Below are positions 1 to 64,000 of a stretch of 64,000 bases of DNA, in pieces. The stretch comes from Euzebyella marina (GTDB lineage: Bacteria; Bacteroidota; Bacteroidia; Flavobacteriales; Flavobacteriaceae): contig NZ_JACYFK010000002.1 of NCBI RefSeq assembly GCF_014855515.1, forward strand, positions 62,001 through 126,000, in the 5' to 3' direction. The notes under the pieces are model-generated. The model had not been told where the DNA came from. It searched no databases and saw only the letters and a list, made by a program, of their open reading frames with translations. The stretch's first letter is position 1. Every line of letters begins with the position of its first letter. The translations under genes and the position numbers were made by a program.

Positions 1-399
1 CTTAGAACCAAGATTTCGGGTAACATCGAAAATCAAAATCTCGAAGGGGTGCTCGAGAAACTACATCCTACGCCAGCGGTTTGCGGATTACCTAAGCTCG
101 AATCAAAGGCTTTCATCCTTGAAAATGAGGGATATGACAGGCAGTTTTACACCGGTTATTTAGGAGAGCTCAACATGAAGCAAGAAAAGATGCGAAGTTC
201 AAGACGTGCCAATCAAGAAAATCAAGTGTATCGCTCTATCAATAGATTTACTGAACTATTCGTTAATCTCCGGTGTATGCAATTAGTAAAAGATCAGGCG
301 TTGATTTATGTGGGCGGTGGTATTACGGCTGGTTCTGACCCGGAAAATGAATGGGATGAAACCGTTCTAAAAAGTAAAACTATGTCGAGTATTTTATAA
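1..399 (+). CDS. menF: Isochorismate synthase, C-terminal part (cut by window edge)
   Basis: The last 132 codons of a chorismate-binding enzyme; the reading frame is open to base 1, so the start lies outside the window. Isochorismate synthase converts chorismate to isochorismate, the first step of menaquinone synthesis in the cytoplasm. The family signature of the C-terminal active site is present: [10 protein letters not shown], then a [13 protein letters not shown] block and the [16 protein letters not shown] ending typical of MenF/EntC/TrpE. A promoter-like element and menD follow within 50 bases. EntC-type function is possible from sequence alone, but the menD neighbour makes menF much more likely. 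Confidence 0.9.
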
Positions 400-406
400 A
401 CGAACC

Positions 407-439
407 TTTGGTTTTGCCCATTAGGGAATCGTACTTTTG
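407..439 (+). promoter_or_regulatory. Bacteroidota-type promoter in front of menD
   Basis: TTTG at 407-410, a 21-base spacer and TACTTTTG at 432-439 fit the Bacteroidota -33/-7 pattern (TTTG ... TAnnTTTG). The -7 box ends only 6 bases before the menD ATG at 446, so transcription would start at or within a few bases of the start codon. Confidence 0.6.
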
Positions 440-445
440 TACCTA

Positions 446-2200
446 ATGAAACATTCTAGCATACCCTCGGCCCAATTGGTGGTTCAACACTGCAAGGCCA
501 AAAAACTTCGGAACATAGTTATATCTCCTGGTTCAAGAAATGCTCCCTTGATTATAGGTTTTACCGAAGATCCTTATTTTACTTGTTACAGTATAGTAGA
601 CGAGCGTAGTGCGGCATTTTTTGCATTGGGTATAGCGCAACAACTGAAAGAGCCTGTGGCACTTGTCTGTACTTCCGGCAGTGCGCTTTTAAACTACTAT
701 CCTGCGATAGCGGAAGCGTTTTATTCTGGAATTCCCATAGTGGCGATTACAGCTGATAGGCCCGTTTATAAAATTGATGTAGGCGACGGGCAGACCATAC
801 GTCAAGACCATGTTTTTGATAGACATATCGGTTATTCGGCTAATTTAAGGCAAGATGTAACGCATTCTTTGGCAAGGGTTCAAAAGTATGCGCCCCAATG
901 GTTAAAAGAAGGTACGGCTGAAGAGAACCAGAGTGAAATAAAGCAATTCAATGATTCTGAATTGAATAAGGCATTAAATGTGGCCCTGCAAGTTAAGTTG
1001 CCAGTACATATCAACGTTCCTTTTGAAGAGCCTTTATACGATACGGTAGACCAACCTACCGAAGTTGCACTTACAGTGATGCCCCAGAATAGCTCGGAAG
1101 AGGCAGAAATAGAGATGGAGCCTTTTGTTGAGACTTGGAAAAACTCAGAAAGAAAGATGGTTCTTGTAGGTGTGAATGCGCCAAATGAGATTGATGTAGA
1201 CATATTGGAGGCATTGGCCAACGACCCAACGGTAATTGTTTTTACTGAAACCACCTCAAACCTTCACCATAAAAACTTCTTTGGGAGTATAGACAGCATA
1301 GTGGCACCTATTGAAAAGGCAAGCAATACTGAAGAACTCTTCAACCGTTTAAAACCCGACATTTTGTTGACCTTCGGGGGGCTCGTAGTTTCCAAAAAAA
1401 TAAAAGCATTTTTAAGGGAGTACAGTCCTGATCAACATTGGCACATTGATCAAATTAAGGCATTCAATACTTTTTTCTCTTTAACGGAACATGTAAAGCA
1501 GAAGCCCAACGACTTCTTAAGAAAACTGCTTTTTAACGGACAAAAGGCCGAAAGTGATTATTATTCTTATTGGAGCGGGCGTAAAACAAATTATGAAGCC
1601 AGAAGGGATGAGTATTTAGCGCAAATTGAGTTTTCGGATCTATTGGCATTTGAAAGTATTTTAAAATTCATCCCGAAAGAAACCCAAGTGCACTTGTCTA
1701 ACAGTTCAACGGTGCGTTATGCGCAGTTATTCAATTTAGATAGTAGTCTACATGTGTATTGTAATAGGGGTACAAGTGGTATTGATGGCAGTACGTCTAC
1801 AGCAGTAGGGGCGTCGATTAATTATACCGGTCCGACACTTTTGATAACGGGTGATTTGAGTTTCTTTTACGACAGCAATGCGATGTGGAACTCTTATATA
1901 CGACCCGATTTTCGAATCATATTGATCAATAATAGTGGGGGAGGCATTTTTAGAATTCTTCCGGGCCGAGATGATTCGGAAAATTTTGAAACTTTTTTTG
2001 AGACCAAGCACCAAATGTCGGGCAAATTATTGAGTGAACAATTTGGTTTTAACCATCAAATAGTTGATGAAAAAAGAGGTCTTGAAAATGCCCTTAAGGA
2101 GTTCTTTTTGCCGTCTCAATTTCCAAAAGTACTTGAAGTAAGCACCCCGAGATTATTGAATAACAAAATTTTGCTCGGTTATTTTGATTTTATATCTTAG
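446..2200 (+). CDS. menD: 2-succinyl-5-enolpyruvyl-6-hydroxy-3-cyclohexene-1-carboxylate synthase
   Basis: A thiamine-diphosphate enzyme of 584 aa that joins isochorismate and 2-oxoglutarate in menaquinone synthesis. The N-terminal domain carries SPGSRNAPL and DERSAAFFALG (the latter with the conserved catalytic glutamate region), and the C-terminal domain carries the ThDP/Mg motif GDLSFFYDSNAMWN. Length is normal for MenD. The frame opens at a TTG at 437, but the ATG at 446 gives the usual MKHSSIP-type N-terminus and lies just behind the promoter box, so I use 446. It follows menF, as in many flavobacteria. Confidence 0.95.
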   Translation: MKHSSIPSAQLVVQHCKAKKLRNIVISPGSRNAPLIIGFTEDPYFTCYSIVDERSAAFFALGIAQQLKEPVALVCTSGSALLNYYPAIAEAFYSGIPIVAITADRPVYKIDVGDGQTIRQDHVFDRHIGYSANLRQDVTHSLARVQKYAPQWLKEGTAEENQSEIKQFNDSELNKALNVALQVKLPVHINVPFEEPLYDTVDQPTEVALTVMPQNSSEEAEIEMEPFVETWKNSERKMVLVGVNAPNEIDVDILEALANDPTVIVFTETTSNLHHKNFFGSIDSIVAPIEKASNTEELFNRLKPDILLTFGGLVVSKKIKAFLREYSPDQHWHIDQIKAFNTFFSLTEHVKQKPNDFLRKLLFNGQKAESDYYSYWSGRKTNYEARRDEYLAQIEFSDLLAFESILKFIPKETQVHLSNSSTVRYAQLFNLDSSLHVYCNRGTSGIDGSTSTAVGASINYTGPTLLITGDLSFFYDSNAMWNSYIRPDFRIILINNSGGGIFRILPGRDDSENFETFFETKHQMSGKLLSEQFGFNHQIVDEKRGLENALKEFFLPSQFPKVLEVSTPRLLNNKILLGYFDFIS

Positions 2201-2239
2201 GCTAAATATTAACCAATAATCATTTAGACACTAACTATT

Positions 2240-2581
2240 ATGAGCAAGAGAGACGATTTAATTGCTAAGTACGCAGCAGACATCAAAGACAAGTTTGGCG
2301 AAGCCCCCGACATGGATCTTTTGACAAAAGTAACTGTAGGTCTAGGGCCTGCAATCTATAATATCGATGCTTCAAAAGTTTCTGGTGGCGATGAAAAAGA
2401 GCTTGAAACTGTAAAGAAAAACTATCTTATCAAGAAGCTTGGTATGTCAGATAGCCCAGAATTGATGGATGCAGTTAAGAGTGTATTGGAGAAATATGGT
2501 TCTTCTAACAAGAATAAGCACAGAGCTGTAGTTTATTATATGTTATGCAAGCATTTCAATAAAGCTTCTATTTACGCATAG
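2240..2581 (+). CDS. DUF2853 family protein
   Basis: A 113-aa soluble, helical, charged protein that I recognise as the DUF2853 family, small proteins of unknown function common in Bacteroidota and some Proteobacteria. No signal peptide, membrane segment or catalytic motif is visible; the C-terminal half (KHRAVVYYMLCKHFNKA) is the best conserved part as I remember the family. It starts 39 bases after menD and is followed by a strong terminator, so menD and this gene probably form one transcription unit. A role in quinone synthesis is not implied by the sequence. Confidence 0.85.
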   Translation: MSKRDDLIAKYAADIKDKFGEAPDMDLLTKVTVGLGPAIYNIDASKVSGGDEKELETVKKNYLIKKLGMSDSPELMDAVKSVLEKYGSSNKNKHRAVVYYMLCKHFNKASIYA

Positions 2582-2604
2582 TAGATTTATAATAGTATAA
2601 CTAA

Positions 2605-2636
2605 AACCGGCCTTACTTCGTATGGCCGGTTTTTTT
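2605..2636 (+). terminator. Rho-independent terminator after the DUF2853 gene
   Basis: The 8-bp stem AACCGGCC/GGCCGGTT (2605-2612 with 2624-2631) with an 11-base loop runs straight into a T tract. It ends the menD-DUF2853 unit 24 bases after the stop codon. Confidence 0.85.
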
Positions 2637-2654
2637 ATACCCCGAATTTTAAAT

Positions 2655-2662
2655 TACATTTG
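2655..2662 (+). promoter_or_regulatory. -7 promoter element of the CvfB-like gene
   Basis: TACATTTG matches TAnnTTTG and lies only 4 bases before the ATG at 2667. No good TTTG lies about 20 bases upstream, where the terminator T tract sits. If used, the mRNA would be leaderless. Confidence 0.45.
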
Positions 2663-2666
2663 CCAA

Positions 2667-3497
2667 ATGATAGAATTGGGCAATTATAATGAGCTGGAAG
2701 TCTTGAGAGACACCAGTGTCGGACTCTTTTTAGGTAGTGAGGGAGGGGCCGAAATACTTCTTCCAAATAAGTACGTACCTGAAAAAGCCGAAATAGGTGA
2801 TATGATTCGAGTTTTCTGCTATCTCGATCATGAAGAAAGGCCCATAGCCACTACTTTGACGCCAACCGTATTAAGAAATAGGTTTGGATTTTTGAAAGTG
2901 GTAGAAGTCAATAAGATAGGAGCTTTTCTAGATTGGGGACTTGAGAAGCATTTATTGGTTCCTTTTAGCGAACAACGAGATAAAATGAAAGAGGGGCAGT
3001 GGTATGTCGTTCATTGTTATATGGATGATATCTCGTTTCGATTAGTAGCTTCGAACAAACTGAATAAGTTCTTGGATAATGAGAACCTGACCATCAGCGA
3101 AAGGGATGAGGTGGATCTCTTGTTCACCCGATTGACGGACCTCGGTTGGGAGGTAATCATCAATGATACCCATAAAGGCCTGGTATATAGCAATGAAATT
3201 TTCAAAGATGTTTCAGTAGGTGATAGAACCAAAGGGTATGTCAAAAAAATTCGCCCTGACCATAAGATAGATGTTTCTCTTCAACCATTGGGTGAAAGTG
3301 TTCTTGAACCAACGGCAGAGGCAATTTATAAGAAACTGGTAGATAATGGTGGTTTCTTGGCATTACATGATAAATCGGATCCCCTTGAAATAAAAAGGGA
3401 ACTGCAAATGAGCAAGAAAACCTTTAAAAAGGGCGTGGGAACACTTTATAAAGCTCGTAAAATCGATATTGTAGAGAATGGTATCAAGGCGATTTGA
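2667..3497 (+). CDS. CvfB-like S1 RNA-binding protein
   Basis: A 276-aa protein of the CvfB/YitL family: tandem S1-type OB folds followed by a C-terminal winged helix (about residues 210-276, with a SKKTFKKGVGTLYK-type helix-turn-helix). In other bacteria CvfB binds RNA and influences expression of virulence or surface genes; its targets here are unknown. An upstream in-frame ATG at 2622 would put the start inside the terminator hairpin, so I take the ATG at 2667, which gives the usual MIELGNYNELEVLRD start. It is separated from menD-DUF2853 by the terminator and has its own -7 element. Confidence 0.85.
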   Translation: MIELGNYNELEVLRDTSVGLFLGSEGGAEILLPNKYVPEKAEIGDMIRVFCYLDHEERPIATTLTPTVLRNRFGFLKVVEVNKIGAFLDWGLEKHLLVPFSEQRDKMKEGQWYVVHCYMDDISFRLVASNKLNKFLDNENLTISERDEVDLLFTRLTDLGWEVIINDTHKGLVYSNEIFKDVSVGDRTKGYVKKIRPDHKIDVSLQPLGESVLEPTAEAIYKKLVDNGGFLALHDKSDPLEIKRELQMSKKTFKKGVGTLYKARKIDIVENGIKAI

Positions 3498-3594
3498 AAT
3501 TAATTTGGCAAGTAATTTATTTTAGGATGTTGCTAATCAAATGATTAAAATAGAACTACGCATCATCATTTCGAAATTTGACCACAAAAAACTT

Positions 3595-3602
3595 TATTTT
3601 TG
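3595..3602 (+). promoter_or_regulatory. -7 promoter element upstream of the SPOR-like gene and menA
   Basis: TATTTTTG at 3595-3602 fits TAnnTTTG. A TTTG lies at 3577-3580, but the 14-base spacer is shorter than usual. The leader to the ATG at 3685 would be near 80 bases. Confidence 0.4.
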
Positions 3603-3684
3603 CAACATTCAAATAGTGTATTTCATCGATCTTTAGCTATTTTGGTTAACTTTAACGAAGAAACCCCGTAAAACTTATTGTTAT

Positions 3685-4284
3685 ATGCCATTTATAGAAG
3701 AAAGCGATCTCTTAGAATTGCATAAGGATATAGATAAAGCCCAAATCATTAATGAACGTCTTCTTGACCAGATAAAGTTCAAGAACAGAGAAATAAAAAG
3801 AAGCAAACTTCAGCGTAATGTTTTTGCTGGCTTCACGGGTTTGTTTTTAATCGGGGCACTTATCGTTTTTTCATTTACGGCAGGCAGAAGTGTATCGCAT
3901 AACTACGAGAGCCCAAGTAACCTACTTGTCTCAATCGATAGTTTAGATGCCATAAAATCAAGAATAGACAACCTAAAACAACAAAACGAAGAACTGAGTC
4001 TAGTAAGGGAGTTTTATTTGGCCAAGAAGTTTCTTGAAAAGGAGAAGATATATTCGGTTCAGATCAAATCGTTCGTTGAGAATAATATGACCTTGGCGTC
4101 TGAAGCGTTGACCAACACGATGTTTGTGAAGGCCAACCCATTTTATTCTTATTCACTTGGTAATTTTGAAACTTTGGAAGAGGCCAGAACTTTCAGAAAC
4201 CAATTGGTAGATTTAGGTTTTTCAGATGCGTTTGTGGCATCATACAAAGATGGTAAAAGAGTACAAATAGAAGACCCTAACTAG
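3685..4284 (+). CDS. Single-pass membrane protein with coiled coil and SPOR-like C-terminus
   Basis: A 199-aa protein with a cytoplasmic helical N-terminus (about 1-50), one membrane segment (about 50-70, AGFTGLFLIGALIVFSF), a periplasmic coiled coil (about 82-110) and a C-terminal domain (about 122-199) that resembles SPOR: YSVQIKSF, then YSYSLGNFETLEEARTFRNQL and LGFSDAFVASYKDGKRV. SPOR domains bind denuded glycan strands of peptidoglycan, often at the division septum. The match is by eye and not perfect, so peptidoglycan binding is an inference. The menA start follows after 2 bases, so the genes are surely co-transcribed. Confidence 0.7.
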   Translation: MPFIEESDLLELHKDIDKAQIINERLLDQIKFKNREIKRSKLQRNVFAGFTGLFLIGALIVFSFTAGRSVSHNYESPSNLLVSIDSLDAIKSRIDNLKQQNEELSLVREFYLAKKFLEKEKIYSVQIKSFVENNMTLASEALTNTMFVKANPFYSYSLGNFETLEEARTFRNQLVDLGFSDAFVASYKDGKRVQIEDPN

Positions 4285-4286
4285 TT

Positions 4287-5195
4287 TTGACAAAATTTAA
4301 GGCCTGGGTCGGGGCGGCCCGTTTACGAACGCTTCCTTTATCAGTTTCGGGTATTTTGGTGGGTACGGCTTTGGCATGTTATGATGGCCAATTTAATAGT
4401 GAGATATTTCTTTTGGCACTTTTGACGACGGTAGCGTTTCAGATCACTTCCAATTTTGCGAACGATTATGGTGATGGTGTCAAGGGAACCGATAATGAAG
4501 ACCGAATAGGTCCGCAGCGCGCTTTACAAAGTGGAGTTTTAAAAAGAAAAGAGCTGAAGAAAGGTATAATTATATCAATGGTAATTGATTTTATACTGGT
4601 CATTATGCTTATTTATGTAGCTTTCGGATTTGAAAAAATGCTCTACCCATTAATTTTTTTGGTTTTGGGTGTTTTGAGTATTTGGGCAGCAATTAAATAT
4701 ACAGTAGGGCGCTCAGCATATGGTTATAGAGGTTTGGGAGACCTATTTGTTTTCCTGTTTTTTGGTCTTTTGGCAGTTTTAGGATCAATGTTTTTGTACA
4801 CTAAGCATCTTACTGTTTTGGCCCTTTTACCGGCCATTGCCATAGGAGCATTAAGCACGGGAGTTTTGAACCTGAATAATCTAAGGGATTTTAACTCTGA
4901 TCGAAAAGCCAACAAAAAGACTTTGGTGGTCAATATCGGCTTCAATAATGGCAAAAAATATCATTATGGCCTGTTGTTGTCAGCATTTGTCAGTATTATA
5001 GCGTATAGTTTTATTTCATTTAAAGGGTGGTATGTAATGTTGCCTCTTTTGGCTTTCATTCCGATATTTATTCATCTGGGTAAGGTTTACCAAACCAATG
5101 AACCACGGCTGTTTGACCCCGAATTAAAAAAACTTGCGCTAAGCACCTTTCTTTTGGCGGTTTTGCTTTACGCTAATTGTAATATTTTTTTGTAA
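4287..5195 (+). CDS. menA: 1,4-dihydroxy-2-naphthoate polyprenyltransferase
   Basis: An integral membrane UbiA-family enzyme of 302 aa that prenylates dihydroxynaphthoate to demethylmenaquinone. The first aspartate-rich motif is NDYGDGVKGTDNEDRIGPQR (about 60-79), the second RDFNSDRKANKKTL (about 205-218), and about nine hydrophobic helices surround them. The start is a TTG two bases behind the stop of the upstream gene; no ATG precedes the conserved N-terminal sequence WVGAARLRTLPLS, so the TTG is well supported. The response regulator gene follows after 34 bases, perhaps in the same operon. Confidence 0.93.
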   Translation: MTKFKAWVGAARLRTLPLSVSGILVGTALACYDGQFNSEIFLLALLTTVAFQITSNFANDYGDGVKGTDNEDRIGPQRALQSGVLKRKELKKGIIISMVIDFILVIMLIYVAFGFEKMLYPLIFLVLGVLSIWAAIKYTVGRSAYGYRGLGDLFVFLFFGLLAVLGSMFLYTKHLTVLALLPAIAIGALSTGVLNLNNLRDFNSDRKANKKTLVVNIGFNNGKKYHYGLLLSAFVSIIAYSFISFKGWYVMLPLLAFIPIFIHLGKVYQTNEPRLFDPELKKLALSTFLLAVLLYANCNIFL

Positions 5196-5229
5196 ATTTA
5201 ATCTATAAACCTACTAAATACTACCCACC

Positions 5230-5982
5230 TTGGAACAGCCCATTAAAATACTCATTGTAGAGGACAACGTAATCATCGCCGATGATATGCAATCAATGCT
5301 TGAGGAAATCGGATATGAGATTGTCGATAACGTTATCGTTTACGAGCAGGCAGAAGAAGTTTTGAAAAACCAGCATGTCGACTTAGTTTTGATAGACATC
5401 ATTCTTGCCTCGGACAAAACAGGAATCGACTTAGGTAAGCATATCAGGGAAAATTATGACATTCCCTTCATCTTCGTAACCTCTAACTCTGACAGGGCCA
5501 CCGTAGAGAATGCCAAAACTGTAAAGCCTAACGGCTATTTGGTAAAGCCTTTTGAACAGCAAGATTTGTACACCTCAATCGAGATTGCACTTTCAAATTT
5601 CACCAGGTCTGGCAAAACATCAGCGCCTGCATCAGAAAGCAACGAAGATGTTCCGATGAGCAATACGGTCTTAAAAGACTCCATTTTCGTCAAGAAACAA
5701 CATCTCTACTATCGTATTCAATTTAGCGACATCATGTTCATTAAGGCCGATAATGTCTATTTAGAGGTGAATACAATCGATAAAAAGTTCTTGGTCCGTT
5801 CTCCTTTAAAAGATTATTTAGAGAAATTGCCCAAGAACCAGTTCTATAGAGCGCACAAATCATACATCGTTAATGTGGATCATATAGATGCGATCAACTC
5901 AAAGGATATTATGATCAAGGATACATTGATACCGATTTCGAAAGATTTCAAAGAGTTCATTATTTCAGCAATGAATTCTTAA
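5230..5982 (+). CDS. LytTR-family response regulator
   Basis: A 250-aa two-domain regulator. Residues about 5-120 are a receiver with the acidic pair ED at 11-12, phospho-acceptor Asp56 (VLIDIIL) and the conserved Lys106 (LVKPFE). After an Ala/Ser-rich linker, residues about 150-250 form a LytTR DNA-binding domain (KADNVYLEV, FYRAHKSYIVN, PISKDFKEF). The start is a TTG. The natural partner is the histidine kinase gene 645 bases downstream, although two terminators lie between them, so the pair is probably transcribed separately. Confidence 0.92.
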   Translation: MEQPIKILIVEDNVIIADDMQSMLEEIGYEIVDNVIVYEQAEEVLKNQHVDLVLIDIILASDKTGIDLGKHIRENYDIPFIFVTSNSDRATVENAKTVKPNGYLVKPFEQQDLYTSIEIALSNFTRSGKTSAPASESNEDVPMSNTVLKDSIFVKKQHLYYRIQFSDIMFIKADNVYLEVNTIDKKFLVRSPLKDYLEKLPKNQFYRAHKSYIVNVDHIDAINSKDIMIKDTLIPISKDFKEFIISAMNS

Positions 5983-6003
5983 AAATAAAATCAAAGATTG
6001 CTT

Positions 6004-6032
6004 AAAAGGGATGCCATTCGCATCCCTTTTTT
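6004..6032 (+). terminator. Rho-independent terminator after the response regulator
   Basis: AAAAGGGATG (6004-6013) pairs with CATCCCTTTT (6021-6030) around a 7-base loop and is followed by T residues, 22 bases after the stop codon. Confidence 0.85.
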
Positions 6033-6181
6033 CGTCTTAACACTTTTCACAACAGGTTTGGCCATTTACACAACAATAGTTTTAAATACTGATTAGAGGG
6101 TGATACTTTAGCATCATAATAATTGACGTAACAGTCGATACCTTCAGAATTAATTTTTTCATTTTCATATAGTGTTCTCGT

Positions 6182-6215
6182 AAAAGAGCCTATCCTAACG
6201 GATCAGGCTCTTTTT
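6182..6215 (+). terminator. Second, orphan terminator
   Basis: AAAGAGCC (6183-6190) pairs with GGCTCTTT (6206-6213), with an extra inner ATCC/GGAT pairing and a T tract at 6211-6215. No ORF lies between it and the previous terminator at 6032, so either it ends an untranslated RNA or it is a back-up terminator. Confidence 0.7.
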
Positions 6216-6539
6216 AATTTTAATAAGCTTCCTCAAGTTTTAAAATCCAAAAAATAGGTTCTGAAATTACCTTGACAACTCATTTTTGCTGTTGACAACA
6301 GAAACAATAGCTTTCACAACAATGTTCCTTTTGGTGACAATAACATATTATATTTTTGAGGCTCAGGGGCAAATCCTTTTTTTTTAAGGACATCTTAGAT
6401 ACCGAAATGGGGCGATTAATGGTAGATGACGGTACTAGCTTTCCCGAGTTGTAAGTAATCAATTCTATACTATATCCATTTAAGATTTAGTATTTTAAAA
6501 GAAATTTACCATAACCATTAATTTTGTAAAGCATCTTTA

Positions 6540-6547
6540 TATTTTTG
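6540..6547 (+). promoter_or_regulatory. -7 promoter element of the histidine kinase
   Basis: TATTTTTG fits TAnnTTTG; it would give a leader of about 75 bases. A TTTG at 6523-6526 is only 13 bases upstream, so the -33 part is doubtful. Confidence 0.4.
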
Positions 6548-6626
6548 CCACGCCTAAAGCTTACCGAGCTTTGGCAATTCGGCTCTATTCAGAGGCTTAA
6601 GTAGATCTGAGTTACCTTTTCCAACC

Positions 6627-8594
6627 ATGAAGAAAATTAGCAGAAAAACATTTTTGATCATAGCAGTTATGCTGCTATTCTTTTCTGGCTATGGGCAGTC
6701 TGCGAATGCTACGGATCAAAGCCTTTTTCATCAGTTTCAAGAGTTGGCTACGACAGACGAAAAAATGGCCTTCTTTTTCAATGAAGAGGATCTTTACAGA
6801 GAAAACTCTACCTACGACTGGCTTGAGCTTATAACTATCAACCTTAACGCGGCCATCAAAAACGATGACCAAGACGATATTAAAAGATTTCAGCTTATGC
6901 AAGCTCGTATCTTTTACGATTTAGGTGATTATGATAAGAGTTTGGCAATTACCAAAGAGTTGATGGAGCAAATAGAGGATCTTGATATTTATCTTTCCTC
7001 TAAGCTTCTTGACCTGATGGATGATAACTACGGTCAGCTCACTATGTACCCCGAACAAATAGATATTCGCGAAAAAAAGCGTGAAATGGGTATTATGGAG
7101 AGTGTTGCCTTTTATGATATCTATTCTAATCTAGGCATGTACCGAAAGGCAATGGACGATTATATCGCCAATGTAAAAAAGAACATCGAAGAAGATGATT
7201 TTTTCGGTCAAGCCGACTATTACAACCACTTGGGCAATTTTTTAAGGCTAGACGGTTCTACACCAACTGCATTAAGCTATTATAAAAAGGCAAAAGGTTA
7301 TATTGATGTATACTTGGAAAGTGTAACCCGCAGAAAGTCTGAAAAAATGTTGGCCGATTCAGACCTTTTAAAAGGTGTAATCGAAGGAAACATCGGTAAG
7401 TGCCATGTTGACCTCAAACAGTACGAAGAAGCCATTCCGTTTTTGGAAAGTGGAATCAAAAAAATAAAAGAAAATAGCGATAGGGCCTATTCATCTGAGA
7501 TTACTGAAAATAGTTTGGCTATTTCAGAATGTTATCTTCAGTTGAAGAATTATGAAAAGGCGACAGATTACTTGAGTGACAACCTTCAGACAAGTACAAC
7601 CGAGAATCTTCTTAAGAAAAACCGTTTGTTGTCGCTTTATTACGAGCTTACTCAAGACTACAAGAACTCTTCCCATTACCTTAGAAGGGAAATACGTATT
7701 AGGGATTCTATAAGCGAGAACGAATCGCAGCTTAGACAACAGCAGCTATCTACTGTAATGATGCAGAATTTAAAGTATTCTCAAGATATGGTAGCGGAGC
7801 AAAAGCTGGCTTTAGAAAAGCAGAGAACTGAAAACCTTGAAAAAGACAAACGAAATAGTTTGGTTCTAATTTCTCTATTGTTCACGTTACTTGGTTTTGC
7901 GGGGCTTGTTTACGCTTACCTAAAGAGTATCAAAAACCAAAGATTGATCGCAGAGCAAAAATATATTATTGAAAACTCGTTAGTTGAAAAAGACTCGTTA
8001 TTGAAAGAGATTCACCACAGGGTGAAAAACAATCTTCAAATGGTTTCGAGCTTATTGAGCCTTCAAACCAAAAATACTAGGAGTAAGGCAGCTATTGAAG
8101 CCCTTGAAGAGGGTAAGAGTAGGGTAAAGGCCATGGCCTTGATACATCAAAAGCTTTACCAGAACGAAGATCTTTCCGTAATCGAAATGCAGAGTTATAT
8201 CGAAAGCTTGATAAACAGTGTACAGTCTGTTTATAAGAAAGGCGGGCACAATATCAATATTACGGTAGATGCCGAAGGTGTCGAACTTGATATAGACAGG
8301 GCTATACCATTCGGTCTAATGCTCAATGAGCTTGTTTCCAATTCGTTCAAATATGCTTTTCCTCATGGGGATGAGAATGGAAAAATTTACATCCATATAA
8401 GAAAAACAGGAGAACAAGAAGGCTATTTTGAATATGCAGATAATGGTGTGGGGCTGCCCGAAGACTCTGAGGAACGCGCTAATACATCAATGGGTATTCG
8501 CCTAATGAACAGATTGGCCAATCAGCTACAGACAACACTGAACATTGATCGCCATGCCGAAGATGGTGTGCGCTACTGGTTCAATTTTAAATAG
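6627..8594 (+). CDS. TPR sensor histidine kinase, HisKA_2 type
   Basis: A 655-aa sensor kinase. It has a signal peptide (about 1-24), a long tetratricopeptide-repeat region (about 60-400) that should lie in the periplasm, a membrane helix at about 412-433 (LVLISLLFTLLGFAGLVYAYL), a short coiled coil, a HisKA_2 dimerisation domain with EIHHRVKNNLQ (phospho-acceptor His463 or His464) and a HATPase domain (LMLNELVSNSFKYAF as N box, DNGVGLPE as G1 box). Such kinases in Bacteroidota commonly pair with LytTR regulators like the one upstream. What the TPR region senses is unknown. Confidence 0.92.
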   Translation: MKKISRKTFLIIAVMLLFFSGYGQSANATDQSLFHQFQELATTDEKMAFFFNEEDLYRENSTYDWLELITINLNAAIKNDDQDDIKRFQLMQARIFYDLGDYDKSLAITKELMEQIEDLDIYLSSKLLDLMDDNYGQLTMYPEQIDIREKKREMGIMESVAFYDIYSNLGMYRKAMDDYIANVKKNIEEDDFFGQADYYNHLGNFLRLDGSTPTALSYYKKAKGYIDVYLESVTRRKSEKMLADSDLLKGVIEGNIGKCHVDLKQYEEAIPFLESGIKKIKENSDRAYSSEITENSLAISECYLQLKNYEKATDYLSDNLQTSTTENLLKKNRLLSLYYELTQDYKNSSHYLRREIRIRDSISENESQLRQQQLSTVMMQNLKYSQDMVAEQKLALEKQRTENLEKDKRNSLVLISLLFTLLGFAGLVYAYLKSIKNQRLIAEQKYIIENSLVEKDSLLKEIHHRVKNNLQMVSSLLSLQTKNTRSKAAIEALEEGKSRVKAMALIHQKLYQNEDLSVIEMQSYIESLINSVQSVYKKGGHNINITVDAEGVELDIDRAIPFGLMLNELVSNSFKYAFPHGDENGKIYIHIRKTGEQEGYFEYADNGVGLPEDSEERANTSMGIRLMNRLANQLQTTLNIDRHAEDGVRYWFNFK

Positions 8595-8662
8595 AGGCAG
8601 TTATAATTTATTAGTTTCTTCTGAAAAACATTTACCTGCACAGTAATCTGCCTTTATATAGC

Positions 8663-8670
8663 TAAATTTG
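8663..8670 (+). promoter_or_regulatory. -7 promoter element of menC
   Basis: TAAATTTG fits TAnnTTTG and ends 9 bases before the ATG at 8680, predicting a leader of only a few bases. No clear -33 TTTG is visible. Confidence 0.45.
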
Positions 8671-8679
8671 CTTCCGTAA

Positions 8680-9732
8680 ATGGAAGCAACCTACAAGAAA
8701 TACACCCTTCAGTTCAAAAGGCCCAGTGGAACTTCCCGTGGTGTACTTACCCAAAAGGAAACGTGGTTTATCATTCTTAAAGAAAATAATCGTGTTGGTA
8801 TCGGCGAATGTGGTATCCTGAGAGGATTAAGCTTTGATGATGTACCTGGTTATGAAGACCAACTAAAGTGGGTTTGCAACAATATTCAATTTGGGCTAGA
8901 CCATCTTTACGAGACTTTATATAAGTTCCCAAGTATACAATTTGGCCTTGAACAGGCATTTATTTCCTTGAGTTCCTCAAATCCTTTTCATCTTTTTTCT
9001 TCTGATTTTATTTTACAAAAAAGGCCTATTTCAATCAACGGCCTTATTTGGATGGGTGATGAAGGCTTTATGCACGAACAAATCGCCCATAAGATTAATG
9101 AGGGTTTCCGGTGCATTAAAATGAAAATCGGAGCTATCGATTTTGAAACAGAAATAGCATTATTAAAATCCATAAGAAATAAATTTGACCCTTCTGAAAT
9201 AGAGTTGCGTGTAGATGCCAATGGCGCTTTCTCTCCAACAGATGCCTTGGAAAAATTAAAACGTCTATCCGAATTTCAAATTCATTCTATTGAACAGCCC
9301 ATTAAACCTAAACAACTTAAGGCTATGAATGGTTTAAGTAAGCACTCTCCAATTCCCATAGCATTGGACGAAGAGTTGATTGGCATTTTAGATGTAACGG
9401 AAAAGGAAAAACTGCTACAAACCATTAAGCCTCAATATATTATTCTAAAACCTAGCTTGGTAGGAGGTTTCAGGGGAAGCCAAGAATGGATCAATTTGGC
9501 CGAACAAATGGGAATCGGTTGGTGGATCACCAGTGCCCTCGAAAGCAATATTGGTTTGAACGCTATAGCACAATGGACGTATACCTTGGCCAGCGCAATG
9601 CCGCAAGGTCTTGGTACCGGCTCTCTGTATACCAATAATTTTGAAAGCCCTTTGGTGGTCAGGCAAGGTGAACTTATTTATGATAATGCCTTAAATTGGC
9701 AAGATGACTTAATACAAGAATTATGTACATAG
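8680..9732 (+). CDS. menC: o-Succinylbenzoate synthase
   Basis: A 350-aa enolase-superfamily enzyme that dehydrates SHCHC to o-succinylbenzoate in menaquinone synthesis. Visible landmarks are the catalytic lysine motif KMKIG (about 147-151), metal ligands in DANGAF, EQPI and LDEELIG, and KPSLVGGF carrying the second lysine region. The same family contains dipeptide epimerases and N-acylamino acid racemases, but the place between menA and menE decides for MenC. Its last 10 bases overlap the start of the CPBP protease gene, so translation is coupled. Confidence 0.9.
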   Translation: MEATYKKYTLQFKRPSGTSRGVLTQKETWFIILKENNRVGIGECGILRGLSFDDVPGYEDQLKWVCNNIQFGLDHLYETLYKFPSIQFGLEQAFISLSSSNPFHLFSSDFILQKRPISINGLIWMGDEGFMHEQIAHKINEGFRCIKMKIGAIDFETEIALLKSIRNKFDPSEIELRVDANGAFSPTDALEKLKRLSEFQIHSIEQPIKPKQLKAMNGLSKHSPIPIALDEELIGILDVTEKEKLLQTIKPQYIILKPSLVGGFRGSQEWINLAEQMGIGWWITSALESNIGLNAIAQWTYTLASAMPQGLGTGSLYTNNFESPLVVRQGELIYDNALNWQDDLIQELCT

Positions 9733-10652
9733 AACAAGGTTATAAAGGATCTTTAGGCATCTGGAAATATTGGATCATACCTTTAGGTTTTTTGGGTCTT
9801 ATGGTATTCAACTATATATCGACCTTAATGACGCCCGTGCCGGTGGAAGATGTTATGCAGGGCCTAATAGAACAGTTCGGTTCCAATAAGGTAACCATAA
9901 TATTATTGGCTCCGTTGGCCATCGGTTTGTTTGTTGTTTTAGGTTGGACCAAGTTGGTTCACGAACAATCAATAACTTCACTAACCACAAGCCGACCTAA
10001 GATTGATTGGGGTCGTGTACTTTTTTCATTTGTTTTGTGGGGAAGTATCACGGCGGCAATGACGATGACCTGGGTGTTTCTTTCACCAGAGAACTATATT
10101 TTCAATTTTCAGTTAAAACCCTTTTTAATACTGGCAGCCATAACTATCATCTTAATTCCGCTTCAAAGTAGTTTTGAAGAATACCTATTTCGCGGGCATA
10201 TGATGCAGGGTTTGGGCATAATGGCTAAGAATCGATGGATACCCTTAGTCTTAACTTCTGTTCTTTTCGGACTGTTACACCTTGGGAATCCTGAGGTAGG
10301 CAAATTGGGCTACGGTATCATGATATTTTATATCGGAACAGGTTTTTTTCTGGGAATAATGACATTAATGGATGAAGGACTAGAACTTGCCCTAGGGTTT
10401 CATGCAGCCAATAACTTGATAACAGCTCTCTTAGTTACCGCTGACTGGACAGCCTTTCAAACCAACTCGGTGTATAGGGATATTTCGGAGCCAACATTAA
10501 GTTGGGACGCTTTTCTACCAGTATTTGTCATATTTCCGATCATTTTGTTCATCATGTCAAAAAAATACAATTGGACCAATTGGAAGGAGCGCCTGACCGG
10601 TAAAGTTTTAACCAAGGAAGAATTTTTCGCGAAAGATGTAAATGGGCAATAA
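9723..10652 (+). CDS. CPBP-family intramembrane metalloprotease
   Basis: A 309-aa membrane protein of the CPBP/Abi (CAAX protease and bacteriocin-processing) family. About seven to eight hydrophobic segments are visible. The catalytic motifs are complete: Glu152-Glu153 with Arg157 (FEEYLFR), His186 (LLHLGNP) and His227 (GFHAANN). The substrate is unknown. It is wedged between menC and menE, overlapping both by 10-11 bases, so it must be made together with the two quinone enzymes. Whether it acts on the pathway or only shares its expression cannot be told from sequence. Confidence 0.9.
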   Translation: MYIEQGYKGSLGIWKYWIIPLGFLGLMVFNYISTLMTPVPVEDVMQGLIEQFGSNKVTIILLAPLAIGLFVVLGWTKLVHEQSITSLTTSRPKIDWGRVLFSFVLWGSITAAMTMTWVFLSPENYIFNFQLKPFLILAAITIILIPLQSSFEEYLFRGHMMQGLGIMAKNRWIPLVLTSVLFGLLHLGNPEVGKLGYGIMIFYIGTGFFLGIMTLMDEGLELALGFHAANNLITALLVTADWTAFQTNSVYRDISEPTLSWDAFLPVFVIFPIILFIMSKKYNWTNWKERLTGKVLTKEEFFAKDVNGQ

Positions 10653-11718
10653 ACGAAAAGTTCATAAGAATTTTAAATTGCAGGGAGTCTCGTGCAATGA
10701 TATTGATTTGCATGAAATAGCCTATTCTTTGGTAAAGGAGGGTGATAAATCTGAAAAGGCTATAGGTGATTTTATTCTTGATTGGTTAGATGATAAGCCT
10801 TTTATCAAAGTAAGTACTTCGGGATCTACAGGCGCACCTAAGCAGATTTCAATCCTTAAAAAGTTCATGGCCAACTCCGCGAAAGCCACAGGCAATTTTT
10901 TTGGTTTGAAGGAAAACACTACAGCGTTGCTGTGTTTGCCGTGCAATTATATTGCAGGTAAAATGATGTTGGTCAGGGCTATGGTCTTGGGCTGGCACTT
11001 AGATTATATTGAGCCAAGTGCTTCATTACATATTCCAACCGATAGAGTTTATGATTTTTCAGCGATGGTTCCCCTTCAGGTTCAGAATTCCTTGAACGAA
11101 TTATCTTCAATAAATACTTTAATTGTTGGTGGAGCACCATTTTCATCAAGCTTAAAAAAGAAATTGGTTTCGAACGATGTCTCTACCAAAGTGTATGAAA
11201 CTTATGGAATGACGGAGACCGTGACCCATGTTGCACTTAAAAAAGTACACCCCATTGATCAGGTCGAGTATTTTCTTACCTTACCGGATGTAGACATCCG
11301 AATAGATGAAAGGGGATGTTTGGTAATAAATGCACCAAAGATTAGTGTAAACGAGGTGGTTACCAATGATATCGTTTCATTAATTTCAAACAATGAATTC
11401 GAATGGTTGGGGCGGTTCGATAACGTAGTTAATTCGGGCGGTGTCAAATTATTCCCAGAACAAATAGAGGCCAAGCTCGCTAAAGTTATCGAGCCACGTT
11501 TCTTTGTGACCGGATTACCCGATGAAAATCTAGGGCAAAAACTAGTTTTGTTGATAGAAGGAGACCCCGAATTGGAGCGGATTCGACTAAAGATTGAGAG
11601 CCTCAAAGTTCTTGACCGATTCGAACGACCAAAAGAAATATACTTTCTCAAAAAATTCACTGAGACCTCCAGTGGAAAAGTACAAAGACAGCAAACTTTA
11701 GATCAACTGGCGATTTAA
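10642..11718 (+). CDS. menE: o-Succinylbenzoate-CoA ligase
   Basis: A 358-aa member of the AMP-binding (ANL) superfamily that activates o-succinylbenzoate with CoA. Motifs are the P-loop STSGSTGAPK (about 54-63), YGMTETVTH, the hinge GRFDNVVNSGGVKLFPEQIE, and the C-terminal catalytic lysine in TSSGKVQR. The protein is about 100 residues shorter than proteobacterial or Bacillus MenE at the N-terminus, a size I take to be normal for Bacteroidota. It overlaps the protease gene and ends 11 bases from the convergent carboxylase gene, with no hairpin terminator between. Confidence 0.88.
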   Translation: MGNKRKVHKNFKLQGVSCNDIDLHEIAYSLVKEGDKSEKAIGDFILDWLDDKPFIKVSTSGSTGAPKQISILKKFMANSAKATGNFFGLKENTTALLCLPCNYIAGKMMLVRAMVLGWHLDYIEPSASLHIPTDRVYDFSAMVPLQVQNSLNELSSINTLIVGGAPFSSSLKKKLVSNDVSTKVYETYGMTETVTHVALKKVHPIDQVEYFLTLPDVDIRIDERGCLVINAPKISVNEVVTNDIVSLISNNEFEWLGRFDNVVNSGGVKLFPEQIEAKLAKVIEPRFFVTGLPDENLGQKLVLLIEGDPELERIRLKIESLKVLDRFERPKEIYFLKKFTETSSGKVQRQQTLDQLAI

Positions 11719-11729
11719 GCTTTATGGTC

Positions 11730-13358
11730 TTATACCTGAATGACCCCTAGGTTAAAATCTTTGGTTATAGGGGCGTGGTTAGCTGCTTCGATACCCATAG
11801 AAATCCATTTTCTGGTATCTAGAGGATCAATAATGGCATCCGTCCATAATCGGGCAGCTGCGTAATAAGGAGAAACTTGATTGTCGTATCTATCTTTTAT
11901 TTTATTGAATAATTCCTGCTCCTTTTCTTCCGTAATTGTTTCTCCTTTCTTCTTCAAAGAGGCTTTCTCTATTTGCAAAAGCACTTTTGCGGCCGAATTT
12001 CCTCCCATCACCGCTAATTCTGCACTTGGCCATGCAACGATTAATCGAGGATCATATGCTTTGCCGCACATCGCGTAGTTTCCGGCGCCATAACTGTTTC
12101 CTATCACAACAGTAAATTTTGGAACGACAGAGTTGCTGACGGCATTGACCATCTTGGCACCATCCTTAATAATACCGCCGTGTTCACTTTTACTTCCGAC
12201 CATAAACCCGGTAACATCCTGTAAAAAGACCAGTGGAATTTTTTTCTGGTTGCAATTGGCTATAAACCTAGTGGCCTTATCCGCTGAATCGGAATAAATA
12301 ACACCGCCGAATTGCATTTCACCCTTCTTGGTTTTGACTACCTTTCTTTGGTTGGCTACTATTCCGACTGCCCAACCATCGATTCTTGCATAACCCGTTA
12401 AGATAGTCTTGCCATAACCTTCTTTATATTCTTCAAAATCTGAATCATCGACAAGTCTCTTGATGATTTCCAACATGTCATATTGGTCGGTTCTGGAGGC
12501 AGGTAAAAGTCCAAAAATATCATCGGGCTTTTCTTTGGGCTTAACAGCTTTCTTTCTACTGTAACCGGCAAGCTTAAAATCACCCATCTTATCCATAATG
12601 CTTTTAATTTTGTTTAAAGCATCGGAGTCGTTTTTGGCCTTATAGTCGGTTACACCACTTATTTCACAGTGTGTCGTAGCCCCACCTAAAGTTTCATTAT
12701 CTATATTTTCGCCAATGGCAGCCTTCACTAAATAGCTGCCTGCCAGAAAGATACTGCCCGTCTGGTCAACAATGAGCGCTTCATCGCTCATTATCGGTAA
12801 ATAGGCACCTCCGGCGACACAACTGCCCATGACGGCAGCTATCTGGGTAATGCCCATACTGCTCATGACCGCATTGTTTCTGAAAATGCGGCCAAAATGT
12901 TCTTTATCAGGAAAAATCTCATCTTGAAGGGGCAAGTAGACCCCTGCGCTATCAACCAAATATATTATGGGTAATCTGTTTTCAATAGCTATTTCTTGAG
13001 CGCGTAAATTCTTTTTGCCAGTTATAGGAAACCAAGCCCCGGCCTTAACGGTAGCATCATTTGCTACAACTATGCATTGCTTTCCCGACACATATCCGAT
13101 TTTAATGACAACTCCCCCAGATGGACAACCGCCATGCTCTTTATACATGCCTTCACCTGCAAATGCACCAATTTCTATACTTTCAGTTCCTTGGTCCAAT
13201 AAATAATCGATTCGTTCGCGGGCGGTCATTTTGCCTTGGGAGTGTTGCTTCTCTATTCGGGATTTTCCACCTCCTAGTTTTACGGTGGCAAGACGTTTTT
13301 TTAGTTCAGAAAGTAAAAGTTTATTGTGGTCTTCGTTTTTGTTGAATTTAAGATCCAT
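11730..13358 (-). CDS. Acyl-CoA carboxylase beta subunit (carboxyltransferase)
   Basis: A 542-aa biotin-dependent carboxyltransferase with the N-terminal half built like crotonase (HGGCPSGGVVIKIGYVSG, VDSAGVYLPLQDEIFPD, GSCVAGGAYLPIMSDE) and the C-terminal half (FLQDVTGFMVG, GNSYGAGNYAMCGKAYDPR). The spacing and these sequences resemble methylcrotonyl-CoA carboxylase beta (leucine breakdown) most, with propionyl-CoA carboxylase as the other option. No biotin carboxylase subunit is next to it, so its partner must be encoded elsewhere. It is divergent from the Gfo/Idh gene, with a 73-base shared upstream region. Confidence 0.85.
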   Translation of the reverse strand: MDLKFNKNEDHNKLLLSELKKRLATVKLGGGKSRIEKQHSQGKMTARERIDYLLDQGTESIEIGAFAGEGMYKEHGGCPSGGVVIKIGYVSGKQCIVVANDATVKAGAWFPITGKKNLRAQEIAIENRLPIIYLVDSAGVYLPLQDEIFPDKEHFGRIFRNNAVMSSMGITQIAAVMGSCVAGGAYLPIMSDEALIVDQTGSIFLAGSYLVKAAIGENIDNETLGGATTHCEISGVTDYKAKNDSDALNKIKSIMDKMGDFKLAGYSRKKAVKPKEKPDDIFGLLPASRTDQYDMLEIIKRLVDDSDFEEYKEGYGKTILTGYARIDGWAVGIVANQRKVVKTKKGEMQFGGVIYSDSADKATRFIANCNQKKIPLVFLQDVTGFMVGSKSEHGGIIKDGAKMVNAVSNSVVPKFTVVIGNSYGAGNYAMCGKAYDPRLIVAWPSAELAVMGGNSAAKVLLQIEKASLKKKGETITEEKEQELFNKIKDRYDNQVSPYYAAARLWTDAIIDPLDTRKWISMGIEAANHAPITKDFNLGVIQV

Positions 13359-13404
13359 AAAGGTGCATTCTTTTGATAGGCTAAAGATACGGAGTAAAAT
13401 TCAT

Positions 13405-13412
13405 TACATTTG
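13405..13412 (+). promoter_or_regulatory. -7 promoter element of the Gfo/Idh gene
   Basis: TACATTTG fits TAnnTTTG; the leader to the ATG at 13432 would be about 15 bases. A TTTG at 13372-13375 is too far upstream to be its -33 partner. Confidence 0.45.
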
Positions 13413-13431
13413 GTCAAATCAAGATTACATA

Positions 13432-14412
13432 ATGGCTGAGAAAATAAGATGGGGCATCGTTGGCCCTGGCAGAATTGCACATAGTTTTGCAAAAGATTTA
13501 AGTTTGGTAGAAGGTGGAAAATTGACTGCAGTTGCCTCTAGAAACCTGCAAAGGGCCCAAGAATTTGCCGACGAATATGGGGCTGAACACAGTTTTGGGT
13601 CGTACGAAGAACTTTTCGATTCAGATGTGGTAGATGTGCTATATATCGCTACTCCGCACACCTCACATTGCGAACTTTCGATAGCTGCAATGGAAAAAGG
13701 AAAAAATGTGCTTTGTGAAAAACCTATGGGGCTCAATTCGCATGAAGTTGGTCAAATGGTCGATTCGGCTAAGAAGAACAACGTTTTTTTAATGGAAGCC
13801 CTTTGGAGCCGTTTCAACCCATCTATTCTTAAAGTGAAAGAAATAGTTGAGAAAGGAACACTGGGCGAAATTGCATATCTCAACGCTAATTTTGGTTTTT
13901 ATGCTTTAGACCGCAATGAAGAACATCGCTTATTGAATCCGAATTTGGCAGGCGGTTCTTTATTGGATATTGGTATTTATCCCATTTTTCTGGCCTATTT
14001 GATTTTGGGAAAACCCGACGGAATAAAGGCCATGTCAAAATTTCATTCAACGGGAGTTGAGGCTCAGACCGCTATGATTTTTGATTACCCTTTTGCACAA
14101 GCAGTGTTAACAAGTGGCTTGCGTTCCAAAATATCGATGAAAGCCGAAATAGCGGGTAGTAAAGGTTCGGCCTATTTGCAAGAGAGATGGCACGAAACAC
14201 AAGGATATTCTTTTGTACTTAATGGAGAGGAGCAGGCAGTCGATTTACCAACCAAAGGCATTGGGTATTCCCATGAGATTGAAGAAGTACATCGTTGTCT
14301 GCAAGAGGGTAAATTACAAAGTGATAAATGGAGCTTACAGAACAGTTTAGATTTGGTCGGTCTGTTGGATGAAGTGAGAAAAATAACGGGCGTCACTTTT
14401 CCTAAAGAGTGA
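13432..14412 (+). CDS. Gfo/Idh/MocA-family oxidoreductase
   Basis: A 326-aa NAD(P)-dependent dehydrogenase. The N-terminal Rossmann fold starts at once with IRWGIVGPGRIAHSFAKDL, followed by the family motif CEKPMG with the catalytic lysine (about residue 96) and GGSLLDIGIYPIFLAYLILG in the C-terminal domain. Members oxidise or reduce sugars, inositols or dihydrodiols; the substrate cannot be read from the sequence. The open frame extends upstream to 13231, antisense inside the carboxylase gene, but the ATG at 13432 gives the normal N-terminus and lies behind the -7 element. Confidence 0.88.
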   Translation: MAEKIRWGIVGPGRIAHSFAKDLSLVEGGKLTAVASRNLQRAQEFADEYGAEHSFGSYEELFDSDVVDVLYIATPHTSHCELSIAAMEKGKNVLCEKPMGLNSHEVGQMVDSAKKNNVFLMEALWSRFNPSILKVKEIVEKGTLGEIAYLNANFGFYALDRNEEHRLLNPNLAGGSLLDIGIYPIFLAYLILGKPDGIKAMSKFHSTGVEAQTAMIFDYPFAQAVLTSGLRSKISMKAEIAGSKGSAYLQERWHETQGYSFVLNGEEQAVDLPTKGIGYSHEIEEVHRCLQEGKLQSDKWSLQNSLDLVGLLDEVRKITGVTFPKE

Positions 14413-14500
14413 ATGAATTCCCTAAAATAGCTTATGGAATAAGGATTTACTACAAAAATTACGATATTTGCAGTTACCTTTAAATCTAACCTAAAATTTT

Positions 14501-14683
14501 ATGGGAATGAATAAAAATACCGTACTGGCATGGGCCACCTTTATCATGATTGTAGTAGGATTGGCCTTGATTGCATTAGGGGCTTTCAGATATGATGAGG
14601 TCGCCGGATGGGGTTTCGCCTCGGTCGGTATCGGTTTTTTTGCAATCGCATGGGTATTTAATGCCCTTAAGGGTCGTGTATAA
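14501..14683 (+). CDS. Small two-helix membrane protein, CAL67264 family
   Basis: A 60-aa protein made almost only of two hydrophobic helices (about 8-28 and 36-54) joined by a short polar turn (RYDEVAGWG) and ending in KGRV. I recognise it as the small flavobacterial membrane family named after a Gramella locus (CAL67264). The function is unknown. It starts at the ATG at 14501 or the one at 14507. It lies alone between the Gfo/Idh gene and ettA; a weak hairpin (AGGGTC 14670-14675 with GACCCT 14684-14689) overlaps its stop codon. Confidence 0.8.
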   Translation: MGMNKNTVLAWATFIMIVVGLALIALGAFRYDEVAGWGFASVGIGFFAIAWVFNALKGRV

Positions 14684-14747
14684 GACCCTAACTTCTACTT
14701 TTAATAATTTCAGTCTTAGTAAATAATAACACTAATCAATTGCTATA

Positions 14748-16439
14748 ATGTCTGACGATAAGAAAGTTATCTTTTCAATGTCCGGGGTTACCAAAACGTA
14801 TAAAAATGCGAATACCCCAGTGCTCAAGAACATATATTTAAGTTTCTTCTATGGTGCTAAAATTGGTATTCTAGGTCTTAATGGTTCGGGTAAATCTACA
14901 CTATTAAAAATTATTGCCGGTGTAGATAAGAATTATCAAGGTGATGTAGTTTTTTCGCCAGGGTATAAAGTAGGGTATCTTGAGCAAGAGCCTCAACTTG
15001 ATGAAAACAAAACGGTTTTAGAGATTGTAAAAGAAGGTGTTGCCGAAACCGTGGCCGTTCTTGACGAGTACAATAAGATCAACGATATGTTCGGTTTGCC
15101 CGAGGTGTACGAAGATGCCGATAAAATGCAGAAGTTGATGGATAAGCAAGCGGAGCTTCAAGATAAAATAGATGCATCAAATGCTTGGGAATTAGACACC
15201 AAGCTTGAAATCGCTATGGATGCCCTGCGTACCCCAGAGCCCGATAAGAAAATAGGTGTACTTTCAGGAGGGGAAAGAAGAAGGGTAGCTCTTTGTCGTT
15301 TACTGCTTCAAGAACCTGAAATATTGTTGCTTGATGAGCCTACCAACCACTTAGATGCCGAATCTGTTCACTGGTTGGAGCATCATTTGGCTCAGTATAA
15401 GGGTACGGTAATAGCAGTGACCCACGACCGTTACTTCTTGGATAATGTAGCAGGGTGGATCCTTGAACTTGATAGGGGAGAAGGCATACCATGGAAGGGC
15501 AATTATTCAAGTTGGCTAGACCAGAAAGCCAAACGTTTGGAACAAGAGAGCAAGTCTGCTTCTAAAAGACAAAAAACATTGGAGCGAGAGCTTGAGTGGG
15601 TACGCCAGGGTGCCAAAGGTCGCCAAACGAAGCAAAAGGCCCGTTTGAAGAATTACGATAAATTGATGAGTCAAGACCAAAAGCAACTTGATGAAAAACT
15701 TGAAATTTATATTCCTAATGGTCCGCGTTTAGGAACCAATGTTTTGGAGGCAAGTGGCGTCAGTAAAGCTTATGGAGACAAACTACTTTACGAAGAGCTG
15801 AATTTTAAACTTCCGCAGGCAGGCATTGTAGGCGTTATTGGGCCTAACGGTGCTGGTAAAACGACGATTTTTAGAATGATAATGGGTGAAGAGCAACCGG
15901 ATAAAGGTACTTTTACCGTTGGCGAGACCGCAAAAATCGCTTATGTAGACCAAAGCCATAGCAATATAGACACAGATAAAACTATTTGGCAGAACTTTAG
16001 TGATGAACAAGAATTAGTTATGATGGGCGGCCGTCAGGTAAATTCAAGGGCCTATCTAAGTCGTTTTAATTTCTCTGGAAGTGAGCAGAACAAAAAGGTA
16101 AGTATGCTTTCCGGTGGTGAGAGAAACAGGTTGCACCTGGCGATGACGCTAAAAGAAGAGGGTAACGTATTACTTTTAGATGAGCCTACCAATGATTTAG
16201 ATGTCAACACACTAAGAGCGTTGGAAGAAGGTTTGGAAAATTTTGCTGGTTGTGCCGTGGTCATATCTCACGACCGCTGGTTCCTAGATAGAATATGTAC
16301 CCACATCTTAGCGTTTGAGGGCGACTCTCAAGTTTATTTCTTTGAGGGCTCTTTCTCCGATTATGAAGAGAACAAGAAAAAACGTCTGGGTACGGATATT
16401 ATGCCCAAACGAATCAAATACAAGAAGTTAATACGATAA
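14748..16439 (+). CDS. ettA: Energy-dependent translational throttle protein EttA
   Basis: An ABC-F protein of 563 aa with two ATPase domains: Walker A GLNGSGKST and GPNGAGKTT, signatures LSGGERRRVAL and LSGGERNRLHL, Walker B LLLDEPTNHLD and LLLDEPTNDLD. An arm insertion in domain 1 (about 95-140) and a basic linker between the domains (ELEWVRQGAKGRQTKQKARL) mark the EttA subgroup. EttA binds the ribosomal E site and gates the first steps of elongation according to the ADP/ATP ratio. The gene ends in a strong bidirectional terminator. Confidence 0.93.
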   Translation: MSDDKKVIFSMSGVTKTYKNANTPVLKNIYLSFFYGAKIGILGLNGSGKSTLLKIIAGVDKNYQGDVVFSPGYKVGYLEQEPQLDENKTVLEIVKEGVAETVAVLDEYNKINDMFGLPEVYEDADKMQKLMDKQAELQDKIDASNAWELDTKLEIAMDALRTPEPDKKIGVLSGGERRRVALCRLLLQEPEILLLDEPTNHLDAESVHWLEHHLAQYKGTVIAVTHDRYFLDNVAGWILELDRGEGIPWKGNYSSWLDQKAKRLEQESKSASKRQKTLERELEWVRQGAKGRQTKQKARLKNYDKLMSQDQKQLDEKLEIYIPNGPRLGTNVLEASGVSKAYGDKLLYEELNFKLPQAGIVGVIGPNGAGKTTIFRMIMGEEQPDKGTFTVGETAKIAYVDQSHSNIDTDKTIWQNFSDEQELVMMGGRQVNSRAYLSRFNFSGSEQNKKVSMLSGGERNRLHLAMTLKEEGNVLLLDEPTNDLDVNTLRALEEGLENFAGCAVVISHDRWFLDRICTHILAFEGDSQVYFFEGSFSDYEENKKKRLGTDIMPKRIKYKKLIR

Positions 16440-16440
16440 T

Positions 16441-16474
16441 AAAAAAAGGCCGGTATAAAAACCGGCCTTTTTTT
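16441..16474. terminator. Bidirectional terminator between ettA and the MBL lipoprotein gene
   Basis: GGCCGGT (16448-16454) pairs with ACCGGCC (16461-16467) across a 6-base loop; an A run on the left and a T run on the right make it work in both directions for the two converging genes. Confidence 0.9.
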
Positions 16475-16475
16475 A

Positions 16476-17282
16476 TTAGTAATCTTCGTTGGGGTACCAG
16501 TCTAGCTGAACCACTTCGATATCTGAATTTTTTTCGTTTACAATCTTTTTGAACTTACTGACATCGCTCACATCAGGGTTACCTCTAAAGTGATAGGGGT
16601 ATACTTGTTTCGGTGCAAATGCCAAAACACCATCAGCAGCACTTTCTGGGGTCATAGTATACGGCAGATTCATACATACGAAGGCCTTGTCAATATTTTC
16701 TAGGCTTCTCATCTCGGGAATATCTTCTGTATCTCCCGAAAAATAAACTCTTTGATCACCTAACGTTAGAACGTAGCCATTGCCTCTACCTTTTTCATGA
16801 AATTGTTTTGCTTCTTCCCTAAGGTTGTACATCGGTATAGCTTCGACTGTAATGCCAAACCTTTCTTTACTTTCACCGTTATTGAGAACATCGATTTGTG
16901 TAGTGAATTTTTCAGGCATTTTATCGGCTGCTGCCTGTGGCATGATAATTTTGGCCTTTTTAGTGTCCAACGCTTCCAGTGTCTCAACATTTAGGTGGTC
17001 TCCATGAATATCGGTAACCAGTATTAGGTCGGCAAGCTTTTGATCCTTGAAGGCCTCTGCACCTCCTACGGGGTCGATATAAATAACCTTATCTGTCCAT
17101 TCCAAAACAGCTGTAGCATGTTCAATGGGAATTATCTTAACGTCATTGGAAATTTCATTTTTTTCGGGTTCTTCCATGGCAGTCTCTTCCATACTTTCCG
17201 TTTCTGCTTTCTTGGTTTGCTCCTTGCAGGCAACAAGACTGATGATGGCAAGAAAAACTAGTTGAAGTGTTAGTTTTTTCAT
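16476..17282 (-). CDS. Lipoprotein with metallo-beta-lactamase fold
   Basis: A 268-aa protein with a lipoprotein signal (SLVAC, Cys19), a Glu/Lys-rich linker (about 20-46) and a UlaG-like metallo-beta-lactamase domain (about 47-268). The metal motif reads TDIHGDH at 90-96, so the first histidine of the usual HxHxDH is Asp91; further ligand candidates are in FSGDTEDIPE and YPYHFRGNPD. It is anchored in the cell envelope, so it should act in the periplasm or at the outer membrane. The substrate is unknown; the changed motif leaves open whether it binds one or two metals. Confidence 0.8.
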   Translation of the reverse strand: MKKLTLQLVFLAIISLVACKEQTKKAETESMEETAMEEPEKNEISNDVKIIPIEHATAVLEWTDKVIYIDPVGGAEAFKDQKLADLILVTDIHGDHLNVETLEALDTKKAKIIMPQAAADKMPEKFTTQIDVLNNGESKERFGITVEAIPMYNLREEAKQFHEKGRGNGYVLTLGDQRVYFSGDTEDIPEMRSLENIDKAFVCMNLPYTMTPESAADGVLAFAPKQVYPYHFRGNPDVSDVSKFKKIVNEKNSDIEVVQLDWYPNEDY

Positions 17283-17657
17283 TTTCGATATTTTAAAGTT
17301 CTATAAATCTTGAAATAGCATCCGATTTAGATGCTTAATAAAATTACAAGTACATCTTTAATTCTAAGGGTTTTAAAGAAAATTATTTTATTCCAATTTG
17401 TTTTATTTCTGAACAGAATTAAGATATAGATAAAATTATTTTATGAAGGCAAGTTAAATTTCTGTCATTTAATCATATAGGTCTGATTAAATTAAGCTAA
17501 GAATTGGTCGTAGAAGTGGCGCGAAGGATTCTAAAGGGGCACTTTTACCTATAAGGATAATCTTTCATTTTTTTAAGACAAAAAATCTAAAATATAAATC
17601 TTAACGTATATAGAAACGATACAAACAAACAGAATTAAAGAAATTAATTTAAACATT
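17283..17657. other. 375-base AT-rich gap between divergent genes
   Basis: It separates the lipoprotein gene (-) from the coiled-coil gene (+). It holds a small hairpin AGCATC/GATGCT (17317-17335), a 13-base direct repeat AAAATTATTTTAT (17379-17391 and 17432-17444) and no ORF. The second half presumably carries the promoter and a long leader for the gene at 17658, but I see no clean TAnnTTTG near that start. Confidence 0.4.
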
Positions 17658-18545
17658 ATGACTGAAACAAAAAGTAACAACGGATTAAAGGTTCTGGCAG
17701 GCCTTTTGGGTGTGGTACTGTTAGGTACTATCATCTACACTGTTAGCCTTTATCAGGAAAAGAAGAAGAATGAGGCAGCCTTGACCGAGCAGAAGCAGTT
17801 GGTAGTTGAGGATCTGAACAGTCTGAAATCTGAATACGATAAAGCTATTTTAGAAAGCAATGCCACCAACGAAGAATTGGTGTCTGCCCGAGATAATATT
17901 GCGAAATACATCGACTCTGTAAAAAGTATGAAGGCCGATCTTGCTACATTATCTAGATTTAGAAGACAAGTAAACGTGCTAAAGCAAGAAAGAGAGCAGC
18001 TTTTAAAGCAAGTTGACTCTTTGACCAAAAGCAACACTTTGATTGCTATGCAAAGGGATAGTACTTATTCGGAGTTGGAGAAACAGACTATGTTCAATGA
18101 CTCTTTGGTAGTACAGAACACACAATTGGCCGACGTAGTTGAGAAAGGTTCTGCATTAAATCTTTCAAAATTCAATGTAGACGCCGTTAAGGAGAGAAAC
18201 AATGGTAAATTGGTATCTACGGCACGAGCTAAAAGAACCGATAAATTTAAAATTTGTTTTACTGTAGCGGATAACGTTATTTCTGAAGCTGGAGATAGAG
18301 AATTTTTTATCGAAGTGCTAGACCCTCAAGGAAATATTTTAGGGGAGAGCTACTCTAAATCGAACGATTCAGGCGCTTCTATTACCTACAGTAAAGGAAC
18401 GAGCTTCTATTACGAGAACAAAGCCTTAGACGTTTGTGATTATATCAACAAGCCTGCAGGCGATTTTCAAGAAGGTAACTACATGGTAAATGTATATGAT
18501 GACAGATTAAAACTGTTAGGTACCTCAAAATTCACTTTGAAATAA
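17658..18545 (+). CDS. Membrane-anchored coiled-coil protein of unknown function
   Basis: A 295-aa protein with one N-terminal membrane helix (about 10-30, VLAGLLGVVLLGTIIYTVSLY), a long coiled coil (about 33-165, rich in Glu, Lys, Leu and Asp) and a C-terminal beta-rich domain (about 185-295) with FKICFTVADN, REFFIEVLDPQG and GNYMVNVYDD. The orientation suggests that the coiled coil and the beta domain are periplasmic. I know similar proteins only as conserved flavobacterial hypotheticals. The C-terminal domain looks like a small sandwich that could bind protein or glycan; that is a guess. Confidence 0.75.
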   Translation: MTETKSNNGLKVLAGLLGVVLLGTIIYTVSLYQEKKKNEAALTEQKQLVVEDLNSLKSEYDKAILESNATNEELVSARDNIAKYIDSVKSMKADLATLSRFRRQVNVLKQEREQLLKQVDSLTKSNTLIAMQRDSTYSELEKQTMFNDSLVVQNTQLADVVEKGSALNLSKFNVDAVKERNNGKLVSTARAKRTDKFKICFTVADNVISEAGDREFFIEVLDPQGNILGESYSKSNDSGASITYSKGTSFYYENKALDVCDYINKPAGDFQEGNYMVNVYDDRLKLLGTSKFTLK

Positions 18546-18583
18546 AAGGGTCTTACAATAACAAACACTATCCATTAAGTATT

Positions 18584-18613
18584 AAAGGGGAAATCATCGA
18601 TTTCCCCTTTTTG
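18584..18613 (+). terminator. Rho-independent terminator after the coiled-coil gene
   Basis: The 11-bp stem AAAGGGGAAAT/ATTTCCCCTTT with a 5-base loop is followed by T residues; it lies between converging genes. Confidence 0.85.
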
Positions 18614-18619
18614 CTTTTA

Positions 18620-20017
18620 TTATTTAAGGCTTCCTACCATGTCTTCAGGTTTCACCCATTCATCGTATTCTTCGGCTGTTACGTAGCCGAGATTGATGGC
18701 TTCTTCTTTAAGGGTGGTTCCATTGGCATGGGCCGTATTGGCAATTTCAGCTGCTTTGTAGTAACCAATTTTGGTGTTCAGCGCGGTTACAAGCATTAGC
18801 GAGTTATTAAGCAATTGCTTGATAACTTTATGGTTGGGTTCTATACCAGCAGCACAATTCTCTTCAAAACTTACGCAAGCATCTCCAAGTAATTGCGCAG
18901 ATTGCAAAATATTGGCTGCCATCATAGGCTTGAAAACGTTTAGCTCATAGTGACCTTGTGTGCCACCGACCGATATGGCCACATCGTTACCCATTACTTG
19001 GGCACATACCATGGTAAGCGCTTCACATTGGGTAGGGTTTACTTTGCCAGGCATGATGGAACTACCAGGCTCATTTGCTGGTATAATAATTTCACCGATA
19101 CCGGATCGAGGTCCTGAGGCCATCATTCGAATATCATTGGCAATTTTGTTCAACGAAACGGCCAATTGTTTGAGTGCTCCATGGCTTTCTACGATGGCAT
19201 CATGGGCGGCTAAGGCTTCAAATTTATTTTCGGCTGTTTTAAAGGGTAATCCTGAAAATTCGGCAATGTATTTTGCAACCAAAACGTCGTAACCCTTTGG
19301 GGTGTTCAGTCCCGTACCTACGGCGGTTCCGCCAAGAGCAAGTTCACGAAGGTGCTCCAAGGTGTTTTTAAGCGCTTTGATTCCGTGATCCAATTGTGAT
19401 ACATACCCCGAAAACTCTTGCCCTAAGGTGAGGGGAGTGGCATCCATTAAGTGGGTTCGGCCAATTTTTACCACATTGTTAAATTCCTTTGCCTTTTTAT
19501 CCAAAGTGTTTCTTAACTGCTCAACACCTGGTATGGTAGTTTCAACAATCTTTTTATAGGCCGCAATATGCATTCCGGTCGGAAAAGTGTCATTTGAAGA
19601 TTGTGATTTGTTCACATCATCATTAGGTTGAATGGTCTTTTCGCCTTCACCAATTTTCTTCCCGGCAATTTCATGGGCCCTATTGGCAACAACCTCATTA
19701 ACGTTCATATTGCTTTGTGTACCTGAACCGGTCTGCCAGATAACTAAAGGAAATTGGTCATCGTGTTTTCCCTCTAAAATTTCATCACATACTTGAGCAA
19801 TTAGGTCTCGCTTTTCTTCTGAAAGTACATTCAATTCGTGATTCGTGTAAGCCGCAGCTTTTTTTAAATAGGCAAAGCCATAAACTACCTCTAAGGGCAT
19901 TGAAGCGGCGGCACCAATTTTGAAATTATTTCTCGAACGCTCGGTTTGTGCGCCCCAATATTTGTCTGATGGAACCTTTACTTCGCCCATCGTATCTTTT
20001 TCTATTCTAAAGCTCAT
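18620..20017 (-). CDS. fumC: Fumarate hydratase, class II
   Basis: A 465-aa fumarase C of the fumarase/aspartase superfamily, which interconverts fumarate and malate in the citric acid cycle without an iron-sulfur cluster. The signature [11 protein letters not shown] is present with the active-site Ser/Lys loop, as are the [12 protein letters not shown] (about 98-110) and [10 protein letters not shown] blocks. The frame opens at 20056, but the ATG at 20017 gives the standard start [14 protein letters not shown] -7 element lies 36 bases upstream. Confidence 0.95.
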
Positions 20018-20053
20018 TATAATTGAATTTTCATTAGTAAAAACAGAGAAAAA

Positions 20054-20061
20054 CAAAGGTA
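20054..20061 (-). promoter_or_regulatory. -7 promoter element of fumC
   Basis: On the minus strand TACCTTTG fits TAnnTTTG, with 36 bases to the ATG at 20017. Confidence 0.45.
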
Positions 20062-20139
20062 GGACATAGCCTTTTTATATCCGCCGAGGGGTAGTGAAAA
20101 ATTCATTTCTAACCTAGAATGTATTTTTTTTATTTTCCA

Positions 20140-20172
20140 TTTGCAATTTTCACCCTTTCTCAAGTATCTTTG
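20140..20172 (+). promoter_or_regulatory. Full -33/-7 promoter of the 58-codon gene
   Basis: TTTG at 20140-20143, a 21-base spacer and TATCTTTG at 20165-20172 match the Bacteroidota consensus well. The leader to the ATG at 20191 would be about 14 bases. Confidence 0.6.
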
Positions 20173-20190
20173 TACATCAAAACGCATTAA

Positions 20191-20367
20191 ATGGACTTTG
20201 AATTTAGCCAGTATCTAGGATTTTTAGCTTTTTTGACCATTCTTACCATCGGTTTTTGGTTGATGATTTTCTTATTGACCTTTGTAGTACCTTATTGGTT
20301 AGGTGGTAACATCATCGAATTATATAAGGAATGGAGAGATAAGAAAAAGGCTAAGAGAAGCGCTTAA
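20191..20367 (+). CDS. 58-aa single-pass membrane protein
   Basis: The translation is 58 aa: an acidic N-terminus (MDFEFSQY), one long hydrophobic stretch (about 9-38, two short helices or one long one, with WLMIFLLTFVVPYW), then a polar tail ending in EWRDKKKAKRSA. Support comes from a good promoter immediately upstream, a terminator 20 bases downstream, and the typical layout of a small membrane protein with a basic cytoplasmic tail. The function is unknown and I do not recognise the family. It is divergent from fumC. Confidence 0.75.
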   Translation: MDFEFSQYLGFLAFLTILTIGFWLMIFLLTFVVPYWLGGNIIELYKEWRDKKKAKRSA

Positions 20368-20387
20368 TTCATTCCAATATCATAAAA

Positions 20388-20418
20388 CAAAAAGGGGAGG
20401 CAAATGCCTCCCTTTTTT
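20388..20418. terminator. Terminator between the small membrane gene and the TonB receptor gene
   Basis: GGGAGGC pairs with GCCTCCC across a 4-base loop, flanked by A and T runs, so it can serve both converging genes. Confidence 0.85.
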
Positions 20419-20440
20419 GTTTGCGTTGTAATGGTAGGTT

Positions 20441-22975
20441 TTAGAAACCTTCCTCATCATCTCCACCATTATAATCTCTACCGTTCTGTCTATCTCTCTT
20501 CTTTTGCTCGTTGATACGATAGATAAAAGAAAGCCTAATTTCGCGCTGTCTCCATTGAAATTCACTATCCTGCTCGTAAAAGTCAGTGGTGGTAAAACCG
20601 TTACGTTTTCTTGAATTCAAAAGATCTTGTACGTTTAACGAAATAGTAGCTTTGTCATTCAATAAATCTTTACTGAAAGCTAGGTTGATAGATAAAATAC
20701 CATTAGATCTCCCCTGTACTTCATCAGAAGCCCCGCGATAGAAAGCGTTTGTCTGCCAATCAATTTTCCAAGGTAATTCTACTTTTGAGCTAAAACGCCC
20801 GAACCAGCTACTATTTGATTGACTATAATTAACCCCGTTAAATTCACCGTCAAGATTAAAGCTGAAGAAATTGACGCTACTATTCAATCGTAACCATTTG
20901 GTAGGATTGTAGAGTATGCCCAATTCGGCTCCTGTTCTATCATTGGTCGCTAAATTGAAAGGTATGTTTCGTACAACTTCGACCTGCGAGCCACCAGGGC
21001 CCGTAATAAATACTTGTTCTTGAACCCTTTGAAAGGCATCCGTTTCCCTTTGATAGTAAATGGAAGATGTCAAGGTCACCTTTTCCCATCTTTTTAAATA
21101 ACCTAAATCGAAGGCATTTGAAAAGGCAGGTGCCAAGTTGGGGTTACCCTGAAAGATATTTGTTCTACTGCTTCTAGAGGGGAATGGGTTTAAAAACCAG
21201 CCTCTTGGCCTGTTGATTCTCCTGTTGTATCCTAAAGAAACATTTTCCATTTCGTTGAACTCATATATGAAGTTAACGGTTGGAAAGAGGCCTGTGTAAT
21301 TGTTATCAAAATCTGTATCAATAGGAAAAGAAAATTCTTCTTGAAGTTCTTCTTCGGTAAGTTGAGATTCAATTTTTCCCTTTAACTGGGTACTCTCCAT
21401 TCGAAGACCTAAAAGAAAATTGAAATCCCCAAATTTAGAACCGTATTGAGAGTACAGGGCATGTACGTTTTGCGTGTAGTCAAAAAGATTTGTTTGGTTA
21501 AGGTTTACTTCGAGATTGCCGGCATCATTTTCTTGAAGGAGGCGATAATCTGTGACTTCATTTTCGAAATTGCCACGATAGCCCGCTTCGAATTGAGAGC
21601 CTTTGCCAAACGGTAGTACGTAATCACTTTGTATCAAATATTCTTTCTGGTCTTCAATTGTTGAAGTCTCTTCACGGGGAATATTGATATCGGTATTTGA
21701 GGTATTGTTGTAACGAACGGGTTCATTAATATAGCTGTTTCCCGTCTCGGAGTCTACTGAGTATTGAAAATCGGCCGTTAACTGATGTCCGTCATCGTTA
21801 AATCTATTGATATAATTTAAAGAAATTTGATGGGTGTCGTCTTCTTCCGTTTCTAATTCTCTACGGGTCGTGCCAACTTGCGGCGCATTATTCAAAAGAT
21901 AATCGTTCACATTGGTATTTACATCTTCATCACTTCCTGTTCTGTAGAAATAAGACCCGGTTAAGGAAGATTTTTCGTTAAAGAAGTACTCCATGCCGAT
22001 ATTGGCGTTCAGACCGCGATCTAAACGATCAATATCTCTATCTTCAATATTTCTATCATATGCTATACTATCAAGAAAAGCATCTTGTCTAGAGTTGAAA
22101 TATCGTGTATCGAAAAAGCCATTTCCCGGCCCTTCTCGATATCGATAACCAATGGTGCTAAACAGGTTATACTTAGTGGTGCGCAAGTTGCCATTAACGG
22201 TAACACCGCCATTTGTGGGCACTCCGCCATACACATTAACCGACCCATTGAAACCTAGGGTCTTTTCTCTTTTCAGTACAATGTTTAAAATACCCGCTGT
22301 GCCCTCTGCATCGTATCGGGCCGATGGGCTCGTAATTACTTCTACTTTCTCTATGGCATCTGCCGGTAACTGTTGTAAGGCATCCGTTGAACCAAAACCG
22401 GCAAGGGCCGATGGTTTACCATTAATAAGAATTCTAACGTTTTCGTTCCCTCTTAAACTTATGCCTCCTTCAATATCAACATTAACAGAAGGAACGTTGT
22501 TCAAAGCATCACTAATGGTAGCACCGCTGGTAGTAATATCTTTACCTATGTTGTAGATTTTTTTATCAAGTCGAACTTCAACGGTAGTTTGTTCACCAAC
22601 TACTTCGACACCCTCAAGTTCAGCTGCTGAAATTTCAAGGGAAATCGTACCCAAGTCAACAGATTCGTTAAAAGTAGATTGTGATACCTTGAAAGTTTTA
22701 TACCCTATATATTCTATGGAAGCATTATAACGACCAGGCGCAACTTCAACCGAAAATTTTCCGTCGATATCGGTGATACCTCCGTTCACTTTAGCTGGGT
22801 CTTGAATGCTTTGAAGTACAAGCGTAGCATATTCAAGAGGCTGGCCTGTTTCTTTGTCAAGTACTGTTCCTGAGATTTTTATTGGTTCCCCTGGTTGTCC
22901 TTGAGGTCTTTCGGGGCGTTGGGAATAATTTTTTAAAGATACTAGAGCAAGGACAATCAGAAACAGTTTTTTCAT
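20441..22975 (-). CDS. TonB-dependent outer-membrane receptor
   Basis: An 844-aa outer-membrane protein with a signal peptide (1-19), a carboxypeptidase-regulatory-like beta domain (about 32-115, KISGTVLDKETGQPLEYATL), a plug (about 130-235, with SVNVDIEGGISLRGNENVRILINGKP) and a beta-barrel of the OMP_b-brl_3 type (about 240-830). The tail is rich in Asp, Gly and Arg instead of ending in the usual aromatic residue. No SusD partner is present, so it is not a classic polysaccharide locus; the cargo is unknown. The gene 9 bases upstream encodes a secreted Tyr/Gly protein and forms an operon with it. Confidence 0.88.
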   Translation of the reverse strand: MKKLFLIVLALVSLKNYSQRPERPQGQPGEPIKISGTVLDKETGQPLEYATLVLQSIQDPAKVNGGITDIDGKFSVEVAPGRYNASIEYIGYKTFKVSQSTFNESVDLGTISLEISAAELEGVEVVGEQTTVEVRLDKKIYNIGKDITTSGATISDALNNVPSVNVDIEGGISLRGNENVRILINGKPSALAGFGSTDALQQLPADAIEKVEVITSPSARYDAEGTAGILNIVLKREKTLGFNGSVNVYGGVPTNGGVTVNGNLRTTKYNLFSTIGYRYREGPGNGFFDTRYFNSRQDAFLDSIAYDRNIEDRDIDRLDRGLNANIGMEYFFNEKSSLTGSYFYRTGSDEDVNTNVNDYLLNNAPQVGTTRRELETEEDDTHQISLNYINRFNDDGHQLTADFQYSVDSETGNSYINEPVRYNNTSNTDINIPREETSTIEDQKEYLIQSDYVLPFGKGSQFEAGYRGNFENEVTDYRLLQENDAGNLEVNLNQTNLFDYTQNVHALYSQYGSKFGDFNFLLGLRMESTQLKGKIESQLTEEELQEEFSFPIDTDFDNNYTGLFPTVNFIYEFNEMENVSLGYNRRINRPRGWFLNPFPSRSSRTNIFQGNPNLAPAFSNAFDLGYLKRWEKVTLTSSIYYQRETDAFQRVQEQVFITGPGGSQVEVVRNIPFNLATNDRTGAELGILYNPTKWLRLNSSVNFFSFNLDGEFNGVNYSQSNSSWFGRFSSKVELPWKIDWQTNAFYRGASDEVQGRSNGILSINLAFSKDLLNDKATISLNVQDLLNSRKRNGFTTTDFYEQDSEFQWRQREIRLSFIYRINEQKKRDRQNGRDYNGGDDEEGF

Positions 22976-22984
22976 TTTTGGTTT

Positions 22985-23476
22985 TTAGGTTTTAGTCTTC
23001 CGGTCTTTCCGTTTTTTCTCCCGTTTCTTGTCTTTTCGTGTTTTTTGAATTCCTTTCTTCTGCATTTCTACAAAACCTTCGTATTTCTCGAGTGGTAATC
23101 CAGCCTTCAACTCTTCGTCTTGAGCCTTGGTGATTTTTTCCATTCCTTCACGCATTTGTTCCGGAGTGAGTTCGAGAATTTGCATCTCGATACGTTTTTG
23201 AACATATTTCTTTAAAATAGAGCTCAATACCGCACTCTCGAACTCGTTCAGTTCTAAAGTTTCGGCAATTTTCGGCATCTCACCATCCACAATCTGCTCA
23301 GCAGTTTTAGGTTCAGGTTCTTTAGGCGTGTGCTCAACCTGTGGTACTGCGTTTCGCTGTCTGCCATAACCATAACCATAGCCACTGCCGTAGCCGTAAC
23401 CATATTGGGCCTGTAATTCTGCACCAAACACTAATAAAACAAAGAACAAGAGGGTAATTTTGATAAAGTTCTTCAT
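22985..23476 (-). CDS. Secreted Tyr/Gly-repeat protein with Lys-rich tail
   Basis: A 163-aa exported protein with a signal peptide (about 1-23), a short Tyr-Gly repeat (about 25-40), a Pro/Glu linker, a helical core (about 56-135, with LELNEFESAVLSSILKKYVQKRIEMQILELTPEQM) and a very basic tail rich in Lys, Arg and Asp. The helical core recalls small periplasmic proteins of the DUF4890/Spy-like sort, but I cannot assign a family. It is the first gene of the TonB receptor operon, so it may help the receptor or share its signal. Confidence 0.75.
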   Translation of the reverse strand: MKNFIKITLLFFVLLVFGAELQAQYGYGYGSGYGYGYGRQRNAVPQVEHTPKEPEPKTAEQIVDGEMPKIAETLELNEFESAVLSSILKKYVQKRIEMQILELTPEQMREGMEKITKAQDEELKAGLPLEKYEGFVEMQKKGIQKTRKDKKREKKRKDRKTKT

Positions 23477-23602
23477 GACGATATCGGTTTATAAGATTGT
23501 TATAATGAATAATGGTTTAAATGAAGTTGGTTAAAGCTTTGTTAAATGTATTTAACAACAAATGTACCAATAATTTGCAGGTCGAAATTTTAATTTTTGA
23601 AG

Positions 23603-23643
23603 GTAAAAAATGTTTCTACCTGAATTTTTCAGGCAGAAACATT
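23603..23643 (-). terminator. Terminator after the ArsC-like gene
   Basis: AATGTTTCT (23609-23617) and AGAAACATT (23635-23643) enclose a second pairing CCTGAA/TTCAGG around a 3-base loop, making a nearly perfect 16-bp stem. On the minus strand it runs into a T tract (complement of the A run at 23605-23610). Confidence 0.85.
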
Positions 23644-23651
23644 ATGTATCT

Positions 23652-23999
23652 TTATTTTGATAGAAGTTCATTAATTAACTCGGTAGGTCTACCGATTACA
23701 GCATGTTTCCCCTTAATAACGATAGGTCTTTCTATTAGCTTAGGATGCGCAATCATGGCATCGATAATTTCGTCATCGGACAATAACTTACCTTTATAAT
23801 TTTCTTTCCAAACCTGTTCGTTCTTTCGAACCAACATCTCAGGGGTAATGGCCAAGCAAGAAAGAATATCTTGTAACTCTTGTTTAGAAGGTACATCTTC
23901 TAAATATTTGATTACTTCAAAGTCCTTTCCTGATTTTTCGAGAGCTTCCAAACCCTCCCTTGATTTTCTACAACGTGGATTATGATAAATTTTAATCAT
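23652..23999 (-). CDS. ArsC/Spx-family thioredoxin-fold protein (arsenate reductase-like)
   Basis: A 115-aa protein with the ArsC fold: KIYHNPRCRKSREGLEAL puts the catalytic cysteine at position 10, and RPIVIKGKHAVIGRP near the end carries the conserved Arg-Pro segment. Classical members reduce arsenate with glutathione and glutaredoxin. No arsenite pump or ars regulator is nearby, so the role in arsenic resistance is not supported by context; a general redox or YffB-like role is as likely. It starts 35 bases after prfB and may be co-transcribed with it. Confidence 0.8.
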   Translation of the reverse strand: MIKIYHNPRCRKSREGLEALEKSGKDFEVIKYLEDVPSKQELQDILSCLAITPEMLVRKNEQVWKENYKGKLLSDDEIIDAMIAHPKLIERPIVIKGKHAVIGRPTELINELLSK

Positions 24000-24034
24000 T
24001 TGTATTCTTTCATTTGTTGTTCAATGTAGAAGGT

Positions 24035-25136
24035 TTATTCTTCATCTTTTTGACCCATCATCATTAAAAAGGCCTTTAGAAAAGAGTTAATGTCACCATC
24101 CATTACGGCATCTACGTTTCCGGTTTCTTCAGCCGTTCTTACATCTTTGACCAATTTATAGGGGTGCATCACATAATTACGAATTTGAGAACCCCATTCA
24201 ATCTTCATTTTTGACGATTCAATCTCATCACGTGCTTCCATTTTCTTGCGAAGCTCTATTTCATAAAGTTGGGATTTCAGCATTTTCATGGCCGTTGCCC
24301 TATTGTCATGTTGACTTCTAGAGTCGGAGCACGATATTTGAATTCCTGTAGGATGGTGAACCAATTGAACCTTGGTTTCAACCTTATTTACGTTCTGACC
24401 ACCGGCTCCACTAGAGCGTGCGGTCGTAATGGTAATATCGGCCGGATTCACCTCTATTTCAATGGTATCATCGACTAAAGGATAAACATAGACCGAAACA
24501 AAAGAGGTATGTCTTTTGGCATTACTGTCAAAGGGAGAAATACGAACCAATCGATGGACCCCGTTTTCACCTTTGAGCCAACCGAAAGCAAAATCACCAT
24601 CTATTTGCAGGGTAACGGTCTTAATACCCGCTACGTCGCCTTCTTGAAAGTTAAGTTCTTTAACCTTGAAACCGTTCTTTTCGGCCCACATCATGTACAT
24701 ACGCATGAGCATCGAGGCCCAATCACAACTTTCGGTTCCACCGGCACCAGCAGTAATCTGTAGCACGGCGGGCAGTTCATCACCCTCTTCAGAAAGCATG
24801 TTCTTGAACTCAAGGTTTTCGATTTTCTCAACGGCCTTGTCATATTGTTCTTGAACCTCTTCTTCAGAAATATCTCCTTCCTGAAAAAAATCCATTAAAA
24901 CTTCAAGGTCTCCAACCAAAGTTTTGGCAGCGTTAAAATCGTCTACCCATTGTTTTTTCGATTGAATGAATTTCATCTGCGCCTGGGCTTCTTGCGGGTT
25001 ATCCCAGAAATCAGGTGCTAAGGTCTTCTCCTGTTCATTTTCAATTTCAATAAGTTTGGCATCTATGTCAAAGATACCTCCTTAACGCACCGAGGCGATC
25101 CTGAAGACCTTTAAACAGGTCTGTGGTAATAGTCAT
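24035..25136 (-). CDS. prfB: Peptide chain release factor 2, with programmed +1 frameshift
   Basis: The product is 366 aa made by joining 25136-25071 to 25069-24035 on the minus strand. The first 22 codons ([10 protein letters not shown]... up to RRYL) end at an in-frame TGA at 25070-25068; skipping one T continues with [15 protein letters not shown] and the long frame. RF2 landmarks are present: SPF in [12 protein letters not shown] (reads UAA/UGA) and the GGQ peptidyl-release motif in [13 protein letters not shown]. The intact slip site shows that the gene regulates itself by RF2 level. An ORF finder alone would start it at 24976 and lose about 53 residues. Confidence 0.95.
25067..25082 (-). 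promoter_or_regulatory. RF2 programmed frameshift site
   Basis: On the minus strand AGGAGG (25082-25077), then TAT, then CTT TGA C (25073-25067). It is the classical RF2 arrangement: an internal Shine-Dalgarno sequence three bases ahead of the slippery CTT, a TGA read slowly when RF2 is scarce, and C after the stop. A strong Shine-Dalgarno sequence is notable in a genome that otherwise rarely uses one. Confidence 0.95.
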
Positions 25137-25225
25137 ATTCTAAAATTTTAGGCAAAAATAATATACTTTTTAGCATATTCCTGAAATAACTAGAGTAAGA
25201 TCGAACGAGATTCTTTTTGGGAGGA

Positions 25226-26080
25226 TTATTGTTGGTCTCCTTCGACTTGAACGGTATAAATGGTCTCGTTCTTGCCAGTAGTGAAAAGAACACCACGAAT
25301 AGGCGCACAATCACGATAATCTTTACCATGAGATACCTTAATGTAATCGGTGCCGGCAAGCAAATCGTTACAAGGGTCGAACCCGACCCAGCCAATTTTG
25401 GGGATGAACGCTTCGGACCATGCGTGCATTTGTGAATCACCGAAATAACCGCTTCCCTGATGCAAAAAACCGGAAACATATCTAGAAGGAATGCCGTTCA
25501 TTCTTGCAAGAGCACAAAACAGATGGGCGAAATCTTGGCAAACTCCGTTTCTCTTTGCTAGAACTTCCTCTAAGGTAGAACTGGCCGTGGTCGTACTGGG
25601 TTGAAATGTAAGGTAAGCGTTAACAAGCTTATTGAGATTTTGTAAGTTGGTGAAGACCGTTTGCGATGTATCTAATGACCAAAGTGAGGTACTGTTTTCA
25701 GGTAAGGTGGTAAGGTCAGTCTTCTTCAAAAAAGCCTCATGGTCAACCCTGAAGTTTAAACTTTTCAATTCTTTATATGATTCTTCGGCATTGTTTTCCA
25801 AAGGAAAATCAAACGGATTCACTTCCGATTTCAAGACTCTCATCTTTGCTCTGAACCTGGCGCTTTTGAACGATTTTCTGGTCTTGAGTCTAATAGTTTT
25901 AAAACCCAGGCCATTAATAGAGTAGCTTTCCGCTTCCAATAGAGAGTTCGTAAACTCGATAGAAAGCACTTCTTGAGAACTATTGGTTTGGGGGATAATC
26001 AAGAATTGCCAGTGGGCGCCCCTCACTTTGTTCTCGTATTTGTTCTCACAACTATATGTGATGGCATACTCTGTCGGCAT
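25226..26080 (-). CDS. Transglutaminase-like cysteine protease-fold protein
   Basis: A 284-aa protein with an N-terminal beta domain (about 1-85, the bacterial transglutaminase-like N-terminal region) and a transglutaminase-core domain with the triad Cys181 (GVCQDFAH), His219 (MHAW) and Asp235 (GFDPCND). No signal peptide is seen, so it is cytoplasmic. It is the third gene of an operon after the ATP-grasp and Alpha-E genes (38-base gap). Proteins of this type may hydrolyse, transfer or form amide bonds; in this setting it is thought to act on the peptide made by the ATP-grasp enzyme. Confidence 0.9.
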   Translation of the reverse strand: MPTEYAITYSCENKYENKVRGAHWQFLIIPQTNSSQEVLSIEFTNSLLEAESYSINGLGFKTIRLKTRKSFKSARFRAKMRVLKSEVNPFDFPLENNAEESYKELKSLNFRVDHEAFLKKTDLTTLPENSTSLWSLDTSQTVFTNLQNLNKLVNAYLTFQPSTTTASSTLEEVLAKRNGVCQDFAHLFCALARMNGIPSRYVSGFLHQGSGYFGDSQMHAWSEAFIPKIGWVGFDPCNDLLAGTDYIKVSHGKDYRDCAPIRGVLFTTGKNETIYTVQVEGDQQ

Positions 26081-26118
26081 ATTATATAAATATACCGTAA
26101 TATACGAACAATAACCTT

Positions 26119-27066
26119 TTAATAGTTAAAGAACTCTTTTTCCATCTTTTGGCTGATCAAACCCAAGCTGTTCAGTATATTCTCGATAAAACCTTGAATG
26201 TCTTCCTCTATTTCGGTAATGTATTTGAATTCATACTCTGACCTCACCCGACCGACCAAAAAGGCAGTAGAGTCTTTATTATATTTTTTGCTCGGGTCAA
26301 GTACTTTAATATGCTTGTAAACTTGGTTAAGACTGTTCATTACCGATCTAGGGCAATTAGGGTTGAGGATTAAAAACTCCAAAGTTGAAATACTAGTGGG
26401 TGTCTTTTTATAAAAACGACGCATCATATCATATGATTCAGCACATTTTAAAAGGGTCGTCCACTCGTAACTGTTGCTAAATTTATCACCGTAACTACCT
26501 TGGGCATTTAAGGCATCTTGATGTTTGGCATTGATAATGCGAATAACCTGGGTCGCCCTTTCAATATTGATGCCCATCATAATAATGGCATAAATTTCAT
26601 CATGCAATAAGGTTCCTCTCATTTTGCCGCGTAGAACCGCTGTCATTTCGGTAACATTGACCGTGAAATCATGAAGTGAATTCTTCATGAACATATCGGC
26701 ATCATAGTTATTTACATAGTGGTAAAATTTATTGATGGCTTCATAAAGTTCTGTGGAAATCAAGTCTCTAGCGCTGTTGGCATTTTCACGTGCATACTTA
26801 ACATTGCTTAAAATAGAGAAGGCATTTTCTGCATCCAATCCTATTTTATAAAGCACTTGCGATTCTTCTAATTCGACATTATCGTCAAGCTCAGGATTAC
26901 CGACCATAAATAACATAGACCGTAGAACGAATTGTCTTGATTGTGATAATTGGTTAGGGGCGTCAAGCGAAGAAAAATAATTAACATTCAAATATCGTGC
27001 GATATGTTCGGAACGTTCAATGTAACGGCCCATCCAAAAAAGATTATTGGCAACTCTTGCTAGCAT
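26119..27066 (-). CDS. Alpha-E domain protein (DUF403)
   Basis: A 315-aa, all-helical protein that begins MLARVANNLFWMGRYIERSEHIARYL, the hallmark of the Alpha-E family. Further signature pieces are RGTLLHDEIYAIIMMGINIERATQVIRI (about 159-186). The biochemical function is unproven; it is always found with circularly permuted ATP-grasp and transglutaminase genes, as here. The gap to the upstream gene is 47 bases. Confidence 0.92.
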   Translation of the reverse strand: MLARVANNLFWMGRYIERSEHIARYLNVNYFSSLDAPNQLSQSRQFVLRSMLFMVGNPELDDNVELEESQVLYKIGLDAENAFSILSNVKYARENANSARDLISTELYEAINKFYHYVNNYDADMFMKNSLHDFTVNVTEMTAVLRGKMRGTLLHDEIYAIIMMGINIERATQVIRIINAKHQDALNAQGSYGDKFSNSYEWTTLLKCAESYDMMRRFYKKTPTSISTLEFLILNPNCPRSVMNSLNQVYKHIKVLDPSKKYNKDSTAFLVGRVRSEYEFKYITEIEEDIQGFIENILNSLGLISQKMEKEFFNY

Positions 27067-27113
27067 ATAGTGTATTTAAAATTTTAATTTATGGGAGCAT
27101 TTTTGACCAAGCA

Positions 27114-28577
27114 TCAACTTTTCAATACCCACGTATCTTTTGATCCCCCACCTTGAGAAGAATTAACGATTAAGTTGCCCTTTTTTAAAGCAACCCTTGT
27201 TAGCCCACCTTTAAGAACAAAATCTCGATCTCTTCCCATAATAGTAAATGTTCGGAGGTCTACATGCCGTTGCTCGAACGATTCGGTATCATCGATATAG
27301 GTGGGGTGAACCGAAAGCGACATAATAGGCTGGGCCACATATTTTCTGGGGTTGGCCTTTACCTGTAGTTTCACTTCTTCTATTTCCTCTTTACTAAGCC
27401 TGTTACCAATTGAAATTCCGTAACCTCCAGCTTCATCCACGGGTTTGATCACCAATTCGTTTATATGCTCTAAAACATATTTTAGTTCATCGGGCTTACT
27501 ACAATGATAGGTGTGTACATTGTTTAGAATGGGGTCTTCATCCAGATAATATTTGATAATATCGGGCATATAGGTATAAATGGCCTTATCATCAGCAACT
27601 CCTGTACCTGGTGCATTGGCCAATGTGACGTTGCCTTTTTTATAGGCCGCAAAAAGCCCTGGCACACCGAGTGCGGAATCGGCCCTAAATTCCAATGGGT
27701 CTATAAATACGTCATCGACCCTTCTGTAAATGACATCTATTTTCTCAGGCCCGTGGGTAGTTTTCATGTAGACAAAGTCATTCTCGACAAACAGGTCTCT
27801 ACCCTCAACGAGCTCGACACCCATGGTTTTTGCCAAATAAGAATGTTCGTAAAAAGCCGAGTTATACATTCCAGGAGTCAAGACGACCACATTGGGAATA
27901 TCAACACCTTTAGGCTTGACCGTTTCTAGAAGGTCAAGAAGGTTTTCGGCATAATTCGTTACCGAATGGGTTCTATAATGGTTAAAAACACCGAAGAGGG
28001 CTCTTTTAAGAGCCGTGCGGTTGCAGATAACATAGCTTACACCTGAAGGACATCTGATGTTATCTTCCAGGACATAGTAATTACCATCGTTATGCTTGAT
28101 GATATCTGTACCGGAGATATGATTGTAAATTCCTCCAGGCGGGTCTAAATCGACCATTTGGTTCAGGTAATTGGCCGAAGAACTAATTAATTCAAGTGGT
28201 ACGATACCTTGCTTGATGATTTTTTTCTCGTGATAAATATCCCAAAGAAATAGGTTGAGGGCCCTAGAACGCTGTATAGCTCCCCTTTCTATGATTTCCC
28301 ATTCTTCCGGAGCGATAATTCGTGGAAATAGGTCAAACGGAAAAATTTTCTCCGTACTCTCTTTTTCCCCGTAGACCTGAAAAGTAATACCTTGATTAAA
28401 AAATGACGATTTTGCCTTGTCGTTCAGCTTTACGTATTCTTTGATGGTATGACCTCCGTAAAGCTCGAATAGCCTAGAATAGATATCTTTTATCTCCCCA
28501 GTTTTATCAAATAATTCATCGTATAAAACCGGATTTCTAAGATAAGAGGAGAATATTTGATTTTGAATTTTACCCAT
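27114..28577 (-). CDS. Circularly permuted type 2 ATP-grasp protein
   Basis: A 487-aa ATP-grasp ligase of the DUF404/DUF407 type. The conserved pieces are FPFDLFPRIIAPEEWEIIERGAIQR (about 98-122), DNIRCPSGVSYVICNR (about 172-187), YRRVDDVFIDP and VIKPVDEAGGYGISIG (about 387-402), the nucleotide-binding loop. Such enzymes form amide bonds at the cost of ATP and are predicted to build short peptides or peptide tags. It is the first gene of a three-gene operon with Alpha-E and transglutaminase; there is no other obvious substrate gene nearby. Confidence 0.92.
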   Translation of the reverse strand: MGKIQNQIFSSYLRNPVLYDELFDKTGEIKDIYSRLFELYGGHTIKEYVKLNDKAKSSFFNQGITFQVYGEKESTEKIFPFDLFPRIIAPEEWEIIERGAIQRSRALNLFLWDIYHEKKIIKQGIVPLELISSSANYLNQMVDLDPPGGIYNHISGTDIIKHNDGNYYVLEDNIRCPSGVSYVICNRTALKRALFGVFNHYRTHSVTNYAENLLDLLETVKPKGVDIPNVVVLTPGMYNSAFYEHSYLAKTMGVELVEGRDLFVENDFVYMKTTHGPEKIDVIYRRVDDVFIDPLEFRADSALGVPGLFAAYKKGNVTLANAPGTGVADDKAIYTYMPDIIKYYLDEDPILNNVHTYHCSKPDELKYVLEHINELVIKPVDEAGGYGISIGNRLSKEEIEEVKLQVKANPRKYVAQPIMSLSVHPTYIDDTESFEQRHVDLRTFTIMGRDRDFVLKGGLTRVALKKGNLIVNSSQGGGSKDTWVLKS

Positions 28578-28747
28578 GTCTATTTCTTTTGTTTTAAGGT
28601 ACTGGTTTTCAACTTAAAATAGGGGCTCAATTCGATAATAATATTACCTCAAAATCATGTTTTCATAAAATTTAGAAGAAATTTTTACCAATTTCACTTT
28701 ACTGTCGGAAGTATATTACTGGTGATAGTTAAAAGCACCTTATTGGC

Positions 28748-28755
28748 TACCTTTG
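28748..28755 (+). promoter_or_regulatory. -7 promoter element of the threonine aldolase gene
   Basis: TACCTTTG fits TAnnTTTG and gives a leader of about 40 bases to the ATG at 28799. Confidence 0.4.
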
Positions 28756-28798
28756 AAATTTTTGGGGTAGCACCTAACCATAATCCTTTACTTTATTT

Positions 28799-29821
28799 AT
28801 GGAAATTAATTTGATCAGTGATACGGTTACCAAGCCGACTAGTGGCATGTTGAAGGCGATATTGAATGCGGAGGTCGGCGATGATGTTTTCAAAGTAGAT
28901 CCTACGGTAAACGCTTTGGAAGAAAAAGTGGCGGACTTGTTTAAAATGGAAGCGGCTCTTTTCTTTCCTTCCGGTACCATGGCCAATCAAACAGCCATTA
29001 AGATTCATACCAACCCAGGAGAGCAGTTGATTTGTGACAAATATGCGCATGTCTACAATTATGAAGGGGGAGGGGTAAGTTTTAATAGTGGTGTCTCTTG
29101 TCGTTTGGTAGATGGTTTTAGGGGAATGATGACAGCTGAACAGGTAGAGGAAGTTATCAACCCACCTGATTTTTACCACAGCCCACTAACCAGTCTTGTC
29201 TGTATCGAGAATACCACTAACAAAGGTGGAGGAGCTTGTTGGGATTTCACGGAATTACAGCGAATAAAAACCGTCTGCCAAAAACACGGTTTGGCTTATC
29301 ATTTAGATGGTGCCCGCTTATGGAATGCCATGGTGGCAAAAAAGGAGAGTGCTTCGCAGTATGGTGAAATATTCGATACGATTAGTGTATGCCTCAGTAA
29401 AGGCTTGGGGTGCCCGGTCGGTTCTGTTTTGGTGGGAAGCAAAGAGCATATCGCAAAGGCACTAAGGGTAAGAAAGGTATTTGGTGGCGGCATGCGACAA
29501 GCTGGTTATTTGGCCGCTGCGGGAATTTTTGCTTTGGATAACCATGTAAATAGATTGGCCGAAGACCATCAGAAGGCTAAAGAAATAGGGGAGACTTTAT
29601 TGAATCTCAATTTTATTAAAAAAGTAGAACCCATAGAGTCTAACATTATTATTTTTGAGATAGATAAGTCTCTTATGACAGAGAAACAGTTTTTAGATAA
29701 ACTGAAAGAAAATGGAGTTTCAATTATCGGAATGGGTCAGGGAAAGCTACGAATCGTCACCCATTTAGATTATACCGATGGCATGCATAAGAGCTTCCTT
29801 GAAATTTTAAGAAAATTATAG
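28799..29821 (+). CDS. ltaE: Low-specificity L-threonine aldolase
   Basis: A 340-aa PLP enzyme of fold type I that splits threonine or allo-threonine into glycine and acetaldehyde. It starts in the family manner (INLISDTVTKPTSGMLKAILNAEVGDDVF), has FFPSGTMANQTAI (about 61-73) for PLP contact, LDGARLWNA with the PLP-binding aspartate and SVCLSKGLGCPVGS with the Schiff-base lysine. Length is normal. Its last 6 bases overlap the end of the converging YegP-like gene. Confidence 0.92.
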   Translation: MEINLISDTVTKPTSGMLKAILNAEVGDDVFKVDPTVNALEEKVADLFKMEAALFFPSGTMANQTAIKIHTNPGEQLICDKYAHVYNYEGGGVSFNSGVSCRLVDGFRGMMTAEQVEEVINPPDFYHSPLTSLVCIENTTNKGGGACWDFTELQRIKTVCQKHGLAYHLDGARLWNAMVAKKESASQYGEIFDTISVCLSKGLGCPVGSVLVGSKEHIAKALRVRKVFGGGMRQAGYLAAAGIFALDNHVNRLAEDHQKAKEIGETLLNLNFIKKVEPIESNIIIFEIDKSLMTEKQFLDKLKENGVSIIGMGQGKLRIVTHLDYTDGMHKSFLEILRKL

Positions 29822-30139
29822 CGAGTTTTCGTCTTTCAGTTCGTTGATTCGGCTGATGAGGTTTTTGATTCCGTTTTCCATACCCATTTCAGAATCGTAA
29901 AGCTGACTTTTGGCAAGTTCCGTTCCGTTATCCTCATTAAAACGAAAGAAAAACTGCCCATCGTGACTTGTTTTTCTTTCGAAATCATTGGTGCCCAAAT
30001 CAGAATTCGTTAGGTGAGAAATTGCGCGATTTAGGTTTTCTTCAGTGGCAAAAAATGAACTTTCCAATAAAATTTGTCCACTCTTGGCCTTTATTAAAAA
30101 TTGAAATTCGCCTTCTTGATTCTTTAAAGTATCTAACAC
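29816..30139 (-). CDS. YegP family (DUF1508) protein
   Basis: A 107-aa protein with two copies of the DUF1508 repeat: EFQFLIKAKSGQILLESSFFATEENLNRAI and then a second one with GQFFFRFNEDNGTELAKSQLYDSEMGMENGI. The fold is a small alpha/beta unit; the function is unknown, although family members are often listed as stress-linked. The start codon is GTG at 30139. It converges with ltaE and overlaps it by 6 bases. Confidence 0.82.
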   Translation of the reverse strand: MLDTLKNQEGEFQFLIKAKSGQILLESSFFATEENLNRAISHLTNSDLGTNDFERKTSHDGQFFFRFNEDNGTELAKSQLYDSEMGMENGIKNLISRINELKDENSL

Positions 30140-30264
30140 TAGCAGTTTTTGGTAAAAGATACAAATAAAAGTAGGAAGATGAGATAAGTTTCATCTTCCT
30201 AAAACGGTCAAATCAAATTTTTCCTCAGTAGAACTAAAAGTAAACTGACGAGCTCTATAAAAGG

Positions 30265-30594
30265 CTATTTGCCGAACAAACCATCAAGGCCTGGTATGTT
30301 GGGCATACCTTCTTTAGCAACAGCTGCAAGTTCGGTTTCGTTGACCTTGGTAGCCTTCTCAATGGCCTTGTTCAAGGTTAGAACGAGGTAGTCTTCTAAT
30401 TGTTCTTTATCTTCTAAAAGACTGTCGTCTATTTTAATGGCCTTAACCTCTCTATTGGCTGTAATAGTGACAGTTACCAAACTCTCAGAAGAGCTTTCCT
30501 CCAGAGTAACAGTATCCAATCTTTTTTTGGTTTCCTCTACCTTTTGTTGGGTCTCTTTCAATTTACCCATCATTCCCATCATATCTCCGAACAT
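30265..30594 (-). CDS. YbaB/EbfC nucleoid-associated protein
   Basis: A 109-aa member of the YbaB family, which forms tweezer-shaped dimers that bind DNA. It starts [22 protein letters not shown] (the helical arm), has the beta core [21 protein letters not shown] and ends with the Gly/Pro/Met-rich tail [14 protein letters not shown] usual in Bacteroidota. In many bacteria ybaB follows dnaX and precedes recR; neither is here. A -7 element lies 27 bases upstream. Confidence 0.9.
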
Positions 30595-30621
30595 AGCATT
30601 AATTTTAATAGTTCAAGGCTT

Positions 30622-30629
30622 CAAAATTA
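30622..30629 (-). promoter_or_regulatory. -7 promoter element of ybaB
   Basis: On the minus strand TAATTTTG fits TAnnTTTG, 27 bases before the ATG at 30594. Confidence 0.4.
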
Positions 30630-30663
30630 CTAAATTGTGCGTTAAATTAAATTGAATGTGCAG

Positions 30664-32790
30664 ATGAAAACTAAGCTGTTTGCCACCGTATCCCTTACAT
30701 TTGCGCTCCTATTACAAAGTCAAGAGAAAAAAATGAACCAAATTACCGCACCCACTGCCAAAAAAGTACTTAAAAAGTTAGAGAAGCACGGTGATGTTAG
30801 AGAGGATTATTATTTCTGGATGAACGAACGCGATAATCCTGAGGTAATAGCATACTTGAACGCTGAGAACGAATACTACAACAAACTTACTGACCATACG
30901 AAAGACTTTCAAGACCGCCTTTTTAATGAAATGAAGTCTCGTATAAAAGAAGATGACGAGTCGGTACCTTACAAGCATAATGGTTATTGGTATATTACAC
31001 GCTATGCCTTGGGTAAAGAATACCCTATTTACAGCCGAAAGAAAGAATCTTTGCAAGCGGAGGAAGAAATTATGTTCGATGGTAATTTAATGGCAGAGGG
31101 GCATGAATTTTTTAATATCGGGGGTATTGCCATTAGCCCTGACAATAAGTTGGCGGCATTTGGGGTGGATACCGTTTCTCGTAGACAGTATCATATTCAA
31201 ATCAAGAATCTTGAAACAGGTGAAATATATCCTGAAAAGATAGAGAACACCACCGGAGGTTCTGTTTGGGCCAACGACAACAAAACGCTTTTTTATACCA
31301 AGAAAGACCCGGTTACCTTGAGGTCTGATAAAATTTATAAGCATAAGTTGGGTACAGACGCCAAAGATGATATGCTTGTTTTTCATGAAGAAGATGATAC
31401 TTTCGGCACCTATGTATATAAATCGAAATCAAAGAAATATATTATTGTCGGGTCGTACAGTACACTTACTTCAGAGTATCAGATATTATTGAGCGACGCC
31501 CCTGACGGTCCGCTTAAGATGTTCTCCAAAAGAAAAAGGGGCGAAGAATACAGTATATCGCACTATGGCGATAGCTTTTATGTGCTTACCAATAAAGACG
31601 GCGCCACCAATTTTAAACTAATGAAAGTTGAGGAAAGCGACACCTCTTCAGAAAATTGGAAAGAGTTTATACCGCATAGGCAAGAAGTGCTTTTAGAAGA
31701 CTTAGATATTTTCAAAGACTATTATGTAATCTCAGAGCGAGAGAATGGACTCACCAAGATAAAGATAGTGAGGTGGGATGGGGCTGATGTGTATTACTTG
31801 CCCTTTGAGAATGAGACTTACACGGCGTCGGTAGGTCGCAACCCAGATTTTGATACAGATATCCTGAGGTATTCATACAATTCGATGGCAACACCTAGTT
31901 CAGTAATTGACTTCAATATGAAAACCAAGGATAAAGAGGTCAAAAAAGAACAAGAAGTTTTAGGCGGCGATTTTGACAAAGAGAATTACATAGAGAAAAG
32001 AGTATGGGCAACGGCACGAGATGGTGCCAAAATACCGATGTCGATTGTCTACCATAAAAATACCGCACTTACCTCTACCACACCGATATTACAATACGCT
32101 TATGGCTCTTACGGGCATACCATTGACCCTTATTTCTCAACAGTGAGGTTAAGTTTGCTCGATAGGGGTTTTGTTTATGCCATTGCACATATCAGGGGCG
32201 GTGAGTATCTAGGTCGACAATGGTATGAAAACGGTAAACTTCTCAAGAAAATGAACACGTTTACAGATTTTGTCGACTGTTCTCAATATTTGATAAGTGA
32301 AGGTTACACCAGTAACCAACATTTATACGCTATGGGCGGATCTGCAGGGGGTCTATTGATGGGCGTTGTAATTAATATGGCTCCCGAATTGTACAATGGG
32401 GTAATAGCCGCCGTACCTTTTGTTGATGTAGTAACCACTATGCTCGATGATAGCATACCTTTGACTACGGGGGAATATGATGAGTGGGGCAACCCTAATC
32501 AAAAAGAATATTATGAGTACATGAAGTCATATTCACCGTACGATCAGGTAAAAGCTCAAAATTATCCGAATATGTTGGTCACTACCGGTTTTCACGACTC
32601 TCAAGTGCAGTACTTTGAACCGGCCAAATGGGTGGCCAAATTGAGGGAATTGAAGACCGACAAGAACCAATTGTTTTTTGATATTAATATGGATGCGGGC
32701 CACGGTGGCTCGTCGGGTCGCTTCGAAGCGCTGAAGGAAGTGGCCAAAGAATATGCATTTTTATTGGATTTAGAAGGTAAAATCGACTAA
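30664..32790 (+). CDS. Secreted S9-family prolyl oligopeptidase / oligopeptidase B
   Basis: A 708-aa serine peptidase with an N-terminal export signal (about 1-20), a beta-propeller (about 65-420) and an alpha/beta-hydrolase domain with Ser in YAMGGSAGGLLMG, Asp in GFHDSQVQYFEP and His in MDAGHGGSSGR. The YEYMKSYSPYDQV segment and the acidic sites before it resemble oligopeptidase B, which cuts after Arg/Lys; prolyl specificity cannot be excluded. The frame is open from a TTG at 30652, but the ATG at 30664 starts the signal peptide. It should act in the periplasm or outside. Confidence 0.88.
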   Translation: MKTKLFATVSLTFALLLQSQEKKMNQITAPTAKKVLKKLEKHGDVREDYYFWMNERDNPEVIAYLNAENEYYNKLTDHTKDFQDRLFNEMKSRIKEDDESVPYKHNGYWYITRYALGKEYPIYSRKKESLQAEEEIMFDGNLMAEGHEFFNIGGIAISPDNKLAAFGVDTVSRRQYHIQIKNLETGEIYPEKIENTTGGSVWANDNKTLFYTKKDPVTLRSDKIYKHKLGTDAKDDMLVFHEEDDTFGTYVYKSKSKKYIIVGSYSTLTSEYQILLSDAPDGPLKMFSKRKRGEEYSISHYGDSFYVLTNKDGATNFKLMKVEESDTSSENWKEFIPHRQEVLLEDLDIFKDYYVISERENGLTKIKIVRWDGADVYYLPFENETYTASVGRNPDFDTDILRYSYNSMATPSSVIDFNMKTKDKEVKKEQEVLGGDFDKENYIEKRVWATARDGAKIPMSIVYHKNTALTSTTPILQYAYGSYGHTIDPYFSTVRLSLLDRGFVYAIAHIRGGEYLGRQWYENGKLLKKMNTFTDFVDCSQYLISEGYTSNQHLYAMGGSAGGLLMGVVINMAPELYNGVIAAVPFVDVVTTMLDDSIPLTTGEYDEWGNPNQKEYYEYMKSYSPYDQVKAQNYPNMLVTTGFHDSQVQYFEPAKWVAKLRELKTDKNQLFFDINMDAGHGGSSGRFEALKEVAKEYAFLLDLEGKID

Positions 32791-32804
32791 TTGAAAAAAA
32801 ATAG

Positions 32805-32812
32805 TAATTTTG
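32805..32812 (+). promoter_or_regulatory. -7 promoter element of the cysteine-synthase-fold gene
   Basis: TAATTTTG fits TAnnTTTG, 15 bases after the peptidase stop; the leader to 32873 would be about 55 bases. Confidence 0.4.
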
Positions 32813-32872
32813 CCTTTAGGAATGTGTGGAAATTTTAAAACTTCCGTTTTTTCCAAAAACTAGATATCCTTT

Positions 32873-33916
32873 ATGGAACAAAAGATCAAGGCTTACAACA
32901 ATATTCTAGAACTCGTAGGCAATACTCCCCTCGTCAGACTAAATAAAATTACCAAAGGCTTTACCGGTAACTTCTTTGCTAAGATAGAAGCTTTCAACCC
33001 GGGGCACTCTTCAAAAGATCGTATTGCGATGCATATTATCGAAGAGGCCGAGCGAAAAGGTATTCTTACACCAGGCAGTACCATCATAGAGACGACTTCT
33101 GGTAATACGGGGTTCAGTATCGCCATGGTAAGTATTATTAAAGGTTATAGTTGTGTGCTTGCGGTAAGCTCTAAATCTTCCCGTGACAAGATTGATATGT
33201 TGAGGTCAATGGGCGCCACTGTTTATGTTTGCCCGGCGCATGTTAGTGCCGACGACCCAAGGTCATATTACGAAGTAGCCAAAAGGTTGCATCAAGAAAC
33301 TAAGGGTTCCATCTATATCAACCAATATTTCAACGAATTGAATATGGATGCCCACTATGCCAGTACAGGCCCTGAAATTTGGGAACAAACGGGTGGTCAA
33401 ATCACACATTTGGTGGCATGCAGCGGTACGGGCGGAACCATCTCCGGTACTTCGAGATATTTAAAGGAGCAGAATCCTAATATTAAAATAATCGGTGTAG
33501 ATGCTTACGGGTCGGTACTTAAAAAATACCATGAAACCCGAGAATTTGATAGAAAAGAAATTTACCCTTATCGTATCGAAGGTTTGGGAAAAAATCTAAT
33601 TCCGGCAGCGACCGATTTTGATATCATTGATGAATTTATCAAGGTAACCGACTCTGAAAGTGCCCATACGGCAAGAGAAATAGCTAGGACAGAAGGTATT
33701 TTTGCAGGTTACACCAGTGGGGCGGTCATGCAGGCTCTTAAACAATTAAATGAAGCGGGTACTTTTAAATCTACAGATAACGTAGTGGTTATCTTTCCGG
33801 ATCACGGTTCTCGCTATATGAGTAAGGTCTACAGTGATAAATGGATGGAAGACCAAGGTTTCTTCGATACCGAAACTGTGGCCGAGGCTCAAAAAATACA
33901 GTACATTAAAGAATAA
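32873..33916 (+). CDS. PLP-dependent cysteine-synthase-fold enzyme, possibly cysteate synthase
   Basis: A 347-aa fold-type II PLP enzyme. [14 protein letters not shown] opens the family signature, Lys48 in [11 protein letters not shown] should carry [13 protein letters not shown] (74-83) is the substrate loop, and [10 protein letters not shown] binds the cofactor phosphate. By sequence it could be O-acetylserine sulfhydrylase or cystathionine beta-synthase. The next gene encodes an alpha-oxoamine synthase; this pairing suits the capnine (sulfonolipid) pathway, in which a homologous cysteate synthase makes cysteate from phosphoserine and sulfite. That specific role is an inference from the neighbourhood. 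Confidence 0.85.
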
Positions 33917-33944
33917 TATGCCTAACTAGGTATGAATTCATTTG

Positions 33945-33970
33945 GCAACACCTACGGGCGTTGCTTTTTT
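33945..33970 (+). terminator. Terminator after the cysteine-synthase-fold gene
   Basis: GCAACACC pairs with GGCGTTGC (one mismatch) across a 4-base loop, followed by six T residues. It implies that the next gene, at 34041, is mainly transcribed from its own promoter. Confidence 0.65.
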
Positions 33971-34009
33971 GTACACCAAATATTTTTATGAATTTCGTGC
34001 TGAAAACCA

Positions 34010-34017
34010 TACTTTTG
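34010..34017 (+). promoter_or_regulatory. -7 promoter element of the alpha-oxoamine synthase gene
   Basis: TACTTTTG fits TAnnTTTG; the leader to the ATG at 34041 would be about 20 bases. Confidence 0.45.
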
Positions 34018-34040
34018 CAGGCAGAATTTAATCGAAACGA

Positions 34041-35300
34041 ATGCGAGATTTATTTGACAGAATTTTAGAGAACAAAGGTCCTTTAGGAAAGTGGGCCTCA
34101 CAGGCGGAAGGTTATTTCGTTTTTCCAAAACTTGAAGGTCCAATTTCCAACCGAATGAAGTTTCAGGGTAAAGACGTCATTACTTGGAGTATCAATGATT
34201 ACTTAGGTCTTGCCAATCTTCCGGAAATCAAGAAAATCGACGGCGAGGCTGCTGCTGAATATGGTGCTGCGTACCCAATGGGAGCAAGAATGATGAGCGG
34301 TCATACCGATTATCACGAGCAGTTACAGGATGAGCTTGCCGATTTTGTTCAAAAAGAATCTGCGTATTTATTGAATTTCGGTTATCAGGGCATGGTATCT
34401 ACCATTGATGCCTTGGTCTCAAAAGATGACATAATCGTTTATGATGTTGATTCGCATGCCTGTATTATCGACGGTGTTCGATTGCATATGGGTAAGCGTT
34501 TTACTTTTAAGCATAACGATATAGAAAGCCTTGAAAAGAATTTAGAGCGTGCTACCAAAATGGCCGAACAGACCGGGGGTGGTATTCTGGTTATTTCCGA
34601 AGGTGTTTTCGGTATGCGTGGCGAGCAAGGTAAACTAAAGGAAATTGTAGCCTTAAAGGAAAAATACCAATTCCGATTGTTTGTTGATGATGCCCATGGT
34701 TTTGGAACGCTTGGTAAAACGGGCGCCGGAGCAGGTGAAGAGCAAGGTGTTCAAGATGGTATCGACGTTTATTTCGCCACTTTTGCGAAATCAATGGCAA
34801 GTATAGGCGCATTTATTGCGGCCGATAAAGAAATTATCGACTATTTGAAATATAATTTACGTTCACAAATGTTCGCTAAATCATTACCAATGATTTATGT
34901 GAAAGGTGCGCTGAAGCGTCTTGACATGTTGAGAACAATGCCAGAGCTAAAGGCAAAGCTTTGGGAAAACGTAAATGCCTTACAGAATGGCTTGACCAGT
35001 AGGGGCTTCAATATTGGAGATACCAATAGCTGTGTAACGCCGGTTTATCTAAACGGTAGTATACCGGAAGCTATGGCTTTGGTCAAAGATTTACGCGAAA
35101 ACCATGGTATTTTCTGTTCAATCGTAGTGTATCCGGTAATACCAAAAGGATTGATTCTTCTTCGTATGATTCCGACAGCTACACATACGCTTGAAGATAT
35201 AGATGAAACGTTAGAGGCATTTTCTGCCATTCGTGAGCGTTTAGAAAACGGCACCTATAAGAAGTTGTCTGCTGCAGTTGCAGCGGCAATGGGAGAGTAA
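34041..35300 (+). CDS. Alpha-oxoamine synthase (serine palmitoyltransferase / cysteate acyltransferase type)
   Basis: A 419-aa fold-type I PLP enzyme of the family containing serine palmitoyltransferase, KAS amino-oxononanoate synthase and glycine C-acetyltransferase. SINDYLGLANLPEI and GARMMSGHTDYHEQLQDELA are family blocks, DDAHG (216-220) stacks and binds PLP, and TFAKSMAS holds the Schiff-base lysine (Lys250). It condenses an amino acid with an acyl thioester with loss of CO2. In Bacteroidota such enzymes make ketosphinganine or, from cysteate, ketocapnine. The cysteine-synthase-fold neighbour favours cysteate and sulfonolipids; BioF or Kbl is less likely because bio and tdh genes are absent. 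Confidence 0.85.
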   Translation: MRDLFDRILENKGPLGKWASQAEGYFVFPKLEGPISNRMKFQGKDVITWSINDYLGLANLPEIKKIDGEAAAEYGAAYPMGARMMSGHTDYHEQLQDELADFVQKESAYLLNFGYQGMVSTIDALVSKDDIIVYDVDSHACIIDGVRLHMGKRFTFKHNDIESLEKNLERATKMAEQTGGGILVISEGVFGMRGEQGKLKEIVALKEKYQFRLFVDDAHGFGTLGKTGAGAGEEQGVQDGIDVYFATFAKSMASIGAFIAADKEIIDYLKYNLRSQMFAKSLPMIYVKGALKRLDMLRTMPELKAKLWENVNALQNGLTSRGFNIGDTNSCVTPVYLNGSIPEAMALVKDLRENHGIFCSIVVYPVIPKGLILLRMIPTATHTLEDIDETLEAFSAIRERLENGTYKKLSAAVAAAMGE

Positions 35301-35320
35301 ATCTCGTTGAAAAAGAAGAT

Positions 35321-35355
35321 AAAAGCCCTGCCGATAAACATCGGCAGGGCTTTTT
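35321..35355. terminator. Terminator between converging genes
   Basis: AAAAGCCCTGCCGAT pairs with ATCGGCAGGGCTTTT across a 4-base loop (15-bp stem) and is followed by T on the right and preceded by A on the left, so it serves both directions. Confidence 0.92.
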
Positions 35356-35357
35356 AG

Positions 35358-35855
35358 TTAGGCAGCTTTAAGCTGTTTCGATTTGATAATATGTCTCCAT
35401 TTTTGCATGGCCTGTAACTGCCCATTTAACGGTAGACTTTCATCGGTGTTATAGAACTCAATTGAATAGTCGCTTACCGCTTTGTTTGCAGGCTGTAGAT
35501 GTAATTCTAGTTTATCAATGATTGTCTGTCGCTTTTTAGCTTGTTTAATCGTATGGTCCGTTTGAATAATGCTACAATCATTAAAGTCTTCTAAGAGAAC
35601 TGTTTTTTCCATTATGTGACCCTTATAGTTCTTTACATAAAATAAATACTGATTGTTGGGATCTATACCAATAGCAAAATTTGAAAAAACCTCATGTTTA
35701 TTAATAGTAGAACCTTTTTTATAGGCCATAGCTTCTAAAAGCTTAACGAGTTTTTTCTCCGTACCATTGCTGTTTAAAGCAATAATTACAAAAGGAGATA
35801 AACATAATATAACGAGAATGGCACCTATGATGAGAGTGCCCAAATCCATGTTCAT
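35358..35855 (-). CDS. Hypothetical protein with N-terminal membrane helix
   Basis: A 165-aa protein with one membrane segment at about 6-28 (TLIIGAILVILCLSPFVIIAL) followed by a soluble alpha/beta region with AMAYKKGSTINKHEVFSNFAIGID and NQYLFYVKNYKG. The soluble part looks like a small PH-like or regulator-like domain but I do not recognise it. The start may be the ATG at 35855 or the one at 35849. It ends 3 bases from the shared terminator. Confidence 0.65.
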   Translation of the reverse strand: MNMDLGTLIIGAILVILCLSPFVIIALNSNGTEKKLVKLLEAMAYKKGSTINKHEVFSNFAIGIDPNNQYLFYVKNYKGHIMEKTVLLEDFNDCSIIQTDHTIKQAKKRQTIIDKLELHLQPANKAVSDYSIEFYNTDESLPLNGQLQAMQKWRHIIKSKQLKAA

Positions 35856-35943
35856 TTTTTTAAAATTTAGATGTTAAAAAGAATGTCATTCCCCCTTGAA
35901 TAAAGGGAAATGGTCAAAAATTAATAAGTGACTTCTTTTTAAG

Positions 35944-36294
35944 TTACCAGTAAAAATGAAAAGGAAATGCGATATCTTTTTTACCAAATGCCAGTACAAG
36001 CGATTTCGATAGGCGCTGATAAAAATTGCTTTTCGATTGGTACCAAGCCTCATTAGAAAAAACACTTGAAGCATGGTGGGGTAAGAAGTTATTAGGAGTT
36101 AACGATGGAACAGAAGAGGCCTCCGAAAATTCATGTACTTCAATGGCATCGGTTAAATATTTAACAGACTTAAAGTATTTATTGCTATCGTTTAAGCCTG
36201 AATCTGCCGATTTATTAAAATCCAATGTACAAGAACCCCCAAGCTGTAGGCCTAGGCAGTAAACAATGGCAAAAAATAAAACAGAGAGTCTCAT
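35944..36294 (-). CDS. Small exported hypothetical protein
   Basis: A 116-aa ORF with a plausible signal peptide (MRLSVLFFAIVYCLGLQLGGSC, with a Cys22 in a lipobox-like place) and a mature part of about 94 residues rich in Ser, Phe and Asn, ending in FHFYW. I know no family. A plus-strand ORF overlaps it but has no start signal or recognisable content. Confidence is moderate because codon use and conservation cannot be tested here. Confidence 0.5.
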   Translation of the reverse strand: MRLSVLFFAIVYCLGLQLGGSCTLDFNKSADSGLNDSNKYFKSVKYLTDAIEVHEFSEASSVPSLTPNNFLPHHASSVFSNEAWYQSKSNFYQRLSKSLVLAFGKKDIAFPFHFYW

Positions 36295-36376
36295 ACAGTC
36301 AAACTTCTGTACAAATGTAGTGCGCCAAACGTTCGCTTCTTGGGTACAGGTAATTTTTTATGAGAAAATTAGGGTA

Positions 36377-37837
36377 TCAAATTCTAAGTGTCGTATTCAC
36401 CTCTTCGAACACCTCTGCCTTATCGGCAAGAACGACCAAGGTGTCGTCAGCCAGAATTTTTGTAGTGCCGTTGGGGGTGATATAACTGTTATCACGAATA
36501 ATCATCGCAATAATAGCGTTCTTTGGAAAGCCCAATTGAACTATTTCTTTATCGACCGCGTAACAGTTCTCCGTCACCATAATCTCTTTCATCAAAGCTT
36601 TAGGGTTTTCAGTCATCAAGAGGTCTGTCGCGGTCAATTTTTTTGCCTTTTCGGGTAAGGCCACATGCAGCCATTTCGCCACCAAGGTTAGGGTAGTGCC
36701 TTGCGTCAATACAGAGGTCACCGATATAAAGAATACGATGTTGAAAATCATGTTGGCCTTTTCTATGCCTGCCAATAGTGGATAAGTGGCAAAAACAATC
36801 GGCACTGCACCTCGTAGACCTACCCATGAGATATAAAAACGTCTTCTCATTTTCATTTTAAAGAAGATAAGACTTAAGAAAACGCCTACCGGTCGGGCAA
36901 TAAAGATTAAGAAGAGCGCAATAATCAGACCTATACCGGCAATGGGCACAATTTGAGAGGGGAACACCAAAAGACCCAATGTCAAGAAAAGAACGATTTG
37001 CATAAGCCAGGCTAGACCGTCGAATACCTTTAAAATAGTTTTTTTGTGAATGATATCTTGGTTACCCAGATAAACCGCACAAATATAAATAGCCAAAAAG
37101 CCATTACCTCCAACAGCGTCGGTAGCCGAAAAGGTGATGAACATGAGGGATATAACCAGTACTGGGTATAGCCCTTCAAAATCTAATTTAATCTTATTGA
37201 TAATGTATTTGCTGAGTTTGCCGAATACAAACCCTGCCAACCCGCCCAAAAGCATTTGTTGTAGAAATAGGGGGATTATAGAAAATACACTTTGGTCTTG
37301 GTTGACCACCAAAGTCAAAAATGCCAAAGTTAATACGTATGCCATCGGGTCATTACTACCACTTTCCAATTCTAAGGTAGGTCTCAGATTGGTTTTTAAC
37401 GCAAGGCTTTTAGAACGCAAAATTGAGAAAACTGCCGCAGCATCGGTCGAGGATACGATGGACCCTAACAACATGCTTTCATAGATGGTGAAATCGGTAA
37501 TGGCCCATACAAACGTACCCAATGATACTGCGGTGAGCAATACACCGAACGTTGACAGCGCAATACCTTCACGTAAAACCGGTTTGATGGAGTTCCAGTT
37601 GGTGTCCAATCCTCCGGAAAAAAGTATAAAGTTGAGCGAAACCAAACCGATAAACTGTGCCAGTTTAGGGTCGTCAAAATGAATACCGCCGATACCATCA
37701 GAACCTGCCAGCATGCCTATACCAAGAAAAAACAATAGAATAGGAACCCCAAACTTATAGGAAGTTTTACCGGCAATAATGCTTATCAACAACAAAACGG
37801 AGCCGACTAAAACGATATTTTCAATGGTAAGGTTCAT
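36377..37837 (-). CDS. Potassium/proton antiporter, CPA1 family (NhaP2/CvrA type)
   Basis: A 486-aa transporter: about twelve membrane segments over residues 1-390, with SSTDAAAVFSILRSK (about 128-142) and ELESGSNDPMAYVLT (about 155-169) carrying the ion-binding Asp and Asn-Asp residues of the CPA1 family. The C-terminal 80 residues form a TrkA-C domain (VDKEIVQLGFPKNAIIAMIIRD, ILADDTLVVLADK), which separates NhaP2/CvrA from plain NhaA/NhaP exchangers. It would export K+ (or Na+) against H+ at the inner membrane. Confidence 0.9.
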   Translation of the reverse strand: MNLTIENIVLVGSVLLLISIIAGKTSYKFGVPILLFFLGIGMLAGSDGIGGIHFDDPKLAQFIGLVSLNFILFSGGLDTNWNSIKPVLREGIALSTFGVLLTAVSLGTFVWAITDFTIYESMLLGSIVSSTDAAAVFSILRSKSLALKTNLRPTLELESGSNDPMAYVLTLAFLTLVVNQDQSVFSIIPLFLQQMLLGGLAGFVFGKLSKYIINKIKLDFEGLYPVLVISLMFITFSATDAVGGNGFLAIYICAVYLGNQDIIHKKTILKVFDGLAWLMQIVLFLTLGLLVFPSQIVPIAGIGLIIALFLIFIARPVGVFLSLIFFKMKMRRRFYISWVGLRGAVPIVFATYPLLAGIEKANMIFNIVFFISVTSVLTQGTTLTLVAKWLHVALPEKAKKLTATDLLMTENPKALMKEIMVTENCYAVDKEIVQLGFPKNAIIAMIIRDNSYITPNGTTKILADDTLVVLADKAEVFEEVNTTLRI

Positions 37838-37947
37838 ACGGTAAGCGTGAAATTCATCAGGTCGAAAATACCTAAATTAAAAAGAGCATTTGGCCAATTA
37901 GATAATTATTAACCAAATATTATCAGATGAGAAAAACGAAGGGTTAT

Positions 37948-39075
37948 TTACGATGTACCCAGCATCTTTTTATATGTACAGCGCCTCTTGAAAATTTTTG
38001 GATCAAAGTGCTTCCACATTTGTCGAATGGCAATATTGTCTTCAAGTTCGGGCGTTCGATAACACATCTCAATACCTTTCTTCTTAAAAGTTTTATAGTA
38101 TTCGTTGAAGATAATGGCTGTAACTCCCTTATTTTGAAATTCAGGGTGAATCCCTATCAAATAAAAAAGGGCATCCTTATTAAAGTGCTTCGCCTTGAGC
38201 ATGTGAAATACCCCTAGCGGATACAGTTTACCTTGCGATTTTTGTAATGCTTTTGAAAAGGAGGGCATTACTATTGCAAAAGCTATGAGGTCATCTTCTT
38301 TGTCGACAATAAATTTAATGTACTCAGGGTTGATGAAAGAAATATATTTTTTCTTGAAATAGGCTTTTTGCTCCTCGGTTACCGGTACGAATGAAGATAG
38401 TTTTGAATAGGTCTCATTAAAAAGGTCGAACATTTTATCTGCCATCGGAAGTACTTCGGCCGTTTTTTTAAAATTGACTTCCCGAAGCCCATATCTCTTC
38501 TTTACGATTTCATTTAATTTTGTGAACAGGGCTGGATCGGCGTTGCTGACAGGAAATTTATTTTCTACGTACCCTTTTTCCTTTAAAAAGCCCAATCGCT
38601 CGTAGTGTTCAACATAATAAGGGTGGTTGTACCACGTGACCATACTTCCGATATGATCAAAACCCTCGGTGAGAACCCCAACTTTGTCTAAATTTGAAAA
38701 CCCCACGGGTCCTTCCATGAAATCCAATCCGTTTTGGTTGCCTATTTCGGCAACCTTTTCAATAAGCGCTTTTGATACTTCGGGGTCATCAATAAAATCA
38801 AACCAGCCGAAACGCATTTTTCGAATCTTCTGTTGATTGACTTCAAGGTGATTGATAATGGCAACGACCCTACCCACAGGTCTTTCATCTTTATAAGCCA
38901 TAAAAAACCATGCATCGGCATTTTTAAATGCTGGGTTCTCGCTTTGATCAAAAGTTTGCAGTTCATCGGCAACAAGTGGTGGCACCCAATACGGAGAATC
39001 TTTATAAAGGGCGAAGGGAAACTTAACGAACGCCTTTAGTTCGTCTTTTGAGACCGCTTCTTTTAAGGAGACCAT
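37948..39075 (-). CDS. GNAT-type N-acetyltransferase domain protein
   Basis: A 375-aa cytoplasmic protein. The N-terminal part (about 10-170) starts FVKFPFALYKDSPYWVPPL and contains a GNAT-like VGRVVAIINH strand; the C-terminal part (about 200-375) has another acyltransferase-like region with LIGIHPEFQNKGVTAIIFNEYYKTFKKKGIEMCYRTPELEDN, where EFQNKGV is the acetyl-CoA binding loop. The combination is a known bacterial family of hypothetical acetyltransferases (YghO-like). The substrate is unknown. It lies upstream of the antiporter gene. Confidence 0.75.
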   Translation of the reverse strand: MVSLKEAVSKDELKAFVKFPFALYKDSPYWVPPLVADELQTFDQSENPAFKNADAWFFMAYKDERPVGRVVAIINHLEVNQQKIRKMRFGWFDFIDDPEVSKALIEKVAEIGNQNGLDFMEGPVGFSNLDKVGVLTEGFDHIGSMVTWYNHPYYVEHYERLGFLKEKGYVENKFPVSNADPALFTKLNEIVKKRYGLREVNFKKTAEVLPMADKMFDLFNETYSKLSSFVPVTEEQKAYFKKKYISFINPEYIKFIVDKEDDLIAFAIVMPSFSKALQKSQGKLYPLGVFHMLKAKHFNKDALFYLIGIHPEFQNKGVTAIIFNEYYKTFKKKGIEMCYRTPELEDNIAIRQMWKHFDPKIFKRRCTYKKMLGTS

Positions 39076-39166
39076 ACACTTTAATTTGCAGGGTCAATAT
39101 TAGGCATAATTAAAAAGAGAATAAAATTATAGACTTGAATTCGCACACGGTGAATGATGCCCTTGT

Positions 39167-40231
39167 CTAAAAATCGATGGCACCGTTATCATCAGACTTT
39201 TTACTCTTACGCTCTTGCTTTCTTTGTTTTCGAAGTTGTTTTTTTGAAGGGCCCAAATCAATGTCTTCAGCGCCACTGCCGTTTCTTTCACGCTCTTTGC
39301 GCTTTTTCTTCATGCTGTTTCTTTTAATGGCGCCCCCATTTTCATTGGCATTTTGCTCGTCTATGGCCTTGAGTTTGTCTTTATGAAAATCAAACCTGTA
39401 AGAACCGCCAAAAGTTACGAACACTCGAGAAGGACTGTCTTTAAAACTGGCACCCAAGTTAAAATCGACTTGAATTTCTTCGGATAATAAATGGGCTACC
39501 CCGCCACGTATTAAAAGATCTGAGTAACGGTCACTGTCTATACCTTGATGCTCAACAAAAGCACTCCATTTAGGGTTTCTAAAAGCGTGCGACAATGAAA
39601 CTAAATAACTTAGTTCAGGAAAGTCACTTGAAATTCGGTCGTATGCCAGATTGGTTATTAAAACGAACCTCGGGGTAAGCCTACTTTGAGTCGCTACCAT
39701 ACCACGATAACTAACTGTTGGATCACCTACATAAAACGGGTTGCTTCCTAAATTAAAGGTAGCACCGCCGTAAAGCGAGACAGAAGGTATTAAATTTTTC
39801 AGTTGAAAAACGTTGTTCGCGCGCCAACTATAAAGATTAGGTTTGTTTCTTTCTTCCGATTTGTAGCGGTCGTAAATGAGATATTTCAATCCAACTCGAT
39901 TTCTAGAAAAGTCACTGAGCTTACTAGACGTACCTAATTCGGTAAAGGTCAAATTCTGTGCCTGATAGGTGCCTTCATAATGTAGCTCTAATTGCTCGAA
40001 AAAGAGCCCATATCGTAAGGCAAAATCTGCGCCCCAGATATTACTTTCGGTATTCAATAGAGCATGGTCGCTCTGCTCGAAGAACACTCCCGTTTCTAAT
40101 TGTAAAACATTCCTGCCGACGGCATAGGCACTGACCGAAAGCCCGGGTCTGTTAGAGTTAATTACATCGGTATATTGGCTAATACCGAGTACTGGAAGCA
40201 AGAACATTACATACTTGAACAGGTTCTTCAT
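39167..40231 (-). CDS. Outer-membrane beta-barrel (transporter-like, MetA-type) with Lys/Arg-rich tail
   Basis: A 354-aa exported protein with a signal peptide (1-19), then about 250 residues of alternating beta strands starting at INSNRPGLSVSAYAVGRNVLQLETGVFFEQ, as in the phenol-degradation MetA-like/transporter family of Bacteroidota barrels. After the barrel comes a tail of about 85 residues (270-354) that is mostly Lys, Arg, Glu and Ser. The tail is not part of the usual family. The cargo is unknown. A -7 element is not obvious. Confidence 0.78.
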   Translation of the reverse strand: MKNLFKYVMFLLPVLGISQYTDVINSNRPGLSVSAYAVGRNVLQLETGVFFEQSDHALLNTESNIWGADFALRYGLFFEQLELHYEGTYQAQNLTFTELGTSSKLSDFSRNRVGLKYLIYDRYKSEERNKPNLYSWRANNVFQLKNLIPSVSLYGGATFNLGSNPFYVGDPTVSYRGMVATQSRLTPRFVLITNLAYDRISSDFPELSYLVSLSHAFRNPKWSAFVEHQGIDSDRYSDLLIRGGVAHLLSEEIQVDFNLGASFKDSPSRVFVTFGGSYRFDFHKDKLKAIDEQNANENGGAIKRNSMKKKRKERERNGSGAEDIDLGPSKKQLRKQRKQERKSKKSDDNGAIDF

Positions 40232-40377
40232 AAATGTTTTTTTTCGATTGAAATAAGAACTGCTATTGAAGTGCCAGCGGTAAAAAAGGAACCGGTTTTA
40301 CTACAAACTAGACAGCCTATGAGACTGTTTTAGGTTAATTTTAGCAGTTATGCCCTGCTTATACAACGTGAGAATCG

Positions 40378-40385
40378 TACTTTTG
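40378..40385 (+). promoter_or_regulatory. -7 promoter element of the DUF4834 gene
   Basis: TACTTTTG fits TAnnTTTG; the leader to the ATG at 40407 is about 17 bases. Confidence 0.45.
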
Positions 40386-40406
40386 ATATAATCATTCCAA
40401 GAAATT

Positions 40407-40670
40407 ATGGCATTTTTAAAAACTATCTTGGTCATACTATTGGTCTATTATCTAGTGAAGATTTTGGCCCGAATGTTCGCCCCCAAGATATTTGGCTATG
40501 CTGCCCGTAAGACCGAAGAACATTTTAGGGAAAGATTCGGTGAATTTTCTCAACAGCAGCAAGGCCATCAAGAAAGAGTAGGCGATGTAATCATTGATAA
40601 AAAACCTAAGAAAAAGCAGGGTGATTCTGAAAAGGTTGGCGATTACATCGATTTTGAAGAAATAGATTAA
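40407..40670 (+). CDS. DUF4834 family membrane protein
   Basis: An 87-aa protein with one N-terminal hydrophobic helix (about 3-20, LKTILVILLVYYLVKILA) and a charged tail with EEHFRERFGEFSQQQQ and two copies of an ID-KKPKKKQGD/VGDYIDFEEID-like motif (GDVIIDKKPKKK, VGDYIDFEEID). I recognise it as DUF4834, a flavobacterial family of unknown function that commonly precedes the YfhO gene, as here (130 bases). Confidence 0.85.
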   Translation: MAFLKTILVILLVYYLVKILARMFAPKIFGYAARKTEEHFRERFGEFSQQQQGHQERVGDVIIDKKPKKKQGDSEKVGDYIDFEEID

Positions 40671-40799
40671 ACTATTTTTTTACACCTTTTCGTTCAGAGC
40701 AACGGCTATTTTCAGTTTCGATTTATTTGATTTGAACACCATCGGAAGAAAGTCTCGATAAGTTCGCTATTTTAGCCAAATCAAACGATATTTCCAGTT

Positions 40800-43247
40800 A
40801 TGCAAAAAGGATTAAAGGCCTTCTTCGTTCACTTTTTTGTTACCGTATTTTTTATTCTCGCCGCATTGGCCTATTTCCATCCCGTTCTGCAGGGTAAGGT
40901 CATACAGCAATCCGATATTGTGCAGTATACCGGAATGGCCAAAGAACAAAACGATTACAGAAAACGTACGGGTGAAGAACCATACTGGACGAATAGTGCT
41001 TTCGGGGGTATGCCTACTTATCAATTAGGGGCTTATTACCCTCATGATTATGTGAAAAAATTAGATCGCCTCATTCGATTTTTACCCAGACCGGCCGATT
41101 ACCTTTTTCTGTATTTAATCGGTTTCTACATTTTGTTATGCTGTTTAAAAGTTGATTATCGATTAGCTGTACTTGGGGCTCTGGCGTTCGGGTTTTCTAC
41201 CTACCTCATTATTATTTTGGGAGTAGGGCATAATGCGAAAGCGCATGCTTTGGGATATCTGCCCATGTTGTTGGGAGGTATCATACTGGTCTTTAGAAAA
41301 AAATATATCTGGGGATTCATTTTATCGGCCATAGCCATGGCTTTAGAAATTGGGGCAAACCATTATCAGATGACCTATTACTTCATGTTACTGGTCTTGA
41401 TTTTGGGTGCTGTTTATTTGATTGAGGCTATCAGAGAAAAAACTCTAAAACATTTTTTTATCTCCGTAGGTATTTTGGTGATAGCGGTTGTATTGGGTAT
41501 AGCGGCCAATGCTACAGGCCTTATGGCCACCAAGGAATACGCTGATTGGAGCACAAGGGGAAAATCGGAATTGACAATCAATGCCGATGGGTCGACAAAA
41601 GAAAATCTTACCGGCTTAGATAGAGAATATATTACGAGATACAGTTATGGTATATCTGAATCTTTAGACCTTTTTGTACCACGACTCTTTGGTGGTTCTA
41701 ATGGAGAGGACTTAGGGGAAAATTCAAAGACCTATGACTTTTTAATCGATCAAGGAGTATCTCGTAGGCAGGCCCTTAGTTTTTCTAGTGGTTTGCCATT
41801 GTACTGGGGCGACCAACCAATTGTAGCGGGTCCTGCGTATATCGGCGCAATTATTATTTTTCTTTTTGTCTTGGGGCTATTTCTGGTAAAGGGCAAAACA
41901 AAGTGGTGGCTTTTAGGAGGGGTGGTTATGTCTTTGTTATTGTCTTGGGGCAAAAACTTTCCTTTGTTGACCAATCTGATGATCGATTACTTTCCTCTCT
42001 ATAATAAATTTAGGGCGGTGTCATCGATTCAAGTAATTCTTGAGCTCTGTGCGCCCATCTTGGCCGTTTTAGGTTTGCGTCAGCTCTTCATCGACGAATT
42101 GACCATTAAAGAAAAATTAAAAGGACTCAAATTTTCTACCATTGCGGTTTTAGCATTGGGGCTAATGCTTTTGATTGTGAAGGGAACTTTTGATTTTGTA
42201 GGCCCAAGTGATGATTTCTTGATCAAAAACTATGGAGATGAGTTGGTTTCGTTAATTCAGGCCGATCGACGTTCCGTATATAACAGTGACCTGTTTCGAT
42301 CTATGATATTGGTTTTCTTGGCTGCCTTGGTTTTGTGGTTTTTTATCAAAAATAAGCTGAAGGGCAATGTAGCCATTATTTTGGTCGGAGTATTGATTTT
42401 GATCGATTTGGTGGGTATAGGACTTAGATATGTCGATTCGGATGATTTTGTTTCGAAACGCAAGATGAACGAACCTTTTGAAGAATCTCCTTTAGACCAG
42501 GAAATAAAAAAGGACACAGGCATTTTTAGGGTTTACAACCCTTCAGAAGGAATCAACGGAGCGAGAACCTCTTATTTTCATCAGTCTATTGGTGGTTATC
42601 ACGCGGCGAAACCTGCGGCGCTTGAAGACCTGTTCAGTTTCCATATTTACAAGGGTAATATAAACGTTCTGAACATGCTGAACGTGAAATATGTATTTCA
42701 GCAAGATGAAGAGGGAAGAAGTTTTCCTGCCTTGAATCCAGAGGCCAATGGTAACGCTTGGTTTATTTCAAAATTGAGTAAAGTGCCAGATGCAGATGAA
42801 GAAATAACAGGTTTAGAAAATTTAGACACAAAAAAGGAGGCTCTGATTCGCGAATCGAATGCCGGCTCATTAAACCGTTTTGAATATCAGGTAGATTCTA
42901 CGGCAACTATCGATTTGGTCAACTATCAACCCAATCACTTGGTCTATAAGTCATCTAACCCGAATGTAGGGGTTGCGGTCTTTTCCGAGATGTATTATCC
43001 CAATGGCTGGAACGCCTATGTAGACGGTCAACTAACAGAACATTTTAAAGTAAACTACGCCCTACGTGCCATGCGCGTTTCGCAGGGAGACCATACCATA
43101 GAATTTAAGTTTGAACCAAAAGTCGTTGAAACAGGAAGCAAAATTACCTTGGCATCCTCGGTAATTCTACTGCTCTCAGTTATCGGAGGCATTGGCTTTT
43201 CTTTCTATTCTTCACGAAAAAGGAAGGACGAAGAAAAGAGTAGTTAA
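40800..43247 (+). CDS. YfhO-family membrane glycosyltransferase-like protein
   Basis: An 815-aa inner-membrane protein with about twelve to fourteen hydrophobic helices over residues 1-540 and a periplasmic C-terminal domain (about 560-780, with GGYHAAKPAALEDLFSFHIYKG and EMYYPNGWNAYVDGQ), ending in another helix. YfhO proteins of Gram-positive bacteria add sugars to teichoic acids as C-type (GT-C) glycosyltransferases; the role in Bacteroidota is not established. The tandem glycosyltransferase and flippase genes downstream (36 and 48 bases apart) point to surface-glycan assembly. Confidence 0.88.
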   Translation: MQKGLKAFFVHFFVTVFFILAALAYFHPVLQGKVIQQSDIVQYTGMAKEQNDYRKRTGEEPYWTNSAFGGMPTYQLGAYYPHDYVKKLDRLIRFLPRPADYLFLYLIGFYILLCCLKVDYRLAVLGALAFGFSTYLIIILGVGHNAKAHALGYLPMLLGGIILVFRKKYIWGFILSAIAMALEIGANHYQMTYYFMLLVLILGAVYLIEAIREKTLKHFFISVGILVIAVVLGIAANATGLMATKEYADWSTRGKSELTINADGSTKENLTGLDREYITRYSYGISESLDLFVPRLFGGSNGEDLGENSKTYDFLIDQGVSRRQALSFSSGLPLYWGDQPIVAGPAYIGAIIIFLFVLGLFLVKGKTKWWLLGGVVMSLLLSWGKNFPLLTNLMIDYFPLYNKFRAVSSIQVILELCAPILAVLGLRQLFIDELTIKEKLKGLKFSTIAVLALGLMLLIVKGTFDFVGPSDDFLIKNYGDELVSLIQADRRSVYNSDLFRSMILVFLAALVLWFFIKNKLKGNVAIILVGVLILIDLVGIGLRYVDSDDFVSKRKMNEPFEESPLDQEIKKDTGIFRVYNPSEGINGARTSYFHQSIGGYHAAKPAALEDLFSFHIYKGNINVLNMLNVKYVFQQDEEGRSFPALNPEANGNAWFISKLSKVPDADEEITGLENLDTKKEALIRESNAGSLNRFEYQVDSTATIDLVNYQPNHLVYKSSNPNVGVAVFSEMYYPNGWNAYVDGQLTEHFKVNYALRAMRVSQGDHTIEFKFEPKVVETGSKITLASSVILLLSVIGGIGFSFYSSRKRKDEEKSS

Positions 43248-43283
43248 GAGAGTTGATAAAAATTACCAGAGAGATTCTTGAAT

Positions 43284-44555
43284 ATGAAGAAAGTACTTAT
43301 AATCACTTATTATTGGCCACCCGCTGGCGGACCCGGGGTTCAGAGATGGCTGAAGTTTGTGAAGTACCTTGGTGAATTCAACGTTGAACCGATAGTTTTT
43401 GTTCCAGAAAACCCGCATTATCCAATAGAGGACACCTCGTTAGAAAAAGAAGTGCCTAAAGGCATTCAAGTTTTGAAACAGCCTTTGTTCGAACCTTATA
43501 GTCTTGCGAAAATAGTATCCTCAAAGAAGACAGGTAGAATTAGTTCTGGCATTATTCAAACCAAGAACCAATCTTTATTGGAAAAGTTAATGCTTTGGGT
43601 TAGGGGTAATTTTTTTATTCCCGATGCGCGCAAGTTTTGGGTCAAACCTTCAGTAAAATATCTTTCGGAATATCTCAAGGAAGAAAGTGTTGATACGCTA
43701 GTGACCACAGGCCCTCCCCATAGCGTGCACTTGATTGGTAAACAGTTGAAAGAGGTGACCGATTTAAAATGGGTGGCCGATTTTAGAGATCCTTGGACGT
43801 CGATAGGTTATCACAAAAAATTAAAATTGACATCCAAATCCCAGAAAAAACATAAGGATCTGGAAAAAATGGTTTTGAATGAGGCCGATCATATAGTCAC
43901 CACCAGTATTACAACCAAAAAAGAGTTTTCAAAATTAACTTCGAAGCCCATTACGGTAATAACTAATGGTTACGATACAAGTTATATTCCTGAGCCCGAC
44001 TTAGATAAGAGTTTTAGTATAAGTCATATAGGGTCACTTTTGACAGGCAGAAATCCTATTAACTTATGGAAGATTTTATCACGGTTGGCGGCTGAAAACC
44101 CTGTTTTTAGAAGTGATTTGCAGCTCGAGTTTATGGGGGTGGTAAGCCAAGATGTTATGGATACCCTTTACAGGTATGAGCTTGGGCCATATATTAAAAT
44201 GAGAGGTTATGGTACGCATACCGATGCCCAACGAAAGCAACGACAATCTCAAATTTTGCTGTTGGCCGAAATAGACTCTGAAGAAACAAAGGGAATTATA
44301 CCTGGCAAGCTTTTCGAATACATGGCGGCCAAACGGCCGATTTTGGCCCTGGGCCCAAAAGAGTGGGAGGTAGGAAAAATAATTGAGGAGTGTAATGCCG
44401 GAAGGACTTTTGAGTACGATGCGTACGAAACTTTAGAAAAAACTATATTGGATTGGTATAAAGCCTTTAAGGGCAAAAGTTTGATTACCGAATCGAAAGA
44501 TATCGAAAAATATAGTCGCAAAGCACTAACGGCAAAGCTTGCGGAAATTCTTTAA
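43284..44555 (+). CDS. Glycosyltransferase family 4-like
   Basis: A 423-aa GT-B-fold protein: VLIITYYWPPAGGPGVQRWLKFVKYL at the N-terminus for the acceptor side, TTGPPHSVHLIG in the middle, and the C-terminal donor site with IGSLLTGRNPINLW and PGKLFEYMAAKRPILALG with the conserved Glu of the EX7E motif. It should transfer a sugar from a nucleotide donor in the cytoplasm. The ORF opens at a TTG at 43278; I use the ATG at 43284. Operon with YfhO and the flippase. Confidence 0.85.
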   Translation: MKKVLIITYYWPPAGGPGVQRWLKFVKYLGEFNVEPIVFVPENPHYPIEDTSLEKEVPKGIQVLKQPLFEPYSLAKIVSSKKTGRISSGIIQTKNQSLLEKLMLWVRGNFFIPDARKFWVKPSVKYLSEYLKEESVDTLVTTGPPHSVHLIGKQLKEVTDLKWVADFRDPWTSIGYHKKLKLTSKSQKKHKDLEKMVLNEADHIVTTSITTKKEFSKLTSKPITVITNGYDTSYIPEPDLDKSFSISHIGSLLTGRNPINLWKILSRLAAENPVFRSDLQLEFMGVVSQDVMDTLYRYELGPYIKMRGYGTHTDAQRKQRQSQILLLAEIDSEETKGIIPGKLFEYMAAKRPILALGPKEWEVGKIIEECNAGRTFEYDAYETLEKTILDWYKAFKGKSLITESKDIEKYSRKALTAKLAEIL

Positions 44556-44603
44556 AACCTTATTCTTTCAAACGACCAATAGTAGCTTATAGAGCATTGA
44601 GAA

Positions 44604-46067
44604 ATGGGTATCGTCTTTAGGCAATCTTTAAATAATTCAATAGTTACCTATGCCGGTTTTGGTATAGGGGCTTTGAACACTTTGGTTTTGTACCTAAATT
44701 TTATGAGCCCTAAGTACTATGGGCTTATTCAAGTAATTCTTTCGGCGGCGACGGTACTCAACCCGATTTTGGCTTTTGGTGTACCTAATACCTTAGTCAA
44801 ATTTTACAGCAGTTTTGAAAACAATAAGGTTAAAGAAGGATTTCTTACCCTTATGCTATTACTGCCGCTGGTACTCATGTTGCCAATCGCTATTCTGACT
44901 TTTGTGGGCAATGAAGCCATAGGTTCTTTTTTAAGTAGGGAAAACCCCATCGTCAGGGACTACGTATGGCATATTTTTCTGATTGGTATGGCCATGGCCT
45001 ATTTTGAGGTATTCTATGGCTGGGCGCGTGTTCATATGAAGTCGGTGTTCGGTAACTTTATGAAAGAAGTCTTTTCTCGTGTGGCGGTCAGTGTACTGCT
45101 GCTTTTATTACACTTCGAATATATAACGGTTGAATTTTTTGTTCATTCGATGGTCGGGGTTTATGTATTAAGAATGATTGTGATGAAGGTTTACGCCTAT
45201 AGCCTACACATGCCTAAACTTTCGTTCGAGTTTCCGCATAACATTCGAAATATAATGGTGTATACGTCATTGATTATATTGGGAGGTTCTGTGGCGATTG
45301 TTTTATTGGAGGTCGATAAAGTAATGATCAATCAATTCATTGAGCTTGAAAATGTCGCCTACTATAGTGTGGCGGGTTTTATTGCAATGGTAATCGCCGT
45401 ACCCTCGAGATCTATGCATCAGATTACTTACCCGTTAACTGCCGAGCAGCTTAACAATAAAGATTGGGCTTCATTGGAGCGTTTGTATAAAAAAAGTTCG
45501 TTGACTCTTTTTGCCATTGCATCGCTTCTATTTCTCCTGATATTTTTGAATCTAGATGATATGTATACGATGATGCCTAAAGATTATAGAAATGGGTATA
45601 TGATATTTGTCTGGCTGGGGTTGGCTAAGGTTTACGACTCCATATTAGGCAACAATAATTCAATACTTTATAATTCAGACTACTATAGGGCTATACTTAT
45701 GTTCGGTGTTCTGTTGGCCGTTTTGACTATTTTGCTGAATCTGTGGCTCATACCGGCCTATGGTCTTGATGGTGCCGCCATTGCCAGTTTTTCTGCACTT
45801 TTTATTTATAATACGCTCAAATTAGCTTATGTGAGATGGAAGTTTAAGATGCTTCCTTTTACGACCGAGACCTGGCAAGTGGGCATTATTTCGATGGTTC
45901 TAGGTGTCGGGTTCTATTTTATTGACTTTCCATTTCATGCTATAATCAATATCATACTCAAAGGTATTTTAATCACCGCCCTTTTCGTTGGGCTTTTATA
46001 TAAGTTCAAGATATCGGAAGATTTATATACTCTTTTGTCCAGAATACTTTCTATACTAAAGAGATAG
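44604..46067 (+). CDS. Oligosaccharide flippase / lipopolysaccharide biosynthesis membrane protein
   Basis: A 487-aa membrane protein with about twelve to fourteen hydrophobic helices, of the MOP (Wzx/MviN) superfamily. The N-terminal half has the RQSLNNSIVTYAGFGIGALNTL start and the middle has IIILGGSVAIVLLEVDKVMINQF, a typical Wzx segment with the conserved Glu-Asp pair. It would turn lipid-linked sugars over to the periplasm. It follows the glycosyltransferase at 48 bases. No polymerase or priming transferase is present. Confidence 0.85.
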   Translation: MGIVFRQSLNNSIVTYAGFGIGALNTLVLYLNFMSPKYYGLIQVILSAATVLNPILAFGVPNTLVKFYSSFENNKVKEGFLTLMLLLPLVLMLPIAILTFVGNEAIGSFLSRENPIVRDYVWHIFLIGMAMAYFEVFYGWARVHMKSVFGNFMKEVFSRVAVSVLLLLLHFEYITVEFFVHSMVGVYVLRMIVMKVYAYSLHMPKLSFEFPHNIRNIMVYTSLIILGGSVAIVLLEVDKVMINQFIELENVAYYSVAGFIAMVIAVPSRSMHQITYPLTAEQLNNKDWASLERLYKKSSLTLFAIASLLFLLIFLNLDDMYTMMPKDYRNGYMIFVWLGLAKVYDSILGNNNSILYNSDYYRAILMFGVLLAVLTILLNLWLIPAYGLDGAAIASFSALFIYNTLKLAYVRWKFKMLPFTTETWQVGIISMVLGVGFYFIDFPFHAIINIILKGILITALFVGLLYKFKISEDLYTLLSRILSILKR

Positions 46068-46157
46068 CCGCAACAAATCTATACCAATAAGTTTGTTTCC
46101 GATAAGTAGTTTTCTAAATAATTGTTTTGTAGTAACTTTAAATAGAAAATGTAAGGC

Positions 46158-46982
46158 ATGGACTATTTTATTAGGGGAAATTTTTGCGCTGCTTTATTTA
46201 GAGATATTTTGGAACCCATTATGGAGGCCGAAGTACGAATATACCATCAGCTTGGCCCAGAATGCGATCCTCCTTCCAATAGTGCGACCAAAGAGCTGAA
46301 GCTGCTTTCTGAAAAAGAAGTTTCCGCTAAAAAAAATTGCCTAATAGGCACTGCTCAAACCGACAAATTCGGTAACTATTCTTTTAATCTTCCACAGACC
46401 TACAGAAATACCCCCATTGCGATAGATATTCTGCTAAAACAAGCGCCTCGACAGAAAGAAGGCAAGCACAAGCCTATTCAAGTCTTTATCAGAAAATTAA
46501 ACCCTATTTGGAGGTCTTCAGATGATTGCTTTATATATCGCTATAACTATTCTTTTCCTTTTGAAGATTGGTATCAAATCAGAAAATTGTTTGATGCTTG
46601 GACGATTTATGGAAAAATAACTTTGGAAAGTTCTGGCACTAGCCAGGTCTCGGGTCTTGAAGTTACGGCTATGGATGTCGACTGGATTCATGATGATTTT
46701 TTAGGAAAGGCTTTGACCAATGATAAGGGGTATTTTAGAATTGATTATGGAAGTGCCGATTATAAAAAGACGTTTTTGTCGCCATTGATTAATGTAGAAA
46801 CACCGGTACGAACAATTCGAGGGCCGGGAGTATATTTTCAAGTTGCTGATTCTGATGGGGCGGTAATCTATAAAGAAGAAAGAAAAGTGGGTCATTACGA
46901 ATCGAGAAAGAATATACCGAGATGTTTTTTTGTCGACTTGCATTTAGCTGCCGAAAATGTGCCTGATAAAAAAAGAATATAG
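46158..46982 (+). CDS. Protein with two transthyretin-like beta domains
   Basis: A 274-aa protein without a clear signal peptide. Two Ig/transthyretin-like units can be seen: about 20-120 (AEVRIYHQLG..., TDKFGNYSFNLPQTY) and about 150-262 (GLEVTAMDVDWIHDDFLGKALTNDKGYFRIDYGSADYKKTF), the second matching the DDxLG...TDxxGxFxI pattern of transthyretin-like folds. The function is not known. It lies 90 bases behind the flippase gene, possibly under its own control, and may belong to the same surface cluster. Confidence 0.65.
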   Translation: MDYFIRGNFCAALFRDILEPIMEAEVRIYHQLGPECDPPSNSATKELKLLSEKEVSAKKNCLIGTAQTDKFGNYSFNLPQTYRNTPIAIDILLKQAPRQKEGKHKPIQVFIRKLNPIWRSSDDCFIYRYNYSFPFEDWYQIRKLFDAWTIYGKITLESSGTSQVSGLEVTAMDVDWIHDDFLGKALTNDKGYFRIDYGSADYKKTFLSPLINVETPVRTIRGPGVYFQVADSDGAVIYKEERKVGHYESRKNIPRCFFVDLHLAAENVPDKKRI

Positions 46983-47086
46983 CTCCTTTCCCTTGTTGTG
47001 GCCATTTCGATTTTTAGTCTGAAAAATTAGGGCTAAGTTAGTACAGCGAAGCCTTGAAGTAGGTCAAGGCAATTATTACTTCCAAA

Positions 47087-49393
47087 ATGGCAAATGACGG
47101 TTACAAAAGAAAGGTCTCGCTAACAGGGTCCTTAGATTTTACAAATTTACGATTACAAGAGCCCATGAACTACGCAGCTGGTAAATTGGGTGTTAAAGAG
47201 GCACTACGGCATGGTTTCAAAGAAATGGGCATAGTGAGATCCATGCGCGCTTTACTGGAAATGAACCAAGAAGATGGTTTTGACTGCCCAAGTTGCGCTT
47301 GGCCGAACCCTGAAAAACCTTCCTCATTTGCTGAATATTGTGAAAATGGAGCAAAAGCTCTGGCCGATGAGGCCACCCAACATAAAATCGGAAATGAGTT
47401 TTTCAAAAAAAACTCGGTTCAAGAACTATCGCAGTTGACCGATTATCAATTGAACAAATTTGGCCGATTGACCGAACCTTTGGTTTTGAAACCCGGCAAT
47501 GATTATTATGAACCGATTGATTGGCAAGAAGCCTATGAACTTATAAGCGAAGAACTGCATAAGTTGAAAGATCCTAATGAGGCCATATTTTATACCTCGG
47601 GTCGGTCTAGCAATGAGGCTGCTTATCTGTATGGTATGTTTGCTAGGGCCTTTGGGACCAACAATATGCCCGACTGTTCGAATATGTGCCATGAATCGAG
47701 TGGGGTAGCGCTATCGGAAACTTTGGGAATCGGAAAAGGCTCTGTAAAACTTGAAGATTTATATGGTGCCGAGGTGGTCATCGTTGCGGGACAGAATCCC
47801 GGTACCAACCACCCAAGAATGTTATCGGCATTGGAAAAGTGCAAAGAGAACGGGGGAAAGGTCATTAGTATCAATCCATTGGAGGAAGCTGGGCTCGTCA
47901 ATTTCAAAAATCCGCAGAACATTAAAGGTTTGCTAGGCTCCGGTGAGCAAATGGCAGACATTCACTTGCCCGTGAGAATTAATCAAGATATTCCCTTGGT
48001 TAAGCTCATCCTCAAAAAGCTAGTTTTACTGGATGACGAGCGTAAAAACGTCTTCGATCATAAATTTATATCCGAATATGTAGATGGATACGAGGCCTTG
48101 ATTCAGGATTTGGGTAAATATGAAGAAGAGCAATTGCTATCCCAATGCGGGGTTAGTCTAGAAAAAGTTGAAGAAGTGGTTCAGTTGCTTTCTGAAAAAT
48201 CGAAAATCGTAGTATGTTGGGCCATGGGCCTAACACAACATAAGAACGGGGTAGAGAATATTAGGGAGTTTGTCAATCTTTTGCTTTTAAAAGGAGCAAT
48301 GGGCAAGCCAAACGCGGGAACATGCCCGGTTAGAGGGCATAGCAACGTTCAGGGAGATCGAAGTGTGGGCATCATGCATTACGTTGATGACGCTTTAAAC
48401 CAGCGTGTTAAAAAGTATTTAGGTTTTGAGGCGCCTACAGATGAGGGCGTAGATACGGTGGGCGCTATCAAATCAATGCACGAGGGAAAGGCTCAAGTTT
48501 TTATCTGCTTAGGAGGTAATTTTTTGATGGCCGCTAATGATACCGAGTACACGGCACAGGCTTTACACAATTGCGATTTAACCGTTCAAATCAGTACAAA
48601 ATTGAATCGTTCGCATCTCGTGACCGGAAAGACCGCTCTAATTTTACCCACCTTTGGGAGGTCTGAAAAAGATATGAAAAAGGGTACCCTGCGCTATCTC
48701 ACCATGGAAGATAGCATGGGCCGGGTGAGACGTTCTCATGGCTTATTGAAACCCGCATCAGAATTGATCAAAAGTGAGCCCGAACTAATTGCAGAATTGG
48801 CCGATACTTATTTTAAAGGTCAACATTCGGTAGATTGGTTGGCAATGGCCGATAACTATGACCTTATTAGAGATAGTATTGATCAGGTGGCTAAAGGTTT
48901 TGAAAAAACTATTGAGCGATCTAAAGGTATTGGTTATTATTTACCTAATAATGTACGGGAACTTGACTTTAGCATGCTACCCAATGGAAAGGCCCAACTC
49001 ACCATCAATAGTTTACCGGAGCATCATCTAGAGGAGAAAGAGTATTTATTGATGACCATACGCTCTCACGACCAGTTTAATACTACTGTTTATGGGCTTG
49101 ATGATCGCTACCGCGGGGTTTACAATGAACGCAGGGTTCTCTTCATGAATCCCTCGGATATGAAGAATGAGAACTTTCAGAAGTGTGATGTAATTGATAT
49201 CACTAGTTCTTATGATGGTCAGAAACGAACTGCGAAAAAATTTATAGTAGTTCCTTATAATATTCCATCAGGGAACTTGGCTGCTTATTTTCCTGAGACT
49301 AATATTCTTGTGCCGTATAACAAGTTTGCCGATAAGAGTAAAACTCCTATCAGTAAATCAGTTAAAGTATCGCTCTCTATACATACTACTTAA
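47087..49393 (+). CDS. FdhF/YdeP-family molybdopterin oxidoreductase
   Basis: A 768-aa protein of the YdeP branch of the molybdopterin oxidoreductases (formate-dehydrogenase-like). It has CPSC (Cys67-Cys70) in the typical FDCPSCAWPNPEK block, YTSGRSSNEAAYLYGMFARAFGTNNMPDCSNMCHESSG for the molybdopterin site, and a C-terminal domain with NERRVLFMNPSDMKNE. In this family the full Fe4S4 ligand set of formate dehydrogenase is often incomplete, as seems so here. The substrate is unknown; it may help acid or redox stress as YdeP does in E. coli. No electron-transfer subunit is next to it. Confidence 0.88.
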   Translation: MANDGYKRKVSLTGSLDFTNLRLQEPMNYAAGKLGVKEALRHGFKEMGIVRSMRALLEMNQEDGFDCPSCAWPNPEKPSSFAEYCENGAKALADEATQHKIGNEFFKKNSVQELSQLTDYQLNKFGRLTEPLVLKPGNDYYEPIDWQEAYELISEELHKLKDPNEAIFYTSGRSSNEAAYLYGMFARAFGTNNMPDCSNMCHESSGVALSETLGIGKGSVKLEDLYGAEVVIVAGQNPGTNHPRMLSALEKCKENGGKVISINPLEEAGLVNFKNPQNIKGLLGSGEQMADIHLPVRINQDIPLVKLILKKLVLLDDERKNVFDHKFISEYVDGYEALIQDLGKYEEEQLLSQCGVSLEKVEEVVQLLSEKSKIVVCWAMGLTQHKNGVENIREFVNLLLLKGAMGKPNAGTCPVRGHSNVQGDRSVGIMHYVDDALNQRVKKYLGFEAPTDEGVDTVGAIKSMHEGKAQVFICLGGNFLMAANDTEYTAQALHNCDLTVQISTKLNRSHLVTGKTALILPTFGRSEKDMKKGTLRYLTMEDSMGRVRRSHGLLKPASELIKSEPELIAELADTYFKGQHSVDWLAMADNYDLIRDSIDQVAKGFEKTIERSKGIGYYLPNNVRELDFSMLPNGKAQLTINSLPEHHLEEKEYLLMTIRSHDQFNTTVYGLDDRYRGVYNERRVLFMNPSDMKNENFQKCDVIDITSSYDGQKRTAKKFIVVPYNIPSGNLAAYFPETNILVPYNKFADKSKTPISKSVKVSLSIHTT

Positions 49394-49395
49394 AA

Positions 49396-49433
49396 ATAAA
49401 AACCCCCGCTGCAGATTTCTCTACCGCGGGGGC
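49396..49433 (-). terminator. Terminator of the Arg-rich secreted protein gene
   Basis: CCCCCGC (49403-49409) and GCGGGGG (49426-49432) form the stem. On the minus strand it runs into TTTTTATTTTTA, the complement of the A-rich bases directly behind the fdhF-like stop codon. On the plus strand it lacks a T tract. Confidence 0.88.
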
Positions 49434-49461
49434 AAACAACTAACCAACCTAAAAACAATCT

Positions 49462-50640
49462 TTAATATCTTCTGCTAGTTCTCGATGACGAACTTCTTGC
49501 AGTACTTGTTCTACTGCTTCTGGCATCGCTAGCTTTTCTTATAGTTCTTTTTGAACTTGTACTTCTTACTGCCGTGTTACCTCTTGAACGGGCGTTGTTC
49601 TGCCTAACAGTTGTTTTGTTTGCACTTCTCGAAGCGTTATTATAGCTTTTCGAATTGCGGGTGACCGTTCTTTGTTCAGGGGTTCTAGTCACTGTTCGCT
49701 TGGTAACGGTGTTACCTCTTGGTGATGTCACCGTTGTTGATTTTCTAGAAACCGATCTGCCATTAGGGGTTGTAGAAGTACTTCTTTTAACAGTTCTACT
49801 TGCCGTATTGGAACTTCTGTTGACTTGTGATTTTCTTACGTCAGCAGAACGACCTTGGTTACTTCTTGAAACATTTTGGTTTCTACTGATTCGTTGATCA
49901 CTTCTACTAGCGCCAGTATTACTGGCAACGAAACGGCTTGTTCTCGGGGCTGCACTTCTGACAGCTACTCTACGGTCATTTCTATAGATTTTAGCCCTGT
50001 CTTTTCTGACTTGGTTGTATTTATGAGACCTTCCGATTTGCGCGTATGCCCTTCTTTGATTGTATCTGTACGGTTTGTAATAGGTGTATCTTACCGGACT
50101 ATAATATCTTCTGTATGGCTTATTGAAAACAAGGCAAAAGCCAATAGCTGGTCTGACAAAAAGCGCATGAAAGGGTCTATAGATATAGCGTCTGTTGTAT
50201 ACATTGATATAACCGGTATGGTAATCATAAAATCCTCTTCTGTTATAATAAACGTACATACCTCCTAAGCGGTGCACTCTTCCACTGTTATACGAAATGT
50301 CAACATCGCCGATTTGTGTTACACGGCCGTAATAGTCGTAAAATACTGGAACATTCTCTACTTGAATAACCGCCCCGTAGTCGTCATATTGAACATAAGG
50401 GTTATAGTCAAAACCAGAGTTAAAGGTTACACCGTTTCTTCTTCCAGTCACATACTGGTCGATATAGAAATCAAACTCACCATCGGGATATACCGAAAAC
50501 GTAATGCCATTTTCAACAAAAATAAAGGCGTCGTTGTTTCTATAAGCATTGCGTTCAGCAACCTTATCTTCTGTACTAGTGGCCAAGGCCCCGGAGGCAC
50601 CCATAACTAAGGCCGAAAAAAAGAGTACTAACTTTTTCAT
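49462..50640 (-). CDS. Secreted protein with Tyr-rich core and long Arg/Ser/Thr-rich tail
   Basis: A 392-aa exported protein with a signal peptide (1-20), a region of about 150 residues rich in Tyr, Asp, Gly and Val with a repeat-like strand pattern (VQYDDYGAVIQVENVPVFYDYYGRVTQIGDVDISY) and a tail from about 200 to 392 made of Arg, Ser, Thr, Asn and Lys with almost no acidic or hydrophobic residues. The core looks like a small YD/beta-repeat module; the tail is low complexity and strongly basic. I know similar proteins only as flavobacterial hypotheticals. The tail may bind nucleic acid or acidic glycan. Confidence 0.75.
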   Translation of the reverse strand: MKKLVLFFSALVMGASGALATSTEDKVAERNAYRNNDAFIFVENGITFSVYPDGEFDFYIDQYVTGRRNGVTFNSGFDYNPYVQYDDYGAVIQVENVPVFYDYYGRVTQIGDVDISYNSGRVHRLGGMYVYYNRRGFYDYHTGYINVYNRRYIYRPFHALFVRPAIGFCLVFNKPYRRYYSPVRYTYYKPYRYNQRRAYAQIGRSHKYNQVRKDRAKIYRNDRRVAVRSAAPRTSRFVASNTGASRSDQRISRNQNVSRSNQGRSADVRKSQVNRSSNTASRTVKRSTSTTPNGRSVSRKSTTVTSPRGNTVTKRTVTRTPEQRTVTRNSKSYNNASRSANKTTVRQNNARSRGNTAVRSTSSKRTIRKASDARSSRTSTARSSSSRTSRRY

Positions 50641-50810
50641 GATATAAGGTTTTAAGTTCCCGAATGCAACTATTCACATTCGCCTTAAAGAAAACAAACA
50701 GCGTGCCAAAAAATAAAATAGAATTTTATCTATTGATATTCAATTAGTTAAAAATAGTTTAGTGAGAATTATGTGAAGGAGGTGGCGGTGATATTGGTCA
50801 AAAAGAACAT

Positions 50811-50860
50811 AAAATAATAGTTGTCAAGTGAAGTGGATGATCACCAACAACTATTATTTT
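50811..50860 (-). terminator. Long hairpin behind uvrA
   Basis: AAAATAATAGTTGT (50811-50824) is a perfect inverted repeat of ACAACTATTATTTT (50847-50860), with an extra GTGA/TCAC pairing inside. It begins 20 bases after the uvrA stop and is U-rich on its 3' side in the minus direction, so it is a probable terminator with low GC content. Confidence 0.6.
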
Positions 50861-50880
50861 AAATCAACTTATATCTGGTG

Positions 50881-53664
50881 TTATAGTTTTTCTGCTAAAT
50901 ATTTACCTGTGAACGAATTCTTATTGTTTATGATTTCTTCGGGGGTTCCTGTTGCTAAAAGGTTTCCGCCGTTTTCGCCACCTTCAGGACCAAGATCAAT
51001 AATATGGTCGGCACATTTGATTAATTCTATATTATGCTCGATGACAATTACCGAATGCCCCTTTTCAATTAAGGCGTCAAATGATTTGAGCAGCTTTTTT
51101 ATATCATGAAAGTGAAGACCTGTAGTTGGTTCGTCAAAAATAAAGAGTGCCTTATCCTTGGTAGTTCCTTTTACCAAGAAAGAAGCCAGTTTGATTCGTT
51201 GCGCCTCTCCACCCGAGAGCGTTGAAGATGATTGGCCCAATGTAACGTAACCCAAGCCCACATCTTGTAAAGGTTTTAGCTTCGAGACGATTTTTTTCTC
51301 TCTATGACTCTCAAAAAAGGCAATGGCATCATCAATGGTCATGTTTAAAACATCATCGATATTGGCATCTTCAAATTTAACTTCTAAGATTTCTTTTTTG
51401 AACCGCTTACCACCGCATGTATCACACTCTAGGTGAACATCGGCCATAAATTGCATTTCAACAGTAATCTCACCTTCGCCCTTGCATTTCTCACATCGTC
51501 CTCCATCAACGTTGAAAGAAAAGTGTTTTGCCTGATAACCTCTTATTTTACTCAGTTTTTGAGAAGCGAAAAGATTACGAATATCATCGTACGCCTTGAT
51601 GTAAGTAACCGGATTGGATCGTGAGGACCGACCTATGGGGTTTTGATCGACAAACTCCACATGTTTTATATGCTTGTACTTTCCTTCCACCTTAGAATAT
51701 TGTCCTGCTTTTTCACCATAGCCACCTACTTCCTTCAAAATAATAGGATACAATAACTTTTTTACCAGGGTACTTTTTCCGCTACCTGAAACGCCAGTGA
51801 TAACCGTAAGCATGTTTAGAGGAAAGGTTACATCAATATTCTTAAGGTTGTTCTCTCTCGCCCCAATAATTGAAATAAATTCTTTCGATCTTCTTCTTGT
51901 TTTTGGTATATCGATTGCTTTTGAACCATTCAGGTAACTTGCCGTTAACGAGTTTGACTTTAAAACTTCAGTTAAAGGGCCGTAAGCAACCACCTCACCA
52001 CCATGGGTGCCCGCTTCTGGGCCTATATCGATAACTTCATCGGCCGCTTTCATGATATCTTCATCATGTTCTACTACGATAACCGTGTTACCCAAGTCTC
52101 GTAAAGATTGCAAAACTTCAATTAAGTTTTCGGTATCTTTAGGATGTAGACCAATACTTGGTTCATCCAATATGTACATGCTTCCAACGAGACTACTGCC
52201 GAGCGAGGTGGCCAAATTGATTCTTTGACTTTCACCTCCCGAAAGGGTATTCGATTTCCTGTTAAGTGTGAGATAGCTAAGACCTACTTTATATAGAAAA
52301 CCAAGTCTGCTCGTGATTTCCTTCAAAAGGCGAGAGGCTATTTGTTGATCATGTTTGTCCAGTTCGAGTTGCTCGAAAAAGGGTATGAGCTTTTTGATCG
52401 GAAGCTCTACCAAATCAGATATATTCTTTCCACCGACCTTTACATAGTCGGTTTCTTTACGAAGCCTTTTACCCTTGCAAACATCGCATCTGGTCTTACC
52501 TCGATAACGGGAGAGCATGACCCGGTTCTGTATCTTATAACTTTTTTCCTCCAGCGTTTCAAAGAACTTGTGAATGCCGATAAAATGGGCGTTTCCATTC
52601 CACACTAAGTCTTTTTGATCATCGCTTAGTTCAAACCACGGTTTATGAATAGGAAAATCAAATTTGTAGGCTGAATTGACCAGTTGGTCACGGTACCAAC
52701 CCATGCTTTCACCTCTCCAGGGAGAAACGGCATTATCATATACAGACAGTGCTGTATTAGGTACAACCAAATCTTCGTCAATACCAATCACATCACCATA
52801 GCCCTCGCACTTTGGGCAGGCTCCGTAAGGGTTATTGAAACTGAAAAGATGAACGTTTGGTTCTAAAAATGACATTCCGTCCAACTCAAATCGATTGCTA
52901 AAATTAGAGGTATGACCGGTTTTCATTTCCTCGACGATACATTCCCCTTTGCCCTCGAAGAAGGCCGTATCTACGGCATTAGCTAATCGATTATAAAAGT
53001 CTTCGTCATCTTTGACTATAATTCGGTCTACGACCAATTCAAATTCTCGACCAATATCGGAGGGGGCATTATCAATTCGATACACTTGTCCACCATGTTT
53101 GATACGGGCATACCCTTGTTTCGACAACAATTGTAATGATTTCTCAACATCGCGCTTCTCGTCGATTTTTAAGGGTGCCAACAACAAAAGCTTTTTACCT
53201 ACTTCTTGGCTCTTTACATGTTTAACAACGTCGGTTACGGTGTCTTTTTTTACCTCTTTTCCAGAAATTGGCGAAAAGGTTCTGCCTATTCTTGCATATA
53301 GCAATTTGAGATAATCATATATTTCAGTAGTGGTACCCACTGTAGACCGAGGATTGGTAGAATTTACTTTTTGCTCAATGGCAATTGCGGGTGCTATACC
53401 TTTAATATAATCAACCTTCGGTTTATCTAGTTTTCCCAAGAATTGTCTGGCATACGAAGAAAGACTTTCTACATACCTTCGTTGACCTTCTGCATAAAGT
53501 GTATCGAAAGCCAAACTAGACTTACCGGAGCCTGATAGGCCTGTGATCACTACCAATTTATTTCGTGGTATGACGACATTAATATCTTTCAGATTGTGCA
53601 GTTTAGCACCTTTTATAATGATATTCTCTTTGGGGTTTACCTCTAAATTCACTGTCTTTTTCAT
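50881..53664 (-). CDS. uvrA: Excinuclease ABC subunit A
   Basis: A 927-aa UvrA, the damage-scanning ATPase of nucleotide excision repair. Both ATPase halves are complete: Walker A GLSGSGKSS and GVSGSGKST, signatures LSGGESQRINLA and LSGGEAQRIKLA. Zinc modules are present as CPKCEGYGD, CDVCKGKRL, and CEKCKGEGEI with CDTCGGKRF. The frame opens at 53697, but the ATG at 53664 follows a -7 element by 10 bases and gives the normal N-terminus (ENIIIKGAKLHNLKDINV a little further on). Confidence 0.95.
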   Translation of the reverse strand: MKKTVNLEVNPKENIIIKGAKLHNLKDINVVIPRNKLVVITGLSGSGKSSLAFDTLYAEGQRRYVESLSSYARQFLGKLDKPKVDYIKGIAPAIAIEQKVNSTNPRSTVGTTTEIYDYLKLLYARIGRTFSPISGKEVKKDTVTDVVKHVKSQEVGKKLLLLAPLKIDEKRDVEKSLQLLSKQGYARIKHGGQVYRIDNAPSDIGREFELVVDRIIVKDDEDFYNRLANAVDTAFFEGKGECIVEEMKTGHTSNFSNRFELDGMSFLEPNVHLFSFNNPYGACPKCEGYGDVIGIDEDLVVPNTALSVYDNAVSPWRGESMGWYRDQLVNSAYKFDFPIHKPWFELSDDQKDLVWNGNAHFIGIHKFFETLEEKSYKIQNRVMLSRYRGKTRCDVCKGKRLRKETDYVKVGGKNISDLVELPIKKLIPFFEQLELDKHDQQIASRLLKEITSRLGFLYKVGLSYLTLNRKSNTLSGGESQRINLATSLGSSLVGSMYILDEPSIGLHPKDTENLIEVLQSLRDLGNTVIVVEHDEDIMKAADEVIDIGPEAGTHGGEVVAYGPLTEVLKSNSLTASYLNGSKAIDIPKTRRRSKEFISIIGARENNLKNIDVTFPLNMLTVITGVSGSGKSTLVKKLLYPIILKEVGGYGEKAGQYSKVEGKYKHIKHVEFVDQNPIGRSSRSNPVTYIKAYDDIRNLFASQKLSKIRGYQAKHFSFNVDGGRCEKCKGEGEITVEMQFMADVHLECDTCGGKRFKKEILEVKFEDANIDDVLNMTIDDAIAFFESHREKKIVSKLKPLQDVGLGYVTLGQSSSTLSGGEAQRIKLASFLVKGTTKDKALFIFDEPTTGLHFHDIKKLLKSFDALIEKGHSVIVIEHNIELIKCADHIIDLGPEGGENGGNLLATGTPEEIINNKNSFTGKYLAEKL

Positions 53665-53674
53665 ATATGTACTG

Positions 53675-53682
53675 CAAAGATA
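53675..53682 (-). promoter_or_regulatory. -7 promoter element of uvrA
   Basis: On the minus strand TATCTTTG fits TAnnTTTG and ends 10 bases before the ATG at 53664, so the leader would be very short. It also argues against the longer reading that starts at 53697, upstream of the box. Confidence 0.5.
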
Positions 53683-53774
53683 CAATGAAGCCGTCAATAA
53701 AAATGTGGCACGGTATTAGGTATTACCACAATGTGCTCTTATAAAGATTTTTTTATGAACCATTTAATTTTTTC

Positions 53775-53782
53775 TATATTTG
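53775..53782 (+). promoter_or_regulatory. -7 promoter element of the first sigma gene
   Basis: TATATTTG fits TAnnTTTG; the leader to the ATG at 53900 would be about 115 bases. Confidence 0.4.
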
Positions 53783-53899
53783 AGCCTAACAAAATGTTAA
53801 GAAGCCTATAGCATAAAATTACTTTTTACAGTTTAAAACGAGTTTCTACCGCGCCTTTTGAAAAAGATAGGTGTGCGTTTTTAATAAAAAGTAATAGCT

Positions 53900-54481
53900 A
53901 TGGATGTACAACTTGACGATTCCCTTCTTATTAAAAGATATGTGGCAGGCGATGAAAAAGCGCTTGAGGCCCTTATCGAAAAACACAATCAGCGACTGAG
54001 TAGTTTTATTTATTCAAAAGTCAATAGTCGCGATATTACCGAAGATATATTTCAAGATACCTTTATTAAAGTTATTCGAACTTTGAGAAGGGGTACTTAT
54101 AATGAAGAAGGTAAATTCTTGCCTTGGGTGATGCGCATTGCACACAATCTAATAATCGATCATTTTCGTAAAAGTAGCAGAATGCCTATGTTCGATGGTG
54201 CCGACACTTTTGATATTTTCTCGCTCATTAGTGATGAGAAGCTGAATGCCGAGCATCAAATAATAAAAGACCAAATTGACACCGATTTGGGCAAGTTGAT
54301 CAATGAACTACCAGCCGACCAAAGAGAAGTCTTGGTGATGCGTATATATAAGGATATGAGTTTCAAAGAAATTTCAGAGAATACAGGTGTTAGCATCAAT
54401 ACAGCTTTGGGAAGAATGCGATACGCTTTGATCAACCTTCGTAAGATAATTGAACAGAACGATATTCTTTTAACGATTTAA
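53900..54481 (+). CDS. Sigma-70 family (ECF-like) RNA polymerase sigma factor, copy 1
   Basis: A 193-aa alternative sigma factor made of region 2 (about 25-92, with ITEDIFQDTFIKVIRTLRRG and FLPWVMRIAHNLIIDHFRK) and region 4 (about 130-190, LPADQREVLVMRIYKDMSFKEISENTG and the helix-turn-helix VSINTALGRMRYAL). There is no region 3, as in ECF sigma factors. It should direct core polymerase to a special promoter set. It is followed by a 47-codon ORF and then by a terminator, and is about 77% identical to the next sigma gene. Confidence 0.92.
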   Translation: MDVQLDDSLLIKRYVAGDEKALEALIEKHNQRLSSFIYSKVNSRDITEDIFQDTFIKVIRTLRRGTYNEEGKFLPWVMRIAHNLIIDHFRKSSRMPMFDGADTFDIFSLISDEKLNAEHQIIKDQIDTDLGKLINELPADQREVLVMRIYKDMSFKEISENTGVSINTALGRMRYALINLRKIIEQNDILLTI

Positions 54482-54521
54482 TGTGCCATAGGTCGAACGG
54501 TTTCATTAAATTTATATTCGT

Positions 54522-54540
54522 GGCGTTAGAGTACTATAAC
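54522..54540 (+). promoter_or_regulatory. Conserved linker block, unit 1
   Basis: GGCGTTA, 6 variable bases, TATAAC (54522-54528 and 54535-54540). The same pattern with the same spacing occurs before the small ORF of unit 2 at 55710-55728. A CGGTTT also lies upstream in both linkers. It may be an internal promoter, an operator or an RNA element. Confidence 0.5.
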
Positions 54541-54556
54541 AATACGGATATTAGAT

Positions 54557-54700
54557 ATGGAAAAAATTTACTCTGCTGAACAAAAAGGAATAAAACAAGT
54601 AAAGGCTAGCGCTTCAACCGTAAAGTTTTTGTTAGATTATTCTAAATCATTGAAGTTTACCGAAGCAAAAGGAATCAAGTTCGAGTCGAACATGAATTGA
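54557..54700 (+). CDS. 47-aa small protein downstream of sigma copy 1
   Basis: The translation is 47 aa, starting MEKIYSAEQKGIKQVK, with the central STVKFLLDYSKSLKFTE and a tail ending KFESNMN. It has no signal peptide or membrane helix, is helical by appearance and basic. Conservation with the ORF at 55741 (23 of 47 identical, same length, no gap) shows that it is translated. It follows the sigma gene by 75 bases and is closed by a terminator 20 bases downstream. An anti-sigma or sigma-helper role is possible but unproven. Confidence 0.8.
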   Translation: MEKIYSAEQKGIKQVKASASTVKFLLDYSKSLKFTEAKGIKFESNMN

Positions 54701-54720
54701 TATTAAAGGTAACCAATAGA

Positions 54721-54756
54721 AAAAGGTCTTGAATCAACGATTCAAGACCTTTTTTA
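54721..54756 (+). terminator. Terminator of sigma unit 1
   Basis: AAAAGGTCTTGAATC pairs with GATTCAAGACCTTTT across a 3-base loop, a 15-bp stem followed by T residues, 20 bases after the small ORF. Confidence 0.92.
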
Positions 54757-55088
54757 GTTTTCACCACACTAATTTACCTGCATACAACCGCCTAAACCGC
54801 TATTCTGAGCCTTATAAAGCCTCTCTCTGTTAGTTGTTGAGTGCTTAATATCAGTAGTTTTGGCGATTTTCAACGCACGTATTTCACATTTATTTTATAG
54901 AAAACAGAAAATGTAGGGTTTCACATCAGAATCTGGCAGTTTGACAACAATGTTTTTTGTGCGAGGGTCAATCTTTCTAGTTTTATATCAGAATTAAAAC
55001 AAGCTATCCCCCAATAGATTAATTGAAATATAAACTAATGACCGTAAAGCAATCAAAATGATTGCCTCAAATCTTAAAAACTGCACGC
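54757..55088 (+). other. Gap between the two sigma units
   Basis: About 330 bases with no gene. Near the end is an inverted repeat GCAATCA-AAA-TGATTGC (55049-55065), 23 bases before the ATG of sigma copy 2. A 7-codon ORF (ATG ACC GTA ...) starts at 55038 and ends within the repeat. I see no perfect TAnnTTTG; TAGTTTTA at about 54980 is the nearest match. Confidence 0.45.
55049..55065 (+). repeat. 7-bp inverted repeat before sigma copy 2
   Basis: GCAATCA (55049-55055) and TGATTGC (55059-55065) around AAA. It could be an operator or a hairpin in the leader; copy 1 has no such repeat in its leader that I can see. Confidence 0.4.
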
Positions 55089-55670
55089 ATGAACCTACAG
55101 ACCGAAGACTCAGTATTAGTTAGAGATTACATCGCCGGAGATGAAAAAGCCTTGGAAATTCTAATCAACAGGCACAACCAAAGAATTACAAGCTTCATCT
55201 ATTCCAAGGTATTGGACAAAGACATTACCGAAGACATTTTTCAAGATACCTTTATTAAGGTAATACGTACCTTGAAAAAAGGCAACTACAGTGAAGAAGG
55301 TAAATTTTTGCCTTGGGTAATGAGAATTGCCCATAACTTGATCATCGACCATTTCAGAAAGAACAAAAGAATGCCAATGTTCGAAGGAAACGAAGATTTC
55401 AATATCTTTTCGGTAATCGGTGATGAGAAGTTGAATGCTGAAAAGCAATTGATCAAGGATCAAATCGATAGCGACCTTAGACATTTGGTAGAAGAATTAC
55501 CAGATGACCAAAAAGAAGTTTTGATCATGAGAATCTACAGAGATATGAGCTTCAAAGAAATCTCTGAAAACACTGGGGTTAGTATTAATACTGCTTTAGG
55601 AAGAATGCGATATGCCCTTATCAACCTTAGAAAAATCATTGAAAAGAACAACATTGTTCTAACAAATTAA
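55089..55670 (+). CDS. Sigma-70 family (ECF-like) RNA polymerase sigma factor, copy 2
   Basis: A 193-aa sigma factor with the same domain order as copy 1: region 2 (about 25-92) and region 4 (about 130-190). The stretch from DMSFKEISENTG to the end of ALINLRKIIE is identical in both, so both should recognise the same -35 element. Differences gather in the first 45 residues, around 97-110 and 130-136, where core or regulator contacts may lie. The ORF opens at a TTG at 55062; the ATG at 55089 gives the same length as copy 1. Confidence 0.92.
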   Translation: MNLQTEDSVLVRDYIAGDEKALEILINRHNQRITSFIYSKVLDKDITEDIFQDTFIKVIRTLKKGNYSEEGKFLPWVMRIAHNLIIDHFRKNKRMPMFEGNEDFNIFSVIGDEKLNAEKQLIKDQIDSDLRHLVEELPDDQKEVLIMRIYRDMSFKEISENTGVSINTALGRMRYALINLRKIIEKNNIVLTN

Positions 55671-55709
55671 TAATTAGAGACCGGTTTACAACAATATTTC
55701 ATATGTAGC

Positions 55710-55728
55710 GGCGTTATCCTTGTATAAC
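55710..55728 (+). promoter_or_regulatory. Conserved linker block, unit 2
   Basis: GGCGTTA, 6 variable bases, TATAAC (55710-55716 and 55723-55728), the twin of 54522-54540, 12 bases ahead of the small ORF. Confidence 0.5.
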
Positions 55729-55740
55729 TATGCTACTGAT

Positions 55741-55884
55741 ATGGAAAAAATCTACTCTGAAAACCTTGAAAAAGGTAAATTCGTAAAAACTAGTGCTGAG
55801 ACAATTCGATTTTTATTGGATTTCTCCAAACAGTTTCATGTAACGGAATTTAGAAACCTCCGATTTGAAAACAGTTTAAATTAA
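55741..55884 (+). CDS. 47-aa small protein downstream of sigma copy 2
   Basis: The translation is 47 aa, starting MEKIYSENLEKGKFVK, then AETIRFLLDFSKQFHVTE and ending FENSLN. The conserved core with its partner at 54557 is MEKIYS, K-VK-SA-T, FLLD-SK, TE, FE and the final N. No export signal is seen. The start lies 70 bases after the sigma stop; a terminator follows at once. I do not recognise a described family. Confidence 0.8.
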   Translation: MEKIYSENLEKGKFVKTSAETIRFLLDFSKQFHVTEFRNLRFENSLN

Positions 55885-55888
55885 TTAC

Positions 55889-55916
55889 AAAAAGCCCCAT
55901 TTAACGGGGCTTTTTT
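55889..55916. terminator. Terminator between sigma unit 2 and nth
   Basis: GCCCC (55894-55898) pairs with GGGGC (55906-55910), with A and T runs on either side that extend the stem; it serves both converging genes. The nth stop codon lies in the loop. Confidence 0.8.
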
Positions 55917-56563
55917 GATTTTAAATATTCTTTGAGAACTGATTTTCTACCAATTGTTTTGGTAATGATATCTTGATCTAGGTTCCAACCTCTGGCCGGT
56001 GAGTATTGTCTACCGTACCAAATAATCTGTAAGTGTAAGTCATTCCATATTTCCTCAGGAAAAAGTCTTTTGGCATCTCTTTCAGTCTGAACCACATTTT
56101 TCCCATTTGAAAATCCCCATCGGTACATTAGCCTATGTATATGAGTATCTACCGGAAATGCAGGAATCCCAAAAGCTTGCGAGACCACTACGCTGGCCGT
56201 TTTGTGGCCCACAGCCGGCAGTTCTTCAAGCAATGAGATATCTTGTGGCACTTCACCATCGTATTTATCGACCAAAATTTGCGAAAGCCCGTGAATACCT
56301 TTCGATTTCATAGGTGAAAGCCCTACGGGCTTAATGATTTCCCGAATTTCATCTACCGAAAGTTTAATCATATCGTACGGGTTATCTGCCCTTGCAAAAA
56401 GCAAAGGGGTAATTTGATTGACCCTTACATCGGTACTTTGGGCAGACATGAGTACGGCTACCAATAATGTATAGGGGTCTTTATGGTCTAAGGGAATAGG
56501 TATTTCAGGATATAATTTTTGAAGCGTATTTATTACAAACTCAACCTTTTCGGCTTTGGTCAT
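55901..56563 (-). CDS. nth: Endonuclease III-like DNA glycosylase without iron-sulfur ligands
   Basis: A 220-aa base-excision-repair enzyme with the helix-hairpin-helix ELPAVGHKTASVVVSQAFG, catalytic Lys121 and Asp139 (FPVDTHIHRLMYRWG), as in E. coli Nth. It lacks the C-terminal four-cysteine cluster loop: where other Nth proteins have C-x6-C-x2-C-x5-C it reads YGRQYSPARGWNLDQDIITKTIG. In fact the whole protein has no cysteine. The catalytic core looks intact, so it should still cut oxidised pyrimidines. It is divergent from bcp. Confidence 0.88.
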   Translation of the reverse strand: MTKAEKVEFVINTLQKLYPEIPIPLDHKDPYTLLVAVLMSAQSTDVRVNQITPLLFARADNPYDMIKLSVDEIREIIKPVGLSPMKSKGIHGLSQILVDKYDGEVPQDISLLEELPAVGHKTASVVVSQAFGIPAFPVDTHIHRLMYRWGFSNGKNVVQTERDAKRLFPEEIWNDLHLQIIWYGRQYSPARGWNLDQDIITKTIGRKSVLKEYLKSKKPR

Positions 56564-56608
56564 TTTTACTTAGTTTCGTTGAAATTTATTCGCGGTGCGA
56601 AGGTAACT

Positions 56609-56616
56609 CAAAAATA
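56609..56616 (-). promoter_or_regulatory. -7 promoter element of nth
   Basis: On the minus strand TATTTTTG fits TAnnTTTG, 45 bases before the ATG at 56563. It lies next to the bcp start, so the two divergent genes share a very short control region. Confidence 0.45.
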
Positions 56617-56619
56617 AGA

Positions 56620-57072
56620 ATGACTATGTTGAAAGTAGGTGATCAGGTTCCTGATTTTATATCAAAAGACCAAGACGGTACGATTATCAAATTATCCGAT
56701 TTTCAAGGAAAAAAACTGATAGTGTTTTTCTACCCTAGGGCCAATACACCCGGTTGTACAGCCGAAGCCTGTAATCTTCGCGATAATTATAACTCTTTAA
56801 AAGCAGCGGGCTACGAGCTTTTAGGGGTAAGTGAAGATTCTGCTAGAAAGCAGACCAATTTTAAAAATAAGTATGAGCTGCCATTTCCTCTTTTATCAGA
56901 TGAAGACCATACGGTAATCGATGCCTTTGGCGTTTGGGGGCCTAAAAAGTTTATGGGTAGGGAATTTGAAGGAATTCTTAGAACCACTTTTCTTATAGAT
57001 GAAGATGGAGTAGTGGAGAGGGTCATCGATAAGGTAAAGACCAAAGACCATGCGGCCCAATTATTAGATTGA
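56620..57072 (+). CDS. bcp: Thioredoxin-dependent thiol peroxidase (Bcp/PrxQ)
   Basis: A 150-aa peroxiredoxin of the Bcp/PrxQ type that reduces hydrogen and organic peroxides. The active site YPRANTPGCTAEACNLRDN has the peroxidatic Cys46 and resolving Cys51 five residues later, as usual in PrxQ. KKFMGREFEGILRTTFLIDEDG near the end is also typical. The start may be the ATG at 56620 or 56626. It is divergent from nth, with 56 bases between the starts. Confidence 0.93.
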   Translation: MTMLKVGDQVPDFISKDQDGTIIKLSDFQGKKLIVFFYPRANTPGCTAEACNLRDNYNSLKAAGYELLGVSEDSARKQTNFKNKYELPFPLLSDEDHTVIDAFGVWGPKKFMGREFEGILRTTFLIDEDGVVERVIDKVKTKDHAAQLLD

Positions 57073-57092
57073 TTCGTAAAAGAAGCATGAAC

Positions 57093-57126
57093 AAAAAAGC
57101 CGAACCTTAAATGGTTCGGCTTTTTT
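57093..57126. terminator. Terminator between bcp and the conserved hypothetical gene
   Basis: AAAAAAGCCGAACC pairs with GGTTCGGCTTTTTT across a 6-base loop; A and T runs on both sides make it bidirectional. Confidence 0.92.
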
Positions 57127-57147
57127 GTTTTTACCTGATTTGTCTAA

Positions 57148-58608
57148 TTAGACATTATCTTCTTCGCCTTTCAATATTTTTCTGGTAAAGAGATTTTTAT
57201 CCTTAATGGTTTCGGCGATACCCTTAGGTAGCATCTCTTCCCAACCTTCTTCATTATTGATGATTTTCTTAAGTACATCCCTAGAAAAAATATGCATAAT
57301 TTCAGGATCGTAATCTATAATATCCATCACCTTACCGTTGTACTTAAAGAATTTGTAGAGTTCTTTCATCCGTGGATGTACCTTGACGTTGTTGCTGGTC
57401 ATAATTTGACCTGTTTCCGCATTCTTCATCGGGTAGAGATAAACTTGAAGCTCTTTAAAGAACAGCTTTCCGAAAGCCTCGAGAATACCACCACTTAAAT
57501 GACGATAGTATTTTTCATCAAAAATATCTACCAAGTTGTTCACACCCATGGTAAGACCAATTTTGGCCTTAGTATAGTTATTAAGGTATTCGACCAACTT
57601 ATAATATTCTTGAAATTTCGATATCATTACGGTATGGCCAAGGGCACACAATAATTCGGCCCGATCCATAAAGTCTTGCTCGTCTATTTCGCCCGCTGCT
57701 TTTAGATTCGAGAGGGTAATCTCAAAAATGACCATGGTATTATCTTGGTCAACGGCAGGATCACGAATAAAAATATCGTGTGATTTATGGAACATATCCA
57801 TATTAACCTTGGTCACCGGTCTAAAACTACCTCTTAACGCCAAGATATTTTTTTTGTAAAGAATTGCGGCAGGCAATAGGTTGTTACCATCTGGGCCGAA
57901 CATTACCGCATCGGTCATATCGTTTCGAATGAGTTGCAAACTCATTAAACGGTTATCTACATCTTTAAAATTAGGCCCTGAAAAGTTGATCATATCTATT
58001 TCGACTGTATCCTTATCGATATGGTCATACAGATATTTCAGCATTTTACGAGGTTTATGATACTTGTAAAAGGCACCATAAATCAAGTTAACACCCAGCA
58101 TGCCCAGTGTTTCTTGCTGTAGACGTGCTTCGTTTTGTTTAAATCGAATGTGCAGTACAATTTCGTCAAACTCTTTTTGCGTAGGGTCTAATTGAAATCG
58201 TATACCCACCCAACCATGGCCTTTGTATCGTTTTGAGAAGTCTATGGTTGCCACCGTGTTGGCATATGCAAAAAACAATCGGTCAGGATGCCTTTCTCGG
58301 CTAATACGTTCCTCCATTAACCGCATCTCATGCGAAAGCATCTTCTTTAATCTTGATTGTGTTACATAACGCCCATCTTCTTCTATACCGTAAACGGCAT
58401 CGCTAAAATCTTTGTCATAGGCACTCATTGCCTTGGCAATGGTTCCAGAAGCCCCTCCGGCCCTAAAAAAATGTCTGGCTGTTTCTTGACCTGCACCGAT
58501 TTCGGCAAAAGTGCCATAAATATCCGGATTTAGGTTGATTCTCAGAGTTTTAGCCTTAATGGATGGGATGTTTTCAAAGGTGGAGTCCCTTTTTAGAACT
58601 GAAGCCAT
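57148..58608 (-). CDS. Conserved hypothetical protein, about 490 aa
   Basis: A 486-aa cytoplasmic protein without signal peptide or membrane helix. It begins with a conserved-looking IKAKTLRINLNPDIYGTFAEIGAGQETARHFFRAGGASGTIAKAMSAYDKDFSDAVYG type block (about residues 18-75). Later pieces are FAYANTVATIDFSKRYKGHGWVGIRFQ and LLCALGHTVMISKFQEYYKLVEYL. I know it as a widely conserved Bacteroidota protein of unknown function. The AEIGAGQ piece recalls a nucleotide-binding loop, but that is not enough to assign an activity. The ATG at 58608 is used; an in-frame GTG lies at 58614. Confidence 0.75.
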   Translation of the reverse strand: MASVLKRDSTFENIPSIKAKTLRINLNPDIYGTFAEIGAGQETARHFFRAGGASGTIAKAMSAYDKDFSDAVYGIEEDGRYVTQSRLKKMLSHEMRLMEERISRERHPDRLFFAYANTVATIDFSKRYKGHGWVGIRFQLDPTQKEFDEIVLHIRFKQNEARLQQETLGMLGVNLIYGAFYKYHKPRKMLKYLYDHIDKDTVEIDMINFSGPNFKDVDNRLMSLQLIRNDMTDAVMFGPDGNNLLPAAILYKKNILALRGSFRPVTKVNMDMFHKSHDIFIRDPAVDQDNTMVIFEITLSNLKAAGEIDEQDFMDRAELLCALGHTVMISKFQEYYKLVEYLNNYTKAKIGLTMGVNNLVDIFDEKYYRHLSGGILEAFGKLFFKELQVYLYPMKNAETGQIMTSNNVKVHPRMKELYKFFKYNGKVMDIIDYDPEIMHIFSRDVLKKIINNEEGWEEMLPKGIAETIKDKNLFTRKILKGEEDNV

Positions 58609-58628
58609 TTTCACGATTTTGATGAAAA

Positions 58629-58636
58629 CAAAGTTA
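58629..58636 (-). promoter_or_regulatory. -7 promoter element of the conserved hypothetical gene
   Basis: On the minus strand TAACTTTG fits TAnnTTTG, 20 bases before the ATG at 58608. Confidence 0.4.
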
Positions 58637-58670
58637 ATAAGTTCGGGTCACCTATTAAATTATTTAGTTA

Positions 58671-58678
58671 TAAATTTG
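58671..58678 (+). promoter_or_regulatory. -7 promoter element of the MBL hydrolase gene
   Basis: TAAATTTG fits TAnnTTTG, 7 bases before an ATG at 58686 and 19 before the ATG at 58698. The box of the divergent gene lies only 34 bases away. Confidence 0.45.
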
Positions 58679-58697
58679 AGTGCACATGAAAGAGCCA

Positions 58698-59462
58698 ATG
58701 AAAATCACTTTTTTGGGTACGGGCACTTCGCAAGGCATACCTATTATTGGCAGTAAACACCCTGTTTGCTTAAGTTCTGACCCTAAAGATAATAGACTTA
58801 GGGTTTCCGTTATGGTCTGTTGGGGCAAGTACAATTATGTGATTGATTGCGGACCTGATTTTCGACAGCAAATGCTTACCCATGATGTTTCGAGAATTGA
58901 CGGAATTCTATTTACCCACGAACATTCTGACCATACTGCGGGTCTCGACGATATACGCCCTTTTTTTTTTAGACAAGGCGATATTCCCATTTACGCCCAC
59001 CAACGAGTAGCCGATTCGCTGCGGCGGCGTTTTGATTATATTTTTACCGATGCCAACCGTTACCCTGGAGCTCCTGCCGTAGCGGTAAATACTATCGAAA
59101 AGAATGAGCCGTTTCTATTAGGAGACCTTTCGGTAGTACCGATTGAGGCCAATCATAATCGGGTTCAGGTTTTTGGTTTTCGTTTTGGCGATTTCACCTA
59201 TCTAACCGATGTAAAGACTATTTCAGAGGAGGAAAAAAGCAAAATAATGGGAAGTAGGATAGTAGTTGTAAACGCCCTTCGGGAAGAAGCCCATCATTCA
59301 CATTTTAATTTAGAGGAGGCCTTAAGCTTTATTGAGGATATAAAACCCGAAAAGGCTTATCTCACCCACATTAGCCACCTATTGGGTTTTCATGAAGAAG
59401 TTGAGAAAAAATTGCCAAAAGGGGTGCACCTTGCCTATGACAATTTAATATTGAACATCTGA
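58698..59462 (+). CDS. MBL-fold metallo-hydrolase (PhnP-like)
   Basis: A 254-aa cytoplasmic hydrolase of the metallo-beta-lactamase superfamily. It begins MKITFLGTGTSQGIPIIG, has the complete metal site HEHSDH (FTHEHSDHTAGLDD), VIDCGPDFRQQM before it, the fourth ligand region EANHNRVQVFGFR, TDVKTI and the last histidine in THISHLLG. The pattern resembles PhnP-like cyclic phosphodiesterases and RNase Z relatives. The substrate is unknown. In-frame upstream starts exist at 58680 (GTG) and 58686 (ATG). Confidence 0.85.
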   Translation: MKITFLGTGTSQGIPIIGSKHPVCLSSDPKDNRLRVSVMVCWGKYNYVIDCGPDFRQQMLTHDVSRIDGILFTHEHSDHTAGLDDIRPFFFRQGDIPIYAHQRVADSLRRRFDYIFTDANRYPGAPAVAVNTIEKNEPFLLGDLSVVPIEANHNRVQVFGFRFGDFTYLTDVKTISEEEKSKIMGSRIVVVNALREEAHHSHFNLEEALSFIEDIKPEKAYLTHISHLLGFHEEVEKKLPKGVHLAYDNLILNI

Positions 59463-59487
59463 AAAATATAATTCAAGTTTATTTACC

Positions 59488-59982
59488 ATGAAAAGTAAAA
59501 TCTTTCTTTATCTATTCGTATTCGTTTCACTAATATGCCTTTATCTTTTTGTGAGTAGTGGTAAAATGGCGAAGGCTAAAGATGACCAAATCATAAAATT
59601 GAATGCTGATGTTACACAATTACAAGATTCGGTACAGGCCTTACAATTAAAGGTTCTTGAAATGCAGTATTTCTCTTTAGAGAACAATGATGATGCCTTG
59701 GCTTATTATGACCATTTACAAATGAATGATCCTTCTCGTTATATTTCCGACAAGTTATTGGAAACCAATGAAACAAAGGGCGATAACCCTTTGGTGCCCT
59801 ATGAGGGAATGGAAAGTGATTTTAAAATTAATAAAATCAAGGTGCTGAACCATAAGTGGATAATCACCGATTTTTCCGATGGAAAATATTGGGGCGAGCT
59901 TTTGATAAAATATGAATTGAAAGATGATTTAGGAGTCGATTTTACTACCCTTGATCATTTGCTATATACCCGTAGCAATTAA
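59488..59982 (+). CDS. Small membrane-anchored coiled-coil protein
   Basis: A 164-aa protein with an N-terminal helix (about 3-22, IFLYLFVFVSLICLYLFV), a short coiled coil (about 30-62, IIKLNADVTQLQDSVQALQLKVLEMQ) and a C-terminal beta-containing domain (about 100-160, KINKIKVLNHKWIITDFSDGKYWGELLIKYEL). The main part should be periplasmic. I know it only as a conserved hypothetical. It starts 25 bases after the MBL gene, so the two are probably co-transcribed. Confidence 0.75.
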   Translation: MKSKIFLYLFVFVSLICLYLFVSSGKMAKAKDDQIIKLNADVTQLQDSVQALQLKVLEMQYFSLENNDDALAYYDHLQMNDPSRYISDKLLETNETKGDNPLVPYEGMESDFKINKIKVLNHKWIITDFSDGKYWGELLIKYELKDDLGVDFTTLDHLLYTRSN

Positions 59983-60008
59983 AACTTAGTCAACCTCTAT
60001 TCCTTTTT

Positions 60009-60668
60009 CTAAATCTTATCCGAAAGCCACTTTTTAAAAGAGTAAAAATTCTGTGGTGATACCCCGTGACCTACCGGAAATTCTTCATAAATATGTTCAA
60101 TATCTAATTTAGAAAGAAACTCAGGTGCTCTTTGGGCCCATTCAGGCGGGATTACTTGGTCTACTTGACCATGTGAGGCATATATCTTTAGATTTTGATG
60201 CTCTTTTTCTGTATAATTCTCAGCAATAATGGCCTCATTGATATAGCCGCTTAGGGCAATAACATTCTTAATTTTTTCAGGATATGAAAGTGCAACGGCA
60301 TAGCTGAGGATGGTTCCTTGGCTAAAACCTAACAAAGTGACTCTTTTCTCATCTAAACCGTAGGTTTTACAGGCCTCGTCGATGAAAGCGATTATCTTTT
60401 CCCTTGATTCTCTAGCCTGCGAATCGTCACTCCATTTGCCTTGAACCGCATCAAAATTGATGGCATACCAAGCGTATCCGAAGGGTTCTAGGGTATAAGG
60501 TGCCCGTACCGATATAATGCAGAGTTCCTCAGGTAATTCCGGGGCAAAGGAATAAAGGTCTTCTTCATTACTTCCATACCCGTGAAACATAAACAAAACA
60601 GGTGCTTTTCCTTCCGATATAGAAGAAGGTTTTATGATGTGTTCTAATGATAGTGGTGCTGTGGTCAT
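60009..60668 (-). CDS. Alpha/beta-hydrolase, phospholipase/carboxylesterase family
   Basis: A 219-aa serine esterase. The oxyanion region is FMFHGYGSNEEDLYSFAPEL (about 26-45), the nucleophile sits in GFSQG (about residue 116), and Asp in HGQVDQVIPPEWA and His in FPVGHGVSP complete the triad. The family hydrolyses short acyl esters and some thioesters. No signal peptide is seen. Confidence 0.88.
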   Translation of the reverse strand: MTTAPLSLEHIIKPSSISEGKAPVLFMFHGYGSNEEDLYSFAPELPEELCIISVRAPYTLEPFGYAWYAINFDAVQGKWSDDSQARESREKIIAFIDEACKTYGLDEKRVTLLGFSQGTILSYAVALSYPEKIKNVIALSGYINEAIIAENYTEKEHQNLKIYASHGQVDQVIPPEWAQRAPEFLSKLDIEHIYEEFPVGHGVSPQNFYSFKKWLSDKI

Positions 60669-60710
60669 TTTGGTCGGGGAGAATTGATTACACGGTAATT
60701 GCTAAAAAAG

Positions 60711-61034
60711 TTAGCCGATAAAGGTAAACCATTTTTGAAAATAGGGGCCTAATACGGGTATCGATTGCTTCTTTTCTGCCAATGCGCCAAAGAAACCGTA
60801 AAACCATAATATGGTATAAGACAACATGAGACCAAAGAAAGAATAGATATTTCCCCAATTACTGGAAAGAATTCCGAAAGCAATAAATAGAAGGTGAAGA
60901 CCAAATGCTTGTCTGGTGTGAAATCTTGCGAAATCATTCTTTGGTTCGGCATTCATGCTTATGGCAATCAATGCCCCTACAATCGTAAAATAGGCAATTA
61001 TGGCAGCAGTCTTACCATCTTTAACAGTACTCAT
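60711..61034 (-). CDS. Small membrane protein, DUF4870-like, copy A
   Basis: A 107-aa protein with about three hydrophobic helices (about 11-27, 44-63, 66-85) and a polar FARFHTRQAFGLHLL turn, which resembles the (Q)FHxxQA motif of DUF4870-like proteins. It ends in PVLGPYFQKWFTFIG. The next gene, 61095-61409, is a related protein, so this is a paralogous pair. The function is unknown. Confidence 0.72.
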   Translation of the reverse strand: MSTVKDGKTAAIIAYFTIVGALIAISMNAEPKNDFARFHTRQAFGLHLLFIAFGILSSNWGNIYSFFGLMLSYTILWFYGFFGALAEKKQSIPVLGPYFQKWFTFIG

Positions 61035-61094
61035 AAATAATCTTTAAAGCTTCCTTTAATACGAATAAGGAATATTAAAATATAAACAGTAAAA

Positions 61095-61409
61095 TTAATC
61101 ACCTATAGTACCTATAACAGGTAGCGGTTCTGCTTTGCCGTTCACTGCATTTACGATACCTAGAATAATGAGTACCAAAATTAGAAGACTGATGATGGTT
61201 GAAATCATCATTAATGAAGATGGTAAAAACCATGATAGCACCGAATTGGCAAGACTTGCTATTACTATTCTGAACGATTGCCCTATGTGAAATTGGGCAA
61301 AAGCGTTGTTCTTACTGTTGTTCATGATGACAGCTACTATCAGCCCAATAAAAGTAATATAACTGATTATAGCTATAGTTTTACCTTCCTTAACTGTAAA
61401 TTGGTCCAT
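61095..61409 (-). CDS. Small membrane protein, DUF4870-like, copy B
   Basis: A 104-aa protein with about three hydrophobic helices and the same plan as copy A: VKEGKTIAIISYITFIGLIVAVIMN at the start (copy A: VKDGKTAAIIAYFTIVGALIAISMN), FAQFHIGQSF as the polar turn, and PLPVIGTIGD at the end (copy A: SIPVLGPYF). The pair arose by duplication and is probably expressed together. The function is unknown. Confidence 0.72.
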   Translation of the reverse strand: MDQFTVKEGKTIAIISYITFIGLIVAVIMNNSKNNAFAQFHIGQSFRIVIASLANSVLSWFLPSSLMMISTIISLLILVLIILGIVNAVNGKAEPLPVIGTIGD

Positions 61410-61451
61410 AATTAGGTTGATTTTGGTTTATAAATCGAGCTCAATATTAGT

Positions 61452-62708
61452 TTAATTTAACACCGCTTTTCCGTTATTGATTGTACCATAAACAATCCCT
61501 TTTAGCGATTTGCCTAGATACATGCTGTTCTTAGAGGTTGATGAAAGATTCTCTTCGGCAGGTGTAAACTTTTTCTCAGGATTGAAAATGGTAAGGTTGG
61601 CTTTTTCACCTTCCTTCAGTTCAGGTATATCTAAACCATAAACTTCCCGACCTTTTGATAACAGTTCAATAGCGGTCTCGGTACCAAAAAGTTTATTCAT
61701 TACACCAAAAGAACTTTCTAGCCCAAGACTTCCGTATTCGGCATTATCAAATTCCACTCTCTTTTCTTCAATATTTAGAGGCGTATGGTCACTGGTCACA
61801 AAATCGATGGTGCCATCCTTTAAACCTTTCATAAGCGCTTTGGTGTCTTTCTCCGTTCGTAAGGGTGGAAGTACTTTAAAAAGGGAATCAAACTCTTCTA
61901 AACACGAATCAGTGAAAAACAAGTTGTGAATCGCTACGCTACAAGTTACATTAAGCCCTTTCTTTTTGGCATCTGCAATAAGCTTTACCGAATTGGAAGT
62001 TGAAATGGTGGGTATATGAAGCCTTCCCCCAGCATATTCAAGAATAAACAAATCTCGTATGATTTGTAGTTCTTCAGCCAATGAAGGGATACCTTTTAAA
62101 CCAAGCTTGGTAGAAACTTCTCCCTCGTTTACGATGCCCTTGCCAGCAATCTTTTTATCCATTGGAAAAGAATAGACAAGACCCTTGAAATTCTGCGTGT
62201 ATTGCAATGCAATTTTTAGCAGATTGCCATTATCTACCGGACTTTTAAAATCGTAAAACCCGACGGCTCCGGCATTTTTCATGTCATAAAGCTCTGCAAG
62301 GTCATTGCCCTCTGCCTTCATGGTCATGGTGCCTAAAGGATATAGTTCAGTAGCTGCATCTTTTGATGCATTTTTTAGAAAAACAATATCGGAATTAGAA
62401 TCAGGAACGGGTTGTACGTTCGGGTTGAGAACTATTTGCGTAAATCCGCTTTTGGAGGCGGTGAGCAAGCCATTTTCGATGGTTTCCCTATCCTCAAAGC
62501 CTGGTTCACCAAAGCTCACACTACTATCGAACCACCCGATGGATACATGCAAATTTTCAAGTTGAATAACCTTCGTACTTGATTCTGCTTCTATTTTAGA
62601 GGCAATTTTAGCTATCTTTCCATTCTTGATCCAAATGTCTCGTTTTTTTAAATGAAGGTCCTTTTGGGTTTGATCAATAATTATGGCCGATTTTAAAAGG
62701 ATGTTCAT
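61452..62708 (-). CDS. Dihydroorotase-like protein lacking metal ligands
   Basis: A 418-aa amidohydrolase-superfamily protein that aligns with dihydroorotase: an N-terminal small beta domain, HVSIGWFDSSVSFGEPGFEDRETIENGL where active enzymes have PGxxDxHVHxREPG, LHIPTIST and VTSDHTPLN where active enzymes have TDHAPH. The two metal-binding histidines of DxHxH are Ser63 and Ser65, so the metal centre is not likely to form. It may be a non-catalytic partner like the pseudo-dihydroorotase of some aspartate transcarbamoylase complexes. Its start overlaps the upstream stop by 4 bases. Confidence 0.85.
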   Translation of the reverse strand: MNILLKSAIIIDQTQKDLHLKKRDIWIKNGKIAKIASKIEAESSTKVIQLENLHVSIGWFDSSVSFGEPGFEDRETIENGLLTASKSGFTQIVLNPNVQPVPDSNSDIVFLKNASKDAATELYPLGTMTMKAEGNDLAELYDMKNAGAVGFYDFKSPVDNGNLLKIALQYTQNFKGLVYSFPMDKKIAGKGIVNEGEVSTKLGLKGIPSLAEELQIIRDLFILEYAGGRLHIPTISTSNSVKLIADAKKKGLNVTCSVAIHNLFFTDSCLEEFDSLFKVLPPLRTEKDTKALMKGLKDGTIDFVTSDHTPLNIEEKRVEFDNAEYGSLGLESSFGVMNKLFGTETAIELLSKGREVYGLDIPELKEGEKANLTIFNPEKKFTPAEENLSSTSKNSMYLGKSLKGIVYGTINNGKAVLN

Positions 62709-64000
62709 TTAAGAAATTTTTGAATGAGTATTTCAACCATTAGAAATAACAGCGCTAAAATAACAAACCATTTCCAAAGCTCGGTTACGCGATTGTCTTT
62801 TTCGAAGGTTTCAAACAATGAGGTAATCGAGGTATCTAAACTGGTCGATTCTAGTTCTTCTGGGTGCAAGTATTCTAGCATGCTCTCTTTTCTATCGTAA
62901 TTGAAACTTAAGAGGCCTAACGATTTATTTTGATAATCAATGCTGTAAATACCATCTTCGTTTAATTCATCATTAAACACCATATGTACCTTTTGAGCCA
63001 TCGATTGTTGTTGGGGTATATACTCAATTTCACCTTTAACCACTTTTAAAATACCATCTTGTTCTAAAGAAATGGGCACATCAACAAATACATCTTTTCT
63101 CAATTGGTTGTATAGTTCAGGAGATTTTAAGCTGTTGATGGCCATGTTGTAAAAGGTAGGAACTATCAATGGTGAATTCTTGAAATTTGAATTTTCTGAG
63201 GATAAGGGGGCCGAGAATGCATAAAAGTTATTGTCTCCTATCAGAAAGGGGGTGCGGTCTTGAAAACGTAAAATGGAAGGGGCGGCCGATTTTAAAGTAT
63301 ATTGAGAGGAAGTCTTCGGATACTGAAAATTATCTACTTTTTTGTCAAATACGTTTTGGTATAACGGATGGGCAAAATTAATCTGTGTAATATTTTTTTC
63401 AGAGGCGTTCTTCTCGCCAAACGCCGTACCGTAAAATTGTGAGGTGAGCACTTGATAGGATTGTAAATCGATTTCAATAGGAGGTATGACCAACAAGTGT
63501 CCTCCGTCATTTGTAAACTCTTTGATGCTAGAGACCAAAGGTGAGGGTATCGATGTTAATTCGTTGAAAATTATAAAGTTCTGTCGGGAAATATCGCTGT
63601 AGTTCAATTGGTTTATCGAAACGGCTGTGAGCTCAAACTCATCATCTGAAAAAAGTCTTTTCAGAAAACTGTCATCCGCATCACTTACAGCTAATACTTT
63701 TATTTTTTGGCGTTCACCAATTGAAAAATACAACTGGTTATCATAATCCAGCGCGTTATCGGTGATCTGAATCTTTCCCTTAAACTCTTCAAAATTAGTA
63801 ATTGTAAACTGTATGCTACCGCTTAAGTTCTCATCAAACTTCGCTGAGCTTTTTGCTGTCAAGATGGTATCGTTATAAAGGGAAACCGGTATGCTTTCAA
63901 GCTCTTCCTTTGCCGACAACAATACGTTTAAATCTAAATGATTTTCATCATTGGTCTTTATATAGGCGGAATCTACTGAGACATTATTTTTTGAATCACC
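62705..64000 (-). CDS. BatA-like membrane protein (aerotolerance N-terminal domain family), C-terminal part
   Basis: The last 431 codons of a larger protein; the frame is open to base 64000 on the minus strand, so the start lies outside. It has a DUF4159/VWA-like core (about IKVLAVSDADDSFLKRLF..., FIIFNELTSIP, GGHLLVIPPIE), a long beta-rich region, and a membrane helix near the C-terminus (ELWKWFVILALLFLMVEILIQKFLK). Bacteroidota proteins of this build often start with a BatA domain and sit near bat genes, but that part is not visible here. It is translationally coupled to the dihydroorotase-like gene by an ATGA-type overlap. Confidence 0.75.
   Translation of the reverse strand, partial: GDSKNNVSVDSAYIKTNDENHLDLNVLLSAKEELESIPVSLYNDTILTAKSSAKFDENLSGSIQFTITNFEEFKGKIQITDNALDYDNQLYFSIGERQKIKVLAVSDADDSFLKRLFSDDEFELTAVSINQLNYSDISRQNFIIFNELTSIPSPLVSSIKEFTNDGGHLLVIPPIEIDLQSYQVLTSQFYGTAFGEKNASEKNITQINFAHPLYQNVFDKKVDNFQYPKTSSQYTLKSAAPSILRFQDRTPFLIGDNNFYAFSAPLSSENSNFKNSPLIVPTFYNMAINSLKSPELYNQLRKDVFVDVPISLEQDGILKVVKGEIEYIPQQQSMAQKVHMVFNDELNEDGIYSIDYQNKSLGLLSFNYDRKESMLEYLHPEELESTSLDTSITSLFETFEKDNRVTELWKWFVILALLFLMVEILIQKFLK

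Follow-up and report, generated by a model that had tools for sequence, protein, structure and literature searches.

The tandem arrangement of two ECF sigma factor genes in Euzebyella marina, each followed by an ORF encoding 47 aa, raises the question of whether such short ORFs are genuine genes and what connects them to the sigma factors behind which they stand. The locus lies in a 64,000-nucleotide stretch of DNA, the window, whose numbering is used below; all features given with coordinates are on its forward strand. An earlier note, made from the sequence alone, had recorded 148 identical positions out of 193 in an ungapped comparison of the two sigma factors and 23 out of 47 in the equally gap-free comparison of the small proteins, and both counts proved exact. 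Its idea that sigma factor and small protein act together has gained support from their co-inheritance, from the duplication of the whole module and from a conserved ECF promoter, but the note missed that promoter, the RNA leader of the sigma gene and the rarity of the duplication. We read each pair as an ECF sigma factor together with a small cytoplasmic protein dedicated to its regulation, which is most likely an anti-sigma factor of minimal form. This reading seems to us probable rather than secure, binding, inhibition and promoter use all being inferred from sequence.

Sigma A (53900..54481; 193 aa) matches Pfam Sigma70_r2 (1e-14) and r4_2 (2e-11) as well as TIGR02937 (3.5e-26), and sigma B (55089..55670; 193 aa) also has Pfam and NCBIfam matches. 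The start of sigma B was taken as the ATG at 55089; the mechanical ORF list gives a TTG at 55062. According to Pfam and NCBIfam, both proteins are ordinary two-domain ECF sigma factors of approximately 190 aa having sigma2 and sigma4 only, and among solved structures the chains of SigH, SigW and RpoE are nearest in sequence. An orthologue is present in 356 of 395 Bacteroidia genomes, usually as a single copy. The most conserved segment over 60 sigma factors of the class is the -35-reading helix SINTALGRMRYAL, each position of which is 94-100% conserved when the two window copies are counted in. Small A occupies 54557..54700 and small B 55741..55884, the latter with the ATG at 55741 taken as its start (TTG at 55720 in the mechanical list). 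Both are followed by terminator-like intrinsic hairpins, GGTCTTGAATCAACGATTCAAGACCTTTTTT with a U-run at 54720..54757 and AAAAAGCCCCATTTAACGGGGCTTTTTT at 55889..55917.

On comparative evidence, the ORF of 47 codons is a genuine gene and did not arise by chance. Used alone as a query, the sequence has homologues in 103 of the 150 Flavobacteriaceae genomes searched, nearly all of them free of internal stops, and the family consensus is M[EA]K[IL]YS...ETIxFLLNYSKxL..(K)FE..LN, in which Met1, Tyr5, the YSK serine and the Asn at the end show little or no variation. The synonymous sites of copies A and B are saturated (pS 0.86), so that the dN/dS comparison of the two copies once suggested for this locus is unusable. 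Close orthologue pairs, taken within clades at pS below approximately 0.4 (wider pairs were left out on account of synonymous saturation), gave values mostly between 0.05 and 0.24. The claim of selection on translation is thus borne out by the homologues and by the low dN/dS of close pairs, and both window copies belong to a conserved family under purifying selection. Searches of the 47-aa proteins against Pfam and NCBIfam returned zero family matches.

Whether homologues of the small gene follow this sigma factor elsewhere had been left as a question, and they do so almost always in Flavobacteriaceae, where the order is uvrA(-) sigma(+) small(+) nth(-) bcp(+) (80 loci with the sigma gene). 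Outside the family, 70 of the 87 small-protein matches having a listed sigma position are located behind the sigma orthologue in the same orientation, at a distance of 54-450 nt. A small ORF was found less than 900 nt downstream of the sigma gene in 48 of 60 class loci, a non-random sample of which 20 had been picked for having a small-protein match, and further candidates were added by eye at L212, L218 and L230. Among 395 Bacteroidia genomes, a profile trained on the family has matches in 138 and a profile trained on the class in 206, the latter training being partly on the same genomes. Judged by these matches, the module of sigma and small gene is found across the class Bacteroidia, in many of its families, with the small protein in longer forms. 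Most of the separated small genes examined adjoin nth without a gene in between, and in several bcp and recA come next. Family f4 is among those whose small gene has left the sigma gene and yet remains a neighbour of nth, which counts against a regulator of the sigma factor. At the f4 loci L178, L179, L181, L183 and L184 the small gene, apart from the sigma gene, stands ahead of nth-bcp-recA, which suggests that the order sigma-small-nth-bcp-recA is ancestral.

The gap between the two genes carries a promoter-like element. Alignment of the sigma-small gaps revealed ACAATA, exactly 15 nt and CGTT(A), approximately 30-40 nt ahead of the small start; in the window, the ECF-type promoter of small B spans 55691..55716, with ACAATA at 55691-55696, a spacer of 15 nt and CGTTA at 55712-55716. 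The exact pattern CAATA-N15/16-CGTT occurs in 48 of 57 single copies, in 23/23 B copies and in 0/23 A copies, and CGTT is present in all 103 family gaps, whether single, A or B; the remaining nine single-copy gaps have kept CGTT and changed the -35. Outside Flavobacteriaceae the motif was found in 34 of 48 gaps (approximately 0.035 expected from shuffles), and CGTT stands upstream of the small gene in every listed class gap. The element shows the sequence features expected of an autoregulated ECF promoter: -35 and -10 boxes are both conserved, their distance is that of ECF promoters, the -10 is of CGT type, and a gene of the module follows. In Flavobacterium psychrophilum, CGT-box promoters have been assigned to ECF sigmas (PMC9723704). 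The conservation is observed directly. That the small gene's own ECF-type promoter depends on the neighbouring sigma factor is inferred, with indirect support from the near-invariant helix SINTALGRMRYAL, which parallels the fixed -35 box. The strict promoter was also used to scan the genome of Euzebyella marina and four related genomes for a regulon. In its own genome there are six matches, as many as for the reversed-pattern control, and only the small-gene site among them has an ORF start within 60 nt downstream; two further matches lie outside long frames, again with no ORF start within 60 nt. Strict matches at other sites of the genome do not exceed chance, and the scan thus brought no wider regulon to light. 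In many small genes, at L164, L166, L169, L205, L233 and other class loci, GCCT, GCTT or GCGT immediately precedes the ATG. The string GCCTAT before the small ATG is the same as in the 5' box of the sigma leader, and a short hairpin with upstream GGCAA is possible at some small-gene starts.

The sigma gene, in turn, has a conserved upstream region. TAnnTTTG is found approximately 100-138 nt upstream of many single and A copies, and none was found upstream of B copies; this is the primary-sigma consensus mapped in F. psychrophilum (PMC9723704). At sigma A the corresponding -7 box is TATATTTG (53775..53782). It precedes a structured 5' leader RNA at 53802..53908 (covariance model 72.6 bits), in which stem P2 (53818-53827/53886-53895) pairs AUUACUUUUU with AAAAAGUAAU and stem P1 (53806-53812/53897-53903) pairs CUAUAGC with GCUAUGG, the AUG lying inside P1. 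Over 53 leaders, 90.6% of the P1/P2 cells are paired, compared with 43-53% in slid registers. Compensatory changes on both sides, at nine pairs, amount to 53 cells against 20.3 in shuffles (0/500 shuffles). A conserved secondary structure backed by compensatory changes is what was required of a cis-regulatory leader. The covariance model, built from many of the same loci as were searched, recovers 69 of 80 loci, before single or A copies and never before B, and in Euzebyella strong scores occur once per genome. An Rfam search of the leader gave no score above the gathering cut-off, the sole match being a sub-threshold miRNA on the opposite strand, and the F. psychrophilum study does not name it in its text on leaders (PMC9723704).

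Outside Flavobacteriaceae the leader sequence differs and the pairing is kept. The strand with the UAC box binds the start region with a mean of -8.26 kcal/mol, compared with -5.60 (sd 0.25) when partners were swapped among loci, a permutation that is not fully independent owing to related loci in the sample. GGAGG is found no more than 20 nt from the start in 22 of 60 class sigma genes, in 0/48 small genes and in 4/45 other ORFs, although ribosomes in this class generally disregard SD sequences (PMC9976891). In Flavobacteriaceae sigma genes the SD is gone and the pairing of the start is kept. Among the sigma genes of other orders, those at L158, L159, L198, L206 and others have AAAAAAGGAGG or similar before the ATG, unusual for this class, paired with CCTCTACTTTTTT-like leader strings. 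Folding predictions, which are the only evidence here, keep the AUG paired at approximately 99% or higher at temperatures between 4 and 42 C. An RNA thermometer was rejected on the grounds that the leader is not predicted to melt in this range, which makes a trans-acting signal more likely than simple melting; that the leader responds to a trigger at all is an inference.

The duplication itself is the exception, most genera having one module. Tandem modules occur in Maribacter, Arenibacter, Kriegella, Ulvibacterium, Pricia, Muriicola and Eudoraea relatives. The nearest neighbour belongs to the same copy class for 43 of 46 sigma factors and 45 of 46 small proteins, from which it follows that the module was duplicated as a unit. 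Copy A has kept the primary promoter, the leader and CGTT (the -10-like CGTTA of small A is at 54524..54528) and has lost ACAATA; in copy B, sigma B of the window included, the conserved leader is absent and ACAATA-CGTT is kept. The regulatory parts therefore appear, from the alignments, to be divided between the copies, and this may allow the two small proteins to be made under different conditions, although that is inference. The recognition helix of sigma A is unchanged despite the loss of the -35 in copy A, which counts against our main reading. Two further elements were seen around these copies. Directly 3' of the sigma A stop, the gap alignment shows GGTCGAAC (54491..54498), of which the same or a close variant is found in A copies and in single copies of the same clade (L049, L057, L059) and which is missing from most B copies; its role is unknown. 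Upstream of sigma B (window 54960-55088) lies the string TAGTTTTATATCAGAATTAAA, with similar strings before the B copies L033, L037, L043 and L045; it may be a primary-sigma promoter whose -7 box departs from the consensus.

What the small protein does has to be judged mainly from its longer relatives. The statement that no anti-sigma domain is visible holds for the 47-aa form, but not altogether for the class forms of approximately 70-90 aa, which are weakly similar to anti-sigma N-terminal domains. These follow the pattern MHKTFTxxDVIRFAYxEMxxxEEAAFxxELxxCxETVAELxxIxxTxEWLDExxxxPKHSTIQxLLNYSKSL..., and three of them match the NCBIfam anti-sigma model NF052375 with E 4e-4 to 4e-3, far below the curated cut-off. 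With hhalign, the long forms align with RskA-type anti-sigma N-terminal domains of the same class over 61 columns (E 1.9e-5; control against the sigma, E 0.42), and the C-terminal part of these long forms is matched by the 47-aa family at E 2.6e-9, all E-values being those of single comparisons; compared directly with anti-sigma domain profiles, the 47-aa family gave no match. The likeness of the long forms, resting on weak profile matches of helical sequences, is weak but specific. Profile and sequence searches of the PDB with small and long forms gave nothing significant, nor did Foldseek find a match with the model of the small protein. AlphaFold2 models small B with approximately 18 unstructured residues, one helix (19-31) and one beta hairpin (32-45) at pLDDT 75. 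Of the features of a class I anti-sigma domain (ASDI), the gene stands beside its cognate ECF sigma; helices 1-3 are not met by the 47-aa form, although the long class forms do align there; and the link to helix 4 is indirect, leading from the 47-aa helix through the C-terminal part of the long forms to the helix-4 end of RskA-type domains. In class I anti-sigma factors helix 4 binds sigma regions 2.1/2.2 and makes most contacts (PMC7406223). The parsimonious reading, for which there are no binding data, is that the small protein is an anti-sigma factor reduced to the sigma2-binding helix 4 and a C-terminal tail. Sigma and small gene of copy A are in frame if TAA/TAG is read as a residue, and AlphaFold2 gave this sigma A-linker-small read-through pLDDT 71 and pTM 0.49; no interface was judged.

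If the small protein is such an anti-sigma factor, the sigma mRNA would arise at a primary-sigma promoter, and the leader would keep it from being translated until something opens the structure. The sigma factor would then drive the ACAATA/CGTT promoter of the small gene, and the small protein would use its ETIxFLLNYSKxL helix, which corresponds to helix 4 of class I anti-sigma domains, to bind the sigma factor, probably at sigma2. Thus bound, it would bar the sigma factor from core RNA polymerase, giving negative feedback. In the Euzebyella marina lineage this module would have been doubled, A retaining the primary promoter and leader and B the canonical small-gene promoter. The suggestion of a tiny regulator is in this respect supported, but action of the small protein on the sigma factor is still inference.

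The linkage and promoter data would fit equally well if the small protein were instead a positive partner of the sigma factor, helping in holoenzyme assembly or promoter binding like Crl or RbpA and closing a positive feedback, and the 47-aa form without anti-sigma helices 1-3 speaks for such a partner too. The long relatives, however, look like anti-sigma domains and not like known activators, and we consider a positive partner unlikely, if not to be dismissed. The small protein could also be an output of the sigma factor and make no contact with it, acting in stress or DNA repair, as the nearby uvrA, nth, bcp and recA might suggest. Its gene has its own sigma-type promoter, usually stays with nth when apart from the sigma gene (bcp and recA being next in several loci), and strict promoter matches elsewhere do not exceed chance; yet it is mostly sigma-adjacent across the class, the module was duplicated whole and the long forms resemble anti-sigma domains, and we hold an effector to be rather improbable.

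It could further be asked whether the short transcript, with promoter and terminator of its own, is mainly a small RNA in which the ORF is secondary. In F. psychrophilum, Rfp11, described as a putative regulatory RNA, is transcribed from an SM6 promoter with a CGT box (PMC9723704); it has not been shown to be the same locus. Conservation of the protein sequence, the low dN/dS of close pairs and the absence of internal stops in nearly all homologues speak against a mere RNA, which we regard as very improbable indeed.

The rpoH thermometer is a start-site-sequestering mRNA leader and, like the sigma leader, hides the translation start, whereas the sigma leader is predicted not to melt. The rpsU gene of Bacteroidota is SD-dependent (PMC9976891), and many class sigma genes similarly carry a rare strong SD; the rpoH and rpsU leaders differ in sequence and gene from the sigma leader. 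With the class I anti-sigma systems of RseA/RskA/ChrR type (PMC7406223) the module shares the adjacency of sigma and regulator genes, and its long class forms show the anti-sigma N-terminal domain pattern followed by a helix 4-like segment. In contrast, the 47-aa form is without helices 1-3, membrane segment and zinc site, and the small gene has its own intergenic promoter where an operon would be transcribed jointly. In EcfO-Reo of Bacteroides/Phocaeicola, too, an ECF sigma of Bacteroidota has its own regulator encoded alongside (PMC13114119). It was rejected as the same system, Reo being large and said to span every compartment from cytoplasm to cell surface, with no such feature in the small protein (PMC13114119). 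The SM6 promoters of F. psychrophilum likewise carry a CGT box around -10 and are attributed to ECF sigmas, but SM6 was a pooled motif to which no particular sigma could be firmly tied (PMC9723704), and the text consulted makes no mention of an ACAATA -35 or of this sigma-small pair.

In a published survey only 6% of Bacteroidetes ECFs had a recognised class I anti-sigma factor beside them, and control of the rest was left open (PMC7406223). In its widest form our proposal is a new class-wide ECF module, in which a start-codon-pairing leader gates translation of the sigma factor, hiding a rare SD in many orders, and a soluble anti-sigma factor pared to the sigma2-binding helix is made from the sigma's own ancient promoter; we advance it tentatively, as a serious possibility rather than an expectation. 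It brings together a small protein without a Pfam or NCBIfam family, a deeply conserved promoter and a leader RNA that Rfam does not cover. The module offers a concrete, testable answer to the control of one conserved, usually single-copy sigma factor of Bacteroidia and, if true, would be among the regulators missing for Bacteroidetes ECF sigmas. If a single helix and tail restrain the sigma factor, this would set a lower size limit for anti-sigma factors, and the SD-bearing leaders of other orders could tie the sigma factor to the SD-blind ribosomes of the class.
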